Assembly: GCA_964017185.1 (NCBI GenBank)
Contig: OZ024871.1
Coordinates: forward strand, 29,674,488-29,738,487
DNA from: Rugalucina vietnamica
Taxonomy: Eukaryota; Mollusca; Bivalvia; Lucinida; Lucinidae
DNA length: 64,000 nucleotides
Reading direction: 5' to 3'
Part shown: positions 1-64,000 of the stretch, one piece after another
How the letters are laid out: each line of letters starts with the position of its first letter
Position numbering within the stretch: position 1 is the first letter of the stretch
Notes under the pieces: model-generated
What the model saw: the letters and a program-made list of their open reading frames with translations, nothing else
The model's database searches: none
Told to the model about the DNA's origin: nothing
Translations under genes and position numbers: made by a program

Positions 1-179
1 TATACAGTCTTCTGATTGTTTGGGTAAACAATAAATGTGAGAATGAATTCTTTATAGATTGTAATCAAAACTTTTATAAAGCTCATTTGTATATTTTATA
101 TGAAAATAAAGAGTCTAAGAAATATTATATTCCCCTCTTCAACAATAACCCAATAATAACCTGTGAAAAATGTAGAAGC

Positions 180-300
180 CTCTCTAGCATAGCCACTTGT
201 AAACCAGTAGTTGTGGGTTCGATCCGGGTTTCTCCAGTCTTTCTGACAATACCTTAATAAAGCAAAGTCCCGTCTCCATCATATGACCTAAGCTGTAAAA
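180..300 (+). repeat. SINE-like fragment with tRNA B-box
   Basis: A GTGGGTTCGATCC motif near 218-230 matches an internal RNA polymerase III B box, followed by an unstructured tail. No matching A box is clear upstream, so this is at best a degraded tRNA-derived SINE. No coding potential is visible. Confidence 0.3.
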
Positions 301-365
301 CAGAAACAACCAATCCCTTGACAGATCCCTCATGTTTTTGTTCCTGCCAGGAATGTTTAGAAAAA

Positions 366-1906
366 AACAACAACCAGAGGACCAATGGTCCTGTAAACGC
401 TCACCTGAGATCTGCTGCATATACCAATAAACATGTATGAATATTATGGTATTTTATTCCAGTGCAGGGGCAGATGAAGCCCTTGGGCCATTTTCTTTTT
501 TTCTGAATCTTCAATATTCTGTCCATTTGCCAATTTCCTGCTGGCTTTTCCCTTCAAATGACATTTTAACAGTTTTCCCAATTCAAATGCATAGGCAACC
601 CATGTTGACCTTGCCATAGACTTGGTCAAGGTCATCACAGGGTCCTGATTTATATATACATTAAAGTACTTTAGCCATCGATGCTTCATGCCAAGTTTCC
701 TTGAAATCAGTCTATTGGTTTCAGAGAAGAAGGTTTTTGATGGGTTTTTACCATATATGGGCATGGCGGCCATCTTTGTCATGTGACCTAGATTATTTAT
801 ATACACATTGATTCACCCATTCTATAGATGCTTCACAAAAAATTTGGCTTTGATTGGCCAAGCGGTTTCAGAGGAGAAGACGTTTGAATATTATGGAAAT
901 ATACATGTATATTGCCGCGGGGTGGGGGCACATGAGCCCCTGGGGTCCAATTTTTTTCAGAATCATAAATATTCAGTCCTACTTCCCATTTCCTGCAAAA
1001 CTTTCACTTTAAATTACATTTTAAAAGTTTTCCCCATTCCAATGCATTGGTGACCTATGTTGACCTTGCCGTAAAATAGGTCAAGGTCATCACAGGGTCA
1101 TGATTTATATACACATTGTAGTGCTTGAGCCATCAATGCTTCATGCCAAGTTTTGTTGAAATCCGTCCACCGGTTCTGGAGAAGAAGATTTTAGAAGGGT
1201 TTTTACCATATATGGGCATGGCGGCCATCTTGGTCATGTGACCTGGATTATTTATATACACATTGGTTCCCCCTTCCCATAGATGCTTCATGTAAAATTT
1301 GGCTTTGATTGGCCAAGCGGTTTCAGAGAAGAAGATGTTTGAATATTATGATAATATACATGTATATTGCCCCGGGGTGGGGGCGGATGAGCCCATGGTG
1401 CCCAATTTTTTTCAGAATCATTAATATTCAGTCCTACTGCTCATTTTCTGCAAGATTTTTCCTTTAAATGACAATTTAACAATTTTTCCCATTCAAATGC
1501 AAAGGCGACCTATGTTGACCTTGCCGTAAAATAGGTCAAGGTCACCGCAAGGTCATGATTTATATACACATTGTAGTACTTGAGTCATCGATGCTTCATG
1601 CCAAGTTTTGTTGAAATCCGTCCAGTGGTTCCGGAGAAGAAGATTTTTGAAGGGTTTTTACCATATATGGGCATGGCGGCCATCTTGGTCATGTGACCTG
1701 GATTATTTATATACACATTGGTTCCCCCTTCCCATAGATGCTTCATGTAAAATTTGGCTTTGATTGGCCAAGCGGTTTCAGAGAAGAAGATCTTTGAAAA
1801 TTGTGGACGACGGACGGACGGACGGACGGACGGACGACGGACGGACGGACGACGGAGCATGGGTATACTATAAGCTCACCTTGTGAGCCTGACGGCTCAG
1901 GTGAAC
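366..1906 (+). repeat. 455-bp tandem repeat, three units
   Basis: Three head-to-tail units; the landmark CATATATGG recurs at 752, 1207 and 1662, an exact 455-bp spacing. Each unit holds an inverted pair TGACCTTGCC ... GGTCAAGGTCA (for example 1061-1070 and 1079-1089). The block ends in GACGG simple repeats and then AGCTCACCTTGTGAGCC. The same family appears at 8770-9430, 60790-61205 and, reversed, at 41872-43965. ORFs across it run on both strands and change frame between units, so they are not genes. Confidence 0.85.
1803..1858. repeat. GACGG/GACGGAC simple repeat
   Basis: Short tandem GACGGAC units at the end of the 455-bp array. A similar GACGGAC stretch occurs at the matching place in the copy at 61139-61160, so it belongs to the repeat family. 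Confidence 0.8.
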
Positions 1907-2257
1907 TAAAAATATTATAGCATTATAGACCATCTCTCAACATGTGAGCCACAAACAACAGTCTTATGGGTTTCAGGCCAGGTCTGACATAAATTAGCCT
2001 GTACTGTCACAGATGAATGCCATGAGCTTGGGAATTTGTATTTAGGTAGAAAAGGGATGAGCTATCTGTGCTATGTTTTCACACATGCAAAAAAACATGG
2101 TTATCTCATGATAAGAAAGTTTGGCAGGATCCTGGTCACCTGGTGAGCCTGCAACCCAGGTGAGCTGGTTTGCTTGTTCTGCAAGTCTGTTGCTGGCCAA
2201 AAGGCACTTCGGTAATTAATCAGAGAATTTGTTCCCAATGCTTGGCAGTTCACAGTC

Positions 2258-5200
2258 TCAGTCATTACAGTATGACATAATTCTGTAGTTTGGTGTAAAG
2301 GTGTCTACCATTCTTCTTACACCATCTGTCACTAATAGTTCTAACGTCACCTCTTGGAAAATGTCACTTCTCGAAACCTGAAAACAAACAAAAAGAGACT
2401 GGTGGTGGCTAAGAGGTAGGAAGGGTTGGGATCTCATTCAAAGTTACTTGTAAGTTTATATTACAATCTTGTTGCAGTTTTCCGGCATTATTCATATTTA
2501 ATAAAAGATACACTGTGTAACACACCATCCATATCATATTCTTGACGTAATGATGTTAAATTTGACAAAAATAAATCATTCAAAACAAAATATAATGCCC
2601 CCCCCCCCACCACTAACGGGTATAGCTCAATTTGACCTCAGATGCGTCAAAAGATCAACAAGTCTACTTAGCAGCACGTGAAAAGATATTCAGATTGTAA
2701 CAGTACAAATACTTACTGTGCACGCAACCAAAGTGTAGCAGAAAACTTGAGACATTTTGTATTGATTTACCTTTCAAGTGCTACTTAATGGACGAGATCT
2801 TTCGACATGTTTAAGATCAAAATCGAGCTATAAATACCATTACCTCTTTAAACCCCAGCTTAGAGAACAAGTTGAGGCTGGACTGGTTACTATAGCCAAT
2901 CTTTGCTGTGAACTTTCTCAGACTCAACTCCTCTATACCTGGAGTGGATCAAAAAATCATACAACATTAACCCTTTTTTGACAAATGAAATATTCCATCT
3001 TTATCGTTTGGGTGAAACCACTTTCATTTCTAGGGACATCAGGTGTGTTTTTAAATTTTAATTTCATTTTTCGATGAAATACTTGTAAGCAAACGGAATA
3101 GCCCCAGCTGGGACGCCGCGTTGAGTGACATCCCATCTGGGGCTATTCTGTTTGCCTATATCCTCAAAATAGGACACCATGCTGAGTTCATGAAACATGC
3201 TTGGGCTAAACTTTAAAATATTTTTGTTTGACCACCTATCATTTTGCTCCCTAACCAAATACATGTAAATATATTTGCCTTTTTAAGAAAGAAAATCCAC
3301 ATATTTTTATCAAATTTTATTGACACTTTACCAGGGTTCGAAAAACCCGGGTATTAAACCATAAAACCCAACCCAGTGGGTTTCTGCGGGTAAACCCGTA
3401 TACCCACTGGGTAGCGGGTAGTGACCAGTATTAGAAATTTTATGATCTTTATATCTAATGATGATACTCGAGTATTGAGCAAGGTATTAAGGCATTTTAG
3501 AAAAATGAATGTACAAGTAACAAGACATTTGAATTTATCTCATTTGAATAACCTATTTAGTTTGTGTGAGAACAATCAGCTATCTAACCAAGCTGGCAAG
3601 ATTGCATTAGGGGTGTTTGACGATTAGACAGGATTGAAAAGATACAGAGGTTTTAACTTCTGGTTGAGTTTTTTTGTTGTTGTTACTAAATGGCTGATCG
3701 ACATGCACAGAAGAAAGACTTGGTCTGTGACAGACTTATGATAAGAGAATGGTGAAAGATGTTTCTACTGCCATAAAAATGATCAGATAAATCTAGCTAA
3801 GTCACATTTTACCTATAATTCATCATTTAACTACCATGCCAGACAACTAAGTGACATAAATTTAGAACAAACATACCAAACAATTAGTTAACACCTCATT
3901 TTAGCAGTGCCTAAATAGTTGTCATATGTGGTATTGTTATAAAAGTGTTATCAACACTTCCTAGAGCAATATTTAGGTGAAAACACAAACAAAGGATTAA
4001 AGCAATTGTCTGTTAAATGTGAGAGACATGATTGAGGACATACTTTCATTGCTAGCTTTCATTGAAGTACAGTTCTAAAACTACCATTAGCTCCTACTAA
4101 TATTCAAAATTGATGGTGTCATGGAATGTTAGTGGATGTAATATAAAGTACACATTAGTAGTAAATTTCACTTAAGTGTATGTTTTTAAAGAAAAAAAAA
4201 AATTTTTTTGTCCGTCAAATTACTGTAAAATACACAAATGTGAACATCAAAAATATTGAGGACCCACTAAGTACCCACTTTTTCAAAATAAGGCTTAAAG
4301 CCCAACCCGGGTTTACCCGGGTAAAACCCATGGGTAAACCCGGGGAGAGATGGGCACTTTGAACCCTGCACTTTACTAGACATAAGTGTTTTTTTTTTTT
4401 TTTTTTTTTTTTTTCTCTGAAACAGTGGGAAAATGAATATTTTCTTACCTACCAACCCCGCATGAAAATTTTGGGTTGGTAAATAGCAAACATATACTTT
4501 AAATGTATTTTAAGGTATCATATCTAAATTCCATTTTATGTCTTATATGAGATTAATCTTGCAATAATTTACATTGCACTTTAACATTCAGCTCAACAAA
4601 GTTTCGGTCATGTCTGGATGGCACCACCTGTTCCTCTATTTTAACCAGTTACATGTATATTGGGAGTTAAAGTGTCTTGCTCAAGAAATCAATTCAGCAC
4701 GATTGGTGTTCAAACATGTTACTCTCAATTCGGTGTCCAACGCTCTGACACTAGGCCACCATGCTCCGCTATTATTTTGATAAGAAATGAATATATTTAC
4801 CATACTTCATCATAGAGCACAAAGCCTCTTTGCCACTACCCTTTCCTCTGGCCCTAACCTCTGAATAATAAGAATAAAATCACATTTTCATGAAGGCGGC
4901 CCCCGTGGCCGAGTGGTTAAGGTCGCTGACTTCAGTGCTCTTGATCATTCGATCATCTCACCGATGTGGGTTCGCGCCTCGCACGGGGCACGAATTCATA
5001 TGTGAGACAAGCCATGCTTGCGGGTGTGTCAGGTGGTTTTTCCCCGGGTACTCCGGTTTTCGCCCCACCTACCGGTTGATTCGTCTCGATATGAGTGAAA
5101 AAGCTTGAAAGGGATGTAAAACTGAATCAAAGCAAAGCAAAAAAACATTTTCATGAAATCATTTCAAATTTAAACTAAAATTTGTTTTCTATGTGAAAAC

Positions 5201-8200
5201 TGATGTCTCCCCCCTTTCTACGTGCATGTCCAAAATATGCAAGCAAGAGTTATAGTTCTTGTGCATCACATATCCTGTCATTCTGTTTTATAAGTGTGCC
5301 AAGTTTCATTGAAATATCTCTTATGGTTTTCAAGTTATAGAGCCGGCACGTTTGGGTGAAACTTAAAGTTTGCACTGCAAAGGATTCTCACATTTTTTCA
5401 ACAAAAAATAACAGTGTATTTGTTACTTTTGCTGATATTTGCTTAACAAATTTATGTCTTAACGATATCGTTAAGCTAACGATGCTTTGAACAACTGGGT
5501 CCTGGTTTGCATTGGACCAGGTCAGAAATCCTGGCGAAAAATCCCCCCACCACAGCTTGATTAACTCAAAAGACTGGCGTCCTATTTATGAGGCACATGC
5601 AAACAGAACAGCCAAAGATAGGATGCCGAAGAATGCAATCTCATCTCAGATCTGGGGCAAATTTGTTTGCTTTGAAGAATTTCATTAAAACAAAAAAAAG
5701 AAATCGCTCCTGAGGCCACTAAAAATGACTCCGCATTCTCATAAGTAATAATGACGGGCAAGTCCATTTGACAATGGGTTAAGGACCTATCTACCTGGCA
5801 GGCTAACTACCTGCAATCATGATTTCCACTTCAGCAGTTGTCCTGTCATCAGGTTCATTGAAGAACAAGTTCACATCACCTATCATACAATCTGAAATAA
5901 AATGAAGTAGATACATGTACACACATTTTGGAAACATGCCCATACAATGTACAGGTTTTTTTTTTTCAGTTGTAAAAATGGAAATTTAGTAGAAAAATTC
6001 TGATATTCTTCTTCTTTTTGATCAAAACATAGATTGTGGGTACTCGTTACAACCAGCTCCATCATCAAGGCAGTTTTAAAGAGTACCCACAATCTATATG
6101 TTGGATCAAAAATAAGAAAAATAAAATTGTATACCACTGTAAACCCCAGTTTTGCACTATAAAAGTGAGGTTTAAGGGCATACATATTGCACGGACATGA
6201 TATCCTGAATTCCTGATGTCTTTAAAAGCGCCTGGTTTTCAAAGCTGTAAGATAACTTGTCATTTTGGTGGGCATAACCTATAAAACTGCCTATTAGTGA
6301 TATCTGTGATGTGGGTACTCATCCAATCCATCCCACAATGTATTGCCCAGGTGGTTCTAATGAGTACCCACAATCTGTTTTGAAGCTAAATAAAGACGAA
6401 AAACAACTATTCAACTGATAAATCTGTGTTTTTTTTGTTTTTTTTTTAGCTGTAAAATAACTTAGTATTGCGAGGGTGTGTTTTTGTAATGTTGTGTACA
6501 GTTGATTCAATGATGCATAATAATATGAGCCGCGACGCGAGAAAACCGGTCTTCGGGGTTTCCGATCAGGTCCGACACAAACCGGCCTATACAAGCTCAG
6601 AAAAGAGCTAGAAGCTTGAAATTTTGGATTTAGAAAGAAGAGGAATTGTACTATCCGAGTAGCGAAAACAAAGGCGCTGATCAGCTTCGCGGTTACCGCG
6701 AAGCTGATCTGCGCCTTTGTTTTCGCCTAGGCAAAAATCCGGTTTTCTCATGACGCTGCTCATAAGGCTATACCATTTTTCGCACTAACGGGTAAATAAC
6801 AGTTAACACCTGTAATCATTATCGATGTACTCTCGTACCTGAGATAGTGTCAACCATTGAAATAAGCAGTAATGATTAAAACTTTGTGGTAAATGTGTTG
6901 TACCTCTTAACCCTAAAAACGCAGATGCGTAGACTTTTTTCATTTATAACTGTTATCATCAATCTTTAAAAAGATTTCTAATTACCTATTTCAGAACGCT
7001 TGATATTTTCTTCACAATCGTCTGACAACACAATAAAGGTACACTCTGAAATTATAAAATGCATCAAAACAGCAAAAGAAAATTTGATACACATTACAGC
7101 AACTTAGCAGCAAGAATAAATTTCTTATTCAAATGACTTTGAGAGTACCATTGTTTGTCTTGGGATTAGCCAGCATTAATAGTAGGGCTGTAGGTACAAA
7201 ATGAACTTGGATGTAGATGTACAGGTCACCCTCATTATAATACAGCAATTAACTCTTATCTTTGAAGACTTTACAGAACTGTGTTGTAGTGAGGTTACTT
7301 GAGCCGCAACATGAAAAAGGGTCTATGGACACAAATAGGCCTAAACATAGGAGATAGCTAGAAGCTTGAAATTTAGGATTTGAGAAGTGGGTTGTACTAT
7401 TGGTGTAGGGAAAACAAAGGCGCTGATCTGCACAGCTGATTTGCGCCTTTGTTTTCACATTAGCAAAAAATCAGTTTTTTTCTCATGTCGGGGCCGACTT
7501 ACTACAGACAGAGTGCAAAATAATCTGTTTGGGAGCCATGACATGGCAGTGTTACACTAAAAACAGAATTATAGTGAGGCATGTTAAAATGAGGTTAAAC
7601 TGTATACACCACCAATGAAATTCCTGACTAGAATGCTTGTGAGGGTGTGTGGCAGTATATACAGATAGTTTAATGAGTCTTCTAACAACTGCTCTTAATA
7701 ATTTGCTTATGGTTAAAACGGTTATGATGAACAGAATTTTACCCTCATGGTAAGTTCAAATGAGCCGCCTCATGAGAAACCCAACAATCTGCATATGCGA
7801 AAACAAAGACGCAGATCAGATTCGCGGTGACTGCGAAGCTAATCAGCGCATTTGTTTTCGCTACACAGATAGTCCACTTCCTCTTCTTCTTAAATCCGAA
7901 ATTTCAAACTTCTAGCCTGCTTATGAGACTTACAGCCTGGTCTGTGTTGGACCTGGTCGGAAACCACATTGTTGGTTTTCCCACGAGGCGGCTCAAATGA
8001 AAATCTATTTAACTCATTAAAGGGGTCAACTGTCAGAGCATGCGTCTATAATCATGTGATCTCCTTATTTCAGAGAGCTCTCCACATTCATCAATCTGAT
8101 AAAATGTTCCTATTGGAGTTTGACAATTTTACATGATTAATGTATACAGGGGCAGATCCACATGGCAACATGTGTAATTTGAATGTGAAAGTTGTGCTAG

Positions 8201-10126
8201 AATTTATAAGCAGTGACCTATACCTGCTATTTGCAATACATTTCTCCTCATATTTCTAAAATTCAATTTTTTTCCAACACATGAGGCCGAAATCAGGCCT
8301 TTGTTGGGGAGGGGGGTGGGGGTCATACTTTAAACTACATTTTCTCAAATTTTCTTATAAAAATGAAATAATTTGATCTGAGTGGAGGGTTCAATGGTTC
8401 ATTCTGGGAGTTAGCTCCTGGGAACAGAAGAGGGTTCCAGCAAATTCTCTAAATCTGTTCCTATTTACAATTTTAGAGATCTCTTACCAATATGAAGAAT
8501 GTCTTTTTATTTGTTTGTTTTTTTTTTTTTTTTTTTTTTTTTGTTGTTGTTTTTTTTTTTTTTCATTTTTTTTTCTTAATCATTCTCTTAATTTGGAAAC
8601 TGAAATCTCTCAACCCCACTTCTTGGGTGTACCTACTGTCATCGTCTTCCCGCCATGTTTGCTGCATTTTGTACTCGTCCTGCAGGCTCAGCGGCTCTGA
8701 TGCTGTCAATATTTGGAGCTCCTCTGATTTCATCCACTCATGGTACCTGAAATTAATTTTATAAACCAGAGGACCAATGCTGCATATACCAATAAACATG
8801 TTTGAATATTATGGTATTTAACCCCAGTGCAGGGCGGATGAAGCCCTTGGGCCATTTTCTTTTTTCAGAATAATCAATATTTTGTCCACCAAGGTCATCA
8901 CAGGGTCATGATTTATATATACATTGTAGTACTTTAGCAATCGATGCTTCACGCCAAGTTTCATTGAAATCAGTCCATTGGTTTCAGAGAAGAAGATTTT
9001 TGAAAGGTTTTTACCATATATGGGCATGGCGGCCATCTTGGTCATGTGACCTAGATTGTTAATGTATACATTGGTTCCCCCATCCTATAGATGCTTCACA
9101 TAAAATTTGGCTTTAATTGGCCAAGTGGTTTCAGAGGAGAAGATGTTTGAATATTATGGTAAAATACATGATCATACATGTATATAGCCCTGGGGTGGGG
9201 GCATATGAGCCCTTGGGTCCATTTTTTTGTATCTGGATCATTAATATTCAGTCCTACTACCCATTTCCTGTAAGATAAAGATAAAACAAAAATAAAAATA
9301 AAATTGAAAAAAAAATATATGTTAAATATTGGAATAATATTATTATTCTCCGTATTTGAACAATCTGTATCAGTATAGCCATCAACAAACATAAACCTAC
9401 ATATACACCAGGGACTAATTTCCCTCCTGGCGCACACTCTGGTGAGTGGTGAACTGAAGTATCGTTAATTTGGTGTCACCAGTAAACCATTCAGATTCAC
9501 CCATTGGCGTCTGATCTTCACTAAATGCACTTTATATTTTAAGTAATTTCAGCATGTTTAAACTTTAAAAAAGAAGATACTTGCATATAATATTAAGATA
9601 TCTTTTTTTAAAAAGCTCGAACATGCTAAAATCACTGACATACTATTAAGAGTGCATTTAGTGCAGGTCAGACGCCAGTGCCAGTGGATTCACCAGGCAA
9701 TTGAGTCGGCCGAGCTGACCTGGGCCGACCTGACCCAAGGCCGACTTGACCCGCATTCTTTTAGGATATACTTTAACATGTTTAATGTACTTATGAATAA
9801 CTCCAATTCATTTGGATATCTTATACCAGTGCTCCAGCTAGGATTTGAAAAGGGTCTTGTATTCATATTTGGTTATATCTTATATTCATTTTTGGTAATT
9901 TGGAGATCTATAATTCAATTACGGATATATCTTTTATTTGGTTTAACATCTGAACATGTTTAAGGATGTCCACTGCCAATGTAAAAGTATTCAAACAAAA
10001 TGAGATCTCTGATCAACACATAGTATCACCGTCAGTTTTATACATGTACCTTGGGACGTGCTTATCTTCATATGGAACTAGCCTGATTTTTGAGCCAATA
10101 ATCTGTGAATTTTTATTCAACTTCAT
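2258..10126 (-). CDS. NAT9: N-acetyltransferase 9 (NAT9), seven exons
   Basis: GNAT-family acetyltransferase related to human NAT9 (207 aa); known family members are cytoplasmic and the fly orthologue is linked to microtubule stability. Coding exons in transcript order: 10126-10050, 8746-8637, 7045-6986, 5891-5811, 4860-4801, 2938-2844, 2377-2258. They total 603 nt (200 aa plus stop). Every intron has GT-AG ends and the split codons join cleanly (R26, K63, D83, E110, G130). Residues 1-26 read MKLNKNSQIIGSKIRLVPYE and onward; exon 2 carries YHEWMKSEEL and LTASEPLSLQ; exon 3 CTFIVL; exon 4 MIGDVNLFFNEPDDRTTAEV; exon 5 holds the acetyl-CoA loop RGKGSG (114-119); exon 6 KFTAKIGYSNQSSLNLFSKL; exon 7 VSRSDIFQEVTLEL. 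The start is the only in-frame ATG at the family N-terminus. Introns 1-5 carry transposons. I see no disabling change. Identification is from family knowledge, not a search. Confidence 0.95.
3332..4368. mobile_element. Non-autonomous hAT element, 1037 bp
   Basis: Bounded by CACTTTAC at 3324-3331 and the identical CACTTTAC at 4369-4376, a perfect 8-bp target duplication. Ends are CAGGGTTCG and, reversed, CAGGGTTCAAAG, with GGGTTTACCCGGG-type sub-terminal repeats at both ends. TIR type and 8-bp duplication fit the hAT superfamily. No transposase: the longest ORF (3421-3627) is unremarkable. It lies in NAT9 intron 5. Confidence 0.9.
4640..4768 (-). repeat. SINE fragment, antisense
   Basis: On the minus strand it reads GAGCATGGTGGCCTAG then GTCAGAGCGTTGGACACC, a tRNA-like head with A-box character, followed by a body of the type seen in mollusc tRNA-SINEs. 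It lies next to NAT9 exon 5, in intron 5. Confidence 0.5.
4893..5150 (+). repeat. tRNA-derived SINE, full-length-looking
   Basis: Head with A box TGGCCGAGTGG (near 4908) and B box GGGTTCGCGCC (near 4969), resembling a class II (Leu/Ser type) tRNA with a long variable arm. Then a conserved body (GACAAGCCATGCTTGCGGGT, GTTTTCGCCCCACCTA, TGAAAGGGATGTAAAACTGA) and an A-rich tail (AAAGCAAAGCAAAAAA). Bodies of the same family occur at 48115-48262 and 52050-52270. In NAT9 intron 4. Confidence 0.8.
5362..5508 (+). mobile_element. Truncated GGCCCAGTTGTT-family MITE
   Basis: Matches the right half of the MITE at 14409-14650, including TGCAAAGGATTCTCAC, TTAACGATATCGTTAA and the terminal TTGAACAACTGGGTCC. 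The left end is missing. In NAT9 intron 4. Confidence 0.75.
5925..6210 (+). mobile_element. Palindromic-core MITE (TGTGGGTACTCGTT family), copy 1
   Basis: Core arms ATAGATTGTGGGTACTCGTT (near 6031) and AGAGTACCCACAATCTAT (near 6080), with outer ends CATGCCCATACAATGTAC and TTGCACGGACATGATATCCT forming imperfect terminal inverted repeats. Other copies: 18885-19170, 50975-51235, 53400-53720, and a core fragment at 6305-6385. It is in NAT9 intron 3. No coding capacity. Confidence 0.75.
6305..6385 (+). mobile_element. Core fragment of the palindromic MITE
   Basis: GTGGGTACTCATCC and GAGTACCCACAATCTG face each other across a short spacer, as in the core of the element at 5925-6210, but the outer ends are absent or decayed. 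Confidence 0.55.
6529..6759 (+). mobile_element. GCCGC-ended hairpin MITE, copy a
   Basis: Ends GCCGCGACGCGAGAAAACC and GGTTTTCTCATGACGCTGC. The centre is a near-perfect palindrome, CAAAGGCGCTGATCAGCTTC then CGCGGTTACCGCG and its mirror, about 50 bp (near 6669-6719). Family copies: 7764-7992, 15788-16010, 35730-35943, 36728-36955, 59458-59670 and weaker ones. In NAT9 intron 3. Confidence 0.85.
7300..7500 (+). mobile_element. GCCGC-ended hairpin MITE, copy b (decayed)
   Basis: Starts TGAGCCGCAACATGA, holds CAAAGGCGCTGATCTGCACAGCTGATTTGCGCCTTTG in broken form near 7415-7451, and ends TTCTCATGTCGGGGCC. In NAT9 intron 2. Confidence 0.7.
7764..7992 (-). mobile_element. GCCGC-ended hairpin MITE, copy c, 8-bp TSD
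   Basis: Flanked by TCAAATGA at 7756-7763 and 7993-8000, a perfect 8-bp target duplication. Ends GCCGCCTCATGAG and CCCACGAGGCGGC. This copy fixes the element ends and points to a hAT-type origin. Orientation is opposite to copy a. In NAT9 intron 2. Confidence 0.9.
8518..8577. repeat. Poly-T tract
   Basis: Nearly pure T with a few G and C, directly downstream (in gene sense) of NAT9 exon 2. It produces false phenylalanine-rich ORFs on the plus strand. Confidence 0.9.
8770..9435 (+). repeat. 455-bp family copy, one and a half units, in NAT9 intron 1
   Basis: Shares AGGACCAATG, AATAAACATGT, CCATATATGGGCATGGCGGC and ATTGGCCAAGTGGTTTCAGA with the array at 366-1906. It breaks off near 9270 into A/T-rich low-complexity DNA. 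Confidence 0.8.
9505..9677. repeat. Fold-back hairpin, about 85-bp imperfect arms
   Basis: TGGCGTCTGATCTTCACTAA at 9505 is the mirror of TTAGTGCAGGTCAGACGCCA ending at 9677; AAATGCACT, AGCATGTT and AAAGAAGATA also have mirrored partners. One long, mismatched stem results. It could be a tiny fold-back transposon. In NAT9 intron 1. Confidence 0.7.
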
Positions 10127-10635
10127 AGTTTTGCCTTTTAGAAAAGCTATTACTTGGAACTCCAAAAAAATTGTTTAACAAGAATATAGTTCTTCAATAG
10201 TTTGTCTTTTGACCGATGAAGATTGGAATTCGGAACAGATAATTTCCGTTTGTTCTATCATGTGTGTCAAACTCATCAAATCTTCTAAAAATAATTAACA
10301 TGAAGTTATTATTATTTTTTTTTTACAATCTTGCTGTATTAATCTGGCTAAAATCCAGTACCAATCAAAAGGTCCATTCGAGCACCCCATGCATGTATTC
10401 CCGCCGTTGATTTATCGGCGCACCAGCATGCTCGGTAATTTCCTTTTCGAATAAAAATGTTAATTTGGTCTAGTAAATAAAATGACAATGGTTTTATATA
10501 TCTAATTACTATACACTTCAAAAAGATAACTTCGATGATGGGAGCTCCATGTAATACTCTGCTTATGAGGTGTTTGGAGTACTTGGCAGATTCAGATACA
10601 CTATACACTCTCATGGACATACGCCAGATCTTTTA
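10127..10635 (-). other. 5' flank of NAT9, no other feature
   Basis: AT-rich DNA between the NAT9 start codon and the LINE beginning near 10640. It must hold the NAT9 5' UTR and core promoter if there is no upstream non-coding exon. I see no convincing TATA box or CpG cluster; a minus ORF at 10348-10620 has no recognisable similarity. Confidence 0.35.
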
Positions 10636-10689
10636 AAAATATTGCCCCCCACCCCCATGCAGCTTCTTCGCCTATTGTGCAAACAGAAG

Positions 10690-11090
10690 CAAAATCCAAG
10701 ACCAAAAAGGCGGTCCTGAACCACTCTTTGAGAATTTTGATCATGAATTGTCAGTCAATTAAAAACAAACTCAGAGATTTTTCCCGAATCCTTTGAAGCT
10801 ATCCGGAAAGAAAAGAGCTAGTGAGGCGCATGGTGGTGTTTTTATTGCCCTTAGGCGTGATCTTCTCTGCACTGAAGCTCCGGAATTGGACACCAAGTGT
10901 GAAATAATTTGGTGTAAGTTGAACATTATTGGATGTAGGACTCTGTACCTTGGATCATTCTATCGTCCCCCTAGGCTCCGAACTCAGGAGCTTGAATTGA
11001 ATTATCTTGGAGCTTGAATTGAAATATCTCGAGGATTTTAACACTTCACTATCTCGGATAATGTCAAATAAAAATGCCCATGTTCTTGTA
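10690..11090 (+). pseudogene. LINE A endonuclease, N-terminal part
   Basis: Apurinic-type endonuclease (EEP fold) of a non-LTR retrotransposon. Conserved strings LRILIMNCQSIKNK near 10727 and HGGVFIALRRDLLCTEAPEL near 10828 are in different frames, with a deletion between them. It ends inside the strand that leads to the GGDFN motif, where LINE B was inserted. Confidence 0.75.
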
Positions 11091-13101
11091 TCATCATGAC
11101 AATTCTCAAAATTGTCATGATGCCATCAGGAAAAAGCACTCAAAATGGGAAAAGTTTCTCCACTGTAAGACCAACCAGAATTATGAAATTTACAAAGATG
11201 CTAGAAATAAAGTAATTACAGAAATGAGGCGTTCAAAATATGAATACGAAAAAAACCTTGCTACTCAGATAAAAACAGATCCAAAACTTTTCTGGAGCTA
11301 CGTTAGATCTAAGTTAAAAACCAAGGGGAAATTAGGTCAGCTAAAAACACAAAATGATACTCTTACCAATGATAGTCAAGAAAAAGCTGAGGTGTTGAAC
11401 ACTTACTTTGCCAGTGTTTTCGAAATTGAAAGCCAAGGAGCACTTCCTGAATTTCCAGATAGAGACTTTGATGAAACATTATCTTACGTTGAAATAACGG
11501 AAAATCTCGTCGAAAAAGCAATAGACAGACTAAAACCATCCAAATCACAAGGTCCGGACAATTTACACCCAAAATTAATCAAGGAATGTAAAAACACCTT
11601 ATTGCAACCTCTAACTCTAATCTTTAAACAGTCACTAAATGAATCCGTATTACCAGATGTCTGGAAACAAGCCAATGTTACATCAATACACAAAAAGGGA
11701 GATAAAACAAAACCTGATAACTATCGCCCCATCAGTTTGACTTCTGTGCCATGCAAATTAATGGAAAAAATTATCAGAGATCAAATTGTTGAACACATGA
11801 CTAGAAATGACTTTTTTAGTCCCTTTCAACACGGCTTTGTTTCGGGAAAATCATGTGTCACACAACTACTTGAATTTCTTGACAACATAACAGAAGCTCT
11901 AGATCAGGGTGATGACATTGATATCATTTATGTTGACTTTAGTAAAGCTTTTGATAAAATCCCGCACAGGAAACTCATGAAAAAAATGTGGGGTTATGGA
12001 ATTAGGGGCAAAATATACAAATGGGTAAAAGAATTTTTGACTAATAGAACCCAAAAAGTTGTCGTTGATGGGAAAAAATCTGGTTCAAAACCAGTGACTT
12101 CAGGCGTACCCCAAGGCAGTGTACTAGGACCCATTTTATTCGTTATTTACATTAATGATCTCCCCGACGTGATACAGTGTTTCATTAAACTCTTTGCTGA
12201 TGACTCAAAACTGTACAGAAGGGTATCTAAAATAGAGCATATAGAAATTCTACAATCATGTCTTAATAGAGCTGTTACCTGGGCCGAAATATGGGAAATG
12301 TTTTTTAACCTCATCAAGTGTCACCATCTACATATAGGAAAAAATTCAATTGGCCAGTTTTACACAATGGAATCAAGTGAGGGAACGAAAAGGCTTGAGA
12401 CAGTAACTTCAGAAAAAGATCTAGGCGTCATTATCGACAAATCACTGTCATTTACAGAACATATTAGCAGCAAAGTATCAGTTGCCAATAGAAATCTTGG
12501 GCTAATATTCAGAACCTTCACCTTTATGGATAAGGAAATGTTTTTGAACTTATATAAAAGTATAGTGCGCCCCCATCTCGAATACGCCACATGTGTGTGG
12601 TCGCCACAATACAAAAAAGACGCCATTACAATTGAAAATGTCCAGCGTAGAGCAACCAGACTTCTTCCGTGCTTAAAAAACAAAACCTACAGTGAACGAT
12701 TGAAATTTCTAGGACTTCCTTCATTAGAATATCGAAGAGAAAGAGCAGATATGATCCAAGTTTATAAGATTCTAAATGACATTGATAAGGTTAACAAAGA
12801 TAAGCTATTCACGATGTCTCATAACATTGGTACCAGAGGCCACCAATTTAAGATCTACAAGAATAGATACAGACTCAATGTTAGGGGAAATTACTTCAGC
12901 AACAGAGTAATTGACTTATGGAATGAGCTGCCTGAAAACACAGTTATGGCACCCACTCTCAACAGCTTCAAAAGCAGACTAAACAAATGTTGGTATGGGC
13001 ATCCCCGTAAGTTTGACCCTTGGTGTTATATTCCCGGCGAGAGGACAAGACAACGGCCTACATATCCAAATACATCAACAGAGGCTGTAGAGCCTGACTA
13101 G
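11074..13101 (+). CDS. LINE B reverse transcriptase ORF, 675 codons
   Basis: Non-LTR reverse transcriptase, which copies element RNA at a nicked chromosomal site. It is open from 11074 to the stop at 13099-13101. The RT motifs are in order: NYRPISLTSVPCKLMEKII, FVSGKSCVTQLLEF, DFSKAFDKIPH, GVPQGSVLGPILFVIYINDL, FADD (12193-12204), then YLGV-like EKDLGVIIDKSLSF and the C-terminal LYKSIVRPHLEYATCVWSP and RRATRLL blocks. The first five or so codons come from the LINE A host sequence read out of frame, so the real element starts at 11091 without its endonuclease: it is 5' truncated. The catalytic FADD is present and there is no internal stop, so insertion is fairly young. It may be read as part of the CR1/Jockey group; the exact clade is not resolved here. 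Confidence 0.85.
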   Translation: MPMFLYHHDNSQNCHDAIRKKHSKWEKFLHCKTNQNYEIYKDARNKVITEMRRSKYEYEKNLATQIKTDPKLFWSYVRSKLKTKGKLGQLKTQNDTLTNDSQEKAEVLNTYFASVFEIESQGALPEFPDRDFDETLSYVEITENLVEKAIDRLKPSKSQGPDNLHPKLIKECKNTLLQPLTLIFKQSLNESVLPDVWKQANVTSIHKKGDKTKPDNYRPISLTSVPCKLMEKIIRDQIVEHMTRNDFFSPFQHGFVSGKSCVTQLLEFLDNITEALDQGDDIDIIYVDFSKAFDKIPHRKLMKKMWGYGIRGKIYKWVKEFLTNRTQKVVVDGKKSGSKPVTSGVPQGSVLGPILFVIYINDLPDVIQCFIKLFADDSKLYRRVSKIEHIEILQSCLNRAVTWAEIWEMFFNLIKCHHLHIGKNSIGQFYTMESSEGTKRLETVTSEKDLGVIIDKSLSFTEHISSKVSVANRNLGLIFRTFTFMDKEMFLNLYKSIVRPHLEYATCVWSPQYKKDAITIENVQRRATRLLPCLKNKTYSERLKFLGLPSLEYRRERADMIQVYKILNDIDKVNKDKLFTMSHNIGTRGHQFKIYKNRYRLNVRGNYFSNRVIDLWNELPENTVMAPTLNSFKSRLNKCWYGHPRKFDPWCYIPGERTRQRPTYPNTSTEAVEPD

Positions 13102-13127
13102 ATGTTAACGACGTAAGACGTAAGACG
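11091..13127 (+). mobile_element. LINE B, young 5'-truncated insertion within LINE A
   Basis: Inserted in LINE A between the codons for HVLV and GGDFN. TTGTA precedes it (11086-11090) and follows it (13128-13132), a short target duplication. The 3' tail after the stop is GACGTAAGACGTAAGACGT, a 7-bp repeat instead of poly(A), as in CR1/L2-like elements. The 5' junction is a snap-back: CATCATGACAATT at 11092-11104 mirrors AATTGTCATGATG at 11110-11122. Confidence 0.8.
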
Positions 13128-14325
13128 TTGTAGGAGGTGATTTCAATTGTGGTGATATTGAATGGAGCACAATGCAGGTATCCGAAGGGGTCCCAAAGAG
13201 GCCAGCTCAGACTAAACTCCTAAGCATTAAACAAGATCACTGCCTCTCCCCAATGGTTAAAATACACACCCGAGAAGACAAGTCCCTTGATTTACTCTTT
13301 ACAAACTCACCATCCACAATTAACCGTGTTAAAGGGATGCCCCCGATCGGCAAATCAGATCATGACATTGTCTATGTTGAGTAGGATATTAAGGCTAAAC
13401 GGATCCAGCAGACCCCGCGTAAGATCTTTCTATATAAACGAGCGGACATGGACGGTCTACATGACCGATTAGGAAACGCGATTAACTTTACTTTCGAGCT
13501 CGCAAGTCAAGTAGCACAGACATAAAGAACCATTACAAACGGTTCAGAGCACATGTTCAAAAGAGCATTAGAGATGTATATAGGAAGCACGTTACCAATA
13601 TCTTCTTTGAAAATGATAGCCCTGATCCCAACTGTCCCCGGAAAAATGAGAAGGCAAAAAAGTTTTGGTCATTTGTCAAGTCCCTTAAAAAAGACCTCCT
13701 TAGAGTAAACGGAATCTTGATGACTGACACCTTGGATAAGGCCAACATTTGTAATAGGCAGTTTCAGTCAGCCTTCACTCGCGAATCCCCTCCAAATGCA
13801 CAAGTCCCTTCACCGCCATGGGTGAAATTACAGTTGACCCCAAAGGGGTCACTAAACTGTTGAATAATTTGAATATATACATAAGGTACCTGTGCCAGAT
13901 GGCTTGAGTGCTAGGGTGTTGAAAGAATGTAGTTCTGAAATTGCTCCTATCCTACAATGAGTCGCTTGCTCAGGGTGCTGTACCAGATGATTGGCGACAG
14001 GCAAATATAGCCCCGGTATTTAAGAAAGGTGAGAAATATGATGCAGCTAACTATCGACCGGTGTCGCTTACTTGCATCTGTTGCAAAACTCTAGAGCATA
14101 TAATAGTCAGCAATATAAACAAGCACCTGGGCCTTGAAAGCATCCTTGCTGATTGTCAACATGGGTTCCGAAGTCAAAGGTTTTGCAAAATCCAGTTAGT
14201 TCAGTTTTATCATGACTTAGTTAGTAATCTGGATCGAGCTGTGAACAGTGGGCATAAGCAAACAGACGTGATTGTAATGGATTTCGCTAAGGCCTTTGAC
14301 AAGGTCCCACATAAAAAGGTACAAG
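13128..14325 (+). pseudogene. LINE A endonuclease C-terminal part and RT N-terminal part
   Basis: Begins GGDFNCGDIEW, continues through TREDKSLDLLFTN and IGKSDHDIVYVE (endonuclease C-terminal motifs), then a linker with KFWSFVKSLKKDL, then RT block WRQANIAPVFKKGEKYDAAN, YRPVSLTCICCKTLEHIIV, DCQHGFRSQRFCKIQLVQF and MDFAKAFDKVPHKK. Several frameshifts occur between 13380 and 13960. It is cut near 14325 by a composite repeat. Confidence 0.8.
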
Positions 14326-14885
14326 TAGGCAAAGATCAGGAAAAGGCGCAATCAGAAAAAGATTCCCACTCCAAAAACCGAGGTGGGAAAAAACAAACTA
14401 ACAATCAGGGCCCAGTTGTTCAAAACTAACGACGTCGTTAGTTAACGTTTCGTTAAAATTTCAAACATTAATATTACAAATACACTGTTATTTTTTGTTG
14501 AAAAAATGTGAGAATCCTTTGCACTGCAAAGGATTCTCATATTTTTTCAACAAAAAATAACAGTATATTTGTTACTATAGCTGATATTTGCTTAACAAAT
14601 TTATGTCTTAACGATATCGTTAAGCTAACGATGCTTTGAACAACTGGGTCCAGGTACTTATACCATGAAACATATCATAAGCCGAATGAGCAGCTATTTT
14701 CCCAACAGGTGGCCACTCAGTTACCTTAACTTAACTAAAAATATGAAAACATACATAAGGCGCCAACAGCACAAAAAAATTTAAACACCAAGACATAAAA
14801 CAAAAAGAACCACCACAGAAGTATCGCCTTGGAACGATCAGTAACACAAAGTTACTGGCGGGCTTAAACCGGTTTTACATGGCCA
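14326..14885 (+). mobile_element. Composite repeat inserted in LINE A (carries a MITE)
   Basis: Runs from GTACAAGTAGGCAAAGATCA to CGGTTTTACATGGCC and matches 17607-17935 except for the MITE at 14409-14650, which only this copy has. LINE A resumes with AGGTTATTATAC; AAAAGG flanks both sides. A diverged copy is at 30340-30490 and the end motif also appears at 17165-17215. Nature unknown: no terminal inverted repeat and no clear ORF. Confidence 0.7.
14409..14650. mobile_element. GGCCCAGTTGTT MITE with CAG target duplication
   Basis: Ends GGCCCAGTTGTTCAAAA and TTTGAACAACTGGGTC, flanked by CAG at 14406-14408 and 14651-14653. The paralogous empty site near 17700 reads AACAATCAGGTACTTATAC with one CAG, which confirms the ends. 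The inside holds two perfect palindromes, one around TTTGCACTGCAAA and one around TTAACGATATCGTTAA. A 3-bp duplication is compatible with PIF/Harbinger-like elements. Other copies: 39386-39646, 40618-40879, 5362-5508. Confidence 0.9.
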
Positions 14886-15783
14886 AAAGGTTATTATACA
14901 AACTTGACTTTTACGGGATTAGAGGATCTACACATCATGGGATCGACTCGTGGCTCTCTGAGCGCTCTCAAAAAGTGGTATTAGATGGCCGAGTCCCGGT
15001 TCTATCTGGTGTCCCTCAAGGATAGGTCTTAGGACCGGTCCTATTTCTTATTTTCATTAATGATCTTCCGGATAATATCAGGTCATCTGTTCGGCTATTT
15101 GCTGATGATTGTGTTTTGTACAGGAATATCAAATAAAAATTAAAACTGAGATCCTTTAAGAGCAGCGAACACATTAATGAGAATGGGGATGGGCCATACC
15201 GTGGTTTCGACTATTGTCTCCATTGGATTGTCAGATTTTGCAAGATGACCTGAATAGCTTGCCCAAATGGTAAATGGATTGGCAAATGAAAATTAATGTT
15301 AGCAAATGTCATTCAATGAGGGTGACTCGGCTACACCAAGCAATCATATACAGTTCAGCTACACACTGCATCAGCAAACATTAGAACAGGTTCAGTCCTA
15401 GGTTTAACTATCACAGACAACCTTGATTGGGGTCAACATATTTCGGAAATACATGCAAGGCAACTAAGACTTTGGGCTTTCTTCGGCGAAATTTAGCATT
15501 GGCACCTAGGCATACTAAAGAAGTTGCATACAAAACGTTGGTTCGTCCTCAACTTGAGTATGCAGCTCCAATTTGGCATCCCTATAATGAAACCCAGACT
15601 GCTAAGGTGGAGAAGGTGCAGAAGACTGCAGCCAGGTGGACCTGTAGGAGATGGAGGAACTCCAGTAGCGTTGGTGATATGCTTGACGAGCTTGAGTGGC
15701 CTTCCCTAGAGTCCCGCAGAGAGCGGTCCTCCTTAACCTTCTGCTACAAGATACACTCTGGTACAGTGTGTCTTGATAAAGAC
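14886..15783 (+). pseudogene. LINE A RT catalytic and C-terminal part
   Basis: Reads LLYKLDFYGIRGS, then SGVPQG followed by an in-frame stop, VLGPVLFLIFINDLPDNI, VRLFADDCVLYRN, then after an 80-bp insertion LQDDLNSLPKW, FLRRNLALAPRHTKEVAYKT, LVRPQLEYAAPIWHPYNETQ and SSVGDMLDELEWPSLESRRE. Frameshifts lie near 15240-15420. It is continued after the MITE by 16011-16139 (YLTPAPNLRRTRASQYTRQF and IEEFKASI, stop). Confidence 0.8.
15136..15217 (+). repeat. 82-bp repeat, second copy at 18741-18824
   Basis: TGAGATCCTTTAAGAGCAG through GGGGATGGGCCATACCG to TTTCGACTATT occurs twice in the window and is inserted into LINE A here. It has no inverted ends and no recognised family. Confidence 0.65.
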
Positions 15784-15787
15784 AAAT

Positions 15788-16010
15788 GGGCCGCCTCATG
15801 GGAAAACCAACAATCTGCATAGGCGAAAACAAAGACGCAGATCAGCTTCGCGGTAACCGCGAAGCTGATCAGCGCCTTTGTTTTCGCTACTCGGATAGTA
15901 CAATCCTCTTGTACTTTAATCCGAAATTTCAAGCTTCTAGCTCTTTTCTGTGCTTGTACAGGCCGGTTTGTGTCGGACCTGTTCGGAAACCAGATTGTTG
16001 GTTTTCCCAT
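15788..16010 (-). mobile_element. GCCGC-ended hairpin MITE, copy d, in LINE A
   Basis: Left end GGGCCGCCTCATGGG; the right end is shortened after GGTTTTCCCAT. CAAAT flanks both sides (15783-15787, 16011-16015) and LINE A's reading frame continues across (DKDK then YLTPAPN). The centre is a perfect palindrome around GCGGTAACCGC (about 15836-15885). Confidence 0.85.
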
Positions 16011-16139
16011 CAAATACCTGACCCCGGCACCCAACCTAAGGCGAACTCGGGCATCGCAGTATACAAGACAATTTGCCTATAGTCTCCCTTCTTCAGTGGT
16101 CTCATCTAAGACCATTGAGGAATTTAAGGCTTCTATTTA

Positions 16140-16540
16140 ATCATAGGCCCAGAGGCATGAGTTTTAGTATGCTTCTATCTATATCTTGTAAATAGTTTTA
16201 ATGGCCCACCCCAAATGTTTGTTCCCTTGACTAAATTTAGCCACCCACCCTGCACCTGATGATCAGAAATTGATCGACTCAGTATCAGAAGATAGATAAA
16301 TGAACATTTTTTTAAGAAAGAATAGAGGGATCATGAATCGATGCAATTAAATTTTGAAGTCCCAACACAGACACTTGCTGGGAAAGAAAATACATAAAAC
16401 ACAACAAAACATTTTTCCGACAACACACTCGAAGAGCATTTTCCCAACAAGGTATTTATCCGGCTAAGTTTCAACAGGAACGCAAGGCAACTAGCACGAC
16501 AGAGAGCCAGGCACAATAAACAGTAGTATAATGAAGATAA
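16140..16540 (+). other. LINE A 3' region and unassigned DNA
   Basis: The stretch ACCTGATGATCAGAAATTGA with GACTCAGTAT and AGATAGATA at 16254-16300 recurs at 55735-55795, so it is probably the 3' UTR and tail of the LINE A family. Beyond about 16320 I recognise nothing. Confidence 0.45.
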
Positions 16541-16665
16541 ACCACTTTTCCTGGGACACCGATTATCGTTTTAACTGGGGACAAGTTTGATGAAGATAAA
16601 CCAATTTTCCTGGGACACAACTTATCGTTTTTCTGTGGACAACGCCGAAAACTATTTTTCCTGGG
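16532..16665. repeat. Short tandem repeat, about 61-bp unit
   Basis: GATGAAGATAAACCA...TTTCCTGGGACAC...TTATCGTTTT is repeated twice, with a degenerate third partial unit (TATTTTTCCTGGGGACAT). No coding potential. DNA from 16665 to 17165 shows nothing I can name. Confidence 0.6.
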
Positions 16666-17164
16666 GACATCATCCTCGAATTCATAAAGAAAGAAAATTA
16701 AATAAATACAAAAATAGTGTTCAACTGGCGAACACATGTAACAAAAACTTTTGATGTAATTAAGTTAAAATCCCAACCACATACACCAGAAATACAGCGA
16801 TTAACATTATCATAAATAAAACCATTTTTAATAGGACAGCGAAATACCATTTCTATCAGTGCAGCGAAAATGTATCAATGATTATTAAAAACGGATTAGA
16901 ATAAAAAATAAACCAAGATCTCAACTGGCTAACACATGTATTACAAAATGTTGCTGCAAATATAGCCAAAACCTCGACCAAAGATACTAGGCGGGAAGGA
17001 GAGCATTTCCACTGGTTCATCAAGATGTTCATTCGCGAAACTAAACAAGAGCCCAACAAGAAAAGCAGCAACTCGACCATAATAATTAAAAGAAAAAACA
17101 CAAAAAAACCGACGAGCACAACAGACAGACAAACGGACAAAACACGCAACATGAATATAAATAT

Positions 17165-17215
17165 TTACAAAACCGCCTTGGAACGGTCAGTAACGAATTA
17201 CTGGGGAGCTTAAAT
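17165..17215 (+). repeat. End motif of the composite repeat
   Basis: CCGCCTTGGAACGGTCAGTAA then TTACTGGGGAGCTTAAA resembles the last 60 bp of the repeats at 14326-14885 and 17607-17935. Confidence 0.5.
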
Positions 17216-17310
17216 CGATTCTACAGAGCTCTAATCCTCGCCCTTTTGTCTGTTGATATTTATAACAAAAACAATCGTTCGATTTAACCAAAAGCTTCCA
17301 TATCTCGTTT

Positions 17311-17345
17311 AAGTGACGTCACTTGCGTGCATTGTATTTATAAGT
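17311..17345. promoter_or_regulatory. CRE-like palindrome next to a TATA-like stretch
   Basis: AAGTGACGTCACTT (17311-17324) is a perfect 14-bp palindrome around a full CRE core, followed by TGTATTTATAAG at about 17333-17344. It looks like a promoter but I see no gene that would start here; it may belong to a transposon. Confidence 0.3.
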
Positions 17346-17606
17346 AGTTTCTTTAATATGGACCCTATCGTATGAGAAATTATAATGTAACTGGTGATGA
17401 ATCGGACGTTGATTAAGTGTAAAATTACAAGATACACCAAAAACGAGGACTCAACAGTATTATAAACACTAGAATACTGGAGCAAAAAAAAGCTTATGTT
17501 TAAATCCCGGTGGACCCGACCGGAAACAAGAGTTTTAGCCCGTTATTCAAACTCAAAGTCAGGTTCCTCTCGTCTGTCAGACAGCTTTAAGTCAGGACCG
17601 TCACAG

Positions 17607-17935
17607 AAAGGTACAAGTAGGCAAAGATCAGAAAAAGGCGCAATCAGAAAAAGATTCCCATTCCAAAAACCAAGGTGGGAAAAAAACAAACCAACAATCA
17701 GGTACTTATACAATGAAAATATATCGTAAGCCGAATGAGCAGCTATTTTCCCAATAGGTGGCCACTCAGTTACCTAAACTTAACTAAAAATATGAAAACA
17801 TACATAAGGCGCCAACAGCACAAAAAAATTCAAACACCAAGACATAAAACAAAAAGAACCGCCACAGAAGTATCGCCTTGGAACGATCAGTAACAAAAAG
17901 TTACTGGCGGGCTTAAACCGGTTTTACATGGCCAT
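17607..17935 (+). repeat. Composite repeat, copy without the MITE
   Basis: About 95 per cent identical to 14326-14885 outside the MITE. It contains the intact target site AACAATCAGGTACTT. The upstream 17496-17606 stays in one open frame with it (77 codons, basic, serine-rich) without recognisable similarity. Confidence 0.7.
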
Positions 17936-18164
17936 AACCTCAACCTCAGCTTCTGCAGTGGTTCATAACATTTACAGGTAGTTAGTTTTTCGGTCCTCGT
18001 GGTGAATCTCTAACTAGTCAATGAATCATCAAGAACAAACAAATAAATCACGATAAACATCCAGATGAATCAAAATCCAGGATTCACAGATTGAGTCTGA
18101 GGTCCGACCCACCGACCCACCGACCCACCGATTTAATTTTTTAGTTTTTTTTTTCTTTAAAGTA

Positions 18165-18730
18165 TCAGAATCAGAATAGTTTACTGGTGAAACGCCAAAA
18201 CTGACAATACCACACCAGGGGGGTGGGGCTTGACCGGAGGGGGTTAGTCCCGAGCTCTCACAAGAGGAGTAAATTTAGACGCACAATCATCTGACATTTC
18301 GGCAGAGGAGATCCGAGAATCAGGGAGTTCTTTCCAATCTCTAATAGTCTGGGTAAAAAAAACTATGTAAATAGGCATTTGTACTTGCTGAAGGTTCTGA
18401 AATGCCAAGGAGTGTTGATTCCTACAATGCCTATTTTTGAGGATATAAGGTCATCCGTAGGTATTTTTGCTGTCCCTTTTAGACCTTTGTAAAGCAATAT
18501 AATTCTATTATCTTTCCTTCTTTTCTGTAGGGATTCCCATTTTAGTTTTAAGGGTGTCAGTCATACTGCCTTTTTCATATGTATAATTCCTAGTTACAAA
18601 CCTAGCTGCACACTTTTGCACTTTCTCCAGATCATCTATCAGACCTTCATAATGAGGGTCCCAAACTGAGCTACCATATTCAAGAATAGGTCTCACCAGA
18701 CCTTCATAGGCAGCTTCTCTCAAATCTTGG
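18165..18730 (-). pseudogene. LINE RT C-terminal fragment, minus strand (copy 1)
   Basis: Minus strand from 18730: REAAYEGLVRPILEYGSSVW, WDPHYEGLIDDLEKVQKCAA, then GLKGTAKIPTDDL, then IRDWKELPDSRIS and a 3' end CTGATTCTGATACTT. Several stops and frame changes. It shares its last 250 bp with 19340-19715. Confidence 0.75.
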
Positions 18731-18740
18731 GGACAAGAAA

Positions 18741-18824
18741 TAAAAATTAAATCTGAGATCCTTTAAGAGCAGTGAACACATTAATGAGAAAGGGGATGGG
18801 CCATACCGCGGTTTCGACTATTAA
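18741..18824 (+). repeat. 82-bp repeat, second copy
   Basis: Matches 15136-15217 over its whole length with a few differences. Confidence 0.65.
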
Positions 18825-18884
18825 AGTCTCGTCAGTGGCCCTTTAGAATTGACAACATTGAGCCAAAGAGAATTACTGAAATTT

Positions 18885-19170
18885 TATCATTACGAAAACA
18901 AGCCAACGTAATATATAGATTTTTCTTAAGTTGTAAAAATTGAATATTTTCAGCAGAAAAATGTTTGATATTTTTTCTTATTTTTGTTCAAAACATACAT
19001 TGTGGGTACACGTTAGAACCGCCTCGCCGAGGCGGTTCTAACAAGTACCCACAATCTATGTTTTGGAGCAAAAATAAGAAAAATAGGTATACCGCTGCAT
19101 ACCCTAGTTTTGCTATATAAAATGGGGTATAAGGGGGTATACATTACATGGACATGTTTTCCTGATGTAA
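18885..19170 (+). mobile_element. Palindromic-core MITE, copy 2
   Basis: Core arms TTAGAACCGCCTCG and CGAGGCGGTTCTAA form a perfect 28-bp palindrome at 19012-19039, inside TGTGGGTACACG / AAGTACCCACAAT. The outer right part has GTATACATTACATGGACATG as in the other copies. Confidence 0.8.
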
Positions 19171-19339
19171 CTTTCAACAGGGTAGTCGATACAGAGACTT
19201 ATATTATCTAAATGGGACCAAATATGTAAAACATTGGTTATAAAATGAATCTTAACCGATAATAAATTTCTGATTTCTCAGAATATCTTCGCTGATCTCA
19301 AAGGACAAAAAAGAAAATATAACCAGAAAACAGATTTCG

Positions 19340-19715
19340 TCTAAAAACGAAAAACAAGGGTCCTATTGGCTAAGCCTTTAGTGCACACATTGCCTATGTG
19401 AGTATTCCATTTTATATCCATAGTTATTGTTACACCGAGATATTTGGTACTTTCAGGTAGGTAGGAATCAACACTCCTTGGCATTTCAGATACCTTCAGC
19501 AAGTACAAGTGCCTATTTACATAGTTTTTTCCCCAGACTATTAGAGATTGAAATGAACTACCTGATTCTCTGATCTCCTCTACTGAAATGTCAGATGATT
19601 GTGAGTGTCTTAATTTACTTCTCTTGTGAGAGCTCGGAGCTAATCCCCTCCGGTCAAGCCCCATCCCCCTGGTGTGGTATTGTCAGTTTTACATTTCACC
19701 AATTAACTATTCTGA
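19340..19715 (-). pseudogene. LINE RT fragment with rearranged order, minus strand (copy 2)
   Basis: Minus strand reads the extreme C-terminus first (EEIRESGSSFQSLIVWGKNY), then STKYLGVTITMDIKWNTHIG, which lies upstream of it in intact elements. It is therefore a rearranged fragment of the family at 18165-18730. Confidence 0.7.
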
Positions 19716-19821
19716 TTCTGCCCATTGTAAATATTGTATCTACGTATCTGTATCTGTTGAATACTGGAAATGGACTCATTTGCTGAGCATAAATTATCCA
19801 GGGGGTGTGCGCAGATGTTAC

Positions 19822-21640
19822 TTAATCGCGCGAGATTGTTCTTTTGAAGTTTTCAACTGTATCACAGTCTCTAGCACTTTGTGGCAAATTATTCCAATCT
19901 ATGATAGTTCTTGGGAAAAATGAGTTTTTTTTATAAATGTCTGAATTTGCACTTTCAACTTTCAGTTGTTTACTGTGTCTGTTTCTTGATGTTCTGTTGT
20001 TATATCCGATGTGTTGGTCGGCAGGGATAGCTACCAGGTCGTTGACGATCTTGAAGAGGAGTGTGAGGCGTTGTTCTCTTCTCCTTTCGTGTAAGGGTTT
20101 CCAACCCAGCTCGTCCATCATGGATGTTACACTGCTTGTCTGTTTGTAATCGCTTTTCACAAATCTTGCTGCTTTACGTTGTATATTTTCAATCCGATTA
20201 ATATCTTTGTTGAGGTGAGGGTCCCAAACAGTGGATGAGTAGTCTAGCACAGAACGAACTAATGAGATATATGCAGTTTCTTTGAAACTTTTATCACAGT
20301 TTTTTAGGTTCCTTCGAATAGAGCCGAGTGTAGAGTTAGCTTTATTACAGATTTTATTAATGTGAGTAGCCCATTTCAGATCTTCACTTAATATAACTCC
20401 GAGATATGGATTATTAGTCACTTTTTCAAGAATATGGTTGTCCAAAGTATACGTGTATGTTAAAGGTTTTTGGCTTCTGTGAATCGACTAAACCGCATTC
20501 CCCACAAACTTGCCCATTCTTCAAGAGATTTCAAGTCATTCTGAAGTTGGATTTGGTCTTGGATTGTTTTTATTGTTCTATATAGTAAACAGTCATCAGC
20601 AAAAAGTCGCACTGTTGATTTCACACAATTTGGAAGATCATTTATATGACACAGAAAAAGTAGCGGCCCCAATACCGTGCCCTGAGATACACCTGAATCT
20701 ACTGAACAAGAGTCCGAAAATTCTCCTTCAACCATTACTTGTTGTTGCCTGTCCATGAGAAATGCCTTAATCCAGTTGTTCACTTTTCCATCTATGCCAT
20801 AATGATTTAGTTTATGTAACAGTTTGCGATGGGGACGGTATCAAAGGCTTTCGAAAAATCCAAAATTACTAAGTCAGTTTGTTCTTTCCTGTCAAATGTT
20901 TTCATAATGTCATTTGTTGTAGTAATAAGTTGTGTTTCACACGAGTGTCCACTGCGGAAGCCATGTTGTAGAGATATAAGTATGTTGTGCTGTTCCAGGT
21001 GATTTAAGATCTGACGACAGACAATGTGCTCCAGTAGTTTGCAGCACACACAGGTCAAAGACACAGGCCTATAGTTGGCAGCAGTGTGGCGGTCTCCTTT
21101 CTTAAAAATGGGACTCACATTGGCGTTTCTCCAATCTATGGGTAACTCACCGGTGTCGATACTTAGTTGAAAAAATTGGCTGAGCACAGGGGCTATTTCC
21201 TTTGCACATTCTTTTAGAACCGAGTTCGAAATCATATCAGGTCCACATGCTTTTTTGGTGTTGATGTTTTTCAAAAGTTTTTCAATGCCGTGTGTTTCAA
21301 TGTTGATGTCTTTCATACTTTCATATTTCACTCCTTTCATTTCATGAAGTTTTTCATTTTTGTTTTCTTTAGTGAACACTGATTTAAATTGCTGGTTTAG
21401 AATATTTGCTTTTGCTTTGCTGTCTTGGTGTAGAATTCCACCGCACTTGATGCCTGAGACCCCAATATTATCTGTTCTTTTTGATTTGACATAATTCCAG
21501 AAAGGCTTATTATTTCCAGTTTCTAATGAGGTATTTAGTACTGAGTTCACATAGCTCCAATGAGCCTGGCGAACCGCACGTTGTGTTTTGTTTTTGTGTT
21601 GTTTGAATTTAAATCAATAACGGCTACCGATACATTAATT
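19822..21640 (-). pseudogene. LINE C reverse transcriptase, frameshifted
   Basis: Minus-strand RT in three frames: 21640-20807 (KPFWNYVKSK, IDWRNANVSPIFKKGDRHTA, YRPVSLTCVCCKLLEHIVC, DFSKAFDTVP), 20783-20460 (SGVSQGTVLGPLLFLCHIND, VRLFADD) and 20445-19822 (YLGVILSEDLKW, LVRSVLDYSSTVWDPHLNK, SFFPRTIIDWNNLPQSA). Two frameshifts, near 20800 and 20455, break it; the catalytic FADD is kept. 5' truncated, no endonuclease. Confidence 0.9.
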
Positions 21641-22084
21641 TGATGTGTAATTTTTATAACGTACGCATTGTTGAAAAAAAAATGAAAAAAAAAAAAATAA
21701 TAATAATAATTATATTGACGACAATAATAATTATATTGACGACTGGACCCAGGCTATCTTTGGGCCGAGTTGTCTCGAACTCTTGACACTGTTGGGGGAG
21801 TTTGTAGATGGGTAGGTGTTTCAATGGACTTTTAAGTTGGAGTAGTCACATATTTTACCCAAATCGAACGAACTACTTCCTTTCTTGCACGTGGTTAGAC
21901 AAGGTGCGACATCGAAACATTTTCGAGAAATTAAATTCTGTTTTATTGATTGTTTTATGTGCTGTTTTCAATCAGTTCCTTCAATTCTTAACATAAATAT
22001 AATTGTGTCATATTCTTATACGCTAAAATTCCTCTCATTTTTAGTTTTTTTGGCGAATACTTCTTTCCTCTAAGAATAATTAGT
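21641..22084. other. No gene recognised
   Basis: AT-rich DNA with an AATAAT simple stretch at 21688-21735. ORFs of about 60 codons here have no recognisable similarity. Confidence 0.4.
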
Positions 22085-22345
22085 AAAATCAATCTAACTA
22101 TACATCAACGATTTGATCTAATTCAAATATTCAAGATAATCAACGGTTTTGATAACATTGATACTGATAAGTTCTTCACTTTCAACGACAATAATACATG
22201 TGGACATTTATTCCGATTGGAAAAACATCATGTGAGAAAGTCATTGAGGCTAAACTCCTTCCCAACGAGATGCATAAATGAATTGAACAATTTACCAGAA
22301 GAAATTGTGTGTAAAACAAGTATTGATGGCTTTCTTTCTTTCTTT
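22085..22345 (+). pseudogene. LINE B-type RT, C-terminal fragment
   Basis: Plus strand reads QRFDLIQIFKIINGFDNIDT, DKFFTFNDNNTCGH, VRKSLRLNSFPTRCINELNN, LPEEIVCKTSIDGF. It matches the C-terminal region of the LINE B ORF (MIQVYKILNDIDKVNKDKLF). The catalytic part is missing. Confidence 0.75.
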
Positions 22346-22529
22346 CTATACTGCCATACGCCCTCGCGGACATTCTAGGCAGATGCGCTGTCGAACAGAA
22401 AAAGGCTGAAAATTAATGAAAAGACAGGTTAAAAGCATTCAGTTAGACGGATAAAAGATGATAGGTTAAAATAGTTAAGCGGAGTTTAAAAACAGGATAA
22501 ACAGTCAGGGACAAAACCTAAACAAGTTA

Positions 22530-24792
22530 GGCCAAAAAAAAAAATATGCTTGTTTCCGGTAACGTCTCCAAATTTTTTTGGGTCGGTAGGTAGGAAAACC
22601 TTTTTTTTTTATTCAATTTTTTTTTTTTTCAATTTTGATTGGTGAATCGCCACCAAGTGGCTGCAGGATATTTCCCCATTTGCCTTTGTTCACAAGAACC
22701 ACATGGTCCTTTCTTACTAGCCATGAATACGAAAAGGCATCTCTTGATACACATGCAGATGACATGGCATGCACAACAATGACTGAATTCTGAGGCCAAC
22801 GGCAATCGGTTGCGGTTGTAAAGCTGATCTGGTTTTGCTATAGCTGGTAAAACGATTTCTCTTGATGCAGAGGGCACAATAGCCTCAAACATGATACTAT
22901 TCAACATGTCTTGTGGGGACCGTACTCAGTATCATAATATAGAACAAGTGATAATTGTCATTTTGAGTAATAACAAGGCGACACAATTCATCGTCGGCGA
23001 GTGTGAATGACACCCATTGTTTTCTTACGATAGGCAAAAAAAGTTGTAAAAAACAAGCGAAGCGATATCCATCCCGAACGGCGGATCGTAGTAGACTTTC
23101 TTCACAGATTTACCGTTATAAATATTAATGACAGCCTGTTCAAATAAATTCATAGGTATAAAAGTTGTAAAAAACAAGCGAAGCGATATCCATCCCGAAC
23201 GGCGGATCGTAGTAGACTTTCTTCACAGATTTACCGTTATAAATATTAATGACAGCCTGTTCAAATAAATTCATAGGTATAACGGTAAACATGTGGCGTA
23301 AGTCTACTACGATCGTCCGGGATATACAGCACTCCCTCAGAGATAATCGTCAGACCGCATTTAGGAGATCGTAACAACGTTGTCTAACCTTTACGTAAAT
23401 GTCCTTAAATTCCTCCTAATCAGATAATCACCACTCATTATTCATGCACGCCAAACAATACGGACGTGTGGACGCGATTCCTGTTTAATCCAATTATTTG
23501 TACAGTAAAGAAATCAATTATCACTTGACCACGTGTTGATGAAAGGAAGTTCACCTGTCAATCAAATCTGCGGCCTGCATTCAACACGGGCGCTCATTGG
23601 CCAATCGATTTTCCTCAAAGTGCAAGACGTATTTAGTTTTCAACGCGGCACGATCAAACGTCACAACAGCGGAAACAGTGTACATCGCTCATTTCACCCA
23701 GTGAAATATATTGGACAAAAACGGTACCGACTTTACTATAAAAATTGTCAATTTCAGTCGCAGATCATGTGCAAATACTTTATTTGGGTCCGCTTTATTT
23801 GAGCAGCTTGATACGTTATTTTTGGACTGTAATAATCGGCGACACTAAAACATAAAGTAACGTCACGTAACGTGCGTTTTTGCATTGACAAGTGACTGCC
23901 ATACGCCGAAAATCTAGAATGCATGCGACCATAAACTTCCTCAAACATCAGGTGCGCCCACTAATGGTTAGGAGAATTTGTGTGCCTGATCTTACCGCCT
24001 TGGAAACTCATACGTGCGTGAAGTCATGGATCGACCTTGAAAAAATAGATGGTCCAATGAGCGCTTATGTTGAATGCAGGCCGCGCCTACTATCGGCTCT
24101 CTGCAGATTTAATTGACAGTTTTATTACGCGTCTGTTTTCATCAGCGTGTGTCTATTGTAATTTAATTGAATTAAACAGACCGATATCCAATCCGTGTAT
24201 TCTTTGGGAAATAGGAATAAAAGGATGATTAAGAAAATGCGGGCGTAAAGGTTTGACAACTTTGTTAAATGATCTCGTTTACGGTCAGCTGATAATTCAA
24301 TGCGGGATTGGCTTTTTTCACTGACCTATCTTAAAAAAACAGTGTGTGTCATTCACGCTCGCCGGCAATAAATTTCAGGTTACCCGGTGGGCATCCTACC
24401 ATGAAACTTAGCTTGGCCGACATCGTTTCAACCCAGTCGGGCAATCGCAATTATTTCTAACACTGTTTTCGGCTGGCAATTATGGAGGAGAACATTGTTA
24501 CTTTTTGCCAAAATGAAGGCCCAAACTGTTAGCGGACAGCATAATCGATTGTCGCCGATCAAAACAACTTTTTTTCAATTTTCGATTTTTCTGGCTTCGT
24601 TACAACACTAATGGGCGATAATTCGCGCTAAAAGCCGGTATTCGCCTAAAAGCTGGAATCGGTGGTGTGTACCGGAAATTGTACGTTACCGAATTTTTGT
24701 GATAGCAGACAGGGCGAAAAAAAGTTACAGTCGGGGCAGTTTCGGGAGGGTCGGTCGGGTTACCGGAAACAAGAACTTTTTTTTTTTTGGCC
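22530..24792. mobile_element. 2.26-kb fold-back DNA transposon with TTA target duplication
   Basis: Ends GGCCAAAAAAAAA and TTTTTTTTTGGCC, followed inwards by CTTGTTTCCGGTAAC on the left and GTTACCGGAAACAAG on the right. TTA flanks both sides (22527-22529, 24793-24795). The uninterrupted target occurs reversed at 26215-26295. Internal arms also mirror: GGCGAGTGTGAATGACAC near 22993 with GTGTCATTCACGCTCGCC near 24345, and CTGTCAATCAAATCTGC near 23556 with GCAGATTTAATTGACAG near 24103. No transposase is visible; a 93-codon cysteine-rich minus ORF (22907-22629) is unrecognised. TTA duplication and GGCC ends are compatible with PIF/Harbinger-like elements. Confidence 0.85.
23039..23279. repeat. 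121-bp direct tandem duplication
   Basis: AAGTTGTAAAAAACAAGCGA begins at 23041 and again at 23162; the two 121-bp units look identical. It lies in the left arm of the fold-back element, so it is younger than the insertion of the element's arms. Confidence 0.85.
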
Positions 24793-25242
24793 TTATAAAA
24801 AAAATAACTGAAACAAGTTATTAATACACTTTAAATGATCTCCCTTTCCAAGATGTTAGAGTTCAGTTTTCTTGGATATTTTTTTCAGATCAAAAAACCA
24901 CTTATATAAGTTATGCTTTTATTAGTAATTATGACAATATTAACTTGAATAGGTTATTAGTATCATTACCCCACTTGTCTTTGAAGTACCTGCGTACCAC
25001 TTTTTAGACTATGCGTACTAAGAAATTCTTTTGTAGTAGCTACATTAAAGTTACATCATCCTAGGAAAATTGTCTAGACATGTGCCAAAATTCTTGTAAG
25101 GTGGGAACAGATGTTTTAAAATCAGGGATTTTGCCATTCTGATACCAAAAAAATGCATAAAAAACTGAAATTTTCAAAATCTTAATGGTATATACTAACT
25201 TTCAGCCATGTGAGTATAAAGCTCTCATCTTGCTGCATCTCC
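24793..25242. other. Flank of the fold-back element, no gene
   Basis: The first 40 bp continue the target repeat shared with 26215-26295. Beyond that nothing is recognised. Confidence 0.4.
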
Positions 25243-25247
25243 CATTA

Positions 25248-26144
25248 CAGGGCCGTCGTCGGCTTTTGAAAAGTGGTCCGGCCATGAAAGCTCAAAGACG
25301 GCGTTCACGAGTGCCGAAGGTACGAGTAGGGAGAGAGCACGAGAGGGGGCGTTCCCCCTCTCGTAAGGGGGGTTCGGGGGATCTCCCCCGAGAAAGTTTT
25401 ATATTTCCGGACGTCTGTAGAAACGATTTTAATGCACTTTGAGACAATTTTTGAAACATGATGAATCCACGTAATGGTCGAAAACTATGAGGCCTGAAAT
25501 CTCATACTCACAGGATTCGCCTATCCGAAGAAACGCTGAGGGAATTAGAAAGACGTCGGTTGATTAGGAACTGGTGGTTTATGTTCCATGATATAATAAT
25601 AACATGCGCGTTTTAACAAATTTTGGAATATGAAGAAAAATAATGTTTGCGAAAATTTTATACGTAAAAGATTTTCCGGCATGGTTGATTTAATGCAATA
25701 ATACACAGTGATTGGGTTATTGTGAAATTATGTCTAATAAGTAGAAATTTCAACTGTATTCCTTAACGTTAAGATCACAAAGATCTAAGAGAGTTCTAGG
25801 ATCACACAGAATTGGTTTTATTCATTGAATGAATTAAAGAACACTTTAATGCACCTTTTCTTCAAACGATAATCCGTCAAATTCCAATAATACGACAATA
25901 CCAGTCTTTAATACAGGTGTCATTTTCGTGATTGTTTTTATAACGACCGTCTTTCACACCCTCGGGCAGATTCACTGAGCACGCTTAATATCAATTAATT
26001 GGGCCACCGCACTTCAATAAAAGTTGAAAAGGTAAACACGTTTTCGGCCGAATAATCGAAAATTGTGGTCCGGCCGAAACCATTTTCGGCCAAAAAAGTG
26101 GTACGGCCATGGCCGGACCGGCCGGACCGCCGACGACGGCCTTG
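25248..26144. mobile_element. 897-bp DNA transposon with GGCCGTCGTCGGC ends
   Basis: Ends CAGGGCCGTCGTCGGC and GCCGACGACGGCCTTG, flanked by CATTA at 25243-25247 and 26145-26149 (5-bp target duplication). Contains GTGGTCCGGCCATGA near the left and GTGGTACGGCCATGG near the right, so inverted similarity extends inwards. A GC-rich palindrome, CGAGAGGGGGCG / CCCCCTCTCG, sits near 25339-25363. No transposase ORF. Confidence 0.85.
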
Positions 26145-26149
26145 CATTA

Positions 26150-26310
26150 ACATTTTAATTATGTAAAACCCTGCATATTTCAATTAAATTAAGAAAAACT
26201 TCACAGATTTTGACTGATGCAGGGAAAATGAAAAATAACTTGTTTCAGTTATTTTTTTTATAACTTGTTTAGGTTTTGTCCCTGACTGATAAAAACAACT
26301 ATTTCCAGAT
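26150..26310 (-). repeat. LINE D 3' flank holding the empty target site
   Basis: Read on the minus strand, GTCAGGGACAAAACC, CTAAACAAGTTATAAA and ACTGAAACAAGTTAT run uninterrupted. The same sequence is split by the fold-back element at 22530-24792. It may be the LINE D 3' UTR. Confidence 0.7.
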
Positions 26311-28005
26311 CTAAGGCCTGGAGTGTTGCAGCTTACTAACTGAGACCTTGAAGGACTCAAGGTCTGGTAAGCATGCAACAGTTTCAGGAAGGGCATTCCA
26401 CTGGACAATAGCCAGTGGAAAGAAGGAGTATTTATAGTAATTTTTAGTAGTGTGTAACTGGCGGAATGTCATTGAGTGGCAATATCTGGAAATTCGATTT
26501 GAGGGTTGAATGTAGTCAGGGAGGGGTACAGCAACAAGTCCATGTACAATTTTATAGAAAAGACATAGGCGCGCATCTGCCCGTCTTTGCTCAAGTGTTC
26601 TCCATCCAAGATTATTTACGATTTCTGTAGTACTTGACCGGTAGTCAAAGCTACTGGTGGTCCAGCGTGCTGCTCTGCGCTGCACTTTTTCTAGCTGAAG
26701 TACTTTTTCCTTAGTATAGGGGTCCCAAACAGGGGCAGCGTACTCCAGCTGGGGGCGGACCAGTGTGTTGTAGGCAGTCTCTCGTACCTTTTGATTTTTA
26801 GTTTTGATATTTCGTTGGATGAAGTTCAGCGTCCTGGTGGCAGTTTTAGATATCCGGTCAATGTGGGGATTCCAGGATAGGCCACTGGAGATACATGAAA
26901 TGTCCACTCCCAGGTATTTGGCACTTGTGACAATCTCCAATACTTGACCATGTAAAGTATATGAAAAGTTAAAAGGATTTCTGGAGGATGTCACACGCAC
27001 CACCTGGCACTTGGACGGATTAAACTCCATGTCCCACCTGTCCTCCCACACAGAAAGTCTGTCCAAGTCATTTTGTAGCAACTTGCCATCTTCCGCACCT
27101 CCTATTGTAAGGTACACAGCCGTGTCATCTGCGAAAAGACGTACCTGTGATGACAACTCATCCGGCAGGTCATTGATGTAGATCAGAAACAGGATCGGTC
27201 CAAGGACAGAGCCCTGGGGTACACCAGAGGTCACAGGGACCGATCCCGATTCCTCCCCATCAAGTACCACCGTCTGTGACCGGTTCCCCAGGAAGGCACG
27301 GATCCAGGCAAGTGCATTTCCTCTGATTCCATACTGATGGAGTTTCCACAGGAGTTTGGCATGATTTACTTTATCAAAGGCCTTTGAAAAGTCCAGCAGT
27401 ATCAAATCAGTTTGCTTACCTTGACTCACACTCCTGGCAAGGTCCTCGACCAACATGGTAAGCTGTGTTTCACATGACCTTTTCTCTCTGAAGCCATGTT
27501 GTAGGTCATATAACAGGCCATGTGCGTTGAGATGCTTAACCACATTTGAAGCAATGATATGCTCAAGGACCTTGCAAAGTATGCAAGTCAAGGATATGGG
27601 TCTGTAGTTGGCAGCTGAAGATTTGGTTCCCTTCTTAAAAACTGGGGTGACTTGTGCTTTACACCAGTCTGCCGGGAGCTTGCCTGTTTGGAGAGAGCGC
27701 TCAAAAATAACTTGTATAATAGGGGCGATTTCCTCCCGCAGTTCCTTGAGCATGAGTGGTTTGAGCTTATCTGGTCCGGCTGCCTTAAAGGGTTTCAGGT
27801 TTTGGAGTAATTTGAGAATGCCATTGCAGGAAATGCTAAACTCTTCCATTTTGGGATTAGTGTTTAGAACTCCATCTGGTACTGCGTCATGACGCATTAT
27901 ACCACAATCTGTCATATCCTGGATTTGTATCTGACATAGTCGGGAGAGTGATAGGGGTGCTTTGGTGGTAAAAACAGATTGAAACTTTAAAATTGCCTTG
28001 GATAA
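26311..28005 (-). CDS. LINE D reverse transcriptase ORF, 534 codons or more
   Basis: Uninterrupted minus-strand RT. First ATG at 27915; the frame stays open upstream to about 28000 (FQSVFTTKAPLSLSRLCQIQ), where the element is 5' truncated, so the endonuclease is missing. Motifs in order: AAGPDKLKPLMLKEL, WCKAQVTPVFKKGTKSSAAN, YRPISLTCILCKVLEHIIAS, LQHGFREKRSCETQL, LLDFSKAFDKVNH, SGVPQGSVLGPILFLIYIND, VRLFADDTAVY, then CQVVRVTSSR, KYLGVDISC, LVRPQLEYAAPVWDPYTKEK, RRAARWTTSSFDY and SFFPLAIVQWNALPE. The thumb-to-C-terminal part is complete. Young compared with LINEs A and C because there is no stop or frameshift. CR1/Jockey-type; clade not resolved. Confidence 0.9.
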   Translation of the reverse strand, partial: LSKAILKFQSVFTTKAPLSLSRLCQIQIQDMTDCGIMRHDAVPDGVLNTNPKMEEFSISCNGILKLLQNLKPFKAAGPDKLKPLMLKELREEIAPIIQVIFERSLQTGKLPADWCKAQVTPVFKKGTKSSAANYRPISLTCILCKVLEHIIASNVVKHLNAHGLLYDLQHGFREKRSCETQLTMLVEDLARSVSQGKQTDLILLDFSKAFDKVNHAKLLWKLHQYGIRGNALAWIRAFLGNRSQTVVLDGEESGSVPVTSGVPQGSVLGPILFLIYINDLPDELSSQVRLFADDTAVYLTIGGAEDGKLLQNDLDRLSVWEDRWDMEFNPSKCQVVRVTSSRNPFNFSYTLHGQVLEIVTSAKYLGVDISCISSGLSWNPHIDRISKTATRTLNFIQRNIKTKNQKVRETAYNTLVRPQLEYAAPVWDPYTKEKVLQLEKVQRRAARWTTSSFDYRSSTTEIVNNLGWRTLEQRRADARLCLFYKIVHGLVAVPLPDYIQPSNRISRYCHSMTFRQLHTTKNYYKYSFFPLAIVQWNALPETVACLPDLESFKVSVSKLQHSRP

Positions 28006-28404
28006 GCTTTGGCATCATAAGAGATTCGATACTTCAACAATCTACTGAGACTTATATACCCGGAACCGGATAATGTGAATGTACAAAGAAGATGATCGGT
28101 GGAGCAGAACAAGTCAGTAAACAGTAAACATCAATATGTTGAACCGTCACAATTGACTATTACTCAACGGGATGACTTCTTGTGGTTATGCTAGGAAAGA
28201 TGAAAAATAAGAGAATAAAGGCAGATAGAAGCAATGTACAAGCATAATAAGAGTAAATAATTAGATTGGTTAAATCATTACAAAGTATGATAAATGGGGC
28301 AATGATAATATAAGACATACAAGATAAAAAAGACAGAAGGAAGAAAGTTTTCCCAGATGCCTTTGGCTCACCAGGTGGACTACCTACCACTGGATTTCAT
28401 CCTT
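28006..28404. other. No gene recognised
   Basis: Spacer between two LINE fragments in opposite orientation. A 76-codon minus ORF (28390-28160) with hydrophobic segments has no recognisable similarity. Confidence 0.35.
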
Positions 28405-29112
28405 TCTCCATAACAGAACACAACGAGTGGTCGTCAAAGGCTGTGCATCGGACAGCGTACCCGTTGTGAGCGGGGTCCCTCAAGGCTCAGTACTTGGTCC
28501 CCTACTCTTCTTGCTGTTCATTAACGACCTGCCAGACAAGATCATCTCTCAGACTAGACTTTTCGCTGATGATTGTATTGTTTACAGGCCCATTAAAGAT
28601 CCAGAAGACTGTGCCATTCTCCAGCAAGATCTTCACACTCTCGCCGACTGGGAAAAGAAGTGGGGAATGGACTTTCACCCCCAGAAATGCAGCATACTGA
28701 GCATCGCCAGAGCCCGCTCCTCCACTATCGAGCACCCCTACACATTGAAAGGGCACATCTTAGAAGTTCAAGATGTAACAAAGTACCTTGGAGTGGATCT
28801 GCAGCGTAATCTATCTTGGAAACCACACATAGACTGGATCTCCAAGAAAGCAAACAGTATGCTAGGATTTCTACGGCGCAATCTTAGATCGCAAGGCCAA
28901 GGCATACTTCAGCATGGTGAGATCAAACTTAGAATACTGCTTGTCGGTTTGGAATCCACATCACAAGAAACAAGTAGAGAAGCTCGAGATGGTGCAAAGA
29001 AGAGCTGCCCGTTACACTACAAGCCGCTTTGGATACACAAGCAGTGTCGAGTCCATGCTTCAGCACCTGCAGTGGGAGTCACTTGAGTCCAGGAGAACCA
29101 AGATCCCAATGT
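28405..29112 (+). pseudogene. LINE E reverse transcriptase fragment
   Basis: Plus strand, starting mid-RT: TQRVVVKGCASDSVPVVSGV, PQGSVLGPLLFLLFINDLPD, TRLFADDCIVYRPI, YLGVDLQRNLSWKPHIDWIS. A frameshift near 28893 moves the rest (MVRSNLEYCLSVWNPHHKKQ, RRAARYTTSRFGYTSSVESM) into another frame. Both ends are missing. Confidence 0.85.
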
Positions 29113-29449
29113 AGACCTTCAGCTGTTATTTACAATCTCCATGCATGTTTACACAAAAGCATTCCGAATGTGTCATACAGCCTCAGTGCCAAGCGTGTAC
29201 TAAGCGGTCAAAAATAGTTTGGCAATATACTGTTTTACTCCCCGCTACTGAATAAACTGCATCTGAAGTTGTTCCCCTTTACAATTTAATGAGCAAATAT
29301 GAAATAATATGCAAATTAGGTTTATTCCATATTTAATATTTCATATCTATAAGTCTGAGAAATCTGGAGGGTGGGTGGGTATGGTGGGAGGTAGGGGTGT
29401 AACGATATATCGGTATACTGCGGTACGGTGCTCGCGGTACGGTATACCG

Positions 29450-30650
29450 CAGTGCTTGCACTAGTGGACGTTTTGGGCGTTTTTACGTCCTGAAATGACT
29501 CCCGTACGTCGAAAAATGACACAGCAGACGTCAGCTGACTGCCACAAAAATCCTCATACGCCCTGCAGCAAGGCACGCGACGTATCGTCAGAGATGAAAA
29601 TTTACCTATTTTAGTGTATTGAAAACCATCTTAAAACTGTTTATTCAGGGATTAGTGACAGCGAGACCATGCCTCCAGGGTGTAAAGGTGTCCCATTTAA
29701 AGTGTTGAGAAGAGTAATTTGTGTCAAAACAATTAACAGATCAAGGTCAAGCGTGATCAATATTTACTGCTAGAGAGGTAGATTGGACTAATCCATTGTA
29801 ATATTGGGTAAAATATTGGGTAAAATTGAACTAGTCCACTGTAGGTTGGAATATCAATATTGAAGGAATTTCATCACAATTAATTAATACACAATTTTAA
29901 AACATTTAAACTTTGCATTTTTTTTTTTTTTAACTTAGATATTTCCATCTTTACTAATTGGCACAATTTTTTTTTTTCAAAACTTATTAAGCAAGTTGAG
30001 GATAAAAAAAAATAAAAAATAAAAAAATAAATGAATAAAAATAAAATATGTTCAATAAAAAAATATTTAAGGGAGGTAACTCAATACCTTGAACAAACAC
30101 TAGTAATAATAATAACAAATAATGATAATGAAAAATAACATAGATCTACTATTATAAGGATTAAAATAAAAATGAAATAGATTTAATAACAATAATAATG
30201 AAAATAAAAACAAACAAACTATATATAATAATAATGAAAATAAAAAAATGAAATACATAAATTAATAATAATTTTCACATATTCATGAGCTATATTTAAA
30301 GTCATTAGCTGTATTGGTACAAAGAATACATACCCTGTCTGAACAAAGTGAGAGACTATTCCCCTAAAGGTGGCCACTAAGTTACATGAACTAGTAACAT
30401 ATGAATACATGCATCAAAGGTGCAAACATTACAAAAACAACACTAAAACATGAAACAAATAGAACCACAACAGAATTTTCACCTTGGAAGTCTTCTTAGA
30501 TGTAGTGACAAATTAATTTAATGTGCGGATGCACACTTGACACGCGGCACTGCGAGTAATCTATGACTTCCAGATTTTGGGCCTGTGACTTCCAAATCTT
30601 AAAGGGTGGAAGTCATGACTTCCTGATTCAAAAAGTTAGTGCAAGCACTG
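29450..30650. mobile_element. Probable nested insertion with CAGTGCTTGCACTA ends
   Basis: CAGTGCTTGCACTA at 29450 mirrors TAGTGCAAGCACTG ending at 30650, a hAT-like terminus. The two 8-bp flanks do not match, so the insertion is inferred from the ends alone. It contains AT-rich DNA, the third composite-repeat copy (30340-30490) and no gene. Confidence 0.55.
30340..30490 (+). repeat. Diverged composite-repeat copy
   Basis: AAAGGTGGCCACTAAGTTAC, AAAACATGAAACAAATAGAA and ACCACAACAGAA match 14695-14850 and 17755-17870 with many differences. Confidence 0.6.
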
Positions 30651-31207
30651 GATCATAATACCGGTACGCCCATACAAGGATTCCGGTATATCGTAACACA
30701 GTCCGGGTTTTATACTAACACCCAAAATAATCCAAACGAGTACAACCACAGACTGTGTATTTACAATCGGTCCTGCTATCGAATTTTTACAGGTAATTAG
30801 CGTGAAACCAGTCCAATACATGCGCGTATTTGCCTCCCCTGTTGAGCTGTCAATCATGTGGTTATTTTTGGAACATACATCTATTTCGGCACTTTAAAAC
30901 AACCAGACGCTGCATAAAAATTTTGCATGTTGTTTACAATAATATCAGTCATAGATGTACTACAAATGTTGTAAAATTGATTCCCATTCTAGTGCAACAA
31001 ATTTTGGCTTCGATAAGAAATTGAAAATTGACTTTCCTGTTTGTACGATATATTCAATACGCATTGCGATATGCATTTCCCGTACCGCGATATATCGCGA
31101 TGCGGTTTTAGTGGGCGATACTCAGCCCTAGTGGGAGGTGGTGGAAATATAGCGCGGGGAGTAAAACAGTATATTGCCAATAGTTTTACTTTACACATCC
31201 CGCTCAC

Positions 31208-31357
31208 CCTTAAATTTTCTCCAGGTGATGTTCCATAAGAAAAGTCTCTGATTTCCTGCTTAGAATCCATAATTTCTGTGAGATTTACACATTCAGCTAG
31301 CTCATTTGCTCTCACTTTTTTATGCAACGCTAAGCCAGTTAGAAAGAAGCTCTCCAT
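31208..31357 (-). CDS. Candidate first coding exon of an unknown gene
   Basis: Minus strand: ATG at 31357 followed by exactly 50 codons to a GT donor (AAGG|GTGAGCGG) at 31208, phase 0. The peptide starts MESFFLTGLALHKKVRANEL and ends FSYGTSPGENLR; it is balanced in composition and unlike the surrounding repeats. The frame also stays open upstream of the ATG to 31390. I do not recognise the family and could not find a downstream exon in the transposon-rich DNA on its 3' side. It may be real, or a chance ORF of 50 codons. Confidence 0.4.
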
Positions 31358-31650
31358 GCTCACGTGACAAAGCGCGCGCCATGACTTCAAAGCAATCCCA
31401 TGACGTCAACAAGGTCGAGTTCGGATGCACTCACCACGTGTCAACCATGTGTAATTCTGTTTTATTCAATGACAAATGTTTTGATCAAATAGAACCACCA
31501 AGGTCCGCAACGGAACGTTGTGGAGTGAGGTTTCGCAACTAAATCAATGTCAGTTTTCGTCAATATATTCAGCTGATATTTTTGAGATTGACTCAGTCGG
31601 CGGGCTACTCTTTCATTAGAAAAAATCAATATTGGTTACCGGAACTGCAC
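31358..31650. promoter_or_regulatory. Candidate divergent promoter
   Basis: Contains a full CRE palindrome TGACGTCA (31401-31408) and two CACGTG E-boxes (31361-31366, 31435-31440), between the minus-strand candidate exon (31208-31357) and the plus-strand pyrimidine tract at 31651. Ribosomal protein genes often share compact promoters, but function here is inference. Confidence 0.3.
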
Positions 31651-31681
31651 CTTTCCCTCCTCTTCACTCATTCGGTCGAGG
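31651..31681 (+). promoter_or_regulatory. Possible RPS9 5'-TOP first exon
   Basis: CTTTCCCTCCTCTTCACTC is a C-started pyrimidine tract such as begins ribosomal protein mRNAs, followed by GTCGAGG|GTATAA, a usable donor. RPS9 needs a non-coding first exon because its start-codon exon begins at a splice acceptor (35980/35981). The 4.3-kb distance makes this only a candidate. Confidence 0.25.
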
Positions 31682-31689
31682 GTATAACT

Positions 31690-33010
31690 CTGTCAATATG
31701 GCTGTGATTTAATCATTTTTAGACACTTATAAAATCTAGCTAATAAAATCATTTGTCAGTCACATTCCCCCTCTTTGTCAAGTGCAAGAAAATACAAGAT
31801 AGAAAAAGCTTTCCAAATAAATTCAGTTTAATGTTTGTAAGGTAATATAATGTGCTTAAGTTGATACAAGCATATATTTACTTCAGATGTCCTCAGACAT
31901 GTCAACTCTCCCGGATATCCCGTTATTCTAACGGTTTTGCCATGGACTAACTACCTCCCGTCCAATTTCTATAAAAAACGTGAAACCAACGGATTTCGGG
32001 CTGTCTACCGGTTAATTTTAACATCCGAAACATATCCCATTTTTTCCGTGTTTACACAAAGTCAATGTCATTGCAAATTTCCGGTTGAGTTCGGGAATTT
32101 TCGATCGTTCCGATTTCTAGTTTTAGCATATTCGGCAAATCTACGTTCGCATACAAGATTCTCCGGTTCTCCGATCTATTTATAAGCATGATATCGGGAA
32201 ATTACGGTGAAAGATAAAACAAGCTTTGTGATTAGCCAATTACTTTTTTAGGTTGATTTCGGAACCAATCAGATTGCATGTAACGTATGATCGTCAGGGA
32301 AAACTCGCAATATGGCCTCGCCCTTGATAGAAATATGTCGAAACTGATTTTTCAATCGAATTTCATCGTTTCTTCGGGGTTTTTGCATCATAGTCGTTAC
32401 AGAAAATTGCACAAGCGAATTTTCAATACCGGAGGTATGACACTGTCTCAATTATTCCTTGTTTAGAGGGTTTTGTATCGGTGAAAGCTAGCGGTATACT
32501 ACCTTTGCCGATAACAAGTATTGTCTTTTTGAAAAGCTTGAAAAAATCTCCCTCCTGAAGAAAAAAATCTCCCTCCTTGAAATTTTATAGATCTTAAAGC
32601 GCACGCGTAAGTTGCATGCTTATTTGGTCAAAAAATCACTGTTTCGTGCAATCTCCCTCTTAGAATTAATTATTTTCAGGAGGTTGACAGGTCTGGGTAT
32701 CCTTCGGGAATTAATTACAGATAACCACTAGTTGATTGATCACTGGTCCCTGATCACTGTTCGCCTAACGCTATATGATTGCCAACTAGAATAGGCGCCA
32801 TATTTCAAAGATTCACTTCCATTTTTTTTCTCGAAAAGTTTGTATTTTTTTTATTACCGTGTTTTTATGTCCTGAACAACATCAAATAAATTGCAGGAAC
32901 TAATTCTTGTATTCCGCAGAAAATGAACCAACCTAGGAACGTCTGGTCTTGAGTAAACAGTTGCATTAGTTGAAAAAAACAACAACACAGAATTCAACAT
33001 GTATCTTTGT
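31690..33010. other. Long stretch without a supported gene
   Basis: ORFs are 60-100 codons and unrecognised. The segment 32730-32790 (ACCACTAGTTGATTGATCAC and TGGTCCCTGATCACTG) is related, reversed, to 49850-49905, so at least this part is repetitive. Confidence 0.4.
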
Positions 33011-33014
33011 GTGT

Positions 33015-33790
33015 GTGTTTTTTTAGCTCGACTGCACGAAGTGCATAGAGCTATTGCAGTCACCCCGGTCGTCCACGTTCCAGTGCGCGTGCGCGTCACA
33101 CTTGCGTTAAAGTTTTCTAGAAGTCCATATCTTGACAACCACTCATCAGAAATCATTCATACTTGGACCATAGATACCCTGTAGGGTTAGCTTTCATTCC
33201 ATGGCATCGGGCCCCTGGGTCCAGGCCAGGGGGTGGGGCTGGAGGTTAAAATCTAGAATACCTTCAAAAATGGCAATTCTTGTGTTAAAGTTTTCTAGAA
33301 GTCCATATCTTGACAACCACTCATCAGAAAGCATTGATACTTGGGCCATTGACACCCTGTAGGGTCGGCTTTCATTCCATGGCATCAGATCCCTGGGTCC
33401 ATGCTAGGGGGTGGGGCTAGAGGTTAAAATCTAGAACACCATTAATAATAATGGCTTTTCTGTGATATAGTATTCTAGAAGTCTGTATCTTGAAAACTTT
33501 TTATCAGAGGGCTTTCATACTCGGACCATAGGTACCCTGTAGGGTTGAGTTTCATTTCATGGCATCGGGTCTCTTGGTCCATGCCTGGGGGGTGGGGCTG
33601 GAGGTTAAAAACTAGAACACTGTAAAAAATAGATGTACTGCTGTGTAACTTTTACAAGGAGTCCATATCTTGACAATAACTTATCATAAAGCATTCATAC
33701 TTCATACACTTTAGGTTCCATGACATCGGACCTCTGGGTCGGAGTCAGGGGGGCGGGGCTAGAGGTCAAAATCTAGAACTCTCCGAATTT
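33015..33790 (+). repeat. 179-bp tandem repeat, four units
   Basis: Starts with a conserved TAGCTCGACTGCACGAAGTG leader, then units marked by GTCCATATCTTGACAA at about 33122, 33301, (33480) and 33661. Each unit also carries CATGGCATCGG and GGGTGGGGCT. Minus-strand ORFs across it are repeat artefacts. Confidence 0.8.
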
Positions 33791-33884
33791 TTTTCTTTTT
33801 ATTTCTTAATAGAAACAACTTAGGAAGATGGTTGGTCATTCATCTTTTGACTTTGTGACACTGACTTGTGTGTCATGACGGTAA

Positions 33885-35065
33885 GGGTCAGTTGACCTAC
33901 TTTCCATGGTTCAGTGATTTTGCCTTATATCTTGACACTCAATAAGTATGTTTTCATACTTCTTTCAGATTATAAGTGAGTACCACCAGGCCTTTGACCC
34001 CAATATACTTATAGGTCACTGTGACCTAATTTCACGGTTCAGTGATTTTGCCTTATATCTTGACACTCAAATAGTATATTTTCATACTTTTTTCAGATTA
34101 TGAGTGAGTATGACCAGACCTTTGACCCCAACATACTTATAGGTCACTGTGACCTAATTTCACGGTTCAGTGATTTTGCCTTATATCTCAGTACTTAAAT
34201 GGTTTATGAACAAACTTCTTTCAAAGTATGCTTGCGTATGACAAGACCTTTGACCCTAAAATAGTCCTAGGTCACTGTGACCTAATTTCACGGTTCAGTG
34301 ATTTTGCCTTACATCTTGACACTCAATTGGAATATTTTCATACTTTTTTCAGATTATGAGTGAGTATGACCAGACCTTTGACCCCAATGTACTTATAGGT
34401 CACTATGACCTAATTTCACGGTTCAGTGACTTTGCCTTATATCTCAACACTCAAGTAGTTTATGAACAAACTTCTTTGACACTATGTTTGGGTATGACAA
34501 GACCTTTGACCCTAAAGTAGTCCTAGGTCACTATGACCTAATTTCACGGTTCAGTGATTTTCCTTTATATCTCGGCACTCAATTGGTATATGAATATACT
34601 TCTTTCACGATATGTATGAGTATGACAAGACCTTTGACCGTAAAGTATTCCTGGGTCTCTGTTACCTAATTTCATGGTTCAGTGATTTTGCCTTATATCT
34701 CGACACTCAGTTGGTATTTTTTCATACTTTTTTCTGATTATGAATGAGTATGACCAGACCTTTAACCCAAACATACTTATAGGTCACTATGACCTAATTT
34801 CATGGTTCAGTGATTTTGCTTTATATCTCAACACTGAATGGGTATATGATCATATTTCTTTCACATTATGAGTAAGTATCACTAGACCTTTGAGGCCTTG
34901 ACCCTGAAATACTTATAGGTCAGTGTTATTTCACGGTTCAGTGATTTTGCCTTGTGTCTTGGCACTCAGTTGGTATATGACTTCTTTCACAATATGAGTG
35001 AGACCTTTAAATCTTAGGTAGTTATAGTTAACTTTCATGGTTCAGTGATTTTGCCTTATCGCATC
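33885..35065 (+). repeat. 128-bp tandem array with AGGTCAnnnTGACCT in each unit
   Basis: About nine units. The 15-mer AGGTCACTGTGACCT stands at 34013, 34141 and 34269, and AGGTCACTATGACCT at 34397, 34525 and 34781; a degenerate copy is at 34653 and half-copies at 33885 and 34917. Spacing is exactly 128 bp from 34013 to 34781. Two monomer types mix, one with CAGATTATGAGTGAGTATGA and one with AGTCCTAGGTCAC. The motif is an inverted repeat of the nuclear-receptor half-site with a 3-bp spacer. Confidence 0.95.
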
Positions 35066-35394
35066 AAGGCAAAAAGATGTATGAGCATAATGCTTTGGGT
35101 TATTGGTCGGGTTTGGCCTTATGTTTGACAAAGGTCAGAAGCAGTCGAGCACGCTGTCCTGCGACGGCTCTTATTATTATTATTATTTACACGTTTTTTG
35201 TCCTGAAATTTGCATTTGGTATGGCATGTATCTGTCAATCGTCAGATTATCATATCTGTCAAATGACATATATTCTTTCCTTTGACAGAAAATCTGTCGA
35301 GACGATTTTCCTAGACTTGATGATAATTCCGCTCGGGTATCCATGTTGAAATGATATCCCTACCTTAGCCTTACAGTATCCATGTTGCTCAGCA

Positions 35395-35595
35395 CAGTGT
35401 CAGAGGTCAAGGGAAACAAATCATTGGACTCTGAATCAAGAGGTCCTGGGTTCGCCACTGGTGGCACAGTGTTGTGTCATTAAACGAGACAAATTCTCTC
35501 CAGAGTACTGGTTAATATTAGGAAGCAGGGGCTCCTACTGAAAAATTGTTGACTGCGACGTTATCGGTAAACCTCCATACAAACAAATGACAGTG
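35395..35595 (+). repeat. SINE-like element with B-box motif
   Basis: AATCAAGAGGTCCTGGGTTC (ending near 35453) resembles a tRNA anticodon-to-B-box stretch, followed by ACGAGACAAATTCTCTCCAG and a long AT-rich tail. The A box is poor. Confidence 0.5.
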
Positions 35596-35729
35596 AAATA
35601 AATTATGGATCATGTAATGTTATTTCCTAGCCAGGGATCATGCTGTCTGCTCGGCCTATGGTTTCTTAAACTACAGGTGACTGGTCTGATTGATCATCTC
35701 AGAAAAGCATGATGAAAATTATGATAAGA

Positions 35730-35943
35730 GCCGCTGCATAAGGAAACCAACAATTTGCATATGTGAAAACAAAGGCGCAGATCAGCATCAGCGCCTTTGT
35801 TTTTGCTTCATGGATAGTACAATCCCTCTTCCATCCATCCAAAATTTCAAGCTTCTACATGTAGTTATCTTCTGTGACTGTACAGGCTGGTTCGTGTTGG
35901 ACCTGGTTGGAAACCCAAAATGTTGGTTTTCTCTCGCACAGGC
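35730..35943 (-). mobile_element. GCCGC-ended hairpin MITE, copy e, in RPS9 intron 1
   Basis: Left GCCGCTGCATAAGGAAACC, centre CAAAGGCGCAGATCAGCATCAGCGCCTTTG (shortened palindrome), right GGTTTTCTCTCGCACAGGC. It ends 37 bp before the RPS9 splice acceptor at 35980. Confidence 0.8.
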
Positions 35944-35995
35944 TCATATCATTTCCTAGTTTTCTCATTCTGCTTTTCAGACCAAATAGTTGACC

Positions 35996-38970
<2,975 letters not shown>

Positions 38971-39008
38971 TTTATCTCCCCTTATCATGTCCTGTAGGAC
39001 AAGGAAAA

Positions 39009-39014
39009 AATAAA
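39009..39014 (+). terminator. RPS9: RPS9 polyadenylation signal
   Basis: AATAAA 38 bp after the RPS9 stop, followed by an A-rich then T-rich stretch. The short 3' UTR is usual for ribosomal protein genes. The same signal recurs at about 40241 in the duplicated unit. Confidence 0.75.
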
Positions 39015-39385
39015 AACGAAAAAAAATGTGATATTTTTTCATTGCTTTTTACAAACCATTGCGTTCCTGGAGAAATGTTGCATGAACGTCATCTAGGTCC
39101 GCTAAAAACCAGCTTTGAAGTGAACTAACACAACAGGTTGATTGGTTATGTGTCCAAGTTGTAAAGAAGCAGACCCACAATCAATCTACTCTTGTGGCAA
39201 TCAGTGGTTTTGTCCGGCACCTGTCTGGTTTTGTCCGGCACCTGTCTCTCATGAAGGTTAGGCCATGAAAATTGTAGATTCAAACCTGCTCTTGTATTTT
39301 CACCCTATAACGGAGCTTGTCCTTGGGCCCCGACCCATTGGGCTGCGAGAAAGTGATGGGCTGCTTGTACCTCCAGGCAAACCTT

Positions 39386-39646
39386 GGCCCAGTTGTTGAA
39401 CAATTTGTTAGCTTAACATCATCATTAAGACCTCAACTTGTGAAGTAATGCCGACTACATAAGCAAGTATGCTGTTAATTTTTGTTGATCAAATGTGAGA
39501 ATCCTTTCCATGCAAAGGATTCTCACAATTTATCAACAAAAATAACAGTGTACTTGTAGTATTCATTTTTGAAAGTTTGGTGAATTGTTAACTAACGATG
39601 TCATTAATTTTGAACAACGATGTCATTAATTTTGAACAACTGGCCC
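39386..39646. mobile_element. GGCCCAGTTGTT MITE, CTT target duplication
   Basis: Ends GGCCCAGTTGTTGAAC and TTTTGAACAACTGGCCC, flanked by CTT at 39383-39385 and 39647-39649. The central palindrome surrounds TTTCCATGCAAAGG. The second tandem unit carries the same element at about 40618-40879. Confidence 0.85.
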
Positions 39647-40617
39647 CTTATTGCTAACTGATTGTCAGACCAACTGCATAACTGCTTAGAAAGTCTGTCT
39701 ATGCAGGAAAAGTGATTAAGTCAAACCATTTGGTATATTTTGAAGCTCATTAGATTTTGTATGTCGAGTCATATAGTTTGGTATAAGTTCCATAAAATAG
39801 AGGCAACGCTCCAAAATAACCATAGATGTTGACTGGTGTGTTTAACAACATCTCAGCATTTTTCATGCCGTTTATGATTGCTGCAGGTGTATGGAAGCTT
39901 AGTATACCTGAATGTTCATACACATAATCTCTCTTCTTTCATATGTATTGTGTTCAAACATGCGGGATCTAATGCCTTGGCAGCTCATTTCATTTCAACA
40001 ACGATCACATACCGGAGATAAACCTTATAAACAGCGAAACGCTAATGATCTGATACGGTCATGACCGATCGAATTGGAGTTTTTAAAGACAAACAGCAAT
40101 GATTCAACTTCACAAGCTTCGAAAAGCTGCAAGAGTATGTTTATTGCAGTTCAAGATTGAAACTAACGCCCGAAACTTGAATTGATGGTATTGTTGAATA
40201 ATCAAATTCATACTTATCATGTCCTGTAGGACAAGGAAAAAATAAAAACGAAAAAAAATGTGATATTTTTTCATTGCTTTTTACAAACCATTGCGTTCCT
40301 GGAGAAATGTTGCATGAACGTCATCTAGGTCCGCTAAAAACCAGCTTTGAAGTGAACTAACACAACAGGTTGATTGGTTATGTGTCCAAGTTGTAAAGAA
40401 GCAGACCCACAATCAATCTACTCTTGTGGCAATCAGTGGTTTTGTCCGGCACCTGTCTGGTTTTGTCCGGCACCTGTCTCTCATGAAGGTTAGGCCATGA
40501 AAATTGTAGATTCAAACCTGCTCTTGTATTTTCACCCTATAACGGAGCTTGTCCTTGGGCCCCGACCCATTGGGCTGCGAGAAAGTGATGGGCTGCTTGT
40601 ACCTCCAGGCAAACCTT

Positions 40618-40879
40618 GGCCCAGTTGTTGAACAATTTGTTAGCTTAACATCATCATTAAGACCTCAACTTGTGAAGTAATGCCGACTACATAAGCAAGT
40701 ATGCTGTTAATTTTTGTTGATCAAATGTGAGAATCCTTTCCATGCAAAGGATTCTCACAATTTATCAACAAAAAATAACAGTGTACTTGTAATATTCATT
40801 TTTGAAAGTTTGGTGAATTGTTAACTAACGATGTCATTAATTTTGAACAACGATGTCATTAATTTTGAACAACTGGCCC
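40618..40879. mobile_element. GGCCCAGTTGTT MITE, duplicated copy
   Basis: Same element as at 39386-39646, carried along by the 1232-bp duplication and not an independent insertion. Confidence 0.85.
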
Positions 40880-41689
40880 CTTATTGCTAACTGATTGTCA
40901 GACCAACTGCATAACTGCTTAGAAAGTCTGTCTATGCAGGAAAAGTGATTAAGTCAAACCATTTGGTATATTTTGAAGCTCATTAGATTTTGTATGTCGA
41001 GTCATATAGTTTGGTATAAGTTCCATAAAATAGAGGCAACGCTCCAAAATAACCATAGATGTTGACTGGTGTGTTTAACAACATCTCAGCATTTTTCATG
41101 CCGTTTACGATTGCTGCAGGTGTATGGAAGCTTAGTATACCTGAATGTTCATACACATAATCTCTCTTCTTTCATATGTATTGTGTTCAAACATGCGGGA
41201 TCTAATGCCTTGGCAGCTCATTTCATTTCAACAACGATCACATACCGGAGATAAACCTTATAAACAGCGAAACGCTAATGATCTGATACGGTCATGACCG
41301 ATCGAATTGGAGTTTTTAAAGACAAACAGCAATGATTCAACTTCACAAGCTTCGAAAAGCTGCAAGAGTATGTTTATTGCAGTTCAAGATTGAAACTAAC
41401 GCCCGAAACTTGAATTGATGGTATTGTTGAATAATCAAATTCATAGTATGTATGCCGGTTGCATTGACGTCTTTCGTCATTTCACAGTCGTTTTCGTGAT
41501 ATCTCGTGTAGACTTTTTTGGTACCGGTGTAGAACGTTTCCAAAAAAAAATCAGGTGCTAGTATTTAAGGATATGTGGTCTATCTTGAACCAGCTGTACT
41601 AAACTGTGCCAGAGAAGGAAGTACGAGGATGTGTGATGTAAAAGCACTGCAGTTTATTTATTAGCTCACCTGAGCCGAAGCTCACAAGG

Positions 41690-41866
41690 CATGCGCGGAT
41701 CCAGAAATTTTCATGAGAGGGGGTCCAACGAAAATGGTAATTTTTGGTCACAGATGAGGGGGGGTCCAACCCCCAAAAAATCCCGAAATTACCTTTTTTT
41801 AGGTAAAATTTTCAAATTCCAGGGGGGGTCCGGACCCCCGGTCCCCCCCCTCTGGATCCGCGCATG
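41690..41866. mobile_element. 177-bp MITE with CATGCGCGGATCCAG ends
   Basis: CATGCGCGGATCCAGA and TCTGGATCCGCGCATG at the ends, GGGGGTCC / GGACCCCC inside, flanked by CAAGG at 41685-41689 and 41867-41871. It interrupts the end of the 455-bp family repeat (CTCACAAGGTGAGCTTAT), whose uninterrupted form is at 1866-1885 (reversed). Confidence 0.9.
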
Positions 41867-41871
41867 CAAGG

Positions 41872-43965
41872 TGAGCTTATAGGATGGCCATGATCCGTCG
41901 TCGTCCACAATTTCAAAGATCTTCTTCTCTGAAACCGCTTGGCCAATCTCGTTGAAATTTTATGTGGAGCCTCCTTGGGTAGTGGCATTGTAATTTTGAT
42001 CGGGATATCTTGGTAACATGACCAAGATGGCCGCCACGCCCATATATGGTAAAACCACTCAAAAATCTTCTTCTCCAGAACCGGTGGGCCAATTTCCACG
42101 AAACTTGGTATGTAGCATCGAGGACTTCAGCCCATTATAGTTTAATAAAATGATGACCCTTGGATGACCTTGACCTATTTTACCGCAAGGTCAAATTTGG
42201 AAACCTATGCTTTTACATGGGAAAAAGTGAAAACTATGGATTTTTTGAAAACTATTGCAGCCTGAGGCCTGAAAAGTGGTTGATGCAAACAACTAATGGA
42301 GTAGATGAAGGCATGTGATTAATTTAGGTCAAGGTCATCTCGACCTTGGCCAGTCTGTCGTCCATACACACTTTCAAAGATCTTCTCTGAAACTGCTTGG
42401 CCAATCAAAGTGAAATTTTATGTGGAGCATCCATGGATAGGGAGACAAAAGTTTGATCGCGAAATCCAGGTCACATGACCAAGATGGCTGCCACGCCCAT
42501 ATATGGTAAAAAACACCCAAAAATCTTCTCCAGAACCGGTGGGCTGATTTCCACGAAACTTGGTATGTAGCATCGAGGACTTCAGCCCATCATAGTTTGA
42601 TAAAATGATGACCCTTGGATGACCTTGACCTATTTTATGGCAAGGTCAAATTTGGAAACATATGCTTTTACATTGGAAAAAGTGAAATCTATGGATTTTT
42701 TGAAAACTATTGCAGCCTGAGGCCTGAAAAGTGGTAGATGCAAACAACTAATGGAGTAGATGAAGGTATGTGATTAATTTAGGTCAAGGTCATCTCTTGA
42801 CCTTGGCCAGTCTGTCGTCCATACACACTTTTCAAAGATCTTTTTCTCTGAAACTGCTTGGCCAATCAAAGTGAAATTTTATGTGGAGCATCCATGAGTA
42901 GGGGAGACGAAAGTTTGATTGCGAAATCCAGGTCACATGACCAAGATGGCCGCCACGCCCATATATGGTAAAAACCACTCAAAAATCTTCTCCAGAACCG
43001 GCAGGCCGATTTTCACGAAACTTTGTATGTAGCATTTGGGACTCCAGCCCATCATAGTTTGATCAAATGATGACCATAGGATGACCTTGACCTATTTTAC
43101 GGCAATGTCAATTTTGGAAACATAGGCTTTTACATTGGAAAAGTGAAACTATGGATTTTTTGAAAACTGTTGCAGCCTGAGACCTGAAAAGTGGTAGATG
43201 CAAACAACTAATGGAGTAGATGAAGGTATGTGATTACTTTAGGTCAAGGTAATCTCTTGACCTTGGCCAGTCTGTTGTCCATACACACTTTTCAAAGATC
43301 TCTGAAACTGCTCGGCCAATCAAAGAGAAATTTTATGTGGAGCGTCTATGGATAGGGGGAACGAAAGTTTGATCGCAAAACTCGGGTCACATGACCAAGA
43401 TGGCTGCCATGCCCAACTATGGTAAAAAACCACTCAAATATCTTCTTCTCCAGAACCGGCTGGCCGATTTACGCGAAACTTGGTATGTAGCATTTGGGAC
43501 TCCAGCCCATCATAGTTTGTTGAAATAATGACCCAAGGATGACCTTGACCTATTTTACGGCAATGTCAATTTTGGAAACATAGGCTTTTACATGGGAAAA
43601 GGCGAAAACAGTGGATATTTTGGAAACTGGTGCAGCCTGAGACTGGAAAGTTGCTAGATGCAGACAACTAATGGAGTCAATGAAGGTAAGTAATTAATGA
43701 AGGCCAAGGTCATTTCTTGACCTTGACCAAGGTCATTTCTTGACCTTGACCCCAGGTCATTTAAATATCAAAATTAAAATCGTTTTTGCAGAAATCACTG
43801 GGTTTGGAAACTATTGCAGCCTGAGACCTGAAACTTTGCAGATGCAGACAACTTATGAAGTCAATAAAGGTGTGTGAGTATTCAAGGTCAAGGTCATTTC
43901 ATGATGACTTAATACTCCAAGATCAGGCTTCAGGTGAGCGTTCTCAGGACCAATGGTCCTCTGGT
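41872..43965 (-). repeat. 455-460-bp tandem repeat, four units, reversed
   Basis: Same family as 366-1906 in opposite orientation; CATGACCAAGATGGC marks units near 42017, 42475, 42937 and 43393. Each unit includes GATGACCTTGACCTATTTTA and, after it, GGTCAAGGTCATCTC. The block closes with TTCAGGTGAGCGTTCTCAG and AGGACCAATGGTCCTCTGG, the mirror of the start of the first array. Confidence 0.85.
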
Positions 43966-45040
43966 TGAATTGACGCTTAACGTCCCAGTCAACAGCTGTG
44001 GTCATGAGTTTGAAAACATAGATAAGCTGCGGTTGTCACAAAGCTGATCTGTACTAAAAAGTCCTGTTACTGCTAGTTAATTCTGCACTGCTGAGTGCTG
44101 ATCACACAATAGATTTGATTTAGCTTATAAAGTGACCACTGAAAATTGGAAACTGCTGTGTCACAACAAAATGTTTCTTAATGAACAGTACAATTTATAC
44201 AGTCACAGTCAGATGAAAAAACTGATCAGCTGCACAGTTGTAACAAGCTGATCTGGATCTTACAGCTTAAAGGATAAAACAGAAAATCAACTGATTTTGG
44301 CTTCAGGTGCAGGGTTGTGCATGCTGATCACATTACAGATTTACACCTTTTTCATGATGTGGTGTATTACCGTACGCAATAACAGGAAGTGTCAAAATTT
44401 GGATAAATTTTTCTTGTTAAAAGGAACGCTTGGCTAGGCTGTATAAAACATTATTTCGTCTTTACTGCAAAACTGGTCCACGGATCTAAATTCTTGGATG
44501 GGGTTCCATATTTTGATCAAAATTTCAAATATTCGAATTTTTTGGATGAACGATTTACATCATTGAAATGACCTTATAAGCTACACACGCATATGATAGT
44601 GCCTTTTTGATGACCGTAAAAATGGTCCCGGGTTTTACTCCTTCCCCAGCAGAAGACTTCCTAGACCATTCCAATGTTGAACTTTGCTTAACCTGCCAGC
44701 TCTGGATTTTTACTGGCTCATTCTTGTGGTAAATACAACGTCATATCTGAGCGTCTGCAAGTTTCCTGTTCTGTTTATAGAGCTGCTGAAAACTCACTCT
44801 GATAACTAAAATTCAAATACTTCAAGTCCCAAGTATTTTAAATGCACAGAGAAGCCCACAAAATACCATTTATCCCATGTGCAAGCGTGGACCAAAATAT
44901 GACTAATGAGAACATTTGCTTCATGCAGACAACTTGGGCGCTGTTAAATTATAAACAATGTAAACATTTATTTCTGTTGGTACGGCAGTGCGTTGGCTCA
45001 ATAGATTTATTACTAAGTGCAGCTATTAACTATGCTATGA
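43966..45040. other. No gene; one dispersed repeat
   Basis: 44160-44330 (TCACAACAAAATGTTTCTTA to AATCAACTGATTTTGGCTTC) recurs with differences at 47330-47490. The rest is unrecognised. Confidence 0.5.
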
Positions 45041-45043
45041 CAA

Positions 45044-46345
45044 AGGGTTGTCTTCAACGGAGTTTCATCTGATTGGTCCACTATACACGCCGGTGTACCT
45101 CAAGGTTCCATTCTTGGACCACTGCTGTTCTTGATTTATATAAACGATATTGTGAAGGATATAGACTCAGAAATTCGGTTATTTGCAGATGATACCAGTT
45201 TGTACATCGTTATTGACGCCCCTAACACAGCACTGACAGCAGCAAACATTATTAACAATGATCTTAACAGAATCAGTATCTGGGCAGACGACTGGCTCGT
45301 TAGATTTAATGCTAATAAAACTATTGCGTTGCTCTTATCTAGAAAAGTTATCCCTGTACATCACCCTCACCTTCTTATGAATGGGACCATAATTACTGAA
45401 CAACAAAGTCATAAACATCTTGGCATTATTTTCTCAAAGGCATGCACATGGTCTGAACATATAGATGAGATATCTAAAAAGGCCTGGGTAAGGTTAAATC
45501 TTCTCAGGCCCTTAAAATTCAGAATAAGCCGCAAAGCACTGGAAAGAATGTATACTTCATTTATTCTTCCTCTTTTAGAATACTGCGACTCAGTATGGGA
45601 CAATGCTTCTTCTGAATCAAAGAAGAAATTAGAAGCTATCCACAATGAAGCTGGTAGGATCATCACTGGCGCTACCAAACTGTGCAAGATTGATAATCTT
45701 CTTGACGAACTCGGTTGGGATAACCTGCAAAAGAGACGAGACAAACACAAACTGATTATCTTTTTCAAAATAATGCATGGACTTTCTCCAAATTACTTAC
45801 GCGATCTCGTACCGCCTCTCGTCCAGGAAACCACCAGTTATCAGCTCCGTAACGCCAATGACATTCAAACATTTGCCACGAATTCAGAACTTTTCTACAA
45901 CTCTTTCTTTCCATCCTCTGTTCGAGCATGGAACGCTCTTCCAGAAGATATCAAACAAACAAACAGCGTCTTAGCCTTTAAATCTAAACTGAACGCGAAC
46001 TTAAGACGACCTCCCAAATACTATAACATCGGCACTAGGCAAGGCCAAGTCTTACATGCAAGACTCAGAATGGAATGCAGCAGTCTAAACTCACACTTGT
46101 ACCACAGCAAAATTGTTGATAGTCCCTCCTGCCTCTGTGGAAGTTTTGAGAGCGTCCATCACTTCCTTTTTGTTTGTCCTAGGTTCGCAGCAGCCCGAAA
46201 CACACACTTACCAAGAAACCTACATAATTATTCCACGCGAGACCTGTTGTTTGGGTCTGAAACATGGACAGACCAGCAGAACGAAGCTATATTCTTGCAG
46301 GTCCAAGACTTCCTAATACACTCAACAAGGTTCAATAACTCATAA
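45044..46345 (+). CDS. LINE F reverse transcriptase C-terminal ORF with zinc knuckle
   Basis: Open from QRVVFNGVSSDWSTIHAGVP (45044) to the stop at 46343-46345, so it starts mid-RT: 5' truncated just before the GVPQG motif. Then PQGSILGPLLFLIYINDIVK, IRLFADDTSLYIV, NANKTIALLLS, HKHLGIIFSKACTWSEH, ILPLLEYCDSVWDN and SFFPSSVRAWNALPED. The C-terminus has C-x-C-G-x6-H-H-x4-C (CLCGSFESVHHFLFVCPRF), the zinc-knuckle found at the end of several jockey/I-like ORFs and absent from LINEs A-E here. No stop or frameshift inside. The ATG at 45131 is internal, not a real start. Confidence 0.85.
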   Translation, partial: RVVFNGVSSDWSTIHAGVPQGSILGPLLFLIYINDIVKDIDSEIRLFADDTSLYIVIDAPNTALTAANIINNDLNRISIWADDWLVRFNANKTIALLLSRKVIPVHHPHLLMNGTIITEQQSHKHLGIIFSKACTWSEHIDEISKKAWVRLNLLRPLKFRISRKALERMYTSFILPLLEYCDSVWDNASSESKKKLEAIHNEAGRIITGATKLCKIDNLLDELGWDNLQKRRDKHKLIIFFKIMHGLSPNYLRDLVPPLVQETTSYQLRNANDIQTFATNSELFYNSFFPSSVRAWNALPEDIKQTNSVLAFKSKLNANLRRPPKYYNIGTRQGQVLHARLRMECSSLNSHLYHSKIVDSPSCLCGSFESVHHFLFVCPRFAAARNTHLPRNLHNYSTRDLLFGSETWTDQQNEAIFLQVQDFLIHSTRFNNS

Positions 46346-46416
46346 ATATCAAAACATAAACTAACCATGTTCCGGACTCAAATCTAACTACACTTACGAC
46401 CATATGATAGGGGATC

Positions 46417-46420
46417 CAAA

Positions 46421-46487
<67 letters not shown>

Positions 46488-46513
46488 GTACATGTAATTT
46501 GTATTGTGTTACA

Positions 46514-46565
<52 letters not shown>

Positions 46566-46638
46566 GTATGTACATGTAATTTGTATTCACAAAGTGTCAT
46601 AGATTGTATTTATATATGAAGCAATCCAAAATGCAGAC

Positions 46639-46693
<55 letters not shown>
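46417..46693. repeat. (TC)n microsatellite units in the LINE F 3' region
   Basis: Three TC tracts (46422-46481, 46516-46561, 46641-46693) separated by the repeated spacer TGTACATGTAATTTGTATT. The arrangement suggests a tandem minisatellite, unit = spacer plus TC tract. ORFs of alternating Ser-Leu or Arg-Glu are artefacts. Confidence 0.9.
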
Positions 46694-46697
<4 letters not shown>

Positions 46698-46699
46698 AT

Positions 46700-47878
<1,179 letters not shown>

Positions 47879-48114
47879 CCGTTACACTTTTATAGGCTAG
47901 AAACGGCTCTGTGTGCATAAACATAATGGACAAGTGGGATAAAAAAATATGTTGATTTCCGACCCACACTAATCAGTCATTAAGTAAGCATAAGCCACAG
48001 TACTGCCTGCAATGAAATAGCTATAGAAATTAGAGGTGTTTCGGAGGCGAACAGACACGGTCCAATGTATGGAAGTCGTGTACATGGTTTACTTGGTGTG
48101 AATTGTGTCAGTGA

Positions 48115-48262
48115 AAGTGGGGTCCCTTTGGTCACGGTGCGAGACCTTCTGCTTGCGGTTTGCCAGATGGTTTTTCTTGTGGACCTCCCGTTTTAGTACC
48201 ACCCACTTATATGAGCTGAAATTATCTTAAAAGGGACATAAAATTGAATAAAAAAAGGCCGA
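48115..48262 (+). repeat. SINE body, 5' truncated
   Basis: GCGAGACCTTCTGCTTGCGG, CAGATGGTTTTTCTTGTGGA, TATATGAGCTGAAATTATCT and AAAAGGGACATAAAATTGAA match the body and tail of the SINEs at 4893-5150 and 52050-52270. The tRNA head is gone or unrecognisable. Confidence 0.75.
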
Positions 48263-50165
48263 GTGGACCGAAAAGTAAAAAGGCAGAGATGACCTGCTTC
48301 CTGGATTGCCTGTTCGGTAATTAGTCGACCCTTACGGCCCCGATATCAGCATACGCAAAATGGTCTACATCCGAACTTTGCTTAAAAGAAAAATGATGAT
48401 TGGCTGGATTTCATTAAACCAATCACTGCTAACGTTTAAAACATCACATGTTTTCGGCTTACCGGATGACTAATTAGTGTGGATCGGAAACCAACCTGTG
48501 TAGTCATGCGGAGTGTTCGGTATTTTTCGTAGGTTCCCAGCCAAAATCCTATCGTATATTCGGCTCGTCGAGACGAGCCGAAAAAAATACTGCACTTGAA
48601 ACAAAAATCAGTTGATTATCTATACCTTATGGGACTTTTACCCAAAATAATCACCCAACTAGGCCAATAAGGCTTATATGTACGGACGGTTGGACTTGAA
48701 ACCACTTTTCCTGGGCAGGCCCAGATCTGAGCGGCAAACAAGTAATCAGATGGTCAGTCAGTAGCGAAGACACTTTGCCTGGAGGCAAAGCAGCTCATCT
48801 ACATGATCAATTTCTTTGGGGCCCATTCCAGCTTCTGATTGTACGCGGGGACAACCGTTGATGTACTTGTAGTCTCTTAGAGCTGTGATATGCATGTCTG
48901 CCTGGTAGTGATTTCTTAATGGTCTACACGGTATCCAAAATCTGCTTCCACACGGTTACTAAATCCACGAAATTGACCTGTGTCTACGCGGTTGCTGGCT
49001 AAAAATCGCAGTAGCCTGACCGATATATCTAAGCTCAATTATTTTCTTTTATGACAGTTTCTGTGCGCTGCCATGGCTAGGGAGAGTGTTTGGGGGTCTA
49101 GGCTAATAGCAACCAACCAACCGAGTTGTTGTCGCGCAGCGACAACAACGAGGTGTTGGTTGCTTTACGATTAGAAGTTCTGTTCTGTTCTATTCTGTTT
49201 TGCAGTATGAAGACGTCGATTTTTGTGAGTCATTCAACTTCCGGAAATTTTTACCGCAGTCGAATTCCGCCAAGCGAAACCATTTAATCTTACAAATAAA
49301 AATATGCTAGACTTGTGATAGTTGAAAATAAAATTACACAAGAACATAACTGCGTTTGAAATGCAAAATCTGTTTTTCTTTACTTTCGTTTTATCATTAT
49401 TTTTCCTCTTACAAGCTGTGGTTCATTCTCTCCGTAATTGTTGCATAGCAACAGAAATCGTTCTTTGCTAGTTGGATGGCGGGAGGCAGTTGAAATGAGC
49501 TATGCTTCTGAAATGCATGGAAATGGTTCCTTGAAACTAATTCATTCATGCTGACTTAGCCAATGTTAAGCCCTGTTTAACAGCTTGAACCGGTATGACA
49601 TTACTTGGTACCGCTGATTAGCACTTCGGTGTTTAGTTGTCTCAAAGATAACTTTGTCAAGCGAAGAAGGACTCGAAATTTCACTACCTCTATGATTATT
49701 TGGATCTGCACCATGTTACTGCGAGTAGGTGGACATTGCACATGTTAAACATCGTCAACAAAATATTTAGTCTCTAACATACAGAAGGTGTAAATTTAAC
49801 AGATTAAAAACAATCCGAACCACAGCCACCAGTGGGTGGGGTAGCGTAAGACGACAAGTGATCGATCAAGGACCAGTGATCGATCATCTAGTGGTTCTCA
49901 AAGGATACGTGAAGTAAATCTTATGCTTACATGTACAGTTTTAATTTGTGTTTGTCGACAAAATAGCCAATGGCTAATGTTATCCTGTTGTAAATTGAAA
50001 GTTGACTTTATATATAAATAAAGTTTCTTGTAATCTTGTAATCTTGCTTACAAACATTAATTGGAAAGGTCCTAATTAGGTTGAATGCAGTAAAATTTGA
50101 GCCGATTTTGTTTTACATCTGTAGATTGTCCATCGCCGACATCGAAAAAAGATCCAATACGAGAA
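48263..50165. other. No gene recognised; two short palindromes
   Basis: TTCGGCTCGTCGAGACGAGCCGAA-type palindrome at 48559-48582 and a GTTGTTGTCGC / GCGACAACAAC hairpin at 49125-49151 stand out. 49850-49905 (AGGACCAGTGATCGATCA, CTAGTGGTTCTCAAAGGAT) is related to 32690-32790. Nothing coding is supported. Confidence 0.4.
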
Positions 50166-50171
50166 AAGCTA

Positions 50172-50799
50172 GTATCTCACTGGCATGCGAATTTCGTCGC
50201 GGACTTTCGCACTACATTTGTGCGAGTGTCGCACGAGTGTCGTGAGAATATTCATGTGTCGTGAGCTTGTCGCCAACTGGTCCCGAAGGTTTTAAACATG
50301 TTTTAAAATTTTTTGCGAATTTTTCAAAGTTGTTCCAAAATATTTCGCAAGAATGTTGTGCAACAGTCGTGCAAGTGTCGCGAACCTGTCGCCGCGAAAT
50401 TTTGGCAAATTTACAATGCGAAATTTTCGCGACACTCGTAACAATGTCCTGCGAGTGTCTCACAATGGTTGCGCGACAGTCTAATGAAAACATGCGAAAA
50501 ACCTCACAACTATCTGGTGAGAAAATAAAACTAAGCGACATTCGTACGAATGTCGTGCAGCACTCGCACGAATGTTGTGCAACTGTCGTACGAATTAAAA
50601 TAAAAATAAGCTACATTCCTGGGAAAGTCGTGCGCATGACAGTCGCAAGATTTATTTTTAAAATTAGACCGAAATTTGAGAATTTGTCGCATAAATGTCT
50701 GTTCAATGAGACTGCAAAGTGAAACGGTGAAAGTTGTGTTTAATATTGTCAATCTTTGTCGCGAAATAGTCTCCAGTTGTCACATTCCAGTGAGATAGG
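50172..50799. mobile_element. 628-bp TCG-rich inverted-repeat element
   Basis: GTATCTCACTGGCATG at the left mirrors CATTCCAGTGAGATAGG at the right; GCTA flanks both sides (50168-50171, 50800-50803). The inside is unusually rich in GTCG, CGCGA and TCGTACGA words and forms many short hairpins (for example ATTCGTACGAAT at 50539-50550). The 153-codon plus ORF (50261-50719) and its minus shadow reflect this bias; I do not recognise them as proteins. Confidence 0.75.
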
Positions 50800-50974
50800 G
50801 CTAAACCAGTCCAAATTCAATACGCAGCAATACTGTAAACAATCGAGATAAGACAGTTCGCCAACAAGCCGCACCACCGACCCTGTATCATTTCTGATAG
50901 ATTCGGAGTGATTTTTAAACAACGACAGTTAAAAGTCTTGGTTTTAAATCTGCCTATTATATAATAAATTAATC

Positions 50975-51235
50975 ATCAGGAAAACATGTCCATGAAAAGT
51001 GTACCCCCTCATACCCCACTTTTATATAGAAAAACTGGGGAATGCAGGGGCATACCTATTTTTCTTAGGAGCAATAGTTTTGCTCCCAAACATAGATTGT
51101 GGGTACTCGTTAGAACCGCTTCGGTGAGGCGTTCTAAATTCTAATGTGTACCCACAATCTAGCAAAAATAAGAAAAACATCAAAGCTTTTCTGATGAAAT
51201 TTTCAATTTTTAAAGCTGACAATTTTCTTTTCTTT
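50975..51235 (-). mobile_element. Palindromic-core MITE, copy 3
   Basis: AAAACATGTCCATGAAAAGT at the left end, core TGTGGGTACTCGTTAGAACC / GTTCTAAATTC...GTGTACCCACAATCTA near 51099-51161. Orientation opposite to copy 2. Confidence 0.75.
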
Positions 51236-51261
51236 TTTTTTTTTTCTTCAAACCCACACAG

Positions 51262-51345
51262 ATGCTTGAATGGTTAAGTGCGGTAATAAAATATCAGCGC
51301 TCTTGACCACTCGGCCGCTAGGGCCACCCCCAATATTTCAAAGTT
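51262..51345 (-). repeat. tRNA-type SINE head, antisense
   Basis: Minus strand reads GTGGCCCTAGCGGCCGAGTG then GTCAAGAGCGCTGATATTTT, a Leu/Ser-type tRNA 5' half as in the SINE at 4893. No B box or body follows clearly. Confidence 0.5.
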
Positions 51346-52044
51346 CTGGTTACACAATCAAATGCAAATATTAGTAAATCAAAAGTATGCCTGGCTTCTA
51401 TGACACTTTTGCAAACATCTCTTTACCAAGGCAATTGATGCAAAACTGTTTCAAGTTTTGAAAATAATTGGGTAATTATTTTTGTATATCTTGTGACAAA
51501 ACAAACTTAACAAACTTATTGTGAATGAAGTGAGATTGAGGCACTTGTACAAATTTATGTCTCATGAATATTGTAAGAGTATCTTGCAAATAATCCAAAT
51601 ATTGCATAACATCCCAGAACTTTTACAATAGTATTGATCCCAGGACATTGGAGACCCCTACCACTTGGTCAAAGAGCTTGCCTGTCTGAACTTAATTAAT
51701 TCATAAATGTTCAAGAACATCATGGATAGTGAAACTTGTTCTCTTTTTCTAAACCTACTTTTTACGCCCTTACAAGATTCTTTCAGCTCATATGAGATGG
51801 GCATATCAGTAGGCGGGGCGAAAACTGAAGTACTCTAAGACAAAATACTTTGTACACCCATAAGCACACTACCCAAGGCAAAGGAGGCTTGAACCCACAT
51901 ACACTGGACACAGTGGTGAGACAAAGGAATGATTACGAGCAGTATAAATGGAAAAAAAAAGTTGACAAGATGAATATGAACCGCTTTTCATATGAAATTG
52001 TTCTGCCAATACTCTGTTGTCTGACACTATGGTCAATTTCATTT

Positions 52045-52272
52045 GAGGTGGCTCCGTGTTTCTTAATCACTTGATCATTTCACCGCTGTGTCTGGTGTGG
52101 GTTCGAGTCCCGCTCTGGCCACATGTGGGACAAGCCAAGTTCTGCTTGCGGGTGTGCCAGGTGGTTTTTCTCGCGGTTCTCCCGTTTTCGCCCCACCTAT
52201 TGATTGGCCCGTCTCATATGAGCTGAAACAATCTTGAAAGGGACGTTAAACTGAATTAGAAAAAAAAAACAC
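52045..52272 (+). repeat. tRNA-derived SINE
   Basis: B box GTGGGTTCGAGTCCC (near 52096), then GACAAGCCAAGTTCTGCTTG, CGGGTGTGCCAGGTGG, GTTTTCGCCCCACCTA, TGAAAGGGACGTTAAACTGA and an A tail. The A-box half of the head is lost. Confidence 0.8.
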
Positions 52273-52725
52273 ACTTTCATTTGAATAAGTTTTACTTTTT
52301 CTTTGAATTGTATACATGTACTGTTTTATTTTCAGGTAAAAGACCGGCAGTGTGGTCATGAATCCATGGTCATTGAGGTGTTCTAAATTAGCCTTGGGTA
52401 AGACAAATAAAGTTTCTGTCTTTCTTGCAAATACTTATTCAGGGTGTCCATGGTCAGGGAAAAAGTCAGAGAGAAATCACTTTTTTCAAAGCCAAGGTAT
52501 TGTCAGGGATTTTTGACATCAGTCAGGGAATTTTTCAATTTAAGCCAAAATCAGGAAATTTTGAAAAACAGGTTTATAAAATGCCAAACTACAATGAACA
52601 CAAACATTCTTTCACCTGTTGCTTGTCCTTATGAACACAAAACTGAAGTAAAGTAACTAGGATAAGCAAACTTGATGTAGAAATTCAATATGTAGATCAT
52701 AATAAGTTGATATTATTATTTTCAG

Positions 52726-52818
52726 CAACTGTAGATATTCATGGTGCTGTCCTGGACTGTGACCTTTGGACCAGGAGGGGCATTAATTTCTGTTATTGTA
52801 CAAGTCATAATTTCATAG
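52726..52818 (+). other. Possible internal coding exon, unknown gene
   Basis: Bounded by TATTATTTTCAG and a strong donor CATAG|GTAAGTG; 93 nt, open in the frame TVDIHGAVLDCDLWTRRGIN then FCYCTSHNFI. I do not recognise the peptide. The splice signals are good but no partner exon is certain, so a chance match is possible. Confidence 0.25.
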
Positions 52819-53197
52819 GTAAGTGCTCCTCAAGTTATATATATGACCCAAGATTTACTCTTTCCCTAAACCCTCCTCTGGAAACCACCATTACATTTTT
52901 TCAGAGTAGAATAAAATTTAGTGATTGACATGCATAAAATTTGCTTTCCAAATGTTTTGACATGCAAAAGTTTTCAAACTGTGTTCACAAATTAATTTTA
53001 TTTCCAAAACTATTCTTGAATTAGGCTCCATCCTGAAAATTAGATGGAATGTTTCTCACAACAGAAGTCCTGTGCTGAAATAATTGATTTTTATCGTACC
53101 TGCTTATTTCCGTCTGTCCGTCCGTCCATCCGTCTGTTCGTTCGTCCGTCCGTCAACATTTACGTTGAAGTTTGGTTTTCTCTACATTAGTGAGAGC

Positions 53198-53948
53198 TAG
53201 GAACGAATAGAATAGAATAGAATAGAATTTATTTCCAATTATGGGCCACCACATAGTAGCATATGAATCACATATGAATAATGATGAAATGAAATAGTAT
53301 AACATTAACAATAAAGTAACAAAAGCTTGATTCTGATTAGGTAAAAACAATTAACTAAAGCACATATATAAAACATTTGAGAAGCAATTACTGAAATCAC
53401 ATTTTGAAAACATGCCCATGCAATATACATCAATCTTTTTAATGGCAGATTTAATTGAAATTCTCCTTTTTTTTCTTTTTTGGTAGAAAAAAAAAAAAAA
53501 ATAATAATAATAATAATAATTATAATATTGTTGCCCAAAACACCGACCCCGGGCACACGCTAGAATCGCCTTGTCAAGGCGGCTCCAACTAGCACCGCCA
53601 TCCCCGTTCCATGACAAAGTAACGAAAATAGGTATACCCCTGCATACCCCAGTTCCACTATCTAAAAGTGGGGTCTAAAGGGGTATTCATTGCATGGACA
53701 TGCTTTCCCGATGAGATCAGGGACACTCACTTTCTTAACATCTCAAAACGTTGCATATGGCAGTCATAAACAAACACTGACAACTCTCTTATAACATGAG
53801 CATTTTCATTACTAAAAAGCCATATAAATTTTTGTTACATCAGACATGCCACTAAAATTTACAAATGATTTACCTATGCCATTAAAAAACTGTATTCTCT
53901 TGGTGCTAAATAAAGAACAATTTGTTACAAAATGGATTTCGTCTTCAA
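53198..53948. mobile_element. Insertion within the 145-bp array
   Basis: The array's sequence stops at GTGAGAGCTAGGAACG and resumes at CGTGAAACCTTGC. The inserted 750 bp begin with (AATAG)4 and AATTTATTTCCAATTATGGG, and include a palindromic-core MITE (53400-53720). The (AATAG) tract suggests the 3' end of a retroelement read backwards, but I cannot name it. Confidence 0.55.
53400..53720 (+). mobile_element. Palindromic-core MITE, copy 4
   Basis: Outer ends GAAAACATGCCCATGCAATA and TTGCATGGACATGCTTTC are inverted repeats. The core (CGCTAGAATCGCCTTG / CAAGGCGGCTCCAACTAG) has diverged in sequence but kept pairing. Confidence 0.8.
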
Positions 53949-54616
53949 CGTGAAACCTTGCAAAGTAATTGTCCTTGACATACCCTTCAAGCACGCACCT
54001 TGACCCGGTGCCCTTGACCTATATTTTACGGTCCATTGACTTTGTTCATTTTTATGTCGAAGTTTGGTTTTCTCTGCATGAGTGATACCTGCGAGTGTGA
54101 AACCTTGCAAAGTAATTGTCCTTGACATACCCTTTGACATACCCTTCAAGCATGCACCTTGACCCGGTGCCCTTGACCTTTATTTTACGGTCCATTGACT
54201 TTGTTAATTTTTACGTCGAAGTTTTGTTTTCTCTGCATCAGTGATACCTGCAAGTGTGAAACCTTGCATAGTAATTGTCCTTGACATACCCTTCAAGCAC
54301 GCCCCTTGACCCAGTGCCCTTGACCTACATTTCAAGGTCCACTGACTTTGTTCATTTTTATGTCGAAGTTTGATTTTCTCTGCATCAGTGATAGCTGCAA
54401 GTGTGAAACCTTGCATAGTAATTGTCCTTGACATACCCTTCAAGCATGTACCTTGACCCGCTGACCTTGACCTATATTTCATGGTCCATTGACTTGTTAA
54501 TTTTTATGTCAAACTTTGGTTTTCTCTGCACCTGTTATAGCTGCGAGTGTGAAACCTTACATAGTAATTGTCCTTGACATACCCGTCAAGCATGCACCTT
54601 GACCCGCTGACCTTGA
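53949..54616 (+). repeat. 145-bp tandem array, left part
   Basis: Units marked by GTCGAAGTTTGGTTTTCTCT or close forms near 54056, 54216, 54361 and 54506, each with GTGAAACCTTGCA, GTCCTTGACATACCCTTCAA and CCTTGACCTATATTT. One unit has an extra 14-bp duplication (54130-54145). The first half-unit lies at 53155-53197, before the insertion. The array continues at 56836-57003. Confidence 0.85.
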
Positions 54617-56835
54617 GGCCAACCTTAAAAATATTCATGTTTCCCCTTTCCCGACCCTATTTTTCAGGTAAGGGTCGGTCGGTCGGAAAATTATTTTTTT
54701 TTTTTTGTGATTTTTCAAATTTCATACCATCGAGTGATTCTAGTAAATAAACCTGGTGTAAGGCGATAAAAATGAGCCACACACTATTCTGAACTTATAA
54801 TTTATAATAATTTATTCAAGATAACACTGATAACATTGGCCAATTAATTCTACTAAATAATGAAATTTTGCAGTTATATTAAATATCAATTAATTTCTAA
54901 TTTCCAAATATAAAAGCAAAATGGCATTAAATATATAGAAGAATTAATTGACCAAAGACATCATAAAAATTAAACAAACAAATCAAAACTATTAAACAGT
55001 TTAAAAATGGGATGTTCCCGTTTCGTTTAAATTCTGTCCAACTTTAAACTCTGCAAATAACTGTGTCCATAATGATTAAAACTGTGACAATAACACATTT
55101 ACAAGTACTTGAACAGTGTCTGAATAGACAGTACACTTGCTTTGAATAATCCAAGCACTTAAACATGCTTTTTAAATTTTAAACTGAAAGTCCAGCATAA
55201 TTTGATGCAATATCATCCTGAGAAAACCAGCATTTGCATATATGCAAAAACAAAGTTGCAGATCAGCTGCACAGTAACTGCACAGCTGATCAGTGCCTTT
55301 GTTTGTGCTACATAGATAGTGCAATCCTTCTACTTCATTTATCTAAAATTTCAAGCCTCTAGTCATCTTCTATGGTAGCTGTGTCATGATACCTGGTCAG
55401 AAACTCGAAAGACTGGTTTTCTTTCATTACAGCTATGACAATAACACATTCTACCATCTTGCAAAATCAAAATTGCATGAATGCAAAGCAGATCAAAGCA
55501 TGTAGATGTAAGTTGAATACATCGTTGTTAAGAAATGGGATTCCTGTGCGGGATTTCTTTCTTCTTTGTGACACATTCCAGACAGACAGGCAGGACGAAT
55601 TTGAACCGCTGGCTGAGGATTGCAGTTCGATGTCATCACCGATCACCTCATTACTTCAGGTGTACAAATATCTTCAGGTGTTAATTTTTCACTGAACCAC
55701 AAGGGTTTTGTGGGATGAAGCACCCACCCAACACCTGAGATGATGATCAGAAATTGATTGACTCAGTATATGAAGATAGATAGAAGCATCTTTACCAGGG
55801 ATCTCACTAGGATTTTGAAAACAGGAGTCCAGGACTCCTAGAAAAGAAAAAGTAGGAGTCATAGACAAAATATTTAGTAGGAGTCCCACTATAGAAACTC
55901 TATTACATTAGTAACAAGCCCAATTTTTTCAACTGAAAAATCATAAATTTGTTACTCTATTTGAAAACAGGGTTTTGGGCTCTTTTTAGTTTGGGGTCAA
56001 TAAGGGGTGACCCCTTCAAAGGAGGAATTTTTTTTTTCTATTTGGCAAGTCATTGGATTGACTTGCAGTCTTCATTACTACCAGTAGAACATTGATAGTA
56101 AACCTTTTTTGAACACTTTCAATAAAGTTTTACCAACCATTTATGATTTAGAGGCAGAAACCACGATTTTTTTTCAAGTCACGAAAACTAATGACATTTC
56201 AAAAATCGCTCCAGAAGAGTAAAATATTTGCTTCTTTCAATTGATTAGGTAATTCAATTGATTTTTTAATGAAAATCGCTAGGTTTTCAAAAGATTTTAT
56301 GACTGATCAAGAGGAAAATTGTTTCATTGTAGTTGACCAATCAAGCGGTAACTTAAATTGTTTACACAAGCTGACCATTGTGAAAACACATTGCCGGAAG
56401 GTGTGGAAATTTATGGCATGTCATTGGGACAACATCTTAATTTGAGTAATCCATTTCTTGATTAGAGATAATTGATTCATGGGACTAATAAACAACAAAG
56501 TAAAGGTATTTTCAAACTGATTTTTTGGTGTATCACGGCAAAAAAATCTTGCGTCCGAGAACCGCTTGACTTCAATGCGAAATCAGCTTAATAGGTTTCC
56601 AAGCGTCGGAAAAAACGAGATCGAAAAAATACGACATCGCGGATCTAGCTACTTTGTTTACGGGCTAGAAAATCTACTAAAACCCGGTACTTTTTGGCGG
56701 ATCTAGTGTTTTCGATTTCGGGCAAAAAAGAAAAAAAAAATTCTAAATTGAAAATTGAAATAAAATTTTTTCGGTCGGGGCTTTTTTTCACGGTCGGTCG
56801 GGAAAGGGGAAACAAAAGTAATTTTATTTTTGGCC
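54617..56835. mobile_element. 2.2-kb DNA transposon with TGA target duplication
   Basis: Ends GGCCAACCTTAAAAATATTC and ATTTTATTTTTGGCC, then TTTCCCCTTTCCCGACC mirrored by GGTCGGGAAAGGGGAAA. TGA flanks both sides (54614-54616, 56836-56838). Removing it restores the array sequence GCTGACCTTGACCTATATTT found intact at 54460. It shares GGCC ends, 3-bp duplication and GGTCGGTCGG sub-terminal words with the element at 22530-24792. Contents: a hairpin MITE (55216-55432), a LINE A-like 3' end (55735-55795), an AGGAGTCC repeat (55800-55890), no transposase. Confidence 0.9.
55216..55432 (-). mobile_element. GCCGC-ended hairpin MITE, copy h (ends decayed)
   Basis: CTGAGAAAACCAGCATTTGC at the left, centre CAGATCAGCTGCACAGTAAC / TGCACAGCTGATCAG, right GACTGGTTTTCTTTCAT. 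It sits inside the 54617-56835 transposon. Confidence 0.7.
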
Positions 56836-57003
56836 TGACCTATATTTCATGGTCCATTGACTTGTTAATTTTTATGTCAAACTGTGGTTTTCTCTGCACC
56901 TGTGATAGCTGTGAGTGTGAAATCTTGCATAGTAAATGTCCTTGACATACCCTTTCAGAACATACAGTACCTTGACCTGGTCCCCTCGACCTATATTTCA
57001 GGT
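56836..57003 (+). repeat. 145-bp array, right part
   Basis: Resumes with CCTATATTTCATGGTCCA and AACTGTGGTTTTCTCTGCAC and breaks off after TCGACCTATATTTCAGG. Downstream to 57387 nothing is recognised except a weak exon-like stretch at 57176-57235. Confidence 0.8.
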
Positions 57004-57387
57004 TTTTAGTTATTTTGCCCAGTGCAGGTGCGATATCGACCTCCGCGGCGTTCTTGTTAAATTTTTGAAGTACCTCCCACCAGTGCATGTAAAATGCAAG
57101 GTTAACACTGCTATTCAGTACTATAATGTTATGATTTTGTCAACTGATTTTCAAAATTTGTGTTGAACTTTTTAGGGATCGAGGAATGCGATGGGAAAAC
57201 AATATCAGATACATTTTTGAACTAGGTGAATAGCTAAAAAGGTAGGTTTTAAGAATGCTTGGTTGAAGTACAGTATGGTTATTCATGAAGACTTGGTCAT
57301 GAAGATATTTATACTTCTTTCCTCATATTCTGCTTCCCCTGATCCAAGAACAGATTTCAGTAAAATATACTGGTAAAGCCCTGTATA

Positions 57388-58381
57388 CCTGTACGAAATT
57401 GTCCAACAGGAACACAGCAGTATTACCACAGGAAAATGAGACCAGATTCCTGGCAGGAATCCCTTTGACTATTTGATTTTTCTTATAAAGATTACGACAG
57501 GAGTCAGTGTGGACTCCCTGTGGAATCTGGAGCGAAATATTTAAATTAGCAGGAATCCTGCCAGGAATCTGAACCAGATTCCTGGCAGGAATCCTGCCAG
57601 GAATATGAACCAGAAATTTTGGCAGGAATCCTGACAGGAATTTCGAGCAGATTCCTGGCAGGAATCCTGTTAGGAATATCGAGCCAATTCCTGCTATATG
57701 TCTGCATTAGAAATGACCTCTTTGAAAACACATGCATATGAAAGTTTTTGAACAAAGGAAATGTAAGGGGCTAGTGTATCATATATCCATAGACGCAGCC
57801 ATTATATTTTGTTAAAAAAATGCTTGTATCAATGAGTAGTAATGATAAATGTCATTTTCAATTACAATTCTTAGAAACTTCCTTAAATAGACTGATTAAA
57901 AATTGTACATGATCAGAGGTGGGTGGGGAATATTTTGAAAACGAAAAGCATAAAGAATTTAGTTAATGATTACAAAGATCAATGAATGAATAAAATGGAA
58001 GGAAAACATACCTTACTTTTACTAAAAAGTATTCCTCATTTATTTTTACCAAAATTTGATAGCAAACATAGTGTCAGTATCAAACAAATTGAATAATGAC
58101 TGTCTTGTTTAAAAAAGCCCAACCTCATGGCTTCCTGTGTGTACCACCTAATTGTTTACACATTTATGAAAGACAGATTTAGGTCGGCAGTATTTTTGCC
58201 AAGCAGGAATCCTAACAGGAATTTTGTTTATTTTCCACGTGGAAAAGTCAAAAATTCCACGTGGAAAATGCAAGCATCTCACTGTCCTGTTAGGAATCAG
58301 GCTGAAAATCAGATTCCACACTGACTCCTGTCTTTGTCCAACTGGACTACCAGTGGAATCCTGTTGAATTTTTCGTACGGG
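57388..58381. mobile_element. 994-bp DNA transposon with CCTGTACGAAA ends, TA flanks
   Basis: CCTGTACGAAATTGTCCAAC at the left mirrors GAATTTTTCGTACGGG at the right, with TA on both sides (57386-57387, 58382-58383). Sub-terminal GACAGGAGTCAGTGTGGA and CCACACTGACTCCTGTC mirror each other too. Repeated palindromic ATTCCTGGCAGGAAT words occur at 57440-57680. The TA duplication fits Tc1/mariner-like elements. No transposase. Confidence 0.85.
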
Positions 58382-59445
58382 TATCCGTGATGCAACCAAA
58401 TTTCTTAAGCACAGATTGATGTAACATTCCATCATGACAAAATGGAGTGTAGTGTTTAGAAGCCAGATTGATTTGAGTGCAACTTACCGTGAGGCATATA
58501 CATGTACATGTACCTACAGAGAGACAATGACCTCTTTGCTGTAGGTTGAATCCCAATGGATCATTTAGCTTCCAATCACTGGACTGCGTATCATGTGTCA
58601 TGAAATGCTGCATCAGTCTGCACTGTAAGAATCACAGGTATACAGGATGGTAATAACTGCCTCAGATTGATTTGTATATATCTGACCATCCTAATAACAC
58701 AGCAATTAAGTCAAGCAAATATGCATCTAATAAATGTGTACTTATACATCTATGATTTAAAACTTAATCATAAGTATAAAGTTTTGGAATATCCATCTTA
58801 ATTGCTAAAATATGAAATCTTTTACAGAATTAATTATTATGAATATAGATTGAATTTATAGGCACTTTACTCTTATAGAAGTTGATGCATTTTCCTTGAT
58901 AAGGTTTCATGTAATTTATTAGAGGTGTTAAATCTGTTTCAGATTTATTTACGGTTTGATCTTTTAAGTGGGAATACAGTATTGACCAGTGTCAAATGCA
59001 TCATTGACCATGGAAACTGGAACATTGTTAACACATTACCAGAGAAATTTATGCCCAGTCAGCATAAACATTATGGACTGATTTAGATTCAATTCTGAGA
59101 CTCCCCATCTTGCCAGCAAGTTCATTCATTCAGGATTCTGTCTTGTCAAAGCGCAATTACTACAGTTGAATCATCAAACTACTTTACTGTTTTTCAAATA
59201 TTCTTAGTAAAAGTTAGCAAATACCATCGTCTTTTTCATGTGAAAGTTGTCTGTTTTAGCTTAAGAAAATGCACTTTATTTATTAAATTGACAGACCTGT
59301 GAAGGTGTCACTTAAATATTAAAACTTAACTTCAAGAATCTTAGTTAGAAAAGTGAGACATTAGAACTGAAAAATGCTTGGCAACATTTTCCATATAGGA
59401 GTTCTGTTAAATAAAATATTTCAGAAATGTAATATACTATTAAAT
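58382..59445. other. Unannotated DNA with one possible terminal exon
   Basis: 58943-59086 follows an acceptor (AATCTGTTTCAG) and stays open for 47 codons to a TAG: IYLRFDLLSGNTVLTSVKCI, IDHGNWNIVNTLPEKFMPSQ, HKHYGLI. I do not recognise it. A 47-codon frame can occur by chance, so this is weak. Confidence 0.2.
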
Positions 59446-59457
59446 GAGCCATGACAC

Positions 59458-59670
59458 CAGAAAATTGGTCTTCAGGGTTTCCGACCAGGTCTTACACAAA
59501 CCGGTCTGTTGAGTCACAGGAAAAGGAAAGAAGCTAGAAAGTTTAAGTAGAAAAGGGATTGTACTATATGTGTAGCAAAAACAGGTACGCTAATCCGATG
59601 TACAGTTACTACTCAGCTGATCTGCGGCTTTGTTTTCACATTTGCAAAAATCCTGTTTTTCTCATGTGGC
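59458..59670 (+). mobile_element. GCCGC-ended hairpin MITE, copy i
   Basis: GCCATGACACCAGAAAATTG left, TTTTTCTCATGTGGC right, flanks TTAAATGA and TCAAATTA (six of eight match). The central palindrome is decayed. Confidence 0.75.
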
Positions 59671-59811
59671 TCAAATTATAAATGTTACATTTTAAAAGAA
59701 TAAATTCTACACACCCATATACTTGCTGTGTTTATATACAGTTTGTACATGTGACTCTGTGCCAGATATTTAACCCAAAATCATTTCCTTTATGTTGACA
59801 TACATGTACTT

Positions 59812-60000
59812 GTACATGTAGCTTAGCTCGATAGAAAGGTTGTAGTTCAAATCCTGCTTCTAAGACATGAGTACTAGGATGTGTTGTTGAACAACGCTTT
59901 TGTAAACATCAAGTATCCAAAAAATGTGGCCTGTCTTGTAATAATGAAAAATGGTTGACTGTACTGTTCAGCCTGAATGCAAACAAAACTGAAACATTGC
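59812..60000 (+). repeat. SINE-like element
   Basis: TTAGCTCGATAGAAAGGTTG and GTAGTTCAAATCCTG are tRNA-like (A- and B-box character), followed by a body with ACATGAGTACTAGGATGTGT and AAAATGGTTGACTG. No close copy in the window. Confidence 0.5.
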
Positions 60001-60789
60001 TTCTGTGAACGAATTTAAAATGGGAAGTAAAATAAATGGGAGGCCTGGTGGCGTATAGGCTCAATTTACAACTTTTTAAGACATCTATAAGTGTCTTGGA
60101 ACAGAAAAGCTATAGAATTGCAGACTGGTTATTTAATAATACATTTACTGATGCCTTGTTGAAAACTTCTGTTGCATATGATGCATATCCGTAATCTGGT
60201 CATGTAAACCAGTTTGAAAGTCCATTTTGCATATAGTTCAATGATGAGAGCCATACGTTTTTGTAAGTAAAGGTATCTAAGTTATGTTTACAAAAGGAAA
60301 TTTGATGCACAGATATGACCATTGACCAAAGTTGTTCATTTGGTTAAGCAACAAAACAAACAAACTAATGTACACACAAAAATCATGAATTCAAGCGTGC
60401 GGTATCCTGATAGATTGGTTGGTTGCCCATTAGGTGTGCCTATTTCATATTAGACTTTTGTAGAATTGACGATATTTCCTGATAAAAAGACAAAAAATGA
60501 AAACCTGGCTCGTCTCCGCTTAATTGAAAATCACGTAAGACACCCGCTCGTCTCGGCCAAATTCTTGCTACAGCGATCAGAATTCGTAATGGCAATATCA
60601 AAATCGTGAACTTTTTTTTTTTTTTTTTTTTTTGGGGGGGGGGGGGGGCACCTCTAAATCTGGCTACTTGTATGGGTTATTTTTAACAAATTTTGACTAT
60701 GCATGAAATACTAGGTAATTTTTTGGGATGATCCATCAGACCAGGTATAGGCCTCGCCTATGTATATGCAAAAGCTAAGAGTAGCCCCC
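60001..60789. other. No gene; homopolymer tracts
   Basis: T tract then G tract at 60610-60648. Nothing else is recognised. Confidence 0.5.
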
Positions 60790-60945
60790 ATCCCCCCCCT
60801 TTGGTGTTTTGCCCTTCAAAATGACATTTTAACAAATTTTCCCATTCAAATGCATGGGCGACCTAAGTGGAGCTCTCTTGCCTGATGTCTTCATGCCAAG
60901 TTTCAAAATCATAGACCTTCTGGTTTTGGAGAAGAAGATTTTAAA

Positions 60946-60996
<51 letters not shown>

Positions 60997-61205
60997 ATTT
61001 ATAGCCATGGTGACCATCTTGTCATGTTACCTGGACCATTTATACAAACTATCGTTTCCCCTTCCTAAGGATGCTCCACGTGAAGTTTGGCTTTGATTGG
61101 CCTAGTGGTTTCAGAGGAGAATATCGTTGAAATTGTTGACGGACGACGACGGACGGACGCCGGAGCATGGCCATCTTTCAGGCTCACCTTCAGTTGAGCT
61201 AAAAA
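60790..61205 (+). repeat. 455-bp family copy with 40-bp poly-T
   Basis: ATTTTCCCATTCAAATGCAT, TTTGGAGAAGAAGATTTTAA, then poly-T (60949-60993) where other copies have GGGTTTTTACCATATAT, then TTTGGCTTTGATTGGCC, GACGGAC repeats and AGGCTCACCTTCAGTTGAGC. Confidence 0.8.
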
Positions 61206-61900
61206 CGAAAACGATGTCCAATAAATACTCGGATCCAATAAGGCCCCGGGCTATGTACTGTCTGTGCATAAATAGGACACCCCGCTTATATGAGTTAATT
61301 TTATTTTGTCGGTCCTGCTTGGTCATTGCTTTTTCTGGCGACATCATCTCTTGATATATAATTATATATAATTTCAGGCGCTAAAATTGTTGAAACGCTA
61401 AAATTTCAGAACTTGAAGTCATGTGTTCTTGAAACTTGACATGTAGCATCGGATACCCAAGCTCTTTATATAAATCACGACCTTGTGATGAACTTGACCT
61501 GTTTTACACAAAGGTCAACCCAAGGTCAGGTGAGCGTTTAGAGACTTGGTAACCCGGTTTGAATTTTTACAAGAATCAAAGCTCTGCATAATGATTCTCA
61601 ATGTTTTCAAATCTTGAGTGTATTGTGTATTACATACCGGGAACCATGAATGCGGAAGAAAAGCTAAATCGAAAGAAAAAAATGATTAGGTGCTCGTAAA
61701 AATAGGCAATTTTGTTGAAGGTCGCAATCGCTAATAAAACAAAGGACATATAAAACGAAAACGAAAATGCTCGTATGATCTCATTCTAAAAAGGAAATGG
61801 CATTAAAGAAACTGAAAAAGGTACTGCACATTTAATTTGTACTTCTACTACCACTTGCTATTAATGCTCTTTTTTGTTAATCTAAAATTTCTTTTCTACT
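61206..61900. other. No gene recognised
   Basis: 61440-61545 contains AACTTGACATGTAGCATCG, CTTGACCTGTTTTAC and AAGGTCAGGTGAGCGTT, remains of the 455-bp family. The rest is unassigned. Confidence 0.4.
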
Positions 61901-61902
61901 AC

Positions 61903-62000
61903 GGTGGCCTGGTGGTAGAGCACTGAACTCCGAATCGACAGGTTCTGGTTCGACCCCACTCGAGTCCCCTTGTTGTGCTAGACAAATTGACCCCCCCCCC
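61903..62000 (+). repeat. tRNA-like SINE head
   Basis: GGTGGCCTGGTGGTAGAGCA (A box) and GGTTCTGGTTCGACCCC (B box) are 27 bp apart. It is followed by CTTGTTGTGCTAGACAAATT and a C tract. Too degenerate to be a functional tRNA. Confidence 0.6.
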
Positions 62001-62017
62001 CACGTCCCGACTACAGG

Positions 62018-62199
62018 ACCCTGTTGCATAAACTTAAGCTGTCATTTTCAATAATTGACATTAATTGTATGCTGCATTAGCTAATGGCAGCTATAAGTAG
62101 ACGCTAATGTTGATTTTCACAGACGATAGTGCAACAGGTTAAGCTGCCATTAAGTTAACTGGAACTTTAACCTACAATTAAAAGTTTTATGCAACATGC
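62018..62199. mobile_element. 182-bp MITE with CCTGTTGCATAAA ends
   Basis: ACCCTGTTGCATAAACTTAA mirrors AAGTTTTATGCAACATGC; ACAGG flanks both sides (62013-62017, 62200-62204). GCTGTCATT and GCTGCCATTAA recur in the arms. Confidence 0.75.
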
Positions 62200-62462
62200 A
62201 CAGGAAGTGGTGGCGAGCCTCCTCTTGTGCTTCTGCTAACACACCTGCTACTATACATGTATATAGTTACTATTAGTTAGTGACCACTAGTCTCTGGATC
62301 TGCACATGGTCGAAACGCGTTGGGGTTGCGCAAGTAACTGAGCAAGTAGGTCTACGCCATTATTCGCCATTTTCGCAGAAATGGAGACGGCGTCAGGGCA
62401 GCCGTTGACTGATCCCGACAACTGAATATCTGCTAGATTCCATAAATAAATGAATATGTTGA

Positions 62463-62887
<425 letters not shown>

Positions 62888-63074
62888 AAGGACGCTAAAT
62901 ACATGGCCTGAATGCCAGGCTAAGACGCAAATGTTTTGATATTTCAGTAATACAAGTATAAGCTTTTACAAAAAGCTTGGTCTACGCTTCGCATATATAA
63001 ACTTGAATGTCAAAGAATCTGACCGTACTCCCATTTCATCGTGGTTCATGTGACTGAACAGAAATAAAACGCTG

Positions 63075-63272
63075 CGCGGTCAAAGCATTCATACCTGACA
63101 ATCGACCGTCACAGTACTGTCGGTTCATTTCATTCCGTTGTGGCTTGGATAGAATGTAATTGGCTACACGGCAGGTGGGGTGCGGTCAAAGCTTTCAGGC
63201 CTGACCATATACTGTCACAATACCGTCGGTTCATTTCATTCCGTTGTTGCTTAGATAGAATGCAGTCATGCA
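63075..63272 (+). repeat. Direct duplication, about 106-bp unit
   Basis: CGGTCAAAGC, CTGTCGGTTCATTTCATTCC and GATAGAATG recur at about 106-bp spacing (63077 and 63183). The remaining DNA to 63550 shows nothing named. Confidence 0.65.
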
Positions 63273-63556
63273 CCAGTTCCACGAATTTAACAATTTGCCC
63301 CATTTTTGATACCTACTGCACCATTGGTACAAATGTTACCAACCAAAGGGAGGTTTGCCTGGGTGTTTTGGGTGTTTACACGGTCCTTGGCGAAACGACC
63401 CGGAATCGTACTAACACGATGGTCAAGCCACTAGACTCAAACGTGCAGTTGCAGTTGTAGAGAGGTGTACGAGTTGTCTTGTAATTTAATTAAAAGTAGG
63501 TCAATCTCAAACTTTAGAGTAGTCTACGCGCTGGCGCGTAGACAAAAATGATTTGA

Positions 63557-63749
63557 GCCGCGTCATGAGAAAACAACAATGTGGATTCAGAACAGGTCCG
63601 ATACTGAATCGCACCACTTACTGTGTCAAAAGTTTTCTTATTCTACAAGATAAAACCAGATACGACACAAATCGGTCTGTTACCTCTACTACACAAGAAA
63701 ATGTGCCGCTGATTTTGAGAATCACGCGGCAATTTTGTAATGACGCGGC
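63557..63749. mobile_element. GCCGC-ended MITE variant
   Basis: GCCGCGTCATGAGAAAAC left and TAATGACGCGGC right, as in the hairpin MITE family, but the inside differs and lacks the long central palindrome. Confidence 0.6.
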
Positions 63750-64000
63750 TCAGAGACACTGTACATAGAAGACATGGCTTTGATTAGTTCACTGGATACA
63801 CCACAAAGCTTTTTGACCCCTGGCTTTGATTGCAGTTAATTCCTATGATCGATATTTCAAAACCTTGGCACTTATTAGATAACATCGATTTCCATACAGT
63901 AAAGCTAGTCTGGCGTGTCAGCCGTCAAAATGAATTTTTGATAATAACTGATTTATCATTTTGGCAAAATGAACCACTGGGTATGATACTTCATTTTGAC

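Follow-up and report, generated by a model that had tools for sequence, protein, structure and literature searches.

Results

An array of estrogen-response-element palindromes upstream of RPS9

The window, i.e. the whole 64-kb stretch of DNA analysed here, contains a mobile element of 2.15 kb whose end lies approximately 0.8 kb upstream of the RPS9 exon that holds the start codon. Between its terminal modules lie two tandem arrays, the second of which bears inverted repeats of the nuclear-receptor half-site (IR3) in the layout of the estrogen response element (ERE):

33023..35174, + strand: whole mobile element, a non-autonomous Helentron of the HINE type, 2.15 kb (ends common to 20 copies with differing flanks)
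33023..33061, + strand: 5' terminal module TTAGCTCGACTGCACGAAGTGCATAGAGCTATTGCAGTC, with the subterminal inverted repeat GCTCGACTGC and internal complementary repeats
33077..33097, + strand: short GC-rich stretch GTTCCAGTGCGCGTGCGCGTC, in place of the left-module microsatellite (by eye)
33101..33702, + strand: first tandem array, 3.4 units of 178 bp (TRF)
33886..34980, + strand: second tandem array, 8.5 units of 128 bp, bearing the palindromes (TRF, unit listing)
34013..34027, no strand assigned: perfect IR3/ERE AGGTCACTGTGACCT (pattern search)
34117..34128, - strand: DR1-like site GGGTCAAAGGTC, perfect also at 34245, 34373 and 34501 (four in the window copy)
34141..34155, no strand assigned: perfect IR3/ERE, spacer CTG (pattern search)
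34269..34283, no strand assigned: perfect IR3/ERE, spacer CTG (pattern search)
34397..34411, no strand assigned: perfect IR3/ERE, spacer CTA (pattern search)
34525..34539, no strand assigned: perfect IR3/ERE, spacer CTA (pattern search)
34781..34795, no strand assigned: perfect IR3/ERE, spacer CTA (pattern search)
35141..35174, + strand: 3' terminal module with the subterminal repeat GCAGTCGAGC, a palindrome and the end CTCTTAT (inverted-repeat search, copy alignment)

A pattern search for AGGTCANNNTGACCT across the 64-kb window returned six perfect sites, at 34013, 34141, 34269, 34397, 34525 and 34781, which confirms the five sites in a row at 128-bp pitch and the additional one at 34781 described in the initial annotation. 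With up to two mismatches allowed, there were 14 IR3 matches in the window, whereas 100 shuffles averaged 2.52 matches and never exceeded 7. The anchor GGTTCAGTGA recurs from 33908 to 34804 in seven consecutive steps of 128 bp, followed by steps of 131 and 104 bp. In the unit at 34651 the site is degenerate (GGGTCTCTGTTACCT), and in the first array unit it reads GGGTCA-GT-TGACCT.

The vitellogenin ERE is a promoter element of one gene family, whereas the sites described here form a transposon-borne array. The identification of the layout as that of the consensus ERE is borne out at the level of letters: all six window sites match GGTCAnnnTGACC, and AGGTCACAGTGACCT, the reverse complement of the commonest 15-mer including its spacer, is contained in the vitellogenin ER-site oligonucleotide given in the accessible text of PMC3310853. 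The motif had been described as varying at a single spacer base, which holds for the window copy (CTG or CTA) but not for other copies, where variation extends beyond the third spacer base: the spacers of the 147 perfect sites in 20 aligned copies are CTG (79), CTA (31), ATA (17), GTG (16) and four further forms with one occurrence each. Most 128-bp units also contain a DR1-like site, GACCTTTGACCC (opposite strand GGGTCAAAGGTC), 12 bases before the next IR3, and perfect DR1-like sites number between 2 and 6 per element copy (20 copies).

The array is the core of a non-autonomous Helentron

A genome search with positions 35020-35170, a segment with no IR3 inside, gave 40 scored matches at 97-100% identity among 267 candidates. 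The 18 same-orientation loci among the 30 that were cut out are all alike up to CTCTTAT and diverge beyond it. At the left, 20 copies share an equally sharp end at TTAGCTCGACTGC; the termini of the family read TTAGCTCGACTGC...GACAGCTCTTAT. TTA precedes GCTCGACTGC in 20/20 copies, and the base following the 3' CTCTTAT is T in 16/20, A in 2 and C in 2; because target and element share Ts, the ends are assigned to within approximately 1-2 bases. Insertion sites are T-rich and show no target-site duplication. Joined flanks of 5/20 copies (L039, L043, L044, L045 and L047) have empty-site matches, likewise without target-site duplication; L055 was excluded from these matches for low complexity.

The subterminal inverted repeats are 100% complementary, GCTCGACTGC (33026-33035) pairing with GCAGTCGAGC (35141-35150). 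In the consensus, the 5' subterminal repeat is followed by its complementary repeat (GACTGCA...TGCAGTC, by eye) at a distance of 18 bases, and the 5' end folds as a DNA hairpin with a z value of -3.0, 1 of 200 shuffles folding as well (calculated on a typed 45-nt version of the end). At the 3' end the family has the palindrome GCTGTC-CTGC-GACAGC, in which the window copy has one mismatch (GACGGC); a stem is predicted for the family version, yet 46 of 200 shuffles fold equally well. By eye, both the L041 copy and the consensus have longer CCGTTC/CGTGCG repeats than the window copy. The element has no coding capacity, the longest open stretch of the consensus being 78 codons, and its other copies measure 1.8 to 2.5 kb. 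Helitron_like_N yielded 409 coding candidates in the genome; the 150 that were scored all exceeded the cut-off, many of them in open frames of more than 2,500 aa.

For the alignment, 27 element stretches were fetched (the window copy and L035-L060), of which 20 were aligned; L040, L049, L054 and L057-L060 had no 5' end at the expected distance and were dropped. The 20 copies differ from their consensus by 0.8-3.1% (mean 1.25%); in an earlier set of 18 copies the range was 0.8-3.2%, with the window copy at 1.7%. Since the aligned copies are the best matches to the 3' end of the window copy, and thus biased towards young and similar ones, this divergence is a lower bound on age.

This anatomy agrees with that of Cg_HINE of Crassostrea gigas as described in the accessible text of PMC7492417: both have subterminal inverted repeats, a microsatellite-like left module, a 3' palindrome and central satellite-like repeats (in the oyster, two arrays in a row are exceptional), and both insert into T-rich sites without target-site duplication. 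The two differ in the unit length, which is 128 bp here and 138-181 bp for Cg_HINE monomers, and in the distance between the 5' complementary repeats, which is 18 bases here and 1-12 in the oyster elements (PMC7492417). It is well supported that the array is the core of a HINE, a non-autonomous Helentron, for which the autonomous partner is a candidate only. The 178-bp units (33101-33702) and the 168-bp half-site family (L039:3009-3524) are alike at 20/26 bases, as is the best of 60 shuffles; the likeness gives a weak hint that several central repeats may have a common ancestor.

Genome-wide distribution of the element and its sites

The exact 3' 27-mer of the element occurs in 1,819 copies on both strands, the first 100 of the listed matches being spread across 57 Mb of contig C1. 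The array beside RPS9 is accordingly one copy of a dispersed transposon, and because of this dispersal it has no claim to be special; an RPS9-specific regulation is rejected on the same grounds. Satellite DNA and receptor array had been set against each other as alternatives, which they are not: the array sits in a dispersed transposon, and the two are not exclusive.

Counted with the longer pattern AGGTCAnnnTGACCT, perfect IR3 sites number 22,978 in 1.09 Gb, compared with 20 for the pattern read backwards. As many as 19,597 of them (85%) directly precede the family's own WATTTCA, so that at least this share belongs to the 128-bp family. The window copy, with 6 perfect sites, has fewer than the copies longer than 2.4 kb, which have 7 to 9. 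A 12-base control from the 128-bp unit, GTTCAGNNNTTTTGC, is found in 23,731 places for 10 consensus units, and the IR3 in 22,978 for 9 units; per source unit, the IR3 is thus kept about 8% better than the control, with the unit numbers read from the consensus. A scan of viral contigs for the 128-bp unit gave 0 matches.

Conservation between units and among copies

We compared half-sites, spacer, the adjacent 33-base block AATTTCACGGTTCAGTGATTTTGCCTTATATCT and the distal unit across the ten core units of the consensus. Between these units the half-sites differ at 1/120 positions (2/120 in a consensus from the first 18 copies), as against 5/30 for the spacers (p 0.0012) and 79/500 for the distal unit (p 4e-7). 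The adjacent block differs at 11/330 positions, which is not significantly different from the half-sites (p 0.20), and GACCTTTGACC is found in 7/10 core units. The statement that the rest of the unit varies therefore applies to its distal part, while the 33 bases beside the site are conserved about as well as the half-sites. To our knowledge, no receptor site matches this block, which may be a second, unknown site. The 128-bp units alternate between two near-identical, recently duplicated types, and hence are not independent.

Among the dispersed copies the change rates are 0.0121 for half-sites, 0.0204 for the spacer, 0.0103 for the adjacent block and 0.0170 for the distal unit, and the half-sites do not differ significantly from the spacer (p 0.15), the block (p 0.47) or the distal unit (p 0.13; 26/2152 against 153/9018 changes). 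Counted by variable columns, the comparison of half-sites with spacer (2/12 against 2/3) is likewise not significant (p 0.15). When an IR3-shaped mask was moved through 86 placements, one scored lower than the true placement and seven tied with it. The expectation that the 15-mer evolves at the rate of the rest of the unit thus holds across dispersed copies and fails between the units of the source element, and the lower variation of half-sites than of spacers, expected under the selection suggested earlier, is seen between consensus units only, with no significant counterpart among copies. Selection at the sites of individual copies finds no support in the comparison of half-sites with the distal unit. 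The half-sites were maintained in the source lineage and seem to decay freely once copied, a pattern that would fit a benefit to the transposon and not to the host. If selection was at work, it was on the source element and not at RPS9.

Half-sites in other tandem families

Ten other tandem families, a non-random sample of blastn clusters from the window and from element flanks, were searched for the half-site. RGGTCA exceeds shuffles in five of them (four at p 0.003-0.007, one at p 0.050), the units of the other five contain no RGGTCA at all, and the total is 19 compared with 2.1 expected. Among the 1,018 6-mer pairs present in the ten families AGGTCA ranks first, and the next ranks are taken by words overlapping CAAGGTCA. 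A systematic sample of 50 kb, made up of one 5-kb stretch from the 20-Mb mark of each of ten contigs, shows no general enrichment of AGGTCA, which ranks 102 there with 33 occurrences; 2/5 arrays of period >=60 in this sample carry half-sites, both of them belonging by eye to the 167/168-bp family.

The families use other spacings, and the IR3 geometry is not a general rule. The 455-bp family (496-1807 and 41923-43729) has the layout TGACCTTG-N13-CAAGGTCA, the 168-bp unit has GTGACCTTGACTTCAAGGTCAC, and the 147- and 151-bp units both contain GACCTTGACCTAWWTTTCAAGGT. The latter two share a 26-base box (23/26 alike), and consequently not all families are independent. Genome-wide, the everted pair TGACCTTG-N(0-20)-CAAGGTCA occurs 94,234 times compared with 3 for the reversed pattern, the inverted pair CAAGGTCA-N-TGACCTTG 21,226 times compared with 6, and AGGTCA-N4-12-TGACCT, which overlaps in part with the inverted-pair count, 33,975 times compared with 564. 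A half-site mask on the 455-bp family revealed no significant excess of conservation (70/458 circular shifts as low), and neither did the smaller samples of the 168-bp (76/167), 147-bp (63/146) and 151-bp (89/150) units.

Several side observations concern these families. The 455-bp family, relatives of which are present in several fetched flanks, appears HINE-like by eye, with a GGAC/CCGTC microsatellite and the ends GGTGAGCT and GGACCAATGGTCC; it carries everted as well as inverted receptor half-sites and a very conserved GACCAAGATGGC, which we take to resemble a YY1 site. At 54134-54616 lies a 147-bp array with CTGACCTTGACCTATATTTCAAGGTCC, whose 26-base box is common to the otherwise different 151-bp unit in L059.

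Candidate nuclear receptors of the genome

The suggestion that bivalves have steroid-receptor-like and other nuclear receptors proved correct for this genome, which encodes an ER orthologue and DNA-binding-domain (DBD) exons of ERR and NR5A. There are 75 zf-C4 exon matches, part of which are covered by the 40 stretches that were fetched. Exons L078 and L079 form an ER DBD, with AncSR1 (a reconstructed ancestor), three ER chains and ERR as matches in this order. It is identical to the ER of 1hcp at 59/70 positions, including all of CEGCKAFFKRSIQG (counted on the alignment), and its recognition helix, the DNA-reading helix, is that of the vertebrate receptor, with an ER-type P-box. L074 and L075 are ERR DBD exons, and L073 is an NR5A DBD exon. 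In gel shifts, a gastropod ER binds GGTCAnnnTGACC without ligand, while the accessible text of the same paper reports no binding of the gastropod ERR to the ERE (PMC3778743). A further locus, L100 (G000:C4:30355688-30356260), holds seven tandem copies at 82-bp pitch that code for the first zinc finger of a nuclear receptor, each followed by the splice-donor-like GTAGGGTCAAG; two further matches lie at 30361368 and 30361450.

Discussion

The anatomy of the element, the match of its repeat unit to the consensus ERE and the presence of an ER with a vertebrate-type recognition helix in the same genome make a receptor-binding role of the 128-bp units plausible at the level of sequence. We tentatively favour, at somewhat less than an even chance, the reading that the array is a predicted receptor-binding cassette spread by a transposon, the role of the receptor being putative. 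From the contrast in conservation between source units and dispersed copies, and from the recurrence of the half-site in other families, we infer that the sites help the element to spread. We propose a hypothetical sequence of steps in which (i) a presumed mobilising coding element at another locus would supply the Helitron-type Rep-helicase proteins that spread the HINE; (ii) each 128-bp unit would act as a receptor-binding cassette with a perfect IR3 (ERE) and, mostly, a DR1-like site; (iii) host nuclear receptors, foremost a molluscan-type ER, would bind the arrays in transposition-competent cells; (iv) this binding would keep donor copies in open chromatin, to the presumed benefit of transposition; (v) source elements equipped with good sites would be copied more often; and (vi) each inserted copy, including the one upstream of RPS9, would decay without selection.

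The strongest competitor of this proposal is that the array is an ordinary central repeat of a HINE that contains the IR3 by chance, its units having been recently duplicated or converted, with no receptor involved. Such a passenger would explain why conservation in the neighbouring non-receptor block is close to that of the half-sites, why the rate difference of the half-sites is not significant in dispersed copies and why half of the sampled families have no half-site; the alternation of A and B units shows recent duplication, and the HINEs of C. gigas have many unrelated central repeats according to the accessible text of PMC7492417. However, chance is not an easy explanation for the recurrence of one half-site in five of the ten other tandem families or for the extreme excess of everted over reversed pairs, and between units the half-sites are nearly constant where the spacer is not. 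We consider a mere passenger somewhat less likely than our proposal, and the competitor to be taken most seriously.

A role of the palindromes in DNA structure, in which they would fold as single-stranded hairpins and favour the duplication of units in tandem when the element replicates by rolling circle, largely regardless of their letters, appears to us distinctly less likely again. The half-site pair is the longest perfect inverted repeat in the 128-, 455-, 168-, 147- and 151-bp units (arms of 8, 8, 10, 8 and 10 bp), and the six tested families without half-sites have no inverted repeat above shuffles, the 90-bp array having entered this test as its 30-bp sub-unit. A 10-bp palindrome in the 316-bp unit is not composed of half-sites (2/100 shuffles as good), and tandemisation through stem-loops is discussed in the accessible part of a C. 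gigas satellitome paper. Yet a purely structural role predicts varied palindromes, whereas all five families use AGGTCA; the spacer shifts from CTG to CTA, ATA or GTG remove the closing C-G stem pair in some units; and for the 455-bp unit 13/100 shuffles yield an inverted repeat as good.

It is more doubtful still that another sequence-specific protein, such as a Rep/helicase host factor or a chromatin protein, reads the conserved half-unit and that the AGGTCA dyad is only part of its target. Conservation does cover the dyad plus about 33 bases, and the least variable windows of the 455-bp family, GGTCACATGACCAAGATGG and GATGACCTTGACCTATTTTA, are wider than the half-sites; against this, the word recurring across families coincides exactly with the receptor half-site, and the next in rank overlap CAAGGTCA. 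Finally, the idea that selection shaped the array as a host regulatory element of RPS9 has next to no chance and is already largely refuted, since the proximity of the start-codon exon stands against the 1,819 exact 3' ends in the genome, a divergence of the window copy that is ordinary within the range of the 18 copies first compared, and fewer intact sites than in the copies longer than 2.4 kb.

The receptor-cassette reading has a partial parallel in human Alu elements, likewise dispersed mobile elements that act as a source of ER-type sites: of 38,024 predicted human EREs, 3,607 lie in Alu (PMC1794554, accessible text). Unlike the Alu sites described there, those reported here match the consensus perfectly, stand in tandem with as many as 9 in an aligned copy, and are carried by a Helitron-type DNA transposon of an invertebrate. 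Our literature searches found no description of receptor sites in repeats of bivalves or other molluscs, nor in Helitrons; in the accessible text of the Cg_HINE paper (PMC7492417) 'receptor' occurs only in one reference title, 'transcription factor' does not occur and no half-site was seen, and both terms are absent from the accessible text of two oyster satellitome papers.

Perfect EREs in this genome number about 23,000, of which a single transposon family accounts for 85% or more; to these are added about 94,000 everted extended half-site pairs. If receptors bind these sites, the targets of molluscan ER/ERR signalling are largely made by transposons, and work on endocrine disruption in molluscs must account for a very large sink of sites. 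The family also makes it possible to test directly whether a host's hormone receptor can be of benefit to a transposon. A bolder and, in our estimate, rather unlikely extension would be that rolling-circle elements have repeatedly taken up half-site dyads (IR3, everted and inverted) in dissimilar families, exploit host receptors for their spread and have thereby seeded the genome with over 100,000 receptor-type dyads, a number sufficient to titrate or rewire ER/ERR/NR5 signalling.

Further features of the window

Outside the element, long open frames at 11074-13101 and 26311-27915 resemble reverse transcriptases of non-LTR retrotransposons, and reverse-transcriptase-like fragments lie at 13941, 19822, 20807, 28427 and 45131 (all by eye). 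Between 39196 and 40479, repeats at 39205/40437 and 39594/40827 are spaced 1,232-1,233 bp apart, which suggests a recent tandem duplication. Four 36-bp units containing the palindrome GCAGGAATCCTGC are located at 57549-57693.
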